From an uncultured Bacteroidales bacterium (GTDB taxonomy: Bacteria; Bacteroidota; Bacteroidia; Bacteroidales; P3): DNA of 39,500 nt. The position numbers and the translations under genes are program-made. The stretch covers positions 1 to 39,500 of the forward strand of contig CAMZFW010000005.1 of assembly GCA_947306225.1 (NCBI GenBank). Direction: 5' to 3'. Each line of letters starts with the position of its first letter. The stretch's first letter is position 1. The notes beneath the pieces were generated by a model that worked only from the letters and a program-made list of their open reading frames with translations, was not told the DNA's origin and did not search any database. This document shows, piece by piece, positions 1 to 39,500 of the stretch.

Positions 1-337
1 CGATGGTGTTGATGACACGGCCCACGAGACCCTCGCCCACCTTGATGGAGGCGATACGCTTGGTGCGCTTCACCGTGTCACCCTCGTTGATGGTACTCGC
101 CTCTGCCAGCATCACCACACCCACATTGTCCTCCTCCAGATTCTGCACGATGCCCTGTTCGCCGGTAGCGAACTCCACCAGCTCGCCCGACTGGGCGTTG
201 TTGAGGCCGTACACACGCGCAATACCGTCACCGACGGTCAGCACCGTGCCCACCTCCTCCAGCGCTACGTCGAGGTCGACGTCTGCCAATTGTTTCTTCA
301 GGATTGCCGATACTTCGGCAGGTTTAATCTCTGACAT
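1..337 (-). CDS. atpA: ATP synthase F1 alpha subunit, N-terminal part (partial)
   Basis: Alpha subunit of the F1 catalytic head of F-type ATP synthase at the cytoplasmic face of the inner membrane. Only the first 112 codons are present; the gene continues past the left edge. The visible protein begins MSEIKPAEVSAILKKQL and contains the N-terminal beta-barrel core typical of AtpA (VLTVGDGIARVYGL, then a GELVEF segment and EGLVGRVINTI). The nucleotide-binding motifs lie outside the window. The start ATG at 337 gives the expected AtpA N-terminus. It follows atpH with a 41-base spacer made of AATTTTAATTC-like micro-repeats, so it is probably translated from the atpE-F-H-A transcript. Confidence 0.97.
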   Translation of the reverse strand, partial: MSEIKPAEVSAILKKQLADVDLDVALEEVGTVLTVGDGIARVYGLNNAQSGELVEFATGEQGIVQNLEEDNVGVVMLAEASTINEGDTVKRTKRIASIKVGEGLVGRVINTI

Positions 338-343
338 ATTATT

Positions 344-376
344 AATTTTAATTCTTAATTCTTAAACTTTTAATTC
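344..376. repeat. AATTC/TTAATTC micro-repeat spacer between atpH and atpA
   Basis: Read on the forward strand, the spacer is a run of near-identical 7-9 base units (TTAATTC, TTAATTC, TTTTAATTC). On the reverse strand it resembles the GAGAATTGAGAATTGA run found inside the coding sequence at 30631-30670. It fills almost the whole spacer between two operon genes and contains no start codon of its own. Confidence 0.5.
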
Positions 377-378
377 AC

Positions 379-936
379 CTACAGCTTGCTCTCGTACACA
401 TTCTCACCAAACTCATGCCGCAGTTTCATCAAGTAGGTGCTGATACGGGCATCGTACATTCGGTTGTCGAACTCCATAGCCAGACCGCCTATAATCTTCG
501 GGTCGGTCTTCGCCACCAGTTCCACCTCCTTGTGCGTATAGTCCGCTATCACCTTCGTCGCCAACGCGCGTGTCACCTCATCCACCGGCTGTGCCGTCGT
601 GATGTGCGACAGCACTATGCCTCGACTCTCACGATACAGGCCCATATATGCGGCGCTGATACCCTTCAGGTTCACCGAACGTTTCTTGCGCACCACAAAG
701 AGTATAAACGCCATCGTGGTCTTGCACACGCTCGCCTCGAACAGGTCGGTAACTATCGCCGCCTTCTTCGGTGCCTTGATTTCCGGATTGCGGAACACCG
801 CGTTCAGCTCGCGGTTCTCGGCACACACGGCATTCACCAGCCGCATATCCTCCGACACCCGCTCCTGCTCCTGCGTCTCTTCGGCCAGCAGAAACAGTGC
901 CTTAGCGTAATTTATATTGATTCTATAATCTTGCAT
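379..936 (-). CDS. atpH: ATP synthase F1 delta subunit
   Basis: Delta subunit (OSCP homologue) joining the F1 head to the peripheral stalk of ATP synthase. The 185-residue product has the usual family length. It starts MQDYRININYAKALFLLAEE, the typical N-terminal helix with the YAKALF signature, and its C-terminal part contains the conserved DPKIIGGLAMEFDNRMYDAR segment followed by a final helix. It lies between atpF and atpA in the normal F1Fo order and reads in the same direction, so it belongs to the same operon. Nothing is missing or broken. Confidence 0.96.
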   Translation of the reverse strand: MQDYRININYAKALFLLAEETQEQERVSEDMRLVNAVCAENRELNAVFRNPEIKAPKKAAIVTDLFEASVCKTTMAFILFVVRKKRSVNLKGISAAYMGLYRESRGIVLSHITTAQPVDEVTRALATKVIADYTHKEVELVAKTDPKIIGGLAMEFDNRMYDARISTYLMKLRHEFGENVYESKL

Positions 937-980
937 TCTTCTTCTTTAAAGTAAAAGGCAGCAACTTGAGCGGCAAGAAC

Positions 981-1017
981 CTTTTAGTTTCCACCTTTTA
1001 GTTTCTAGTTTTAATTC
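981..1017. repeat. CTTTTAGTTTC micro-repeat in atpF-atpH spacer, reaching the atpF stop
   Basis: Two units of CTTTTAGTTTC separated by CACC, followed by TAGTTTTAATTC. On the reverse strand the repeat begins within the last codons and stop (TAA, 1011-1013) of atpF and runs into the spacer before atpH. It is another short-unit repeat of the kind seen in several spacers of this window. Confidence 0.4.
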
Positions 1018-1511
1018 AGGTGTGCGTTCTCCAGCTCGCGCTGTATCAGGCTGTCGGCCTTCTGCCTGTCGCTCAATTCCGACTTCATCAGCTTCTCGGC
1101 GATGTCAATCGACAGCGATGCAATCTGATTCTTCAACTCGTGCATTGCCTTCAACTTCTCATAGTTGATGTTCTCACGAGCGCTCTCCACAATGCGGTCG
1201 GCCTCCTCGGTGGCCTTCAGGCGCGCATCCTCCACAATTTTCTCGCTAGTGAGCCGTGCGTTGCGCAACATCTCGTCGCGTTCAGCCTTAGCCTCCTTCA
1301 GCAGGTCTTCGTTATGCGCCACCAGCTGTTTCATCTCCTCGCGAGCCTTCTCGGCAGCATTCAGCGAGTCCGCTATCGCCTGCTCACGCTTCTTCAGCGA
1401 CTTCAGCAGCATGGGCCAGCCCCATTTACCGAGTATGAACACTAGGACACCGAACGACACCAGCATCCATACAAATGTACCCAGACCGGGATTAATCAAC
1501 GGATTATTCAT
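1011..1511 (-). CDS. atpF: ATP synthase Fo b subunit
   Basis: Peripheral-stalk b subunit of ATP synthase. The 166-residue product has one N-terminal membrane segment (about residues 10-30, FVWMLVSFGVLVFILGKW), then a long charged, alanine- and glutamate-rich helix expected to dimerise as a coiled coil and bind the delta subunit. Length and layout are normal for bacterial AtpF. The C-terminal codons and stop lie in a short repeat (981-1017), so the last few residues (ENAHLN) may vary among relatives. It lies between atpE and atpH in the same operon. Confidence 0.96.
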   Translation of the reverse strand: MNNPLINPGLGTFVWMLVSFGVLVFILGKWGWPMLLKSLKKREQAIADSLNAAEKAREEMKQLVAHNEDLLKEAKAERDEMLRNARLTSEKIVEDARLKATEEADRIVESARENINYEKLKAMHELKNQIASLSIDIAEKLMKSELSDRQKADSLIQRELENAHLN

Positions 1512-1611
1512 CTGTTATATTTTCTTTGTTGTTCCAGTATAATTTGTTAGTTTAGCTTTAAACAGGATGTTGGCACCAATCGTGCCAACATCCTATTTCT
1601 CATCGGAGGTC

Positions 1612-1866
1612 TTACTTGAGGACAACCAGCAAGCAGACAACGACTGCGAAGAAGGCAACACCTTCAACCAGTGCGGCGGCGATAATCATGGTCGAACGGA
1701 TGTCGCCACCAGCCTCAGGCTGACGGGCCATGCCTTCCATGGCACCCTGACCAATCTTACCAATACCCAGACCCGCACCGATGGTGGCGAGACCGGCTCC
1801 GACGGCTGCACCGAAATAACCCCAGGCCATCTGGGCAGCAGCTTGTAACAAAATGAGTAATGACAT
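1612..1866 (-). CDS. atpE: ATP synthase Fo c subunit (rotor ring)
   Basis: Proteolipid c subunit that forms the ion-translocating rotor ring in the inner membrane. The 84-residue product shows two hydrophobic helices joined by a polar loop (IGQGAMEGMARQPEA, about 38-51). The glycine-rich first helix (GAAVGAGLATIGAGLGIG) and the ion-binding carboxylate Glu68 in helix 2 (AAALVEGVAFFA) are clear. The sodium-type ligands after and before this Glu (Ser, Gln) are not evident, so proton coupling is more likely; this is inference. It is the first gene of the cluster, 97 bases downstream of a good TAnnTTTG promoter. atpB is not found upstream, unlike the common atpB-E-F-H-A order. Confidence 0.96.
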   Translation of the reverse strand: MSLLILLQAAAQMAWGYFGAAVGAGLATIGAGLGIGKIGQGAMEGMARQPEAGGDIRSTMIIAAALVEGVAFFAVVVCLLVVLK

Positions 1867-1963
1867 AGTTGTGAATTTTATGTTTGTTAATAAGTTTATT
1901 TATTTCTTTTTCAACACACTACACACACCCTCCTTCCATCGTTCACACACTCAAACGAGGAAA

Positions 1964-1994
1964 CAAAATTAGACATTTTTTTTCATCTACACAA
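1964..1994 (-). promoter_or_regulatory. Bacteroidetes-type promoter for atpE-F-H-A
   Basis: On the reverse strand, TTG (1994-1992) is followed after 20 bases by TAATTTTG (1971-1964), matching the TTG-N19/20-TAnnTTTG consensus of Bacteroidetes primary sigma factor. Transcription would start near 1957, giving a leader of about 90 bases before atpE. The surroundings are strongly AT-rich. Confidence 0.65.
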
Positions 1995-2135
1995 GTTTTT
2001 AACACTTAAAATCAAAAAAAATATTCCAACTCATTAATTATCAACATCAATATTTTCACCCCACACCTCAAACTATGAGCAATTCCACGTATCGGCCCAA
2101 ATCGGGCATGACATTAGGGTTTACATCTTCCCTTT

Positions 2136-2298
2136 AGCACTTAACCGTTCGTTAACCGATCGTTTGCCGTTCGTTTGCCGTCCAGGCGACGGCAAACGAC
2201 CCCCCAATCGGTAGAATGCGGTAAGTTTCGGTAAAAAGCGGTAAGATGCGGTAAGTTTCGGTAAGATGCGGTAGAATGCGGTAAGATGCGGTAAAAAA
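2136..2298 (-). repeat. Composite repeat copy 1: hairpin block plus nine 10-bp units
   Basis: The pentamer CGGTA recurs at exactly 10-bp steps nine times (2209, 2219, 2229 ... 2289), with units such as TGCGGTAAGA, TTCGGTAAGT and TGCGGTAGAA. It is joined to a block containing CGACGGCAAACGACCCCCC, a hairpin with 10-bp arms CGTTTGCCGT (2172-2181) and ACGGCAAACG (2189-2198) around a 7-base loop, and GTTAACCG-type repeats ending near AGCACTTAACCG (2136). The same structure in opposite orientation lies at 37741-37939. It sits between the stop of the MalY-type gene and the atpE promoter. The 10-bp period is not a multiple of 3, which argues against coding. Confidence 0.9.
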
Positions 2299-2347
2299 CA
2301 GAAGAAAAATCTTCCGCTCGCGTGTGGATTATCTACGATGCAGGCAC

Positions 2348-3514
2348 CTATTCAAGGGCGGAAACGAGGCGGTGGAGGGCTTCGAGAAGAGTGGCTCGAG
2401 GACAACCAAGATTGAGGCGGAAACAGCCGCTGTAATCTTTACCGCCAAATGTGGTGCCGTCGTTGAGTGCCAGATGGGCTCGGTGGACAAGACGGTCGCG
2501 GATGTCGTCGTGGTCAAGTCCCAAATCGGAGAAGTCGAGCCAAGCCAGATATGAGGCTTCAGGAAGTATGGCGCGAACTTTCGGGAGGTGATGCGACAGG
2601 AAGTCTCGAAGGCAGTCGACATTGCCTTGCAAATAGTGCAACAGCTGACGCAGCCATTCTTCACCCTGAGCGAACGCCGCCTCTGCACCGACGAAGGCAA
2701 AGATATTGCCGTTGGCAAGCTCATAGCCATCGAGATAGCCGAAGAAACGCTGGCGCAACTGCTCGTTGGGACAATAGCAGACCGAGCTGCTGAGTCCGGC
2801 TATGTTGAATGTCTTGCTGGGCGCGACAAAAGTAATAGAGATATTGCGCGCATTGTCGCTGACCGTACTGAAACTGACGTGGCGATGAGGCGGAAGGGTG
2901 AGGTCGGCATGTATCTCGTCGGAGATGACATTCACATTGTTGCGATAGCAGATGTCGGCAATGCGACGGAGGGTCTCTTCGTCCCAGACGGTGCCGCCGG
3001 GGTTGTGGGGATTGCTGAGGATGAGCCAGCGGCATTGATGCGCACGCCATTCGAAGTCGTCGAAGTCGATGGCAAAACGCCCGTCGACCACTTTGAGAGG
3101 GCTGCAGACGAGCTGGCGATGGCTGTTTTCAGGCAGAGCCAGAAAGGGTGGGTAGACGGGGGTGGTGACGAGGATTCCATCGCCCGGATTGGTCATTGCC
3201 TGCAGTACGAAGGCGATGCCTGCCACGATGCCGGGAATGAAGTGTAGTTCTTGGCGGTCAGCGGTGATGGCATAATGGTTCTTGAGCCAGTTGGTGACGG
3301 CCAGCCAGTAGCTGTCGGGGGCAGTGGCGTAGCCTAGCACCTCATGGTCGCAACGACGGCGCAAGGCTTCCATGACAAAGTCGGGCGAACGGAAGTCCAT
3401 GTCCGCAACCCACATGGGCAGGAGGTCGTCGCTGCCAAAGAATTGCTTGAGAGCATCGTGCTTGACGCAATTGGTACCTTTACGGGGAATAATCTCGTCA
3501 AAATTGTATTCCAT
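2348..3514 (-). CDS. MalY/PatB-family PLP-dependent C-S lyase or aminotransferase
   Basis: Fold-type I pyridoxal-phosphate enzyme of the MalY/PatB group, which typically performs beta C-S lyase (cystathionine or cysteine conjugate cleavage) and sometimes aminotransferase reactions in the cytoplasm. The 388-residue product has the group N-terminus (NFDEIIPRKGTNCVKHD, then LPMWVADMDFRSP at 32-44), SNPHNPGG (167-174), the cofactor-binding Asp199 in SDEIHAD, and the Schiff-base Lys234 in APSKTFNIAG. Length is normal. The 38-base gap to nadB and lack of a promoter box suggest co-transcription with nadB. Substrate cannot be decided from sequence; MalY/PatB is secure, the exact reaction is not. Confidence 0.9.
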   Translation of the reverse strand: MEYNFDEIIPRKGTNCVKHDALKQFFGSDDLLPMWVADMDFRSPDFVMEALRRRCDHEVLGYATAPDSYWLAVTNWLKNHYAITADRQELHFIPGIVAGIAFVLQAMTNPGDGILVTTPVYPPFLALPENSHRQLVCSPLKVVDGRFAIDFDDFEWRAHQCRWLILSNPHNPGGTVWDEETLRRIADICYRNNVNVISDEIHADLTLPPHRHVSFSTVSDNARNISITFVAPSKTFNIAGLSSSVCYCPNEQLRQRFFGYLDGYELANGNIFAFVGAEAAFAQGEEWLRQLLHYLQGNVDCLRDFLSHHLPKVRAILPEASYLAWLDFSDLGLDHDDIRDRLVHRAHLALNDGTTFGGKDYSGCFRLNLGCPRATLLEALHRLVSALE

Positions 3515-3552
3515 GATAGTAATAAAAGGTAGTGTAGTGAGGGGGAGCCGGG

Positions 3553-5118
3553 CTACTGTTTGACAAGGTCGATACTATAGTGCAGACCCACATTTTCGCG
3601 ACGTGCACGCGCCATCTTAATAATGAGATAGGCGCAGGCGATAAGGTTGCGCAACTCGCTGAGTTCTTCGGTGAGGACAGAGCGGTTATATAGGTCTTCC
3701 GTTTCGCGGAAGATGAGGTTGAGTCGGTCGAAGGCGCGTTGCAGACGGAGGTCGCTGCGGACGATGCCGACATAGTTCCACATCAACTCCTGCAGCTCGC
3801 GCTTGGTCTGGGTGATGAGCACCATTTCTTCGTTGAGCACCATGCCTTCGGCGTTCCAGTCGGGCACCTGATGGCAGAATTGGCGTGTTTTGACGCGCTC
3901 AATGGCACTCATAGCAGCATTATGGGCGTAGACAACTGCCTCCAGGAGTGAATTACTGGCGAGTCGGTTGCCGCCATGCAACCCTGTACAGGAGCATTCG
4001 CCGGCGGCATAGAGGTGATGGATGGACGACTCGCCGTCGCGATTCACCTTGATACCGCCACACTGATAGTGCGCAGCCGGACGGATGGGAATCATATCCT
4101 TCGTGATATTGATACCCAGCTCGAGACATTTGGCATAGATGGTGGGGAAGCCTGTAATGAGCTCATTCTTACCAATGCCGCGGGCATCGAGGTAGAGGTG
4201 GTCGACACCGGCAATCTTCATCTCGTTGTCGATGGCGCGTGCCACGATATCACGCGGGGCAAGGGAGAGGCGCTTGTCGTACTTGTGCATAAACTCGTTG
4301 CCCTTGAAATCCTTAAGGATGGCACCTGCGCCACGCATTGCCTCAGTGATAAGGAATGCGGGCTTCTCGGCAGGGTTATACAACGAGGTGGGATGGAACT
4401 GCATAAACTCCAAGTCGGCAAGTACGCCACGGGCGCGGTGCACCATTGCCACGCCGTCGCCCGTCGAGACGATGGGGGTAGTGGTGGTGGTATAAACGTT
4501 GCCCATGCCTCCAGTGGCGAGCAGCGTCACCTTGGCGAGATAGGTGTCTATCTGGTTGGTCTTGCAGTCAAGGGCATACACGCCGTAGCACTCAATGTCG
4601 GGCGTGTGCTTGGTGACACGCTGCCCGAGATGGTGCTGGGTGATGATGTCGATGGCGAACTGGTGTTCTTTTATTTCAATGTTGGGATGGCTGCACACAG
4701 CCTCCAATAGGCCTCGCTCAATCTCGGCTCCCGTATTGTCCTTGTGGTGAAGGATTCGGAACTCGGAGTGCCCTCCCTCGCGATGCAGGTCGAAACGGTC
4801 GCTCCCACGGCTTTTGTCGAAGTTGACACCATACTGTACCAACTCACGGATACGGTCGGGAGCCTCACGGATGGTCATTTCCACCACCTTGCGGTCGCAG
4901 ATGCCGTCGCCGGCGATAAGGGTGTCTTGGATGTGCTTGTCGAAGCTGTCGCTGTCGTACATCACGGCAGCAATGCCGCCTTGGGCATAGCGGGTAGAGC
5001 CTTCGGCTGCCTCACCCTTGCTGAGGATGCATACCTTACCGTATGGAGCAACTTTAAGGGCGAAACTCAACCCAGCGATGCCCGAGCCGATGACAAGAAA
5101 ATCGACCTCGTATCTCAT
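3553..5118 (-). CDS. nadB: L-aspartate oxidase
   Basis: FAD enzyme oxidising L-aspartate to iminoaspartate, first step of de novo NAD synthesis. The 521-residue product begins with the dinucleotide-binding fold FLVIGSGIAGLSFAL (GSGIAG at 11-16), followed by the FAD/substrate signature STRYAQGGIAA (about 42-52), the GGHSEFRILHHKDNTG stretch and the capping-domain motif HYQCGGIKVN, then a helical C-terminal domain. Length matches NadB (about 520-540) rather than succinate dehydrogenase flavoprotein. It starts 21 bases after the small membrane protein gene and is likely transcribed from the promoter at 5614-5621. nadA and nadC are not next to it here. Confidence 0.95.
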   Translation of the reverse strand: MRYEVDFLVIGSGIAGLSFALKVAPYGKVCILSKGEAAEGSTRYAQGGIAAVMYDSDSFDKHIQDTLIAGDGICDRKVVEMTIREAPDRIRELVQYGVNFDKSRGSDRFDLHREGGHSEFRILHHKDNTGAEIERGLLEAVCSHPNIEIKEHQFAIDIITQHHLGQRVTKHTPDIECYGVYALDCKTNQIDTYLAKVTLLATGGMGNVYTTTTTPIVSTGDGVAMVHRARGVLADLEFMQFHPTSLYNPAEKPAFLITEAMRGAGAILKDFKGNEFMHKYDKRLSLAPRDIVARAIDNEMKIAGVDHLYLDARGIGKNELITGFPTIYAKCLELGINITKDMIPIRPAAHYQCGGIKVNRDGESSIHHLYAAGECSCTGLHGGNRLASNSLLEAVVYAHNAAMSAIERVKTRQFCHQVPDWNAEGMVLNEEMVLITQTKRELQELMWNYVGIVRSDLRLQRAFDRLNLIFRETEDLYNRSVLTEELSELRNLIACAYLIIKMARARRENVGLHYSIDLVKQ

Positions 5119-5139
5119 ATCGGAATAATAACTTCCTGC

Positions 5140-5589
5140 TTAATAGCCAAAGGACATGCGAAGCATGGGCCAGTAGATGATAAGGGCTGCTATGGATGCT
5201 ATCACGGCAATGATGAAACAGGCAACCAAGAACACCATCAAATAGTGCCACGTGTAGCGTGTCTGACGTAGGTACTCCACCGAGGGGAGTAGGTCGTTGT
5301 TGATACGCACTTGGTTGGCTGCATGGACAGCACGACGCATACATACGATGCCAGGCAGACATGCGGCAGCGAACAGAATGAGGGTGATGCCGGCAAATCC
5401 TAACACATTGTCAAGATAATAGGGTGCCGCATCGTCAAGGTTGCCACTGATAAACACAATCAAGATACCGCCCGCGACCAAAAAAAGGACACTTAGGGCA
5501 GCAAAGATGGAAAAAATGTTCATCCACTTACCGGCACGGACGATGTGGTTCTTACTGTTGTTCAAAAGGATAAGTTCGTTCTCTTCCAT
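5140..5589 (-). CDS. Small membrane protein of unknown function
   Basis: Unrecognised 149-residue inner-membrane protein. From MEENELILLNN it has a hydrophilic N-terminus, then hydrophobic stretches at IFSIFAALSVLFLVAGGILIVF, VLGFAGITLILFAAACLPG and, near the C-terminus, YLMVFLVACFIIAVIASIAALIIYW, so three or four membrane helices. I chose the ATG at 5589 because a promoter box sits at 5614-5621; the longer reading from 5625 would begin upstream of the transcription start, while 5598 remains possible. It leads the nadB-malY operon but nothing indicates a metabolic link. Confidence 0.75.
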   Translation of the reverse strand: MEENELILLNNSKNHIVRAGKWMNIFSIFAALSVLFLVAGGILIVFISGNLDDAAPYYLDNVLGFAGITLILFAAACLPGIVCMRRAVHAANQVRINNDLLPSVEYLRQTRYTWHYLMVFLVACFIIAVIASIAALIIYWPMLRMSFGY

Positions 5590-5613
5590 AACGTACATGT
5601 GATTATTATTTTG

Positions 5614-5621
5614 CAAATATA
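5614..5621 (-). promoter_or_regulatory. TATATTTG promoter box for membrane protein-nadB-malY operon
   Basis: TATATTTG on the reverse strand, with a TTTG about 18 bases upstream in an A-rich tract. It lies 25 bases before the chosen ATG (5589), implying a very short leader, and decides against the longer start at 5625. Confidence 0.6.
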
Positions 5622-5729
5622 ACACTTTTTTTCAAAACCCAAAGAAAAAATTGATAACGTGAAACAGGTTTTCCCATTCTGTCGCACTGCCGTATGTCGA
5701 AAAAAACTCTGTATATCGAAAATATTCTG

Positions 5730-5737
5730 TATTTTTG
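5730..5737 (+). promoter_or_regulatory. TATTTTTG promoter box for the sensor kinase operon
   Basis: TATTTTTG fits TAnnTTTG and lies 43 bases before the kinase ATG at 5780. No convincing TTG is seen at the expected upstream distance, so the promoter may need an activator. It is divergent from the promoter at 5614-5621. Confidence 0.5.
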
Positions 5738-5779
5738 CAAAAAGTTTAAGGAGCTGTTTGTAATATTCCATAATTAGCA

Positions 5780-7963
5780 ATGAAGCGTTTTTACATACAT
5801 ATAGTTGGGATTGCCCTGTTGACAATGGCACTGGCAGGGTGTCGACACGGAGGGCGACCCGAAGGTATGAACCTACAGTTGCGCGGACAAGTGGACAGCC
5901 ATAACAAGGCTTCGTTTATGAACCGTTACCAAGACCCACAGCGTTCCATCAATGAGGCATACGCCGCTTTGGGGGTGGTACACGACTCGTTGCCCAACTA
6001 TCTTGACGGTTGCCTGCGGGCATACAACAACCTTGCTTTCGGCTATTATATGCTGGCACAGCACGATTCGGCAGCAGCGTACATCGACAGCGTGCTCGCC
6101 ATAACCAAACCTTCTGTAGGAGACAGGCACACCCGAACGAGCCCTAACAGCGAAGTTGAGCAATTGGTGGCACAACTGATGGAGATACGCCTGCTGCAAC
6201 GCAGCTGCCGCATAGCCGACTCCTATCAACTGCTTTACGACATTGACCGTTCTGCCCTATTGCGGCGTAAGAGTGAGAACTATCTGTACTCCTACGCGCA
6301 GATGGAATACTACATCACCTCGTTGACACTCAACTATCACTACCGCAATAGCGCGGTGGCATCGTCGTCAGGCACACTGCTCGATATCAGCACCCAGAAG
6401 ACCTTGGCAGACATGCTGCAGGACGTGGAGGATGCCCGTCCGGACCTGAAATGCGACTATGCTGAGGACATGTCGTTGAACTACGCTCTTGCGCATAGCT
6501 ACTACCGTCTGGCTTCCGCGTCAGGCAGCGACTCGAAGCTGCTTGCCAAAGCATACCAGTATCTGGCCGAGAACTTGAAGATAATGAGCCGCCCCAACCA
6601 ACAGAGCATCTACCATCTTGCCAACGTGTTCCAGCTGCAGGCGTTCATTGTTGCCGACACCAACATACACCCCGACAGCTATCAACGCCTCTGCTCGGCA
6701 CGTATTGCCGAGCTGCGCAGGCTAGGCGACCAACTCTATCCGCCCGATTCACTGGAACTGACAGGAGACTATGGGCTGGACATGTTCAAAGTCTCGACAG
6801 ACCTCTTCTTCCAGACCATTGACCCCTATCAGCATCTAGGGGCCGTGGTGGCCGCTGCAGAATACTGCCTACGCGAAGGCTACTACGACTTGGCATATAA
6901 CTACTATTCCCGTGCGTTGGCTGACAGCAGTTGGCACGACGGCATGGCACCCAAGTTCGAAGCCATGTTCTACGACGGGCTGATACGCATGGGCTATTCC
7001 GACTCGCCGGAGGTGAACCGCCGTTGGTACGCCCGTGAGATGGAGCTGCTGACCTTTATCCGTCAGAACGAGAGTGCCGACGCCATGCTGCAAGACCGCC
7101 TGATGCAGTCAGAAAGCCGCAACCACAACTACGGGCTGGCCATCGTTGTAGGGTCGGTGTTTATGCTGCTATTGGGCACGATGGTGGTGCTGCTGCACCG
7201 CCGTTCCAAAGTACTGCGGGCCGAGAAGGCAGCCTTGCAGAAAGCCAAGCAGCAGAGCATCGAGCGTATAGCCAATGTCGAGACCTGCCTCTCGGTGCTG
7301 CGTCACGACATCAACCCATTCCTTACCTACCTTACTAATAAGAATATGAGTGCCGAGATGCGGCAGGAGGTGCTAGACCAACTGCTGCGCACCTTCGCCA
7401 ACATCAAAAGTTGGACCAACCTCTCTATCCCTAGCGGGCTGCAGTTCCAGCCGTCGGTATTCCCGTTGGACGAAGTGTTTGAGAGTGTTGCCGCATCATG
7501 TGTGAGATTGGAACACGATGTAGACCTCATCTTCTACCCCACTACGCTCAAGATATATGGCGACCGCCAACTGGTAGAAATCATGCTCCGCAACTTGGTG
7601 AATAATGCTTTGCAGCACACCTTATATGGCAAAGTGACCATCTACTCGGAAGTATATCCCCAAGACCCTCGTTTTGTGCATATCGAAGTGGATGACACGG
7701 GCACCGGCATGGACGACGAGACCCTCGAGAATCTCTTCCGTGCCGACAAGAAGGTAAATACCTCCAGCAACCCAACAGCAGACCACGGGACTGGCTTCGG
7801 ACTGATACTATGCAAATACATCATTAAACGGCACGACGACAACACGGTGCGAGGCTGCCGCATCTGGGCAGAAAGCGAACTCGACAAGGGAAGCACTTTC
7901 CACTTTCTATTAGCAGGTGACGGCAACGAAGATTGGAAACCCGAACCACGGAGAATCAACTAG
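5780..7963 (+). CDS. Lipoprotein-anchored TPR-like sensor histidine kinase
   Basis: Sensor kinase of a two-component system, 727 residues. The N-terminus is a signal peptide with lipobox LAGC (Cys21), so the sensory half is probably periplasmic and lipid-anchored. Residues about 30-440 are helical with TPR-like pairs (YNNLAFGYYMLAQHDSAAAY; YDLAYNYYSRAL). One membrane helix lies at about 453-473, followed by a coiled-coil linker. The dimerisation helix carries the phospho-acceptor His509 in VLRHDINPF; the ATPase domain has NLVNNALQH (605-613), DDTGTGM and HGTGFGL. The layout resembles Bacteroidetes kinases annotated with DUF5112/DUF5113; that match is from memory. The response regulator gene begins 14 bases after the stop. 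The signal is unknown. Confidence 0.9.
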   Translation: MKRFYIHIVGIALLTMALAGCRHGGRPEGMNLQLRGQVDSHNKASFMNRYQDPQRSINEAYAALGVVHDSLPNYLDGCLRAYNNLAFGYYMLAQHDSAAAYIDSVLAITKPSVGDRHTRTSPNSEVEQLVAQLMEIRLLQRSCRIADSYQLLYDIDRSALLRRKSENYLYSYAQMEYYITSLTLNYHYRNSAVASSSGTLLDISTQKTLADMLQDVEDARPDLKCDYAEDMSLNYALAHSYYRLASASGSDSKLLAKAYQYLAENLKIMSRPNQQSIYHLANVFQLQAFIVADTNIHPDSYQRLCSARIAELRRLGDQLYPPDSLELTGDYGLDMFKVSTDLFFQTIDPYQHLGAVVAAAEYCLREGYYDLAYNYYSRALADSSWHDGMAPKFEAMFYDGLIRMGYSDSPEVNRRWYAREMELLTFIRQNESADAMLQDRLMQSESRNHNYGLAIVVGSVFMLLLGTMVVLLHRRSKVLRAEKAALQKAKQQSIERIANVETCLSVLRHDINPFLTYLTNKNMSAEMRQEVLDQLLRTFANIKSWTNLSIPSGLQFQPSVFPLDEVFESVAASCVRLEHDVDLIFYPTTLKIYGDRQLVEIMLRNLVNNALQHTLYGKVTIYSEVYPQDPRFVHIEVDDTGTGMDDETLENLFRADKKVNTSSNPTADHGTGFGLILCKYIIKRHDDNTVRGCRIWAESELDKGSTFHFLLAGDGNEDWKPEPRRIN

Positions 7964-7977
7964 TACGAACAAAGAAT

Positions 7978-8787
7978 ATGGAACCTATCAAGATAATGAT
8001 TGTTGACGATGAGCCTATTATTCGTAAGGCTCTCAAACTGGAACTCAACAGCCAACCACACAATGTGGCCTGTGGCATGAACGATGACGGCGAGGTGTCC
8101 TACCGTGGCGTGACGGTACTTGACACCTTTGCCAACGGTGCCCAACTGATGGCGGCACTCGACAGTCCCGTCGAACACGAGATGCCCGACTACCTGCTCC
8201 TGGACATCGAGTTTCAAGGCGAACCCACTGGCGGTATTTTCATTGCCGACCGTGTACATAAGAAATACCCCAACATCAAGATAGCCCTCTTCTCTGGCCG
8301 ATTCGACAACCCCCTGCCCGACGAGGCGGACCGCCAAGACCGCATGATGGAGATAGCGCGTGTGCTGTTCGAGTCGCTGCAGCACGGCGTTCAGGCGTTT
8401 GTGAGCAAGAATGCCGCGGGCGGCTTCTCGGTGGAGAATGTGCTTCGCGCCATCGAGTCGCTGGAGCGCGGCGAACGCTACTACTTCAACTACCCCGTGA
8501 TGCTGACACTCAAAGAGGCGGCGGAACTGTACGTGAGGCGGATTGCCGAGCAAAAGTGTAACGTCGTCATCAACGACATCGAACGACGGCTGTTATTGCT
8601 AGAGGCAGCGGGCTGCACCGCCTCCGAAATAGCCTCTACACTGAACGAAACCGATAAAAACATTCAGGAACGGCAGAAAGAGCTGTCGCGCAAGTTGGAC
8701 ATTGTCAACAAGTCCGGTGCCCGCATAGCCAAGGCCATGCAATACGGACTGATTGATCCAAAGGAGATTAAGTATCTAAAGCGGTAG
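7978..8787 (+). CDS. Response regulator with atypical receiver and HTH C-terminus
   Basis: Cytoplasmic partner of the kinase just upstream, 269 residues from the ATG at 7978; a longer reading from 7933 would overlap the kinase gene. The receiver domain has the acidic pair D10-D11 (IMIVDDEP), phosphorylatable Asp76 (YLLLDIEF) and Lys144 (AFVSKN). Spacing between these residues is larger than usual: about 65 residues from D11 to D76 and 38 from the beta-4 SGR to the Lys, so loops are inserted in two places. The C-terminal part (about 200-255) reads as a LuxR/GerE-like helix-turn-helix (AAGCTASEIASTLNETDKNIQ). Probably a DNA-binding transcription factor; target genes are not evident. Confidence 0.88.
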   Translation: MEPIKIMIVDDEPIIRKALKLELNSQPHNVACGMNDDGEVSYRGVTVLDTFANGAQLMAALDSPVEHEMPDYLLLDIEFQGEPTGGIFIADRVHKKYPNIKIALFSGRFDNPLPDEADRQDRMMEIARVLFESLQHGVQAFVSKNAAGGFSVENVLRAIESLERGERYYFNYPVMLTLKEAAELYVRRIAEQKCNVVINDIERRLLLLEAAGCTASEIASTLNETDKNIQERQKELSRKLDIVNKSGARIAKAMQYGLIDPKEIKYLKR

Positions 8788-8920
8788 CCATGACCTTTTC
8801 TACTGCCAAAATGGTGAAAAAAGCGTACTTTTATGTCAAAAATAGCCCGATAGGCATCCCATTCTTTTAAATATAACACACACAACTATAGTGCTATAAA
8901 ATAAAATAGTAAAAAATATT

Positions 8921-8950
8921 TTGCCAATTGGGAAAATGTTCGTACTTTTG
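8921..8950 (+). promoter_or_regulatory. Promoter of tRNA-Cys
   Basis: TTG (8921-8923), 19 bases, then TACTTTTG (8943-8950): an exact match to the Bacteroidetes TTG-N19-TAnnTTTG promoter. The tRNA begins 22 bases after the box. Confidence 0.8.
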
Positions 8951-8971
8951 CAACCGCTTTTGAAGCAAAAA

Positions 8972-9042
8972 GGTCGTTTGGCCGAGGGGCTAGGCACAGG
9001 TCTGCAAAACCTGCTACTCCGGTTCAAATCCGGAAGCGACCT
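8972..9042 (+). tRNA. tRNA-Cys (GCA anticodon)
   Basis: A 71-base cloverleaf. The acceptor arm GGTCGTT pairs with AGCGACC (one G-T pair), the anticodon arm CAGGT-CTGCAAA-ACCTG gives anticodon GCA, and the T arm CCGG-TTCAAAT-CCGG is canonical. CCA is not encoded. It has its own promoter and terminator, so it is a single-gene unit. No second copy of its 3' end was found downstream, so there is no visible attachment-site duplication. Confidence 0.97.
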
Positions 9043-9050
9043 CAACAAAA

Positions 9051-9084
9051 AAGAGACTCCTGCAAGGGGGTCTCTTGTTTTTTT
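9051..9084 (+). terminator. Rho-independent terminator after tRNA-Cys
   Basis: Inverted repeat AAGAGAC-TCC ... GGG-GTCTCTT followed by seven T (9078-9084), starting 9 bases after the tRNA. A strong stem with an unambiguous U tract. Confidence 0.9.
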
Positions 9085-9116
9085 ATGGACTTATGTATAA
9101 TTCAAAAAAATATGCG

Positions 9117-9124
9117 TATATTTG
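9117..9124 (+). promoter_or_regulatory. TATATTTG promoter box for peptide-lipoprotein operon
   Basis: TATATTTG directly after the tRNA terminator, followed by TTGTCGG. It would give a leader of about 70 bases before the 63-residue peptide gene at 9199. The upstream TTG element is not clear. Confidence 0.5.
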
Positions 9125-9198
9125 TTGTCGGATTATCAGTGTGCGTATCGCATATATTTATCTGAATTCCACTTTATTATTTATACACTTTATTATAG

Positions 9199-9390
9199 AT
9201 GATACAGCAGAAACAGAATTATCAGCAACCCACTATCAGCGTAGTGTGCTTCCGTGTTGAACTGGGTGTTAATGGAAGTGGTGATGTCACTTCAACTTCA
9301 CCCAATTTTGAGACTATATATGAGAACCGAACCCTCACCAATCAGGGCTATGGAAGTAACGACTATGGTGGATTTTTTACAAACGAGTAA
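9199..9390 (+). CDS. Small 63-residue protein upstream of the fimbrillin/FISUMP-like lipoprotein
   Basis: Unrecognised small protein with no signal peptide or membrane helix. It begins MIQQKQNYQQPTISVVCF and continues with glycine- and asparagine-rich sequence (VNGSGDVTSTSPNF; GYGSNDYGGFF). The Y-x-QP-x-I-x-VV opening followed by a GSGD-containing tail resembles short hypothetical proteins I recall near surface lipoproteins in Bacteroidales, but no function is known to me. Its stop is 6 bases before the lipoprotein ATG, and a promoter and terminator precede it, which supports a real two-gene operon. A leader-peptide or secreted-peptide role is possible but unproven. Confidence 0.65.
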   Translation: MIQQKQNYQQPTISVVCFRVELGVNGSGDVTSTSPNFETIYENRTLTNQGYGSNDYGGFFTNE

Positions 9391-9396
9391 AAACTA

Positions 9397-11001
9397 ATGA
9401 CTATGAAGAAACTATTGATATGCTATATGCCCGCAATATTGGCGGTGTTGTGTATGACTTCGTGCCAGAAAGATAAATTGCCTGAAGACGGCTGTTTCAG
9501 AGCCAGAATAGAGAACCTCCATACCAAAGATGCGAAAGTGACATTCGACATGACGAACGGCTTCGTCTGGCAGAGTGGAGACCAGATAAAGGTATGCAGA
9601 CAACAATCTACCAATAGCGACAGAGTATACATAGGCACATATACAATAAGACCGACCTCAGTCAACAACCAATCAGCTCAAGCTCAATTCGATTACAATA
9701 ACGTTTCGGGTGAAAATGATGTAACAACCAGTGGCGATAACGACTATTATGCCTATTATCCAGCAAGCATCCGAGGAACAACAAATACGCTTAATTCAAA
9801 TAGTAAAATCATCATACCCACAATACAAACGGCTTCTGAAGATGGCAAAATGCAGGGCTTTCCTATGTATGCCAAATCAAGTACAACAGATTTGGATTTC
9901 AAATGTCTATGCGGCATATTGCGACTACGACTTTCTAGTACCACTAGATGCCAAATATCAAGGATTACCGTGACAACCGACGACAACCATCCTATTGCAG
10001 GTACCTTCACCATGCAGACAAATACTGAGAATCCCCCATATATTGTTACTGGTACAATTGTAAGCAATACAGGAAAGAATACCGTAACTCTGACCTGTCC
10101 TACTCCACAGACAATAGACAACACTGCAAAAGACTTCTGCATCTTTCTCCCCACGGGTGACTATCCGAAAATGGAGATACGAATTTGGACAAGCGATGAC
10201 CATTTATGTAAGAAAGTGTTTAATGGAACAAATGGGAGTAAAGACACTCCTTCTACAATCAACATTTCTCGGAGTTGCTATACATCAGTCACCCTTAGTG
10301 AGCTAAATTTCAATACGGTGGGAAGAGGTCAATTTACCATAAATAGTAATGGTGATAAAGTCATGTTCTCACCAGGAAATCTCCAATATGATAACAACAG
10401 CAATAATTATTTGTTTGCAGACAACGATTATGAATACAGAGGTACTGCTAATTTATCTTCAAACGTAGGAACTCCTAATAATTACAACGGAGTGATCGAC
10501 TTGTTTGAATGGAATACTTGCAATGCCGAAATAAACATAGCTGGAAGTAACTGGCGCACTCTAAACAGAGCGGAGTGGCGCTATCTAGTAAACACCCGCA
10601 ACACATCTGCAATTGGAATAGCAACTGATGCCAGATATGCCAAAGCGTGCGTAAACAATGTTTACGGCTTGATTATATTCCCTGACGAATATGAACACCC
10701 CAGTGATGTTACCCCAACCTCATGGGTAAATAATGCTAGCAACCAAAGCTGGAATTATAATAACTATACTATAGAACACTGGAATAAAATGAGAGCAGCT
10801 GGAGCAGTATTCCTTCCCGCTGCGGGATTCCTTTCATCTAGCAGCTATTCCAGTGGTAATGCCTATGGATACTACTGGTCGAGCTCAGAAAGCGGTAGCA
10901 ATGATGCGTATTGTTTATATTTTGGCGGAAATGATTTTGGTGCTTCACATATTGAGCCACGAACAAATGGTCTAAGCATCCGACTCGTTCGACCATACTA
11001 A
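9397..11001 (+). CDS. Fimbrillin-like lipoprotein with FISUMP-type C-terminal domain
   Basis: Predicted surface or periplasmic lipoprotein of 534 residues. The signal peptide ends at lipobox MTSC (Cys23). Residues about 35-300 resemble fimbrillin-family proteins (FVWQSGDQIKV, YYAYYPAS, LDFKCLCGILRLRL). From about 309 a second domain follows with VMFSPGNLQY, IDLFEWNT, WRTLNRAEWRYLVNTR, FLPAAGF, YYWSSSES and terminal LSIRLVRPY, matching the domain common in Bacteroidetes called Fibrobacter succinogenes major paralogous (FISUMP) or similar. ATGs at 9397 and 9403 are both possible. The gene is distinctly AT-rich compared with flanking genes. A pilus-tip, adhesion or glycan-binding role is plausible but not shown. 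Confidence 0.85.
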   Translation: MTMKKLLICYMPAILAVLCMTSCQKDKLPEDGCFRARIENLHTKDAKVTFDMTNGFVWQSGDQIKVCRQQSTNSDRVYIGTYTIRPTSVNNQSAQAQFDYNNVSGENDVTTSGDNDYYAYYPASIRGTTNTLNSNSKIIIPTIQTASEDGKMQGFPMYAKSSTTDLDFKCLCGILRLRLSSTTRCQISRITVTTDDNHPIAGTFTMQTNTENPPYIVTGTIVSNTGKNTVTLTCPTPQTIDNTAKDFCIFLPTGDYPKMEIRIWTSDDHLCKKVFNGTNGSKDTPSTINISRSCYTSVTLSELNFNTVGRGQFTINSNGDKVMFSPGNLQYDNNSNNYLFADNDYEYRGTANLSSNVGTPNNYNGVIDLFEWNTCNAEINIAGSNWRTLNRAEWRYLVNTRNTSAIGIATDARYAKACVNNVYGLIIFPDEYEHPSDVTPTSWVNNASNQSWNYNNYTIEHWNKMRAAGAVFLPAAGFLSSSSYSSGNAYGYYWSSSESGSNDAYCLYFGGNDFGASHIEPRTNGLSIRLVRPY

Positions 11002-11152
11002 CGTTGCATAATGCGAGAGCAAAGAATGCTCGCCTTCTTGGCCGAGCCTAAACGACATCAAAGAATGTAATGAATTATTATTTGTGTAATTTGTGTTCGT
11101 AAAAAGATGAATCTTTTAAAGACGACAAAAAAACAAGGTGAAATAAGAACAA

Positions 11153-11184
11153 AACGAGCTACCCAAACGGGCGGCTCGTTTTTT
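11153..11184 (+). terminator. Bidirectional terminator between lipoprotein and TA genes
   Basis: Inverted repeat AACGAGC (11153-11159) and GCTCGTT (11174-11180) followed by further T on the forward strand. The reverse strand also ends in T-rich sequence, so it can serve the forward lipoprotein gene and the reverse toxin gene. The stretch 11002-11152 upstream of it shows no gene. Confidence 0.8.
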
Positions 11185-11261
11185 GCATTTATGGTCTATG
11201 ATATTCGGTCAATAACTTGCGGTAGCCTCTTTTCATTTCCGGGGAGTTGGTGAGGCCTTTC

Positions 11262-11585
11262 TCAATCACTCATATTGCCGGAAAGGATAGCCCGAAGCTG
11301 TTTCGTGTCGCGGCGGTTGTTCCACAACATAACCACTTTCACGACATCACTTTCAATGATGTAGATGGCACTGCTTTTCTTCAATGAAAGCGAACGATAT
11401 TCCAATCCACTATTGGACTCTGTGAATATCGTGCGACCTAACAGCGGAAACCGTGACAGGTTGTCAACGTCTTCCAGAATCTCACCATTAACACGCACTG
11501 CGGTGGTCAGACCGAACTTGTCCACAATGTAGCGGAGCACTTCGGCGAGGTCTTTCTGTGCCTGTGTTGTCCATTCAACCAGCAT
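11262..11585 (-). CDS. RelE/ParE-superfamily toxin
   Basis: Toxin half of a type II toxin-antitoxin pair, 107 residues. The N-terminus VEWTTQAQKDLAEVLRYIVDKFG and the later segments FPLLGRT, YRSLSLKKSSAIYII and VVKVVMLWNNRRD follow the RelE/ParE fold pattern (helical hairpin, then a beta sheet ending with a conserved Arg-Asp region). RelE members cleave mRNA at the ribosome and ParE members inhibit gyrase; the sequence does not let me decide between them. The start overlaps the antitoxin gene by 11 bases, typical of tight translational coupling. Confidence 0.85.
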   Translation of the reverse strand: MLVEWTTQAQKDLAEVLRYIVDKFGLTTAVRVNGEILEDVDNLSRFPLLGRTIFTESNSGLEYRSLSLKKSSAIYIIESDVVKVVMLWNNRRDTKQLRAILSGNMSD

Positions 11586-11865
11586 AGGAAGCGAGCAGCT
11601 CGTTCATACTCTTCATTACCTCGCTATGCGGCACGGTGTGGTCTTTCCCACTGTGAAGGTCGGCTACGCGGCGACGGGCCTCTGCTATGGCTTCTTCCTC
11701 GGTATAGACACAAGGGAAGTCATCCAGAGGCTTGTCGGACGTCAGCTCCAGGGTGGCAACGTCCACCAAGTGTTGAACCCATTGGTTGATGGCATCCATG
11801 CTGGAGAAGGCGGGATTGCTCCGACGGAGGGCGGCCTCATTGACTTGAACGCTTACTGTACACAT
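11575..11865 (-). CDS. Antitoxin of RelE/ParE-type pair
   Basis: Antitoxin gene, 96 residues, immediately upstream of and overlapping the toxin. The N-terminus MCTVSVQVNEAALRRSNPAF with SSMDAINQWVQHLVD resembles small Bacteroidetes antitoxins with a short DNA-binding N-terminus; the C-terminal part (EEEAIAEARRRVADLHSG, then SEVMKSMNELLAS) is the likely toxin-binding helix. Such proteins usually repress their own operon, and an operator would lie in 11866-11884, where no clear promoter box is visible. The pair is isolated by terminators on both sides. Confidence 0.8.
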   Translation of the reverse strand: MCTVSVQVNEAALRRSNPAFSSMDAINQWVQHLVDVATLELTSDKPLDDFPCVYTEEEAIAEARRRVADLHSGKDHTVPHSEVMKSMNELLASYAG

Positions 11866-11884
11866 ACTATTCTTTATTTATTAG

Positions 11885-11916
11885 AAGCCAGAAGCCCCTC
11901 TCGAGACTTCTGGCTT
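11885..11916 (-). terminator. Hairpin terminator after the EF-G paralogue
   Basis: Perfect 10-bp inverted repeat AAGCCAGAAG (11885-11894) and CTTCTGGCTT (11907-11916) with a 12-base loop, 43 bases after the EF-G stop and just before the antitoxin gene. The downstream T tract on the reverse strand is weak, so termination may be partial and could allow read-through into the TA genes. Confidence 0.55.
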
Positions 11917-11958
11917 GGGGCGTTTTGCGTAGCATTATTGCTCTCCGCGAGCACGCGG

Positions 11959-14091
11959 TTACTCTTCCTCTGCGGCGGCTTCCTCGTAGGCTTTGAGCAG
12001 TGCCTGCTGGACATCGGCGGGGACGAGTTCGTAGCTGCTGAAGGTCATGGTGAAGGTACCGCGACCACTGGTGAGCGAGCTCAGGGCGGTGCAGTAGCGG
12101 TTCATCTCGGCCAAAGGAGCTTTCGCCTTAAGGGTGGTGTACTTGCCCTCGGCATCCATGCCCATGACGATGGCACGGCGACCCTGCAGGTCGGTCATCA
12201 CGCCACCCTGGCTCTCGGTCGGGACGGTGACAGCAACGTCATAGATAGGCTCCTTAATCTTGGGGTTGGCCAGCTTGAAGGCCTCGCGGAAGGCGGTACG
12301 GCCAGCAATCTTGAAGGCGGTTTCGTTCGAGTCCACGGGGTGCATCTTACCATCGTAGATATTGACCACGATATCGCGGGCATAGGAACCGGTGAGAGGA
12401 CCCTGCTCCATCTTCTCCATAATACCTTTGAGGATGGCGGGCATGAAGCGTGCGTCGATGCTACCACCCACGATGCAGTTGTTGAAGACCAGCTTGCCAC
12501 CCCACTCCAGAGGATACTCCTGAGTATCGCGGATGGGGTATTTGGTCTGGTTGGGCATGCCGTCGTAGTAAGGCTCGATGAGCATGTGCACCTCGCCGAA
12601 CTGACCGGAACCACCGGACTGCTTCTTGTGGCGGTACATAGCCTCGGCGCTCTTGGTGATAGTCTCGCGGTAGGGGATGTTGGGAGCGGTGAAGTTGACA
12701 CCCAGCTTGTACTGGTTCTCGAAGTACCACTTGATGGTGTTGAGGTGCAGCTCGCCTTGGCATCCGAGGATGACCTGACGCAGTTCGCGGCTGTTCTCCA
12801 GCGAGAGGCTGCGATCGTAAGTGGCAAGGTCCTTGAGAGCAGCACCGACCTTTTCGTCATCGTTGCTGTTGGCTGCCTTGACGGCCACTTGATAAATAGG
12901 TGTCGGGAAGGCAATTTCTTCGACGACATCGTCGGTGTTCTTAACGGTGGTGAGGGTGTGGTTAATCTTCACATCCTTCAGCTTGATGGTGCAGATGATG
13001 TCGCCGGCGCAAGCTTTCTCGACGCGCTGACGATCCTTGCCGCTGCACACCAGCACCTGGCTGACGCGCTCCTTGCTCTGGTTGCATGCGTTCACCACAT
13101 CCTGAGCCTCGGCCAACTCGCCATCGTAGATGCGGAGGTAGGTGATTTCGCCGAGGTTCTTGTCCTTGGCACTCTTGAAGGCGAAAGCAACGGTGGGGTT
13201 GGCACTGTCGCACTTCAGCTCCTTACCGGCCTTAGTCTTCTTGGGCTCTGCTACCTCGTTGGGTGCGGGCACGTTCTGACCAATGAACTCAAGCAGGCGG
13301 GCGACACCCATATTCTCCTTGGCTGAGGAGCAGAGGATGGGGAAGAGGTCGCGCTTGTCAATAGCCAGCTTCAGAGCCTTAGTCAGCTCCTCGGCGGTGA
13401 GGTCGCCGTTCTCGAAGTATTTCTCCATCAGTTCGTCGTCGGCAGCGGCAGCCTCTTCAACGAGGGCTTCACGCATTTCGGCGGCACGGTCGGCGTGGGC
13501 AGCGGGGATGTCTTCCTCGGCAACCTTGCCGTCCTTGAAAGTGTACATCTTGTTGGTCACGATGTCCACTACTTGGTTGAAGCCCAGACCTGCGTTGGTG
13601 GGGAACTGCAGCACGGTGCACTTAGCTCCGAAGAAGTCCTTCAACTGGTTGACGCTCTCGTCGAAGTTTGCCTTCTCGGCATCGAGATGGTTGATGACGT
13701 AGATCATGGGGGTGCCTAGCTTGGCGGCATAACGGTTGGCAATCTCGGTGCCGACCTCGACACCGCTCTGGGCATTGACCACGACCACGGCAGCCTCCAC
13801 CACATTGAGGGCTGCGGCCAGCTCGCCTTGATAGTCGGCGAAGCCGGGAACATCGAGGATGTTCACCTTCTTGCCACCAAATTCGGTGTACATGAGGGTG
13901 GTTTCGACCGAATATTTGCGGTCAAGCTCGATGTCGCGATAGTCGCTGATGGTGTTCTTGTTGTCCACGCTGCCACGACGGTTGATGAGGCCGCCGCAGA
14001 ACGCCATGGCCTCCGCCATGGTGGTCTTACCCGATTTGGCACCGCCCACAAGGGCGATGTTGCGGATGTCGTTAGTCTGGTAAATCTTCAT
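11959..14091 (-). CDS. EF-G paralogue (EF-G2 type) lacking the catalytic histidine
   Basis: Translocation-factor homologue of 710 residues with all EF-G domains: GTPase domain (1 to about 280), domain II, and C-terminal domains III-V ending in an acidic tail. G1 is GGAKSGKTT (16-24) rather than AHIDAGKTT. The G3 motif reads DVPGFADY (80-87), so the catalytic His of the canonical DTPGHVDF is Phe84; switch I RGITI is replaced by RKYSV; G4 is NHLD (134-137). This fits the Bacteroides EF-G2 group, reported to support translocation without GTP hydrolysis and to matter for gut colonisation; orthology here is my inference. A canonical fusA should exist elsewhere. It is a single-gene unit with its own promoter and terminator. 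Confidence 0.88.
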   Translation of the reverse strand: MKIYQTNDIRNIALVGGAKSGKTTMAEAMAFCGGLINRRGSVDNKNTISDYRDIELDRKYSVETTLMYTEFGGKKVNILDVPGFADYQGELAAALNVVEAAVVVVNAQSGVEVGTEIANRYAAKLGTPMIYVINHLDAEKANFDESVNQLKDFFGAKCTVLQFPTNAGLGFNQVVDIVTNKMYTFKDGKVAEEDIPAAHADRAAEMREALVEEAAAADDELMEKYFENGDLTAEELTKALKLAIDKRDLFPILCSSAKENMGVARLLEFIGQNVPAPNEVAEPKKTKAGKELKCDSANPTVAFAFKSAKDKNLGEITYLRIYDGELAEAQDVVNACNQSKERVSQVLVCSGKDRQRVEKACAGDIICTIKLKDVKINHTLTTVKNTDDVVEEIAFPTPIYQVAVKAANSNDDEKVGAALKDLATYDRSLSLENSRELRQVILGCQGELHLNTIKWYFENQYKLGVNFTAPNIPYRETITKSAEAMYRHKKQSGGSGQFGEVHMLIEPYYDGMPNQTKYPIRDTQEYPLEWGGKLVFNNCIVGGSIDARFMPAILKGIMEKMEQGPLTGSYARDIVVNIYDGKMHPVDSNETAFKIAGRTAFREAFKLANPKIKEPIYDVAVTVPTESQGGVMTDLQGRRAIVMGMDAEGKYTTLKAKAPLAEMNRYCTALSSLTSGRGTFTMTFSSYELVPADVQQALLKAYEEAAAEEE

Positions 14092-14181
14092 TGTTTATAT
14101 TGTATTAATTTATTGTTATCTGTCTATGTGCAAGCATACTAAAGCAAAAGACAAGGTCTTTTGCCCCAATTAATGGAACGG

Positions 14182-14189
14182 CAAAGATA
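14182..14189 (-). promoter_or_regulatory. TATCTTTG promoter box for the EF-G paralogue
   Basis: TATCTTTG on the reverse strand gives a leader of roughly 80 bases before the ATG at 14091. The divergent forward box lies about 55 bases away. Confidence 0.6.
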
Positions 14190-14243
14190 CGAACTTTTTT
14201 TGAATTATTGCCATATAGGGGTGAAATATCCATTTTTTTTGTG

Positions 14244-14251
14244 TACTTTTG
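14244..14251 (+). promoter_or_regulatory. TACTTTTG promoter box for flippase-CotH operon
   Basis: TACTTTTG followed by GCAAC, 27 bases before the ATG at 14279. It is the same box type as in front of tRNA-Cys, but with no TTG at the optimal upstream spacing. Confidence 0.55.
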
Positions 14252-14278
14252 CAACTGTAATCGTTTTCTAACAAAGGC

Positions 14279-15778
14279 ATGGGTGTAATTGCAAAACAGA
14301 GTATTAAAGGAGCTTTGGCCAACTATCTGGGAGTTCTCATCGGGGCTGTCTCCACTTTTTTTGTGGTCACCGACCTGCTTACCCAAGAGGAGATAGGGCT
14401 GACACGGGTGATGGTGGATGCCGCCATGCTTTTTGCAGGCCTTGCCCAGTTGGGTACCAACGCCTCCATCCTCCGCTTCTATCCCCGTTTTAAAGACCCA
14501 GAGCACCGCGACCACGGTTTTTTCGGATGGACACTCATCCTTCCTTTCGTGGGCTTCACCATCATCGCCATCCTCTTCTTCCTCTTTAAGGCAGACATTG
14601 TTGCCTACTATTCAAAGGATGCCCCACTATTGGTCGACTATGTCTATCTGCTACTGCCCCTCACCTTCTTGATGCTCTACATGACGGTGTTCGAAACCAA
14701 TGCCAGCGTGCTGCTCCACATTGCGTTGCCCAAGTTTGTGCGCGAGGTGGTCGTCCGCCTGCTCAATCTTGCCACCTATCTTCTCTATGGCCATGGCATT
14801 ATCTCGCTCGACCTCTTTGTCATCCTCTTCTGCTCCAGCTGGGCAGTTGCCACCTTTATCAACTTCATTTATCTGTTGTCGTTGGGCAGAATCTCCTTTC
14901 GGCCCGATTGGCAGTTTGTCGATAAGACTCTACTACGCGAAGTGGGGGTATATACACTTTTCATGACCGCCACCGTGCTGGCGGGCAACATCAAGCTCTT
15001 CAACTCGCTCTTTCTTGCCAAAGAGGGACTGAAACTAGCAGGCATCTACACCATTGCATGTTATATAGCCAACGTGGTGGAGATTCCCTACCGCTCGCTA
15101 GGAGCCATCTCCAGTCCCATCATCTCGCAGGCGGTGTCCGAGGGCAACACCGATGAGGTGAACCGTCTGGGGCAGCAGGTATCGCTCCACCAGCTGCTAG
15201 TGGCGTGTATGTTGCTCTTCTTTATCTGGATTAACCTCGAGCCCCTCTTCGCCGTTATCCCTAACGGAGACCAATATGTTTCCGGCCTTTGGGTGGTGCT
15301 CTTTTTGGGCATCGCCAATATTCTCAATTCCACCCTCAGCATTGCCACTAATATCCTCAACTTCTCCAAACACTTCACCTATTCGCTGCTCTTTATCTCC
15401 TTGCTCACTGCTGCGGCTATCGGTTTCAACCTGCTACTAATCCCGTCGTTGGGGGTTACGGGTTCGGCATGTGCTACACTTCTGGCATACATCATCTACT
15501 TCACTCCATTACTCACCTTGCTGTGGCGCAGGTTACACATCTCGCTCTTCAGCCACAAACAGCTGTGGGTACTGTTGTTTACACTGTCGCTGTTCGGACT
15601 CAACATCCTCTGGCAATGGCTTCTGTCGCCTCTTTTCCACACGATGGGGCCAGGACTGCCAATCGTGCTGTTACAGGCCCTGCTACGCACTCTCTTCTTT
15701 GCCGTTATCGCCTACTGGGGCATACGTCGTATGCACATTAGTTCTGATGTAGACAATATATTGAGATTTAAAAAGTAA
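14279..15778 (+). CDS. Polysaccharide flippase of the MOP superfamily
   Basis: Polytopic inner-membrane protein, 499 residues, resembling Wzx-type lipid-linked oligosaccharide flippases. The N-terminus AKQSIKGALANYLGVLIGAVSTFFVV with the following LLTQEEIGLTRVMVDAAMLFAGLAQLGT is the standard first two helices of the family, and 12-14 hydrophobic segments are spread along the protein. It likely moves an undecaprenyl-linked sugar chain to the periplasmic face. No glycosyltransferases are nearby, so the substrate is unknown. The CotH-kinase gene starts 10 bases after the stop and is probably co-transcribed. Confidence 0.88.
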   Translation: MGVIAKQSIKGALANYLGVLIGAVSTFFVVTDLLTQEEIGLTRVMVDAAMLFAGLAQLGTNASILRFYPRFKDPEHRDHGFFGWTLILPFVGFTIIAILFFLFKADIVAYYSKDAPLLVDYVYLLLPLTFLMLYMTVFETNASVLLHIALPKFVREVVVRLLNLATYLLYGHGIISLDLFVILFCSSWAVATFINFIYLLSLGRISFRPDWQFVDKTLLREVGVYTLFMTATVLAGNIKLFNSLFLAKEGLKLAGIYTIACYIANVVEIPYRSLGAISSPIISQAVSEGNTDEVNRLGQQVSLHQLLVACMLLFFIWINLEPLFAVIPNGDQYVSGLWVVLFLGIANILNSTLSIATNILNFSKHFTYSLLFISLLTAAAIGFNLLLIPSLGVTGSACATLLAYIIYFTPLLTLLWRRLHISLFSHKQLWVLLFTLSLFGLNILWQWLLSPLFHTMGPGLPIVLLQALLRTLFFAVIAYWGIRRMHISSDVDNILRFKK

Positions 15779-15788
15779 CCATACCGTC

Positions 15789-17612
15789 ATGATGTTCAAA
15801 CGCACACTACCCGTCCTGCTACTTCTTGCAGCCCTAACCATCCCTTATGCCAATGGCCAGGTGACGTTCTCTGCTCCAGGCGGCTTTTATCAGCACACCT
15901 TCCCTCTGACGTTGTCAGCCGAGGAGGGTCTGTCTATCCACTACACCACCGACGGTGCTCTCCCTACTACCCTCTCGCCCTGCTATGGGCAGCCCCTGAC
16001 GCTGTCACCTTCACTCTATTCGTCACGCGATATATACCTCATGCCCGATGCTCCCGAAGCCGATTGGAACCCGCCCACCTCCGTGCGCCACGTCATCGTG
16101 TTGCGTGCCGCAGCATTCGATAGTCAGGGGGTGCAGGTCGGTCCTGTCGCCACTCATACCTATCTCATCGCCGACCTCATGGAACATCAGCCCCAGCTGC
16201 CTGCCGTCTCGATAGCCCTAGACTATACGCAGCTCTTCGACTCTGACAGCGGTATCTTCAGCCCTAACGGCTTCGACCCCGAAGACGATTTCAATACAGG
16301 CAATTTCAACCAGCACGGTCGCGAGTGGGAACGTCTTGCCAGCATGGAGTTCTACAAGTTAGACAATACAGGCTTTGCCCAAGAATTGGGTCTCCGCGTC
16401 CACGGTGGCAAGACGCGCCGCCACATGCAGAAACCGCTCAAACTCTACGCCCGTAAGGAGTATGGTAATAAAAAGATAGATTGTCCGCTTTTCGAAGAGT
16501 TGTCCTACACTTCGTTCAAGCGTCTGGTGCTAAAGCCCTTCTCTGCCGCATGGACCGATGCTGGCATACAAGACTGGCTGGCATCGCAGATTGCCCGTCC
16601 GCTACGTTTCGTATCGTTGGCATCACGACCAGTAACTCTCTATATCAACGGCGAGTACTGGGGAATATACTATCTTCAGGAGGCACCCGACGAGCGTCTT
16701 ATCGAGCAGCTCGACGATGTGGATGCCGACGACGTGAACATCATCGGCTCATGGCTAGGACTGGTGGAGAATGGCAACAACTCTCGTTTTCGGAAACTCA
16801 TGCAATGGCTTGAGACAGCCGACCTCTCTGACACCCTGCAATATCAGTATCTCTGTTCGCTCATCGACATCGATGACTTTATCGACTATCACCTTTTCGA
16901 GGCGTTTATCGCCAACGAGGACTGGCCTGCCAACAACATGCGCTGCTATCAACACGACAATTCCCTATGGCGGTGGATATTCTATGACGGGGACGGTAGC
17001 TTCACCCATCTCGAGCACCCAGTGGACCAGATACTCACCTATCAGGGCGAAGAGCAGTGGCCCAGCTGCAAAGAGGCAACTCTCTGTATGCGCCGATGTC
17101 TTCAGTCGCTACCGTTTGTGGAGCGATTCGGCAATAGACTGTACCAACTTGCCAGCACCAATTTCGACTATGCCAACACCGCACCCTTGTTGCAACGTGC
17201 CAAGGCGGAGGTGGCATCCGAAATCGAATGGCAGTCGCAGCGGTTCCATTTTCCTGGTGGCACCACTCAGTGGGAGCGTGCCACTGACCGCGTCGACGAA
17301 TTCCTATCACGCCGCCCCGACATCTTCGTCAGTCAGATAGAAAAAATATTACCCCTACCAGCCGACACCAACTACGTAGTACGCCTCTATCCCAATCCGG
17401 CACACCGCCTTGTCAATATCTCCATCAGTGGTGGCGATTCAGGATGGGTGCAGTGTCATATTTACGATGCTCTGGGACGCCAGATAATGCGCCATGCTTT
17501 CTTTGCCAATTCACAATGTGCCGCGCAAATACCATTGTCGACCCTGTCAGCTGGCGTATATTCATTACGCCTGTCGAACTCCGACACCACCTATCGGCTG
17601 ATAGTATACTAA
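15789..17612 (+). CDS. Secreted CotH-kinase-like protein with T9SS type A sorting domain
   Basis: Exported protein of 607 residues. Signal peptide about 1-23 (LLLAALTIPYANG). An N-terminal beta domain (24-130) with SIHYTTDGALPT resembles the chitobiase-type C-terminal domain found before CotH. The CotH region starts near 175: GGKTRRHMQKPLKLY (206-219) matches the substrate/ATP loop and FYDGDGSFTH (Asp400, Asp402) the metal-binding motif. CotH proteins are atypical protein kinases, best known from the spore coat. The last 75 residues (LYPNPAHRLVNI to LIVY) are a T9SS type A sorting domain, predicting passage across the outer membrane. Its target is unknown. Confidence 0.88.
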   Translation: MMFKRTLPVLLLLAALTIPYANGQVTFSAPGGFYQHTFPLTLSAEEGLSIHYTTDGALPTTLSPCYGQPLTLSPSLYSSRDIYLMPDAPEADWNPPTSVRHVIVLRAAAFDSQGVQVGPVATHTYLIADLMEHQPQLPAVSIALDYTQLFDSDSGIFSPNGFDPEDDFNTGNFNQHGREWERLASMEFYKLDNTGFAQELGLRVHGGKTRRHMQKPLKLYARKEYGNKKIDCPLFEELSYTSFKRLVLKPFSAAWTDAGIQDWLASQIARPLRFVSLASRPVTLYINGEYWGIYYLQEAPDERLIEQLDDVDADDVNIIGSWLGLVENGNNSRFRKLMQWLETADLSDTLQYQYLCSLIDIDDFIDYHLFEAFIANEDWPANNMRCYQHDNSLWRWIFYDGDGSFTHLEHPVDQILTYQGEEQWPSCKEATLCMRRCLQSLPFVERFGNRLYQLASTNFDYANTAPLLQRAKAEVASEIEWQSQRFHFPGGTTQWERATDRVDEFLSRRPDIFVSQIEKILPLPADTNYVVRLYPNPAHRLVNISISGGDSGWVQCHIYDALGRQIMRHAFFANSQCAAQIPLSTLSAGVYSLRLSNSDTTYRLIVY

Positions 17613-17624
17613 TCCTCTACAGTA

Positions 17625-18674
17625 TCATCGTAGCAACGACACCGTTCCAACAAGCGACTGGTAGCCTTCTGGAGTGTAGATGTCACGGTAACGGCAACGA
17701 TAGACATAGCTGCCTGATGGACATGGGGCACCTTGGAAGGTTCCGTCCCACGGTGTGTCGGAAGACTGTGTATGAAACAGCAGTGTACCGCGACGGTCAA
17801 AAATCCACATCTCGAAGTCGATGACCCCCAAAAGCATTGGCGAAAAGAGGTTGTTCTCCTCCCTGTCTGGCGTAAAGGCATTGGGGAAATAGAGGGCTAT
17901 CTTCTTGAAGGGTATTTTCCTGATAACGGTGTCAATACATGTGGGGGTGAAGGCCTCCATCATCACCACCACGGTATCGGGCCACCAAGGCTCGGCGGAA
18001 AAGGTGACACTCTCATTATTCTTATCCTGATGCACACCATTGACATACCAGTGACGACCACCCCAGCCGCCCCAATGGTACTCTCGAGTGCCAGTGCTGA
18101 AGTCCTCGACGGTGAAGTCCATGCGGTCGAGCGTCAGTTCGTCGGGCCACGACCGCATGGCACCCACCACTGGCACAATAGGGTATATTTCTCGGCTGCC
18201 CGAGTCGGCACATCGGAACGTAGGACCATAGCCTATATATAGATAATAGGTGACGGGCTGCTGCGGATTGACATGCACCCATGGGTTACCCTCTTGACCT
18301 ATTAGCAAGGTGTCGGCCGGCGACGACGACCACCGAAAAGCATTGCCTACACCTGAACTATAAAGGTCGTAGCCTATATTGCCCTCGCAACGACGGTATG
18401 GATAGATATTCGCACTAGGGTACAGCAGCACTGTGAGGCGCAGTACGATGACACTGTCACATTCGGTGCCGACACGTTGCAGGGTGTCGAAAAACAAGCC
18501 AGAATAAGAGAGTTCCCGCCCATTAAAATCGAATGTCTCATCCTCGCAAATAGTATCGTACACATACACTATGGTGTCACGGCAGGGCCGTTGCCCATAC
18601 CCTTGCAGGACAAGCAACATGAAGACTGCCAGCCATGCCAGTGCGCAATACCTATGAGTGTGAAGACTAGACAT
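17625..18674 (-). CDS. Secreted protein with gliding-motility-type (T9SS type B) C-terminal domain
   Basis: Exported 349-residue protein. A signal peptide (WLAVFMLLVLQGYGQ) is followed by PCRDTIVYVYDTICEDETFDFNG, a common repeat-like segment of T9SS cargo. The C-terminal 88 residues (from YFPNAFTPDREENNLF at 262, through WIFDRRGTLLFHT and PWDGTFQGAPCPSGSYVY) form the gliding-motility-associated CTD that directs type B secretion. No enzymatic domain is recognised in the middle. It is last in the dnaE-GSCFA-ddl series, 20 bases after ddl, and converges on the CotH gene with only 12 bases between the two stop codons and no visible terminator. Confidence 0.88.
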   Translation of the reverse strand: MSSLHTHRYCALAWLAVFMLLVLQGYGQRPCRDTIVYVYDTICEDETFDFNGRELSYSGLFFDTLQRVGTECDSVIVLRLTVLLYPSANIYPYRRCEGNIGYDLYSSGVGNAFRWSSSPADTLLIGQEGNPWVHVNPQQPVTYYLYIGYGPTFRCADSGSREIYPIVPVVGAMRSWPDELTLDRMDFTVEDFSTGTREYHWGGWGGRHWYVNGVHQDKNNESVTFSAEPWWPDTVVVMMEAFTPTCIDTVIRKIPFKKIALYFPNAFTPDREENNLFSPMLLGVIDFEMWIFDRRGTLLFHTQSSDTPWDGTFQGAPCPSGSYVYRCRYRDIYTPEGYQSLVGTVSLLR

Positions 18675-18694
18675 TGGGGAATGGTAACGGTTGT

Positions 18695-19678
18695 TTAAAT
18701 CAAACTCGACTGGATGACCATCTCGTAGAGTTCGCGGGTACTGATGCCCATGGCTCGGGCCTGCTTGGGGACGATGCTTTCGGCACTCTGTCCGGGGATG
18801 GTGTTGACCTCAAGGAAGAACAATTCTTTCTTTGCCGTGTCGTAGATGTAGTCAAACCGCACAATACCACGGCAGTCAAGTAGGTCGTATAGCTGCGACG
18901 AAACCTGCTGGATATGGTCGCTAATCGCCTTGTCCACTTCAGCAGGCGTGACCTCGTTGCTGAATCCGTCGTATTTGGCAGCATAGTCAAAGAACTCATG
19001 CCCACCAGTAGGGATAATCTCAGTAATGGGGAAGACATATTTCTTCTCCTTCGTGCAAAGCACACCGCAGTCGAACTCACGGCCTTGTATAAATTCTTCA
19101 ACCAGCACCGCCTTATCCTCCGTCAGTGCCTCCTGAATGGCAGGCATCAGGCCTTCGGCTCGTTTCACCTTGGTGGTAGCGACACTGCTACCACCTGCAG
19201 CAGGCTTGACAAAGAGTGGCAACGACAACTCTTGCAGCAAGGCCTGTGGGTCGATGGGCTGGTCGGCATAGAGCATCTTTGACTTGGCCACGCTGACCAG
19301 ACCAAAATTGCGCACTACAGGGTTGCAGTAGCCCTTGTTGAAAGTGAGCGACGATGTGTAGAATCCGCAGGTGGTGTAGGGTATGCCCAGCATGTCGAAA
19401 TAGCCTTGCAAAACGCCATTCTCGCCAGGGTTGCCATGCACGATGATGAAGGCGAGGTCAAAGCGTTCCACTCCTTCGACAGTGAAGTTGCCACGGTCGA
19501 CAGCACGGTGGGTGCCGTCGTCGGCAAGCCAGTACCATCCTTGACGGTCGATGACTATCTTGTAGACATTATATTTGTCGTGGTCTAGGTTTTCATATAC
19601 CTGACAGCCACTATTAATGGAGATATCGTGTTCTCCCGAGAAACCGCCCATCACTAAGGCTATATTCTTTTTCTGCAT
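18695..19678 (-). CDS. ddl: D-alanine--D-alanine ligase
   Basis: Cytoplasmic ATP-grasp enzyme joining two D-alanines for peptidoglycan precursors. The 327-residue product has the N-terminal MGGFSGEHDISINSG motif, the ATP-grasp segment LPLFVKPAAGGSSVATTKV, VEEFIQGREFDCGVL and the C-terminal metal/substrate motif FLEVNTIPGQSAES (Glu290, Asn292). Length is normal, slightly short. It lies 28 bases after the GSCFA gene and shares its operon with dnaE. The PGQSAES variation around the second D-Ala site (PGMT/PGFT in many Ddl) is minor and found in Bacteroidetes. Confidence 0.96.
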   Translation of the reverse strand: MQKKNIALVMGGFSGEHDISINSGCQVYENLDHDKYNVYKIVIDRQGWYWLADDGTHRAVDRGNFTVEGVERFDLAFIIVHGNPGENGVLQGYFDMLGIPYTTCGFYTSSLTFNKGYCNPVVRNFGLVSVAKSKMLYADQPIDPQALLQELSLPLFVKPAAGGSSVATTKVKRAEGLMPAIQEALTEDKAVLVEEFIQGREFDCGVLCTKEKKYVFPITEIIPTGGHEFFDYAAKYDGFSNEVTPAEVDKAISDHIQQVSSQLYDLLDCRGIVRFDYIYDTAKKELFFLEVNTIPGQSAESIVPKQARAMGISTRELYEMVIQSSLI

Positions 19679-19706
19679 GTTGTATGTTTATATGAAGGTT
19701 TGTAGT

Positions 19707-20552
19707 CTATTTTTCAATTATCGGCCGGTGTTGCGACTGGCTGTAGGTCTTCTCCTGTCGGTGCACACTGTCGCGTGTCTCAGTAGACATGTATGCCTCT
19801 TGAAAACGTTCCCACACGATATCCACTGCCACCTCAGAGGGATGACACATGTCGCGAGCATAGAAACGATAGTCGCGCAACTCGTCCATCAGCAATTCGT
19901 AACTGTCGAAATAGTATGTCTGTGGGTTGGCATTCACCATGCTGTCGACTGCCAGCATAAGCGTCGCCTTACTGAGCTGGTTGCCATGGGCCCCGTCTGC
20001 CAGATGGCGGATGGGACTGACCGTGAAAAGGGTCGGGCAGGCAAGCCTTGCCGACAGGGTCTGCCACGTCTCCACAATCTCCTGCACCGTCAGCCGCCGA
20101 CGGTCAAATTCCCGCTGCGGCACCTTGTGGCAGTTCGCCACCACACTGCCGCCTCGTTCAAATACCCATGCCGTGCCAAATGTGACCATCAGCAATGGCT
20201 TTCGCTCTATGAAAGCATGTGTCTGGTGGATAGCTTCGTTGCAGCACGACAGACACTGGTTCCTATCAGCGTGCGAAAAACGGCTATGATGCAGCCACGA
20301 ATGCCATAGCCCGTCATGCCACACCAACTCGTCAGCCTGCATGGGCCGGTTGTCGACAGCCCGTTGCAGACAGGCTGCTATCGACAACGGATTATATAGC
20401 GTCCCAAACGGATTGCACAGCAGGTCGAAGCCTGCCGCCTGCAGCTTCTTGCCTATCTCATCGGTGAAACAGGAGCCCAACAGCAGCATCGGCGTGTCGT
20501 AACCGATGCTCAATGGCGAGGGCGACATGTCTACAGGCGTCGTCAACTTCAT
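19707..20552 (-). CDS. GSCFA-family protein
   Basis: Member of the GSCFA family, common in Bacteroidetes and proteobacteria, 281 residues, probably an SGNH/GDSL-like hydrolase. The name motif LLLGSCFTDEIG (GSCF at 26-29) provides the likely nucleophile Ser27, and conserved blocks NPFGTLYNP, TFGTAWVFE, FTVSPIRHL and FYARDMCHPSEVAVDIVWE follow; the DMCHPS block resembles the catalytic Asp-His pair. No signal peptide is evident. The start codon overlaps the dnaE stop as ATGA, so it is translationally coupled to dnaE. Position before ddl suggests a cell-envelope role, but this is inference. Confidence 0.9.
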   Translation of the reverse strand: MKLTTPVDMSPSPLSIGYDTPMLLLGSCFTDEIGKKLQAAGFDLLCNPFGTLYNPLSIAACLQRAVDNRPMQADELVWHDGLWHSWLHHSRFSHADRNQCLSCCNEAIHQTHAFIERKPLLMVTFGTAWVFERGGSVVANCHKVPQREFDRRRLTVQEIVETWQTLSARLACPTLFTVSPIRHLADGAHGNQLSKATLMLAVDSMVNANPQTYYFDSYELLMDELRDYRFYARDMCHPSEVAVDIVWERFQEAYMSTETRDSVHRQEKTYSQSQHRPIIEK

Positions 20553-23500
20553 GACCCACTCCTCTTTATCGGTTTGACATCTTGCACACCGGGTATCTGC
20601 GACAGTATCGGCATAAATTTGCGTGCATTCACCTTTAGCGTGTTACTCTTCATTGTCAGCCTCAACTGATGCTCGCTGTCTATCACCAATGCCTCCAACG
20701 GCACATTCCCCTTGTTTTTCTTCACCAACTTGTCTAGTTCGACACAGAATTCGTGGGTAATATACGACAAGTCGATGGTGAAATGAACCTTCTGCGTGTT
20801 TTTATCAAGCACGTCGCCCAGCACCATGATATCGTATACCTTCATCGTCGGCTTCGACTTGTATGGCTCTCCATCCTTGGTGTAGCCCGAGTACTGCCGA
20901 ATCTCGGCCTTGACATATAAGTGCAGGTCCTTCTTGAAGAACTTCTCATACTTCAGGAACTCACCCTTGTACATCCTGAGGGTATAGGCTCCCGTGTAGT
21001 CCTCCACCACCATGATACCGTATGGGTCGCCATTCTTTGCCGAGATACCCGTCTTGGCTTCAGTGACGACACCCCCAAATGACACTATCTTATCCACTAG
21101 TGGAGCCAAATCGGCCAACTCTATACAATTTGTGTTGACAAAGTTGTCCAACACATATTTATCTTCGTCAAGTGGATGTCCGCTAAGATAGAACCCAATG
21201 ACCGAGAACTCCTCACGACACTGCTCTATAACCGACCACGGCTCGCACTGCGGCACTGGGGGCAGGTTCTCCGATTTAATCTCCTCACACATGTCAAAAA
21301 GCGATGTCTGCGCATTTTCGGCATCCTCACGGTTGCGTATCGCCCAACGCATCAGTTTCTCAAGAAAAGTGGGTGTGCCCTCGTTGTCATTCTCTTTAAA
21401 AAAGTATTGTGCCCTGTGCATCTCCCCCACTCCATCGAAGGCTCCCGCCTTTACCAGCACTTCCACATTCTTCCTATTCACGCTACGCAGGTCCACTCGC
21501 TCCAGAAAGTCGAATATATCGGTATAGGGACCGTTCTTTTCTCGCTCCGAGATGATGGCCTCCGATGCCGCCTCTCCCATACCGCTGATGGCCTTCATAC
21601 CGAAACGAATCTGCCCTTTCTTATTGACCGAAAAATCCATCTCCGACTCGTTCACCGACGGTGCCAATATCTCCAACCCATGCTTGCGACAGTCGTCCAT
21701 CAACTCGGTGGTACGCTTGATGTCGCTCTGCCCGCTCGTCAGCACCGCGGCCATATACTCGGCAGGATAGTGCGCCTTGAGGTAGGCGGTCTGGTATGCC
21801 ACCCACGAATAGCAGGTAGCATGCGACTTGTTGAAGGCGTAGGAGGCAAACTTTTTCCAATCCTCCCATATCTTATGCAACTTCTCATGCGGATGGCCGT
21901 TCTTTTCGCCACCTTCATAGAAGAGCACCTCCAACTCGTTCATCTTTTCAATCTGCTTCTTGCCCATCGCCTTGCGCAACGTGTCGCTCTGTCCGCGTGT
22001 GAAGCCCGCCAGCTGGCGGCTCAGCAGCATCACCTGCTCCTGATACACCGTAATGCCGTAGGTGTCCTTCAGATACTGTTCCATGCAGGGAATGTCATAT
22101 TCGATGGGTTTGCGTCCCTGCTTGCGGTCGATAAAGTCGGGTATGTAGTCCATAGGACCCGGACGGTACAATGCATTCATAGCTATCAGGTCCTCAAACG
22201 CATGAGGCTCCAGCTCGCGCAGGTATTTCTGCATTCCTGCCGACTCAAACTGGAACGTGCCCACCGTGTTGCCCTCGCAAAAGAGCTTGTACGTCAACTC
22301 ATCGTCCATCGGCAGGTGGTCTATATCCACCCTCACACCGTGGTTCTTCTCTATCATGTCGATGGCATTCTTGATGATGGTCAGGTTCTTCAGTCCCAAA
22401 AAGTCCATCTTAATCAGGCCCACCGTCTCCACCACATGCCCATCATACTGCGTCACCAGCACATCTTGCTTCGACTCCTTATCATATATCGTGCACACTG
22501 GTGCAAAGTTGGTAAGGTCGTCAGCCCCGATAATGACACCGCAGGCATGGATGCCCACCTGTCGGTTGGTATCTTCCAGCTCGGCGGCGTATGTCAGCAT
22601 GTTCTTCAGCTCCTCCTGCCCGTCATCCTCCATGATTTGCTTCAGTTCGGGCACATATTTGTAGCAGTTCACCAAGTTCACCTTGGGCGGCTTGCCGTTC
22701 TCGTCCTTCACGTTGTCGGGGAAATTCCTGTCGGGTATCACCTCCTTCAACTTGTTCACCACGTTCAGCGGCACCTTCTCCACCCGGCCCACATCGGCTA
22801 TGGCCGACTTGGTTGCCATAGTACCGTACGTGATAATGTGCGCCACCTTCTCCTTGCCGTATTTCTCAGTAATCCAATCCAACACCCTTCCACGACCTGC
22901 ATCGTCGAAGTCTACGTCGATATCGGGCAGCGAAATGCGGTCGGGGTTCAGAAAACGCTCGAACAGCAGGTCATACTTCAGTGGGTCCACATCGGTAATC
23001 CACAGACAGTACGCCACCACGCTGCCTGCCGCGCTGCCACGCCCAGGCCCCACACTCACACCCAGTTTCTCGCGAGCCGCACGTATATAGTCCGCCACTA
23101 TCAGAAAATAGCCTGGAAAGCCCATTGTCTTGATAGTATGCAACTCAAACACGATACGCTCACGCTGCTCTTCTGTAAGCGCCGCCTTGATGTCCGACAC
23201 GTCTGACTCGTCAGACAAATCCTCCCTGTCCGACAAATAGCGTTTTCGCGCACCTATCCACACCAGTTTCTCAAGGTAGTCCGCCTCAAACTTGATGCGG
23301 TACAGCTTATCATACCCTCCCAGCTTGGCTATCTTCTTCTCCGCCTCCGCCTGACTCAGCACCACTTCGTGCCGTTCATTTTGGGTAAACTCGTCAAACA
23401 ATTCCTGCTCCGAAATACGCTGACGGTATTCCTCCTCGCTGCCAAAGTCAGCAGGAATGTCAAACACCGGCATGATGGGGTCACTGTCGATGCTGTACAC

Positions 23501-24520
23501 CTCCACTTTCTCCGCCACCTCCATCGTGTTCTCTATCGCCTCGGGCAGGTCGTCGAAGATGTCCTCCATCTGCTGCGGTGTCTTCAGCCATTCCTGCTTA
23601 GTGTAGTGCAGGCGGTCGGGGTCGAAATAGTCCTTCTGGGTGGCCAGGCACACCAGATGGTCATGCGCCTCGCCATGTTCTTCTTCTACAAAGTGTACGT
23701 CGTTGGTCGCCACTATCTTGATATGGTGCTTCCTTGCTAATTCCACCAGCACAGGGTTCACCCGCTCCTGCAACACGTATGTTTCGCGGTTGGCATTGGG
23801 TTTGTCTGTCTTGTGCCGCTGCAACTCCAGGTAATAGTCATCGCCAAACACCCGTTTGAACCACAGCACCGCCTGCTCTGCCTCATCCATCCTACCTGCC
23901 ATTATCAACTGCGGAATCTCGCCGCCCAGACAGGCACTGCACACTATCAACCCCTCATGGTATTGCTCCAACACGTTGTGGTCGATACGAGGACGGCTGT
24001 AGAAGCCATCGGTGTAGGCTATCGACGCCAACTTACAAAGGTTGTGGTAGCCCTTCATATTCTTCGCCAACAGAATCAGATGGTAGCCGCTGCTGTCCAC
24101 GATACGCTCACGTCCCGTCTCCGGATTCCGCTCTTTCACATCCTTGTCTTTATCGTATAGGGTGCGACGGGCACAATACGCCTCAGTACCTATTATAGGC
24201 TTGAAAAATTGGGATTTAAGGGCTGAAAGTTGGGCATTTAGGTCCGCTAATTTCCTCTCCCTCTCCTCTTCCGCCAATTCCATCTCACCACTTTCAACTT
24301 TCAACTTTTCACTTTCAACTTCCTTGATCTGGGCCTTCACCTTGCCGTTCTCTTTCGCCACCGTATCCACAAAGTCCTTGATACCGTACATATTGCCATG
24401 GTCTGTCAGTGCCATGGCATACATACCGTTCTTCTTCGCCTTCTTAATCAAGTCGGGTATCTTCGACATTCCGTCGAGCATCGAATAGTGCGAATGCACG
24501 TGCAAATGTGTAAAGTTCAT
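20549..24520 (-). CDS. dnaE: DNA polymerase III alpha subunit
   Basis: Main replicative polymerase, 1323 residues. The N-terminal PHP domain starts MNFTHLHVHSHYSMLDGMSK. The palm contains PDIDVDF (532-538), with the family catalytic aspartates at about Asp535 and Asp537, and IKMDFLGLK with the third, Asp706. Finger motifs (NKSHATCYSWVAYQTAYLKAHYPAEYMAAVL), an HhH region and a C-terminal OB-fold (SFGGVVTEAKTGISAKNGDPYGIMVVEDYTG) follow. It is somewhat long for the family, partly because of two low-complexity inserts at residues about 67-78 and 427-444 that look like dispersed DNA repeats. It is first in the dnaE-GSCFA-ddl operon, with a promoter box 38 bases upstream. Confidence 0.97.
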   Translation of the reverse strand: MNFTHLHVHSHYSMLDGMSKIPDLIKKAKKNGMYAMALTDHGNMYGIKDFVDTVAKENGKVKAQIKEVESEKLKVESGEMELAEEERERKLADLNAQLSALKSQFFKPIIGTEAYCARRTLYDKDKDVKERNPETGRERIVDSSGYHLILLAKNMKGYHNLCKLASIAYTDGFYSRPRIDHNVLEQYHEGLIVCSACLGGEIPQLIMAGRMDEAEQAVLWFKRVFGDDYYLELQRHKTDKPNANRETYVLQERVNPVLVELARKHHIKIVATNDVHFVEEEHGEAHDHLVCLATQKDYFDPDRLHYTKQEWLKTPQQMEDIFDDLPEAIENTMEVAEKVEVYSIDSDPIMPVFDIPADFGSEEEYRQRISEQELFDEFTQNERHEVVLSQAEAEKKIAKLGGYDKLYRIKFEADYLEKLVWIGARKRYLSDREDLSDESDVSDIKAALTEEQRERIVFELHTIKTMGFPGYFLIVADYIRAAREKLGVSVGPGRGSAAGSVVAYCLWITDVDPLKYDLLFERFLNPDRISLPDIDVDFDDAGRGRVLDWITEKYGKEKVAHIITYGTMATKSAIADVGRVEKVPLNVVNKLKEVIPDRNFPDNVKDENGKPPKVNLVNCYKYVPELKQIMEDDGQEELKNMLTYAAELEDTNRQVGIHACGVIIGADDLTNFAPVCTIYDKESKQDVLVTQYDGHVVETVGLIKMDFLGLKNLTIIKNAIDMIEKNHGVRVDIDHLPMDDELTYKLFCEGNTVGTFQFESAGMQKYLRELEPHAFEDLIAMNALYRPGPMDYIPDFIDRKQGRKPIEYDIPCMEQYLKDTYGITVYQEQVMLLSRQLAGFTRGQSDTLRKAMGKKQIEKMNELEVLFYEGGEKNGHPHEKLHKIWEDWKKFASYAFNKSHATCYSWVAYQTAYLKAHYPAEYMAAVLTSGQSDIKRTTELMDDCRKHGLEILAPSVNESEMDFSVNKKGQIRFGMKAISGMGEAASEAIISEREKNGPYTDIFDFLERVDLRSVNRKNVEVLVKAGAFDGVGEMHRAQYFFKENDNEGTPTFLEKLMRWAIRNREDAENAQTSLFDMCEEIKSENLPPVPQCEPWSVIEQCREEFSVIGFYLSGHPLDEDKYVLDNFVNTNCIELADLAPLVDKIVSFGGVVTEAKTGISAKNGDPYGIMVVEDYTGAYTLRMYKGEFLKYEKFFKKDLHLYVKAEIRQYSGYTKDGEPYKSKPTMKVYDIMVLGDVLDKNTQKVHFTIDLSYITHEFCVELDKLVKKNKGNVPLEALVIDSEHQLRLTMKSNTLKVNARKFMPILSQIPGVQDVKPIKRSGS
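23190..23240 (-). repeat. GTC-rich micro-repeat within dnaE
   Basis: In the sense direction the motif GTCNGAC or TCNGACGAGTC recurs (TTTGTCGGACAGG, TTTGTCTGACGAGTCAGACG, GTGTCGGAC), translating to LSDREDLSDESDVSD at residues 427-444. The codon pattern TTGTCNGACG is repeated at DNA level, not only as amino acids. It lies in a loop preceding the conserved ERIVFELHTIKTMGFPGYFLI block. Confidence 0.6.
24289..24322 (-). repeat. TTGAAAGT micro-repeat within dnaE
   Basis: In the sense direction, GAAGTTGAAAGTGAAAAG and TTGAAAGTTGAAAGTGG follow each other as a run of 7-8 base units. It translates to VESEKLKVESGE (residues about 67-78), inside a charged insert of the PHP domain. The unit matches the TTGAAAGTTGAAAG type of spacer repeat common in Bacteroidales. 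Confidence 0.65.
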
Positions 24521-24557
24521 ATCTGTAAGGGAAGGTTTGGATATTTCAACGATTTTG

Positions 24558-24565
24558 CAAATATA
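24558..24565 (-). promoter_or_regulatory. TATATTTG promoter box for the dnaE operon
   Basis: TATATTTG on the reverse strand, 37 bases before the dnaE ATG (24520). The short leader contains no obvious structure. Confidence 0.6.
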
Positions 24566-24661
24566 CGAATTAATTCCGATACCACCACCAAAAAGAAATC
24601 ATTTTTTATCCACCTATCAATCTTCCCTTCACATACACCTCTTCGAATGAGTGAAAATATG

Positions 24662-24669
24662 TATCTTTG
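24662..24669 (+). promoter_or_regulatory. TATCTTTG promoter box for the DUF3089 gene
   Basis: TATCTTTG located 23 bases before the ATG at 24693, with a TTC about 17 bases upstream. It shows that the in-frame ATG at 24651 lies before the transcription start and is not used. Confidence 0.6.
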
Positions 24670-24692
24670 CACAATATTCTTATACCAACACA

Positions 24693-25676
24693 ATGACTGT
24701 AAAATATTCGAAATCATTCATCTTAGGCGCAATCATACTGGGTTCCATCTGCTCCTACAGCACGCTTTCGTGCAAAAGTTCCAATAATATCCACCCCATG
24801 ACGGCAGTGCCTGCCGCTCCCAATTATGCCGACACGACACAATGGTACACCGTCGACCGCAAGGCTCCGGTCGACATCTTCTACATCATCTCTACTGAGA
24901 CAGGCAACTATACCATCAGCGACACCGCCTACCACTATGCCGACACCTACAACGACAGCATTCGCCCCCTCCTCCTTGGCGAGATGGTGGGAGTAGAGCA
25001 AATATTGTGTGGCAACTTCAATTTCTACTCGCCTTACTACCGCCAATGCACCCTGCAGGCCTTCACCTCCGACACTCTGATGCAGAGCCGCCTGCCCCTT
25101 GCAATGGGCGATGTACGCAACTCCTTTGCCCACTACCTTGCACATTACAACCAGGGCCGTCCTTTCATCCTGGCAGGTTTCAGCCAAGGGGCTATCGCCG
25201 TGATAGAGTTGCTGAAAGGGATGGACTCCGCCACCTACAGCCGCTTGGTGGCGGCATACGTGATTGGTTGGAAGGTGACAGACGACGACCTTGCCCAGAC
25301 CCGCAATATCCGACCTGCACAAGACAGCACCGACATAGGTGTCACCATCTGCTACAACTCGGTGCGCGACAACTCATGTGCCATCCCCATGCTCAGCGAC
25401 GGCAACCGCATGACCATCAACCCCGTCAACTGGCGCACCGATACCAAACCCGCCAAGCTGGTGAGCCCCATCTCGCCCGACACCGTCACCGTCGCCCTCG
25501 ACACCCACACCCTGCTGCTCAACGTCAGCGGCTACAGCCACAAAGACTACATCATCCCCCTCATCGGTCGCGACGGCAACTACCACAGCCTCGAACTCGC
25601 CCTCTACCGCCACCCCCTCCGCCGCAACGTCGCCCTACGGGCAGAGAGGTTCTTCAACAAACACATTCGGAGATAG
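24693..25676 (+). CDS. DUF3089 alpha/beta-hydrolase-like lipoprotein
   Basis: Predicted lipoprotein of 327 residues from the ATG at 24693. The signal peptide ends at LSC (Cys27). The mature part contains PVDIFYIISTET, the nucleophile elbow GFSQG (Ser164 in ILAGFSQGAIAV), AAYVIGWKVTDDDL, and a C-terminal HKDYIIPL with the probable catalytic His. These match the DUF3089 family of lipase/esterase-like alpha/beta hydrolases. The substrate is unknown. It is a single gene with its own promoter, divergent from dnaE, and converges on the methyltransferase gene with 20 bases between stops. Confidence 0.85.
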   Translation: MTVKYSKSFILGAIILGSICSYSTLSCKSSNNIHPMTAVPAAPNYADTTQWYTVDRKAPVDIFYIISTETGNYTISDTAYHYADTYNDSIRPLLLGEMVGVEQILCGNFNFYSPYYRQCTLQAFTSDTLMQSRLPLAMGDVRNSFAHYLAHYNQGRPFILAGFSQGAIAVIELLKGMDSATYSRLVAAYVIGWKVTDDDLAQTRNIRPAQDSTDIGVTICYNSVRDNSCAIPMLSDGNRMTINPVNWRTDTKPAKLVSPISPDTVTVALDTHTLLLNVSGYSHKDYIIPLIGRDGNYHSLELALYRHPLRRNVALRAERFFNKHIRR

Positions 25677-25696
25677 ACTGCCATTCCCCTCTCTGC

Positions 25697-28249
25697 TCAC
25701 TTCAGAAAGCCGTACTCATACACCTTCGGCGCGATTCGTGCCACCAGTGTCTTCATGGTCATACGCAGAGTGGAAAGCAAGTCGATGTATTCCATATCAT
25801 CACTATCGGCGTTCATCTGTTCCTTGCCTTGTGCCGTAGTCTTAGTGCCTTGGAAGTGCAAGCGTATGTCATAGTAGCCTGCATTGGCATTGGCACCCAG
25901 CTGCTGGTGATAGTAGCGCCACAACTCCCGTCCAGCATCCAGCACTGCCTTTGCCTCGGTCGAAAGGTGCTCCACCGGCGTATACGATAGGTCTGCACAA
26001 GTTGTATCTTCGCCGAACATCTCGGTCTGATTCTTTTGGACATTGGGGACTCCCGTCACTACTGGGTGGTGCAGGAAGTCGTGCATAAAATGGCTGTCGA
26101 ATCTCTCCTGAGCCCCCACTTCTGCCTCGCAGAACGGAATCCAATGGTTCACACCGTGTGCCGAGCTAATTCTGTTCTGACCATGAAAGAGGGTGTACAC
26201 TAGACAGTTAGTCTGAAACTCATAGTCCTCCTTCCAACCATCGTTGGGATATAAGAACTGGTCGCGGTCGTTCAACCATGTCGCCTCAATGCAGTGCCGT
26301 ACAGAAAAATAAACACACATTGGTATTACATTATAGTATGTCAACCAGTTACCCTTTACTTGTCGCAAGTCGTTCTCAGAAGGTTTGAGTGTAAGGAATA
26401 CTCCATTATTATTCTGGAAGTCTGTACCAAGGAATCGAAGGTATGCAATATGCTTGTTCCTTTTATCATAATATTGTCGTAACCACTCAACTATGTATTT
26501 TTCATTTTTGTAGGCTACGACTTGTTTTGTTCCTAACGATTCTCCTTTTGCATCATACACATCAGCTGTTATCTTTTCAAACTCTTCTTTGTTTGAGGTA
26601 CGCCATATTTGGAACCCAACAGGAAACTTCCCACTTACATTGTCAAAAGTGGCAGCTGGTACTAAAAAAATCCGACTAAGCTGTGCTTGGAATGCCTTAC
26701 GGAAGCCTATAAAGTTGGGTCCTTGCAGTATTTTCAACTTTGAAAATACTGCAAGGACTGCACTAGGAATCTCTTTCACCACCCTCGCAAAGAATTGTGC
26801 GAATATCTCATTGGATGCTCTACCTAATTCGTTGGTATATTTATCTCTTATTGCACTGCCTGCCACACCTGCCCTATTTTCGCCTGTACTAGCGGGGGTA
26901 CGGGCATTGCTTGCTTCCGCATAAGGCGGGTTGATATATATCACCAGCTGCTTACGCTTTTCGGGGTCTGTGAGGATGTCCTGTAGGCTGTCTGGCAGTT
27001 TGCTACGTTTGATGATGTGGCCCTTGCGGTCGCGCTCGTGCAGCAGTGGGTCGTTGAGGAAATCGAACTGGAATACATGCCCCTCCAATAAGTTGCTACC
27101 GTTGCTGTCGCGGCTCTCAGCATTCATGTGCTGTATGCGTTCATGCATCACGTCCACATCCTGCTGATCGAGCGTTGATGCGTAGATGTTGTACTTGTTG
27201 GTCAACCCCGCCAGCAGATTGCCCGTTCCAGCACAACAGTCCCACACATAGTAACGGTCCTGCCAGTCCTCGCCCAGTTCGTCAGCCAAGTAACGTTGTG
27301 ATAGCTCTACCCACCGCTGGGGGGTAAAGAAGCTTCCCTTTCGTTCGCGCACATCTTGCGGCACCAGCAGATCGCGCCGCTCTACAATATAGTCCCAATA
27401 CTCGCGACGGGGTGGCCTGTCGTATCGGTTCCAAAAGCGGCGGTGAGCCTCCTGATCGTCGCGAAACTCAGCCGTAAGTTGATAGTTAAACAGCGTGGCA
27501 TCATCCGTCCGTCGAGCAAACTCATAGTGGTCTGACCGTAACAACACGTAGAGCCTATGCAGCAGGGTGCTGTTGTGCTCACTCAGTATGTCGGCCAAAT
27601 AGAAGTCGGCTGCTATCACTCCTTGCTTCTTCGCCTCCTCCCAGTTGACTGCGATGCTGGGCATCACCTCATTGCGCCACTTCTGGTAAATAGTGGTGAA
27701 GTTGTTCTTATTGATTCGCACCTTGCTGATGTCGCTACGCCCCACGACGAAGTTGTCGCGTATAAACTGGCGCAGTTCTCGGTCGTCAACAGCATAACGA
27801 TAGACGAGCGTTTCCGCCTCCAATATGTCCGACACCTTACGCAGTACGTAGTCGAACTCCTTGGTCTTGTGGTCTGATGGTGCTACATTCCAGTTAAAGT
27901 CGTTGGTGGTAAAGATGTCCGCCACCTTGTAGTAGGGTACGAAGGCTATCTTCTCCTCGTCAAAAGCCCCAAGGAAGGCTGGGGGTAGGTGGTCTAGGTA
28001 GGTACGCGCCTTGCCTATGGTGATGATAAGTTGCACAAGCGAATGCTCAATGCGGTGCTGCACACCACGCTTCGCCTCAGCCCATAGTAGGTACTCCGCC
28101 TCAAACAGCGACGGCTGCCCCTCCGGCTCTGGTATTGCTACGCTAAAGTCCACGTTGCCCAAGATGTGCGTAGTGTCATATGCCGCGAAATATCGCTTGG
28201 CTATCTCCAACTTGGTCTGTTCTTCTCTCTTTGTGGGTGTTGTATCCAT
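25697..28249 (-). CDS. Large N6-adenine DNA methyltransferase, possible type IIG restriction enzyme
   Basis: Protein of 850 residues containing an N6-adenine methyltransferase core: SAM-binding motif I DCCAGTGNLL (337-346) and catalytic motif IV NPPY (440-443), as in the Eco57I-like class. The N-terminal 330 residues include GNVDFSVAI (Asp34) and EYLLWAEAKR (Glu58-x-Lys60), an arrangement compatible with a PD-(D/E)XK nuclease. The C-terminal 300 residues may recognise DNA. No separate restriction or specificity gene is adjacent, so it is either a one-polypeptide restriction-modification enzyme or an orphan methylase. The region 26300-26700 is more AT-rich than its surroundings, and the gene holds a perfect palindrome (26721-26756). 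It follows the DUF4143 ATPase by 40 bases. Confidence 0.85.
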   Translation of the reverse strand: MDTTPTKREEQTKLEIAKRYFAAYDTTHILGNVDFSVAIPEPEGQPSLFEAEYLLWAEAKRGVQHRIEHSLVQLIITIGKARTYLDHLPPAFLGAFDEEKIAFVPYYKVADIFTTNDFNWNVAPSDHKTKEFDYVLRKVSDILEAETLVYRYAVDDRELRQFIRDNFVVGRSDISKVRINKNNFTTIYQKWRNEVMPSIAVNWEEAKKQGVIAADFYLADILSEHNSTLLHRLYVLLRSDHYEFARRTDDATLFNYQLTAEFRDDQEAHRRFWNRYDRPPRREYWDYIVERRDLLVPQDVRERKGSFFTPQRWVELSQRYLADELGEDWQDRYYVWDCCAGTGNLLAGLTNKYNIYASTLDQQDVDVMHERIQHMNAESRDSNGSNLLEGHVFQFDFLNDPLLHERDRKGHIIKRSKLPDSLQDILTDPEKRKQLVIYINPPYAEASNARTPASTGENRAGVAGSAIRDKYTNELGRASNEIFAQFFARVVKEIPSAVLAVFSKLKILQGPNFIGFRKAFQAQLSRIFLVPAATFDNVSGKFPVGFQIWRTSNKEEFEKITADVYDAKGESLGTKQVVAYKNEKYIVEWLRQYYDKRNKHIAYLRFLGTDFQNNNGVFLTLKPSENDLRQVKGNWLTYYNVIPMCVYFSVRHCIEATWLNDRDQFLYPNDGWKEDYEFQTNCLVYTLFHGQNRISSAHGVNHWIPFCEAEVGAQERFDSHFMHDFLHHPVVTGVPNVQKNQTEMFGEDTTCADLSYTPVEHLSTEAKAVLDAGRELWRYYHQQLGANANAGYYDIRLHFQGTKTTAQGKEQMNADSDDMEYIDLLSTLRMTMKTLVARIAPKVYEYGFLK
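26721..26756. repeat. Perfect 17-bp-arm palindrome inside the methyltransferase gene
   Basis: Arms CCTTGCAGTATTTTCAA (26721-26737) and TTGAAAATACTGCAAGG (26740-26756) are exact reverse complements around CT. The RNA would form a 17-bp hairpin within codons 499-510 (FSKLKILQG) of the methyltransferase. No U tract follows in the gene direction, so it is not a standard terminator. Confidence 0.9.
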
Positions 28250-28289
28250 AGTGTGCTACTATTTGTCGAACATATTGTGCGCATGATTA

Positions 28290-29624
28290 TCACAAAAGGG
28301 CTGTCATATAGAATGGAATACACTGTGTCTGACCGTCCTGCTGAAAGTCTTTGGTGTAAAGCAGTATGCGGTCGCCAATTCGCGAGGAATATTTCTCGCA
28401 AAACGCGTCCAACGATTTGTGAGTGCGGTAACCTGATGACTTCACCTCAATGGGCACTATCTTGTTGCCTCGCGATAAGAGGAAATCAATCTCGTAGTTG
28501 TGTTTCTCGTCTTTGGGGAAGGTATAGTAGAAGAGCTTGTTGCCGCCTGATGCAAGCATTTGCGCCACCAAGTTCTCGTATACATAGCCCAGATTCGCCT
28601 CCAACTTGTCGCTCAACAACTTGTTGTATATAATATTCTCTGTATATTCTTTATCCCAAAAGCATAATGTGACAAATAGACCTGTGTCGGCAAGGAAAAT
28701 CTTGTATCGCGACAGGTCTTTATAAAGGGACAGCCCTACCATGGGGTCGGTACAATGATGACAGAAGAGTGTGGTCTTGCTTTCTGTCAAGGCTTGGAGC
28801 AATTCCGCCATTCTCTCCTCTGATTTGTCGCCAATAATCGGATATGGCTGATACCGGGTGTTGTTGCTGCTGAGTTGCGCAGGTATATTCAGAAACAACC
28901 GTTCCACGTTACCCGTAGGGTCTATTTTCTGAAAGTCGTCGAAGTACAGCCGCAGAATATCGCGTTTCACTTGGTCAACAAGACTCAGATTGTTGGTTTC
29001 AAGATAAGACAATATGGCCTGAGGCATACCTCCGACAAGCATATACAACCGTAGGTCGCGCAATGCCTTCCTATGTGATGCACCTAACGATTTCTTGCTT
29101 CCATAGAACTGGCGAAGCAGATTAACTGTGGCATCATCGCCAAGAGCCCACCGAAACTCTTCATAATCCATGGGATACATGTCCACCCGTTCCTCTTCAC
29201 TCGGAATCGTGATATCTTTTGTGTTCTTTTTTATACTGATGAGTGAGCCTGTCTCTATGTAGTCGTATCTGCCGTCAGCGACGAGATATTTGATGGCCTG
29301 CCTTGCCATCGGACATTTCTGTACTTCATCAAATATGATAAGCGACTTACGGGGTTTCAAAATAGTCTGATAATGCTGTTGCAAACGCAAGAAAATATCC
29401 TCTAGATTGGATAAATCATCAAACAACTCGCGTATCTCCTGCGATGCCCTATTGAAATCAATAAGTATGTATGACTCATACTCATTTTTTGCAAAATGTT
29501 CCACTAAAGTAGACTTCCCAACGCGGCGTGCACCTTCCACCAAGATGGCAGTACGCCCATTGCGTTGGTTCTTCCATTCTAATAACCTACTGTATAGCTT
29601 ACGTTTAAAAACAATATCCCCCAT
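28290..29624 (-). CDS. AAA ATPase with DUF4143 C-terminal domain
   Basis: Cytoplasmic ATPase of 444 residues from the widespread AAA_14/DUF4143 family. The Walker A motif is GARRVGKST (31-39), Walker B is LIIFDEVQ (95-102), and a sensor-like ETGSLIS follows. The C-terminal DUF4143 half ends with a nuclease-like KHNYEIDFLLSRGNKIVPIEVKSSGYRTHKSL (E-ID...EVK), which resembles the PD-(D/E)XK motif often noted at the end of this family. The role is unknown; such genes are often strain-variable. It precedes the methyltransferase on the same strand, so they could share a transcript, but a functional link is not established. Confidence 0.88.
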   Translation of the reverse strand: MGDIVFKRKLYSRLLEWKNQRNGRTAILVEGARRVGKSTLVEHFAKNEYESYILIDFNRASQEIRELFDDLSNLEDIFLRLQQHYQTILKPRKSLIIFDEVQKCPMARQAIKYLVADGRYDYIETGSLISIKKNTKDITIPSEEERVDMYPMDYEEFRWALGDDATVNLLRQFYGSKKSLGASHRKALRDLRLYMLVGGMPQAILSYLETNNLSLVDQVKRDILRLYFDDFQKIDPTGNVERLFLNIPAQLSSNNTRYQPYPIIGDKSEERMAELLQALTESKTTLFCHHCTDPMVGLSLYKDLSRYKIFLADTGLFVTLCFWDKEYTENIIYNKLLSDKLEANLGYVYENLVAQMLASGGNKLFYYTFPKDEKHNYEIDFLLSRGNKIVPIEVKSSGYRTHKSLDAFCEKYSSRIGDRILLYTKDFQQDGQTQCIPFYMTALL

Positions 29625-29647
29625 TTTTTTCTATTCTAATTCAAATG

Positions 29648-29655
29648 CAAAGATA
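29648..29655 (-). promoter_or_regulatory. TATCTTTG promoter box for the DUF4143 ATPase
   Basis: TATCTTTG on the reverse strand, 23 bases before the ATG at 29624. The upstream promoter half would fall at the edge of the 33-bp tandem repeat. Confidence 0.6.
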
Positions 29656-29671
29656 CAACTATTTTCGTTTC

Positions 29672-29746
29672 CCCCGAAATTTTTTCTGTTAAAAAACACT
29701 CTGACCCCGAAATTTTTTCTGCTAAAAAACACTCTGACCCCGAAAT
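29672..29746. repeat. 33-bp tandem repeat, 2.3 copies
   Basis: The unit begins CCCCGAAATTTTTTCTG and ends AACACTCTGA; copies start at 29672, 29705 and 29738, the last being partial. The first two differ at a single T/C position. It lies between the ATPase promoter and the stop of the gene at 29758, in a 133-base spacer without any gene. Confidence 0.9.
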
Positions 29747-29757
29747 CTGAGGCTAAA

Positions 29758-30246
29758 TTACTCACTACAGATAGAACCTTGTGCATTCTCCCATGCCATC
29801 AGGAGATGCACTTCCTCTAGTTTCGCAGGCCAGAGGTCGAGGGCTTGGGTCAGGGTGTCGTTGCCTTTGATGAATAGGGTATTGCCGTTGTGGTCTTTGT
29901 TTACTACGACTCGGTGGGCTGTGGCTTTGAACAGGTCGACCGAATCGTACTTGTCAATCATCCCGATAGGCATGACTGCCACGCCATCACGGATGCAGAG
30001 AGCCCAATCACCACGGCTGAAATAGTAGAACGAGTCGACACTGGCGGTGTCAACCTTGATGCATAGCAGGGTGGAATTGTTGTATACTGACGCTGACAGC
30101 ACTTCGCCTTCGAAAGAGACGTTTCTGAATAGCCTGTCAAACTCTTTCTCTTTGCCTTTCTCGGGTTTCAGCATCAAATAGAACAGAATACATACCACCG
30201 TCAATACCGCTACAAGCAAAACCACCGACCATACTTTACTCTTCAA
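29758..30246 (-). CDS. Membrane-anchored protein of unknown function
   Basis: Unrecognised protein of 162 residues. The N-terminal hydrophobic segment VVLLVAVLTVVCILFYLML acts as a signal anchor; the rest (EFDRLFRNVSFEGEVLSASVYNNSTLLCIKVDT onward) looks like a soluble beta-rich periplasmic domain. Its start overlaps the end of the upstream gene (30236-30691) by 11 bases, so the two are translationally coupled and probably work together. No motif suggests a reaction. Confidence 0.75.
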   Translation of the reverse strand: MKSKVWSVVLLVAVLTVVCILFYLMLKPEKGKEKEFDRLFRNVSFEGEVLSASVYNNSTLLCIKVDTASVDSFYYFSRGDWALCIRDGVAVMPIGMIDKYDSVDLFKATAHRVVVNKDHNGNTLFIKGNDTLTQALDLWPAKLEEVHLLMAWENAQGSICSE

Positions 30247-30691
30247 GTAGAACCTCCTTCCCGTTCAGGCGGATGCTGACCAGCTGCCATGCGCCGTCGG
30301 ACTGACGGATGTAGCGGTACTTGTACACCGTCTGTGTGGGCTTGCTGTCCTCGTCGTAGGTGGTCTGGGTGCAGCGGATGCGGTTGCCGTGGCGGTCGTA
30401 ACGGTTATCTTCGGTGTATAGCAGGTACTCATCGGCTGTGTAGACCTCTTTGCGCACGGGATGTTCCTGCTTGTCGTAGCTCTGCAAGGTGCGGGTTTCC
30501 ACTACGCCCACGCTGTCGTAGGTGTAGGTAATAAGCACCGCCAAACGGTCGTTGACATCCATCACCCCATGAGAGGAGCTGACCACACGACCGTTCTCGT
30601 CATACTCCACCCCTATCTCCTGCGCCCAAAGAGAATTGAGAATTGAGAATTGAAAATTGAAAATTAAGAGTATCAGTATTATCTTTTTCAT
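30236..30691 (-). CDS. Secreted YD-repeat-like small protein with repeat-derived signal peptide
   Basis: Unrecognised exported protein of 151 residues. The signal peptide MKKIILILLIFNFQFSILNSLWAQ is followed by EIGVEYDENGRVVSSSHGV, and later YTYDSVGVVETRTLQSYD and DNRYDRHGNRIRCTQTTYD, which resemble YD/Rhs-like or MORN-like beta repeats. The hydrophobic core NFQFSILNS is encoded by a run of AATTGAAA/AATTGAGA micro-repeats (30631-30670), which argues that an intergenic repeat has become signal-peptide sequence. It is coupled to the membrane-anchored protein downstream and may belong to the recJ-ettA transcript. Confidence 0.75.
   Translation of the reverse strand: MKKIILILLIFNFQFSILNSLWAQEIGVEYDENGRVVSSSHGVMDVNDRLAVLITYTYDSVGVVETRTLQSYDKQEHPVRKEVYTADEYLLYTEDNRYDRHGNRIRCTQTTYDEDSKPTQTVYKYRYIRQSDGAWQLVSIRLNGKEVLLEE
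30631..30670. repeat. GAGAATTGAGAATTGA micro-repeat forming a signal peptide
   Basis: Forward-strand reading gives GAGAATTGAGAATTGAGAA, then TTGAAAATTGAAAATTAAGAG: five units of about 8 bases. On the coding strand it specifies residues about 8-20 of the gene at 30236-30691. Confidence 0.75.
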
Positions 30692-30710
30692 GGGCTTGAG
30701 AGGATTGTTT

Positions 30711-30795
30711 GATTGTCTGAATGCTTGATTGTTTGAGTGTTTTGACGCGCCAGCTACTCACACATTTACACATTCAGACAATCAAGCAATCAAGT
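30711..30795. repeat. TTGATTG palindromic spacer element, copy 1
   Basis: Spacer between the ettA stop and the next gene, composed of GATTGTTTGATTGTCTGA on the left, a central TTTTGACGCGCCAGCTACTCA, shortened here to GACGCGCCAGCTACTCA, and CAGACAATCAAGCAATCAA on the right. The two sides are reverse complements overall. It is a diverged relative of the copies at 32474-32575 and 39364-39418. Confidence 0.75.
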
Positions 30796-30796
30796 A

Positions 30797-32467
30797 TTAT
30801 TTCATCAGTTTCTTGTAGCGCAGACGGTGCGGGGTGTCGTCACCGAGGCGTTTCTTGCGGTTCTCCTCGTACTCGCTGTAGCTGCCCTCAAAGAAATAGA
30901 CTTGCGAGTCGCCCTCAAAGGCAAGGATGTGTGTGCAGATACGGTCGAGGAACCAGCGGTCGTGGCTGATGACCACGGCACAGCCCGCGAAGTTCTCCAA
31001 GCCTTCCTCCAATGCCCGCATGGTGTTCACGTCGATGTCGTTGGTGGGCTCGTCGAGGAGCAGCACGTTCGCCTCGCTCTTCAACGTCAACGCCAGATGC
31101 AGACGGTTGCGCTCACCACCGCTCAGCACACCCGCCTTCTTGCTCTGGTCGGTGCCAGTGAAGTTGAAGCGCGACAGATAGGCACGGGCATTCACCAGCC
31201 TTCCACCCATGGGTATAAGCTCGTTGCCCTCCGACACCACGTCGTAGACGCTCTTTTCGGGGTCAATCTGCACATGTTGCTGGTCCACATAGCCTATTTT
31301 CACCGTCTCGCCCACGGTGAAAGTACCCGTATCGGGCTTCTCCAATCCCATAATCAGGCGGAACAGGGTAGTCTTACCGCAGCCGTTGGGACCGATGATG
31401 CCCACGATGCCCGCAGGCGGCAGACTGAAGGTGAGATTCTCGTATAGCAACTTGTCGCCGTAGGCCTTACTCACGCCATCCACCTCCAGCACCTTGTTGC
31501 CCAGTCGCGGACCGTTGGGAATGAATATCTCTAGGTTCTGTTCCTTCTCCTTCACATCCTCGTTCATCATGCGGTCGTAGGCTGCCAGACGGGCCTTGCC
31601 CTTGGCGTGACGCGCCTTGGGCGCCATACGCACCCACTCCAACTCGCGCTGGAGGGTCTTGCGACGTTTGCTCTCCTGCTTCTCCTCCATCGCCAGCCGC
31701 TGGGTCTTCTGGTCAAGCCAGCTGCTATAGTTGCCCTGCCAGGGGATACCGTCGCCACGGTCAAGCTCCAATATCCATCCCGCCACATTATCAAGGAAAT
31801 AGCGGTCGTGCGTCACAGCAATGACCGTGCCTTTATACTGCCGCAGATGCTGCTCCAGCCAGTCGATACTCTCGGCATCGAGGTGGTTGGTAGGCTCGTC
31901 AAGCAACAGGATGTCTGGCTCCTGCAACAACAGGCGGCACAATGCCACACGACGACGTTCGCCACCGCTGAGGTTCTTCACTGGCTCGTCCTCGTCGGGA
32001 CAGCGCAGCGCATCCATGGCACGTTCCAGACGGCTGTCGAGATTCCATGCGTCGTATTGGTCCAACAGCTCCGTCAGCTCGCCTTGCCGCTCACACAGTT
32101 TGTCGAAGTCTGCGTCAGGTTCGCCAAAGGCATTGTTCACCTCGTCATACTCCTTCAGCGCATCCACGATAGGCTGCACCGCCTCCTGCACCACCTCTTT
32201 CACCGTCTTGCTGTCGTCCAGTTTGGGCTCCTGTTCCAGATAGCCTACGCTGTAGCCGGGTGCGAAGACCACTTCGCCTTGGTAGTCCTTGTCCACCCCG
32301 GCGATAATCTTCAGCAGGCTCGATTTGCCCGAGCCATTCAAACCGATAATGCCTATCTTAGCCCCATAGAAGAAGCTCAAATAAATGTCTTTCAATATCT
32401 GGCGGCTAGGGGGTATGAGCTTCCCCACGCCTACCATCGAGAAAATAATCTTCTTGTCGTCAGCCAT
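30797..32467 (-). CDS. ettA: Energy-dependent translational throttle protein, ABC-F ATPase
   Basis: Soluble ABC-F protein of 556 residues that binds the ribosomal E site and gates translation according to ATP/ADP. The two ATPase cassettes are complete: Walker A GLNGSGKS (42-49) and GPNGCGKTT (from 359), signatures LSGGERRRVALCR and LSGGERNRLHLAL, and Walker B LLLDEPTNHLD and LLLDEPTNDID. The linker between them (QKTQRLAMEEKQESKRRKTLQRELEWVRMAPKARHAKGKARL) is the P-site-tRNA-interaction motif. Length and N-terminus (FSMVGVGKLIPPSRQILKDIYLSF shortened) match EttA rather than antibiotic-resistance ABC-F proteins. It is downstream of recJ. Confidence 0.95.
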   Translation of the reverse strand: MADDKKIIFSMVGVGKLIPPSRQILKDIYLSFFYGAKIGIIGLNGSGKSSLLKIIAGVDKDYQGEVVFAPGYSVGYLEQEPKLDDSKTVKEVVQEAVQPIVDALKEYDEVNNAFGEPDADFDKLCERQGELTELLDQYDAWNLDSRLERAMDALRCPDEDEPVKNLSGGERRRVALCRLLLQEPDILLLDEPTNHLDAESIDWLEQHLRQYKGTVIAVTHDRYFLDNVAGWILELDRGDGIPWQGNYSSWLDQKTQRLAMEEKQESKRRKTLQRELEWVRMAPKARHAKGKARLAAYDRMMNEDVKEKEQNLEIFIPNGPRLGNKVLEVDGVSKAYGDKLLYENLTFSLPPAGIVGIIGPNGCGKTTLFRLIMGLEKPDTGTFTVGETVKIGYVDQQHVQIDPEKSVYDVVSEGNELIPMGGRLVNARAYLSRFNFTGTDQSKKAGVLSGGERNRLHLALTLKSEANVLLLDEPTNDIDVNTMRALEEGLENFAGCAVVISHDRWFLDRICTHILAFEGDSQVYFFEGSYSEYEENRKKRLGDDTPHRLRYKKLMK

Positions 32468-32473
32468 TATTAA

Positions 32474-32575
32474 TTGCTTGATTGTTTAATTGTCTGAGTA
32501 GTTATTGATTGCTTGATTGAGTATTTTGACCGCGTCAGCCACTCAAGCATATACACAATCAAGCATTCATGCATT
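32474..32575. repeat. TTGATTG palindromic spacer element, copy 2
   Basis: Fills the 109-base spacer between recJ and ettA. It contains TTGATTGTTTAATTGTCTGA and TTGATTGCTTGATTGAGT, a core GACCGCGTCAGCCACTCA (32528-32545), and ACAATCAAGCATTCATGCATTC. The core is identical to that at 39381-39398. There is no promoter box, so recJ and ettA may share a transcript that reads through it. Confidence 0.85.
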
Positions 32576-32576
32576 C

Positions 32577-34418
32577 CTAAAAATCATCATCGAACTGCAT
32601 ATCCTTCACATTGAGCTGTATCTCAGTGCGACCGTTCCAATAGTTTTCTTCCAACGTGTAGCAGATCGTAAAGGGGTCGCCCCTCTTCACTCTCGGATAG
32701 TGCGAACCCAGTTGGAAGCCGATAGCGGGATAGAATCCCGACCGTGAGGTGATAGAGGTGGCACTGAACTTCAGGTGGTTGGTACCCACGATGCGGGGGT
32801 AGCCCGTATCCACCAGGTCGTGCGACACAAACACCGGCACATTGTTCTCCGGGCCGAAGGGACTGAACTGCTTCAGTATGCGTAGGAACTTGGGGGTGAT
32901 ATGCTTGCCAAAATCCAGTTCCGCGTCAATTTCTATCTCGGGCATCATGCTCTCCGTCGACAGGGTCTGCTCCACTACCTGCTCGAAACGCACCTTGAAC
33001 TTCTCGAAGTTCTCAGGCTTCACACTCACACCCGCAGCGCACTTGTGACCGCCAAAATGCTCCAGCAGGTCGGCACACTGCTCGAGGGCGGTATGCACGT
33101 CAAACTCCTTGATGCTGCGTGCCGAGCCAGTGATGAGATTGTCCGCCGACTGTGTGAAGATGATGGTCGGCTTGTAGTACGCCTCCACCAGCCGCGACGC
33201 CACGATGCCCACCACGCCCTTGTGCCAGTCGGGGTCGAAGAGCACGATGCTCTTCTTGCCTTTCAGCTCCGGGCTGCTCTCTATGCGCCGCTTCGCCTCC
33301 TCGGTGGCGGCACTGTCGAGGTCTTTGCGCTCGGTGTTGTATCGGTTGATCTCCTCCGCCAACATACCCGCCTGCGCGGGATTGTCGCTCAGCAGTAGAC
33401 GCACCGAGTCGAACGCACTGCGGATGCGTCCCGCCGCATTGATTCGCGGCCCCACCAAGAACACCAAGTCCGACACATTCAGCTCCTTGCGGAAGTACGA
33501 CTTATCCTCGGGGTTGTTGCGCATCTCCTCTTCGGTGCGCCGCTCAATATGGCCGTAGGTCAGTATCGCCTCGATGCCGGGGCGCGGGTGGGTGTTGATG
33601 ACCTTCAGCCCGTAGGCTGCCAGCACACGGTTCTCGCCCATGATGGGCACGATGTCCGACGCGATGCTCACCGCCACCAAGTCGAGATACTTCAGCAGCG
33701 TCAGCTTCAGCCGTTCGCGCTTCTCGCGACGCACCTCGTCCAGCTGGTCGGCAGCATCGCACAGCCGCACACCCAGCCGTTGCTCCTGATGCGCCTCCAC
33801 AATCTTGAAGCCGATGCCGCAGCCCGACAGCTCCTTGTAGGGATAGGGGCAGTCGACCCGTTTGGGGTCGAGCACCGCCACCGCCTCGGGGATGTTGTCA
33901 CCGTCGGGCAGATGGTGGTCGCCGATGATGAAGTCGATACCCAGACTCTTGGCATACGCCACCTGCTCCATCGCCTTGATGCCGCAGTCGAGGGCAATAA
34001 TCAGCTTTACGCCCGTCTCCTTGGCATAGTCTATGCCCTTGGTCGAGATGCCGTAGCCCTCGCTGTCGCGGTCGGGGATGTAGAAGTCCAGATTGCGATG
34101 GAAAGTCTGCAAATAAGAATACACTAACGCCACGGCCGAGGTGCCGTCGACGTCATAGTCACCATAAATGAGGATACGTTCGCGCCGACGCACCGCCTCG
34201 TTGATGCGGGCAATGGCGCGATCCATGTCCTTCATAGTGAAAGGATCGTGCAGCTGGTCCAGACTGGGTCGGAAGAAACAACGTGCCTCCTCAAAGGTAG
34301 TAATGCCACGTTCAACCAGCAACGTAGCAATAATTTCGTCAACTCCTATTTCCTCCGAAAGTTTCCTAACTAGCTCTTTGTCATATCCTTCTTTTAATAT
34401 CCAACGTTTACTTTTCAT
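32577..34418 (-). CDS. recJ: Single-stranded-DNA-specific 5'-3' exonuclease RecJ
   Basis: DHH-family exonuclease used in recombination and mismatch or base excision repair, 613 residues. The start at 34418 (MKSKRWILKEGYD) is preferred over the in-frame ATG at 34538 because a promoter box lies at 34432-34439 and the 40 extra residues are not RecJ-like. Motif I is YGDYDVDG (Asp87, Asp89, Asp91), motif II ALDCG (Asp144), motif III GDHHLPDG (Asp167-His168-His169). The DHHA1 region contains GGHKCAAGVSV, and the OB fold lies near the C-terminus. Length is normal for Bacteroidetes. Confidence 0.95.
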   Translation of the reverse strand: MKSKRWILKEGYDKELVRKLSEEIGVDEIIATLLVERGITTFEEARCFFRPSLDQLHDPFTMKDMDRAIARINEAVRRRERILIYGDYDVDGTSAVALVYSYLQTFHRNLDFYIPDRDSEGYGISTKGIDYAKETGVKLIIALDCGIKAMEQVAYAKSLGIDFIIGDHHLPDGDNIPEAVAVLDPKRVDCPYPYKELSGCGIGFKIVEAHQEQRLGVRLCDAADQLDEVRREKRERLKLTLLKYLDLVAVSIASDIVPIMGENRVLAAYGLKVINTHPRPGIEAILTYGHIERRTEEEMRNNPEDKSYFRKELNVSDLVFLVGPRINAAGRIRSAFDSVRLLLSDNPAQAGMLAEEINRYNTERKDLDSAATEEAKRRIESSPELKGKKSIVLFDPDWHKGVVGIVASRLVEAYYKPTIIFTQSADNLITGSARSIKEFDVHTALEQCADLLEHFGGHKCAAGVSVKPENFEKFKVRFEQVVEQTLSTESMMPEIEIDAELDFGKHITPKFLRILKQFSPFGPENNVPVFVSHDLVDTGYPRIVGTNHLKFSATSITSRSGFYPAIGFQLGSHYPRVKRGDPFTICYTLEENYWNGRTEIQLNVKDMQFDDDF

Positions 34419-34431
34419 TTTTTTCTGGCTG

Positions 34432-34439
34432 TAAAGATA
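34432..34439 (-). promoter_or_regulatory. TATCTTTA promoter box for recJ
   Basis: TATCTTTA on the reverse strand, one base off TAnnTTTG, 14 bases before the ATG at 34418. It would give an almost leaderless transcript. It supports the shorter RecJ start. Confidence 0.45.
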
Positions 34440-34569
34440 CGACTTTTTTTTTACATAACAACTTTTTTGGCAAAAACATTTTTGCCACCCCGTTGTTAAA
34501 AACACCCCAACAGCCGATTTCTCAGCTGGTTTTAGCAATAAAAATTGACATTTTTTAAGGTCTCAAACC

Positions 34570-36078
34570 TCACTCCACCACCAGCCTCTTGGTGGCGATG
34601 CCAACAGGCGTGGGTATCGCAACCACATATACCCCCGTCGCCAGTGTACTCACATCTATGGTCGTCGCCCATCTATCCCCTATCGAGAGACTCTGGTGTG
34701 AATCCTCACCCGACTCTAGCACCGCATGACCCTGTAGGTCGTACACCACCACACTGACCGGCCTGTAGCTCGACAGCACCGTCACCCGCCTCCGCGCAGG
34801 ATTGGGCAACAGCCACACCATACCGTCAAGACTGTCAACCCCCTCAATTCCCTCCTGACTCACAAACATGGCTGTGAAGACCGTATCTTGCGTCACCACA
34901 AAACGGCGAGGATTCATCGTATCTCCATCGTTCCATTGAAGGAAACGGTACAGCCTCCACGCATGGGCGTTCAACGTCACCTCGGCACCATCATCATATT
35001 CCCCGCCACCATACACGCTCCCACGCTCGTCGATATTGGCAAGAGCCTCCACGCGCCACCGTGTCGTCCGGTAAAACTCCACACCCTCCGACCACTCGCC
35101 GTAGTACACTGTGCTGTCGTGCTCACACACCGCACGGACGTATGCCACATATTGCACACTGTCTGCAATACTATCAATCAATACACTTGGAGCCCCGCAC
35201 GACATCATGTCGCACGAGTCGGGCGGCGTCCCCGCCCGTCCCCATGCCACCTCCCAGCCGACGGACAGCGTGTCGTCCCTCCATGCCAGCCGGGCACCTT
35301 CCCTGTCCACGCCCACCACGCTCAGATTCTGCACGTCAGGGCAGGGCGGTTTCGTCTGAATTATAGGTAACATTATTGTATACGCATCACGTATACTATA
35401 AGACACTGTCCCGCCATCATCACTCCTATACTTCTGTAGGGGAATATGCAAGCAGGGGGGCGTCACGCAATCATACGTCCAATGGCTGGTAAAACCTGTT
35501 ACGAAAAACTGAAATGGCGATTGCGAGCCGTTAACGTTTCGCCAATTTCCTGTGCAGCCCACGTAGAACGAATCGTACACCGTGACAGGTTTGTCGAAAT
35601 AGTAGGTATACAAAGGCATGGCATCAAATAATCTTGGTACAGAATATCTACAGCACCCATCCCCATAGTAGATAAAGACATGAACCATTTGGTGCGAGTC
35701 GGTTGGGTGGAACGGCACCGACGCCACCGTCACAAACGAGTCGGGCGTGGCATCGCACAACAGTATGCTCTCCGGCACAGACATAGTGTCCACTACTACA
35801 CCTGTCGGTAACTCCACCATTTCTACCATGGCAGCAATACCCACCACCGTCAGCGGCTCCTCAGTATAGTTGTACCGCATAAGGTTGCATCCTGGACCGC
35901 TCGCAAAACCAAACACGCCGCTGGTGGTGTCCAACCATCGGTCGGCCCACCAGTCGTTGTAGTAGTAGTTCGGCCGTCGGGGCAGGATGTCTATCGTGTC
36001 GCCATATACCTGTGCGGCGGCATACCTCCCCACCATAGCGGTGAAAACCAGTAATACTATAATCTTTCTCATAGCCAT
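34570..36078 (-). CDS. Secreted protein with InlB B-repeat-like module and T9SS type A sorting domain
   Basis: Exported protein of 502 residues, function unknown. The signal peptide is MRKIIVLLVFTAMVGRYAAAQ. The middle shows a fibronectin-III-like stretch (PDVQNLSVVGVDREGARLAWRDD, WEVAWGRAGTPPD) and, at about 345-410, a module with GSVYGGGEYDDGAEVTLNA, FLQWNDGDTMNPR and TAMF, resembling the divergent InlB B-repeat or Listeria-Bacteroides repeat. The last 80 residues (LLPNPARRRVTVLSS to LVVE) are a T9SS type A sorting domain. It lies 26 bases after the secreted protein at 36105 and is probably co-transcribed. Likely a surface or secreted binding protein. Confidence 0.82.
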   Translation of the reverse strand: MAMRKIIVLLVFTAMVGRYAAAQVYGDTIDILPRRPNYYYNDWWADRWLDTTSGVFGFASGPGCNLMRYNYTEEPLTVVGIAAMVEMVELPTGVVVDTMSVPESILLCDATPDSFVTVASVPFHPTDSHQMVHVFIYYGDGCCRYSVPRLFDAMPLYTYYFDKPVTVYDSFYVGCTGNWRNVNGSQSPFQFFVTGFTSHWTYDCVTPPCLHIPLQKYRSDDGGTVSYSIRDAYTIMLPIIQTKPPCPDVQNLSVVGVDREGARLAWRDDTLSVGWEVAWGRAGTPPDSCDMMSCGAPSVLIDSIADSVQYVAYVRAVCEHDSTVYYGEWSEGVEFYRTTRWRVEALANIDERGSVYGGGEYDDGAEVTLNAHAWRLYRFLQWNDGDTMNPRRFVVTQDTVFTAMFVSQEGIEGVDSLDGMVWLLPNPARRRVTVLSSYRPVSVVVYDLQGHAVLESGEDSHQSLSIGDRWATTIDVSTLATGVYVVAIPTPVGIATKRLVVE

Positions 36079-36104
36079 TCCTTCCTTTTTATTATTCCTA
36101 TTCG

Positions 36105-37436
36105 CTATTCCTCACAGTCAATATCTATCGTTTCGTATCTTAATATCGAAGGCAGAATAAGGTTTACATTAGTCAGAGTAGTAATGTCTTCGGGCCATTC
36201 TGTTGTCACGGCCGCATCCAGACTACACGCGATGGATGGGCGATACATCTGTCGGCATGCCCCTGTGGCGGCATAGACCTCTCTTGCAATCGCCAGGCCT
36301 CCACTCTCCGTCCCTATCGTATAATATCCTCCGCTGGCACTGGCATCTATCCCGTCCAACGTCACACCCGCAGTATACGACACTTCCACCTGTCCGTAAT
36401 TAGTCATATCGTATCTAAACACAGAACTTTCAACACTAGTAACCGTTGTATTGGACACATCATGTAGCAGCAGCAGGTGCTGCGTGGCAGCATCGTAGCC
36501 CATTTCCTTCATCATCCACGAAGAAGGACTAAAAAAATACGAACTCCCATGAATATAATTCAATGTGGTATACACCACAACCGTATTCGTCGGAGGGTCG
36601 ACCCTAAACAGCTGTACCTCCGTCCCAACCAAAGATGCTCCCATATAATGGTATGCCAATGCGAATTCTATTGGCGAAATATCCGCCAGCCGCATTCCTG
36701 CCGATGGGGTGTTGCCCGTCAACCTATACATATAACCCATATTCAGCGGGGCAGAAAGCATGTCTATTACCGATGTATGGAACACCTGGACATAATAGTT
36801 CGGCGAGGAATTCTTCTTTATCGCCACAGCCACATAGTCGCTGCTGGCGGCTACGTCGTGATAAGCCATAGCACCCGTTGTATTACTATAATAATAAATA
36901 CGCCACGCCGCTCCGTCAAAATGAGCGGAGCCCACCGTGGAACCCGACAGCATCTCACCAACAAAGGCAATACAGGTTACACCCGCACAGGTGTACACAT
37001 CCATCCGCTTGGGAGAGGCAACATACGTCGATGGCACAGACGGGTTGTACAGCTCACAATAATTGATACTGTTCGGCATATTGAAAAGGGAGTTAATGTC
37101 GGCAAAACCCACTATTCCATGAGACAAACTCAAATCCTCACCACAAAAGAACACCGTGTCGTGCAAAATACGGAAGTCGTTGACTCTAACATTATTAGGG
37201 AGTATTGCCTTTTTTAATACAGATAAGGATGAATCTAACAAAAAAAAGCAACTCCCACCTGAAGTCTCTTTTGCATAACCCACTGCCAACCCAGACCTCC
37301 ATTCTCGAATTGTCGAATAGTCAGAATACAACGATGAAACATTCCACCTGACGTACGACTGCGCTGGCACTCTCCACCCTGCCAATAGAAGAATTACAAA
37401 AATAGTAATCAATCTTACATCTTTCATCTTTCTCAT
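36105..37436 (-). CDS. Secreted protein of unknown function, propeller-like
   Basis: Unrecognised exported protein of 443 residues. A signal peptide (ITIFVILLLAGWRVPAQ) is followed by repeated short beta-strand segments with FVGEMLSGSTVGSAHFDGAAWRIYYY-type phrases (quoted in part: FDGAAWRIYYYSN, YYVQVFHTSV, MGYDAATQHLLLLHDV), suggesting a beta-propeller-like fold. No T9SS sorting domain is seen at the C-terminus, which ends ILRYETIDIDCEE. Starts at 37436 and 37427 are both possible. It is more AT-rich than most genes here and precedes the T9SS cargo gene with 26 bases between them. Confidence 0.75.
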   Translation of the reverse strand: MRKMKDVRLITIFVILLLAGWRVPAQSYVRWNVSSLYSDYSTIREWRSGLAVGYAKETSGGSCFFLLDSSLSVLKKAILPNNVRVNDFRILHDTVFFCGEDLSLSHGIVGFADINSLFNMPNSINYCELYNPSVPSTYVASPKRMDVYTCAGVTCIAFVGEMLSGSTVGSAHFDGAAWRIYYYSNTTGAMAYHDVAASSDYVAVAIKKNSSPNYYVQVFHTSVIDMLSAPLNMGYMYRLTGNTPSAGMRLADISPIEFALAYHYMGASLVGTEVQLFRVDPPTNTVVVYTTLNYIHGSSYFFSPSSWMMKEMGYDAATQHLLLLHDVSNTTVTSVESSVFRYDMTNYGQVEVSYTAGVTLDGIDASASGGYYTIGTESGGLAIAREVYAATGACRQMYRPSIACSLDAAVTTEWPEDITTLTNVNLILPSILRYETIDIDCEE

Positions 37437-37501
37437 ATATAATTTATTTTTAACTATATAACTAAATTATTACCCAATATTATCCCACACTTTCGACAAT
37501 A

Positions 37502-37509
37502 CAAATATA
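37502..37509 (-). promoter_or_regulatory. TATATTTG promoter box for the secreted-protein pair
   Basis: TATATTTG on the reverse strand, 65 bases before the ATG at 37436. It lies just outside the left inverted repeat of the element at 37528-37690. Confidence 0.55.
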
Positions 37510-37527
37510 CTCTTATTTTTCAAAATT

Positions 37528-37690
37528 GCGTGAGTTCAGGATAACTTTATTCGAAAAAAGATGGTAATCACTAGAAATTTCGTATCTTTGTAATCTTATG
37601 TCAAACGCCTCTTCGTAGGCGGGTCGTCCTATTGCACCTGATTTTGGAAAGGCCGTACATTTCTGCAATTCTCATATCCCGAACTCACGC
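37528..37690. mobile_element. MITE-like element with 16-bp terminal inverted repeats
   Basis: Ends are GCGTGAGTTCAGGATA (37528-37543) and TATCCCGAACTCACGC (37675-37690), reverse complements with one mismatch. Both ends are flanked by ATT (37525-37527 has the similar ATT/TT sequence and 37691-37693 is ATT), which may be a 3-bp target duplication. The 163-bp interior has no transposase, only a forward promoter box at 37583 and two small hairpins (CGCCT/AGGCG and ATTGCA/TGCAAT). This is the structure of a non-autonomous transposable element, but no family assignment is possible by eye. Confidence 0.5.
37583..37590 (+). promoter_or_regulatory. Orphan TATCTTTG promoter box
   Basis: TATCTTTG in the forward direction inside the MITE-like element. 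The only ATG shortly downstream opens a six-codon frame (MSNASS, then TAG). Any transcript would be non-coding or would run into the 10-bp repeat array. Confidence 0.45.
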
Positions 37691-37740
37691 ATTTTTTCAA
37701 CCCAAATCGGCTGCAAAAATACACACAATTTTTCTTGCCC

Positions 37741-37939
37741 TTACCGATTCTTACCGCATTCTACCTAAACTTACCGATTCCTACCGCATTCTACCGCATC
37801 TTACCGCATCTTACCGCATTCTACCGCATTTTACCGCATTTTACCTAAACTTACCGCATTCTACCGATTGGGGGGTCGTTTGCCGTCGCTAGAACGGCAA
37901 ACGAACGGTTAACGAACGGCAAACGAACGGTTAAATGCT
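37741..37939 (+). repeat. Composite repeat copy 2: thirteen 10-bp units plus hairpin block
   Basis: TACCG or TACCT recurs at exact 10-bp steps thirteen times (37742 to 37862), with units such as TTACCGCATT and CTACCGCATC. It is followed by ATTGGGGGGTCGTTTGCCG, a hairpin with arms CGTTTGCCGT (37877-37886) and ACGGCAAACG (37894-37903) around 7 bases, then ACGAACGGTTA repeats ending TTAAATGCT. It matches copy 1 (2136-2298) in inverted orientation, with the block sequences nearly identical and only the unit number and loop differing. The apparent reading frame through it is a product of the period and is not considered a gene. Confidence 0.92.
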
Positions 37940-38012
37940 GGTGAAAACGACCGCGCCAGATGGCTCTGACGGTGGCGGAGGGAGAGACAATAGGAGTGTC
38001 GGACGACTAAAG

Positions 38013-38038
38013 CCAAATCGGTCATTAGGCCGATTTGG
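38013..38038 (-). terminator. Hairpin just after the barrel-protein gene
   Basis: CCAAATCGG (38013-38021) and CCGATTTGG (38030-38038) form a perfect 9-bp stem with an 8-base loop, directly next to the stop at 38040. On the reverse strand it is followed only by CTTTAG, so the U tract is weak. A related CCCAAATCGG sequence is also found near copy 1 (about 2087-2096) and at 37701-37710, so it may be part of the composite repeat as well. Confidence 0.5.
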
Positions 38039-38039
38039 G

Positions 38040-39179
38040 TCAGTCGACGTCGAACAAGCGACCGTTGAGCGACAGAGCCACTTGAGCCTGAATGCTGAGG
38101 CCTGTCGGGCTGCCTTGGAGGTCGGGGAACGAGGAGTAGGAGAGCAACAGGCGACCTTGGAGGGAGACACGGCTTAACTCGGAAACCCTTCCACCACCTG
38201 CCAAGAAGCCGTATTCGGGGAAGGCGCGTTGTTGCCAAAAGTGGTGACGGAACTGGAGGCCGACGACCGGCTCGGGACGGGCATAGGCGAAGCTGCTGTT
38301 CTGGTCCTGGCCGCTGTAGCTGAACTCGCGGATGCCGAGGGCGACGAAGGGCGACAGCTGCCAGCGCAGGTTGTCGACAAGGGTGTAGCCATAGCCTAGG
38401 TTGATGGTGAGGAAGCCGCCGAGTTTGCCTTCGGGGAAGGTATTCACAGTGCCGTCTGGGTCAGCAAGTGAGAAGGTTTGGCGTGCTTTGCAGAGGCCGA
38501 GGGTGCCGTCGAGGATAAGGAGGTGACGATTGTATGAGAAGTCGAAGCCGAAATTGAGGCCTGCACCCGGCGCGAAGGCCTTGCCCATCGAGCCTGTGGA
38601 GCCGGTGGCCCCGATGCCGATATACAATCCATAGCCAAAGGGACGAGCCGTGTAGCGAGGGTGATAGTCGGCGGGGTATTGGGCGAGCTCGGCGGCCACC
38701 TGCCGCTCGAAGGCGGAGAGGACGGCGGTGTCGGCACCGTCCTGCGACAGAAGGCTGAAACTTTCGATGCGGGAACTCAAGCTGGAGCTGGCAGCGCGAA
38801 GTATCTCACCATAGGCTATTTCATTGGTGTTAGCATTGATGGATTGTTGCAGTTGACGACGTTCCACCTCGAGCATGTCGAAGATGATTTGGTTGAAGCG
38901 CAGCGTATTGCTGTCGCGATGGTTTGCTGTCACCCACGAGCTGCTGGGCTGCATCCACGACTCGGCACGGTAATAGCAGCAGTGGACACCACCGAGGGTG
39001 TCGCGCACGGGGTTGTAGCCAATGCCGTACTGCAGGTAGGAGCGTTGGCCGGAGGAGGCGGGCATGATGGTGAAGTCGTTCCAAGTGAGAGGACCTTGCG
39101 ACCATAAGCGGCGGTCGGTCTGTGCCTGCAACAGGGCAAATGCCATAAGGCAGATACTAAAAGTCAGAAGTCGTTTCAT
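38040..39179 (-). CDS. Outer-membrane barrel protein with degenerate DUF922-like N-terminal domain
   Basis: Exported protein of 379 residues with signal peptide MKRLLTFSICLMAFALLQAQ. Residues about 30-115 resemble DUF922-type putative metalloproteases: LTWNDF (31-36), YGIGY (51-55), ESWM, and a helix LRFNQIIFDMLEVERRQL. In DUF922 the corresponding helix carries HExxH; here the aligned residues are F-N-Q-I-I (95-100 region), so zinc binding is lost. Residues about 180-379 have alternating beta strands with glycine and aromatic residues (GYGLYIGIGATGSTG, FGFDFSYNRHLLILDG, GYGYTLVDNLRWQLSPFVALGIREFSYSG in part), as in an outer-membrane beta barrel. The DUF922 match is my reading and needs a profile search. 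Function unknown. Confidence 0.75.
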   Translation of the reverse strand: MKRLLTFSICLMAFALLQAQTDRRLWSQGPLTWNDFTIMPASSGQRSYLQYGIGYNPVRDTLGGVHCCYYRAESWMQPSSSWVTANHRDSNTLRFNQIIFDMLEVERRQLQQSINANTNEIAYGEILRAASSSLSSRIESFSLLSQDGADTAVLSAFERQVAAELAQYPADYHPRYTARPFGYGLYIGIGATGSTGSMGKAFAPGAGLNFGFDFSYNRHLLILDGTLGLCKARQTFSLADPDGTVNTFPEGKLGGFLTINLGYGYTLVDNLRWQLSPFVALGIREFSYSGQDQNSSFAYARPEPVVGLQFRHHFWQQRAFPEYGFLAGGGRVSELSRVSLQGRLLLSYSSFPDLQGSPTGLSIQAQVALSLNGRLFDVD

Positions 39180-39185
39180 AGGTAT

Positions 39186-39375
39186 GATTGGGTGATTGTC
39201 TGATTGCTTGATTGTTTGATTGTTTGAGTAGTTATTGATTGGGTGATTGTCTGATTGCTTGATTGTTTGATTGTTTGAGTAGTTATTGATTGGTTGATTG
39301 TTTGATTGCTTGATTGTTTGATTGTTTGAGTAGTTGTTGATTGGTTGATTGTTTGATTGCTTGATTGTTTGAGTA
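39186..39375. repeat. 51-bp tandem repeat, about 3.7 copies
   Basis: Units start at 39186, 39237, 39288 and 39339 (exact 51-bp steps); each is built from smaller GATTGTTT/GATTGCTT pieces and ends GAGTAGTTATT or similar. The last copy is cut short by the palindromic core. Because 51 is a multiple of 3, a spurious open frame runs through it. It separates the ATG of the barrel gene (39179) from the upstream gene. Confidence 0.9.
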
Positions 39376-39418
39376 ATTTGACCGCGTCAGCCACTCAAAC
39401 AATAACACAATCAAGCAT
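39364..39418. repeat. TTGATTG palindromic spacer element, copy 3
   Basis: Arms ATTGTTTGAGT (39364-39374) and ACTCAAACAAT (39393-39403) are perfect reverse complements; the interior contains GACCGCGTCAGCC with the small inverted pair TGAC/GTCA. It is followed by ACACAATCAAGCATTCAAG, which reaches the stop codon of the gene at 39419. Confidence 0.85.
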
Positions 39419-39500
39419 TCAAGCATTCTCCAATATGTGGAAAACGTCGCGCCAGGTGGCTTTCTGTCCGTAGCGGAGGATGGCACCGCGGTAGATTTTG
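39419..39500 (-). CDS. 3' end of an unidentified gene (partial)
   Basis: The reverse frame reads KIYRGAILRYGQKATWRDVF and continues HILENA before the TGA at 39421-39419; the 5' part is outside the window. I do not recognise the protein from 26 residues. The final codons (GAG AAT GCT TGA) are formed by the GAATGCTTGA end of the spacer repeat, so the stop codon is supplied by the repeat. The next gene downstream is the barrel protein, same strand. Confidence 0.6.
   Translation of the reverse strand, partial: KIYRGAILRYGQKATWRDVFHILENA

Follow-up and report, generated by a model that had tools for sequence, protein, structure and literature searches.

A dispersed modular repeat with an outward promoter-like box, probably a non-autonomous mobile element, in an uncultured Bacteroidales bacterium

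The DNA analysed here, hereafter the window, comprises 39,500 nucleotides of an uncultured Bacteroidales bacterium (assembly GCA_947306225.1, contig CAMZFW010000005.1, positions 1 to 39,500), and carries a composite element close to its right end. The element consists of an array of 10-bp units followed by a G-run, a hairpin and three 11-bp units, and the count of 13 units in its array includes the terminal unit TACCGATT, which merges into the G-run. To the left of the array lies a promoter-like box that is directed outward, and this copy is among those in which the box is positioned exactly 20 bp from the array. A second copy of the element (L005) is found near the left end of the window (Table 1). 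The window also encodes a protein at 36105-37436, for which a Pfam search gave no match, and none of its six homologues at E ≤ 0.001 has a precomputed Pfam domain.

Table 1. Positions of the parts of the two copies of the composite element in the window.
Feature	Positions	Strand	Remarks
Outward promoter-like -7 box	37712-37722	-	GTATTTTTGCA on the minus strand; TAnnTTTG at 37714-37721
Spacer of 20 bp, rich in T and C close to the array	37722-37741	.	Length fixed; sequence conservation weaker
Array, 13 units of 10 bp, TACCGNNNNN	37742-37871	+	Minus strand reads CGGTA every 10 bp
Conserved link ATTGGGGGGTCGTTTGCCG, overlapping the array end and the 5' stem	37867-37885	+	53 genome matches with ≤2 mismatches
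Hairpin, 11-bp stem, loop CGCTAGA	37876-37904	+	Pair counts, folding versus shuffles
Three 11-bp units ACGGTTAACGA, ACGGCAAACGA, ACGGTTAAATGC; the last carries the right end	37905-37938	+	
Second copy, array of 9 units	2204-2293	-	
Second copy, hairpin, loop CGCCTGG	2171-2199	-	
Second copy, 11-bp units and right end TTAAGTGCT	2136-2170	-	No -7 box at 20 bp in this copy

The preliminary description of this DNA, made from its sequence, had recognised the copy with 13 units as a second, inverted version of the same parts, with conserved stem arms, a different loop and a different unit number, and had noted that the pair brackets 35 kb. The sequences of both copies bear this out: the inverted arms (2136-2293 and 37782-37939) are 158 nt long, 87% complementary and separated by 35,488 nt, and the copies differ in loop sequence and in the number of units (13 versus 9). 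The promoter-like box at 37714-37721 had gone unmentioned in that description. When folded as single-stranded DNA, the hairpin-and-iteron parts of the two copies score better than shuffled sequences (z -3.37 and -5.13). A search of window positions 1980-2400, the sole stretch compared with Rfam, yielded two matches, both far under the gathering score.

The draft genome to which the window belongs (G000) comprises 2.41 Mb in 199 contigs and is 85% complete. In this genome the 19-base link ATTGGGGGGTCGTTTGCCG was matched 53 times at ≤2 mismatches (30 on the plus strand and 23 on the minus strand), and the reversed control pattern gave 0 matches. The expectation that the two copies represent a genome-wide family was thereby confirmed, and the alternative that only two copies exist, arising from duplication of one larger segment, does not hold with about 50 copies in the genome. 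Besides the link matches, hairpin copies were found at L085, L282 and L283, L505 is the right half of a copy, located at the end of a contig, and L504 consists of an array and box lacking the hairpin. Seven contigs end within the element (L011, L017, L018, L025, L041, L283 and L505), which explains part of the assembly breakage; since these copies are cut, some halves may belong together, and about 50 to 56 copies is a fair count. The density corresponds to one copy every ~43 kb, i.e., to ~0.9 expected copies per 39.5 kb. Because both orientations are also common, an inverted pair in one window is an ordinary consequence of the abundance of the element. That the pair serves as a homologous target for a 35-kb inversion or as a chromosome-organising site, as its inverted arrangement over 35 kb could suggest, is in view of this density and of the mixed orientations highly improbable.

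The build of the element was measured in 55 of the 56 copies, leaving out L283, which is cut by a contig end and lacks the link. Exactly nine units are present in 38 of the 55 arrays, the others ranging from 4 (in an array truncated where its contig ends) to 17, and the four variants TACCGCATTC, TACCGCATCT, TACCGCATTT and TACCGAAACT make up 302 of the 476 units. Read on the opposite strand, the array shows CGGTA at 10-bp intervals, and CGG is also present in the 11-bp units past the hairpin, so that CGG repeats face outward on both sides, approximately one helical turn apart. This spacing and orientation suggest that the repeats on either side of the hairpin could bind a putative protein in helical register. 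The left edge of the element is pyrimidine-rich; at the right end, conservation continues for ~11 bases beyond the last unit in the 51 alignable copies and then fades. The full form runs from an outward -7 box and 20-bp spacer, via usually nine 10-bp CGGTA units and a G-run, to the hairpin, which is followed by 11-bp CGG units numbering two to four; the 3' arm of the hairpin is a further unit of this type. Hairpin-and-iteron modules with a common loop AATAGAATAAATAA that lack the 10-bp array were observed in G000 at L280 (~3325-3410) and L281 (~1410-1515), the former sitting before a large ORF that was considered as a candidate parent gene.

By the patterns used, recognisable relatives of the element occur in 3 of the 119 other genomes of the genus that were searched (G086, G071 and G096). 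The exact hairpin pattern was found in 1 of 61 genomes and the array pattern in 2 of 120. The link-array pattern was found in 6 of 120, i.e., in G000, G086, G071 and G096 as well as in G021 and G129, the latter two of which were set aside because their matches have no array and look like chance. Moreover, some relics were noticed in G071: at L491/L492 the array is decayed and still in 10-bp register, and at L492 and L501 about 100 bases separate the first TACCG from the remaining units, and part of this stretch resembles by eye the sequence to the right of the element in L026.

In other species of the genus, different hairpins lie beside the same genes (L294, L295, L298, L299, L301, L315, L325 and L335), and the hairpins of these species are, by eye, intergenic and in some cases accompanied by roughly 11-bp repeats. 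Their presence fits an origin in which slippage generates arrays and template switching generates hairpins, each time anew and in many intergenic places. For the family described here, this explanation of locally grown simple repeats is largely refuted and very unlikely, as the link, the hairpin, the unit types and their order recur in about 50 places, the number of units is mostly constant, and a discrete unit has been duplicated.

The preliminary description had also taken the conserved stem with a changed loop as a sign of selection on structure. Within G000, the 53 readable copies contain 11 distinct hairpin sequences; all 11 pairs are kept in 46 of these copies and the inner 10 in 49, the few stem changes are one-sided, and a compensatory change was found in none of them, so that with a stem that hardly varies these copies are uninformative on this point. 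Partial support for the claim comes from the relatives. Across 16 distinct hairpin sequences, standard pairs occupy 159 of 176 cells; at four stem positions both sides have changed, in every case between G000 and G086, and the changed arms of G086 mostly still pair. The copies of G086, G071 and G096 have other arms that form 7 to 11 of the 11 pairs (mean 10.0, versus 7.6 for crossed arms, as counted by script in ten rows, one of which is the G000 consensus), the broken pairs including 2 of 11 in L083 and 4 of 11 in L084. The corresponding permutation result (0 of 20,000 shuffles) is biased, as some arms, L502 above all, were picked for pairing and related rows were included. Furthermore, the 3' arm of the stem is itself one of the 11-bp units, and therefore homogenisation of the units could also keep the arms matched. 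Taken with these limits, the comparison supports a palindrome that is kept, either as a predicted hairpin or as predicted paired binding sites.

The left flank was inspected for the 54 copies with at least 60 bases available. In 23 of these the sequence CAAAnnTA, which reads TAnnTTTG outward, is found at a distance of exactly 20 bp from the array, where 0.025 occurrences are expected from background, and 31 copies have no box at this distance; within 60 bases only three further occurrences exist, at 30 (L018), 51 and 52 bp. Among the 23 box-bearing copies GCAAA and TA are invariant and most of the spacer is variable, and conservation stops ~38 bases from the array. Reading of other copies located the box at 20 bp in the array-only L504 of G000, in L080, L082, L083 and L285 of G086, and in L498, which is one of the three copies of G071. 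It is absent from this position in L084, L502 and L506 of G086 and in the sole G096 copy. In L079 of G086 the box lies at 30 bp, as in its counterpart L018. Fifteen copies that start with TACCACAT have no box at 20 bp, and 10 of these have an A/T run of at least 6 at about 9-16 bp from the array (by eye).

The box, whose promoter activity is predicted from its sequence, fits the -7 consensus TAnnTTTG of Bacteroides sigma-ABfr promoters, which also have TTTG around -33 (PMC7366714). As the -7 consensus lies 20 bp from the array, the array starts at about -35, and it would thus sit roughly where Bacteroides promoters have TTTG near -33, with CGGTA units instead of that motif. A-rich sequence precedes the box, a feature that it has in common with 76 native-like promoters in the genome. 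A peak of TTG at 20-21 bp in native promoters was considered and rejected, since these 76 promoters display no clear TTG peak (6 at 20 bp, 5 at 21, 7 at 32 and 6 at 12), and consequently it is uncertain which native feature the array replaces.

According to a rough choice of ORFs, the nearest ORF to the left of the 23 box-bearing copies points away from the element in 17 cases and toward it in 5, with none found in 1, and the corresponding numbers for the 32 other copies are 16, 14 and 2. The left genes of six of the 55 copies, picked because they were recognised and identified by Pfam, encode GlmS, GalK and LemA at box-bearing copies, and HisS, ribosomal protein S16 and the A subunit of gyrase/topoisomerase IV at other copies; these unrelated genes are enough to doubt a single regulon and too few to exclude one. 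They bear on the possibility that the copies are fixed regulatory sites, in which the array is an operator for a DNA-binding protein acting from about -33 and is maintained by selection instead of being dispersed by transposition. The exact 20-bp register, which recurs in some copies of two other species, and the rule of nine units per array fit such sites, as does the divergence between copies (mean identity of 85%, range 73-97%, among 37 nine-unit copies), which counts against a mobile element to the extent that old, fixed sites would diverge likewise. We nevertheless consider fixed sites unlikely, given the unrelated functions of the six neighbours, three of which flank box-bearing copies, the many copies without a box at 20 bp, the rarity of the element elsewhere in the genus, and its absence from the glmS and galK loci of the displayed relatives.

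At glmS, 14 of 15 relatives were matched; the element is absent from the stretch shown in all 14 displayed, and each of these has TAnnTTTG near the start codon. Similarly, for galK 15 genomes were searched and 12 long matches displayed, in all of which the element is absent and in 11 of which a box lies near the start. In G000 the native box is retained at both genes, with the box of the element upstream as an addition. Since these relatives are other species (73-90% identity at glmS), the empty sites are not alignable to the base. Two copies located 23 kb apart (L002 and L003) have 272 bp in common at 95% identity in unrelated flanks, the common unit starting immediately ahead of the box and ending some 75-80 bases beyond the last of the 11-bp units, and for L013 and L019 the likeness extends far leftward and ends at the right end of the element. 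L018 occupies the same place as L079 of G086, with flanks that are 91-92% identical; that insertion therefore probably predates the split of G000 and G086, and not all copies are recent. The right gene at L026 and L083 is common at 82%, and as their left flanks have no match, they are not called the same insertion. When the ends were compared by eye, no clean terminal inverted repeats were seen, the ends being weakly marked as pyrimidine-rich on the left and purine-rich on the right, and no target duplications were seen by eye, with none obvious at the ends of L002 and L003. The exact spacing also raised the idea that promoters are the target of insertion; this is not our first choice, because the native box persists at glmS and galK and the L002/L003 unit includes the box. 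It may still apply to copies that have one box only: in 9 of the 23 box-bearing copies, the 300 nt that follow contain no second TAnnTTTG.

Being short, non-coding and dispersed in many copies, the element resembles a MITE in the wide sense. Taken together, the data are best described by a dispersed modular non-coding repeat that is most likely a non-autonomous, MITE-like mobile element built like BOX and BrickBuilt and equipped with an outward promoter-like box, a reading to which we assign a probability of roughly 0.6. Such an element would have multiplied mainly in the lineage of this species, by copying a unit of ~200-280 bp, and in the 23 of 54 copies with the box, it could provide the neighbouring gene on the box side with an additional transcription start.

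REP and BIME elements with RAYT are small palindromic repeats, and the present element, being short, partly palindromic and present in many copies, could be of that kind and be mobilised by a Y1 (RAYT) transposase. The array and the 11-bp units differ from the REP layout. Moreover, the preliminary description had proposed to look for a REP-associated Y1 transposase elsewhere in the genome, and this enzyme did not turn up: PF01797 had no match in the 85%-complete genome, with the control matching in 5 of 14 genomes. REP-like mobilisation is accordingly regarded as exceedingly unlikely. A search for Y2_Tnp, the other transposase family covered, gave no match in the genome, but as none of 14 control genomes was matched either, this result carries no weight as evidence.

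The nearest known kinds appear to be BrickBuilt and BOX. BrickBuilt is a MITE of Porphyromonas gingivalis with a 23-nt unit, of which ATCC 33277 has 19 copies; its terminal inverted repeats resemble those of ISPg1/ISPg9 most closely, and its outward promoter activity was shown by reporter assay in E. coli (PMC4596501). The two are alike in being species-restricted, intergenic repeats of Bacteroidales that have no transposase of their own and that carry a head-to-tail minisatellite between leader and tail, whereas the present element, compared by build, has a 10-bp unit, about 50 copies, a box at a fixed 20 bp, and a hairpin with 11-bp units on one side (PMC4596501). As its unit is 10 bp instead of 23 nt, the element is regarded as alike in build and is not assigned to BrickBuilt. 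The boxB units of BOX are also longer than 10 bp. BOX of Streptococcus pneumoniae, which has been proposed to be a parasitic element able to affect nearby genes, is likewise a composite of end modules and a variable tandem middle module that can be absent, and is nearly restricted to a few species; the comparison concerns layout only, BOX belongs to another phylum, and no fixed promoter-to-array rule is seen for it in the accessible part of the report (PMC3049150). The literature searched contained no description of the present element, which is weak evidence of absence as its coverage of subscription journals was thin.

If the mobile-element reading is true, the element would represent another minisatellite-bearing repeat of Bacteroidales able to hand out promoters, with a different build, and a clean prediction is that transcription starts are set by the 20-bp rule at 23 loci. 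A bolder version, which we consider rather doubtful, regards the element as a portable control unit: a selfish repeat in whose outward promoter nine phased 10-bp putative protein sites replace the -33 box, so that each insertion could put a neighbouring gene under the control of that protein, and in which the hairpin and 11-bp sites would drift between species together with the protein.

A 171-base copy had no blastn match in either the phage or the plasmid collection at E 0.01, and the exact hairpin pattern occurred 0 times in viral contigs. A scan of genome contigs for four successive TACCGN5 units returned at least 98 stretches, of which 80 were read and included arrays from many phyla. In viral contigs, TACCG formed 96 arrays of 10-bp period, versus at least 120 for the control pentamer TCACG and 14 for ACTCG, and given these counts a universal over-representation of TACCG/CGGTA arrays is not claimed. 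Many of the 60 matches listed for viral contigs (L184-L243) belong to one phage-like group with 10-bp arrays of GTACCGAAAT and GTACCGAAAC in two blocks, which are perhaps an operator or an origin. Several Gemmatimonadota MAGs (among L086-L165) have 10-bp arrays of CTACCGTCCT and variants in many places, sometimes as inverted pairs.

Finally, the window contains a second composite intergenic repeat, in which arrays of the 8-bp unit TGATTGNT at 30703-30793, 32470-32576 and 39185-39428, two of the three with TTTGACCGCGTCAGCCACTCAA after them, are accompanied by an inverted stretch, as well as a tandem 33-bp unit at 29672-29746 (2.3 copies, 97% matches).
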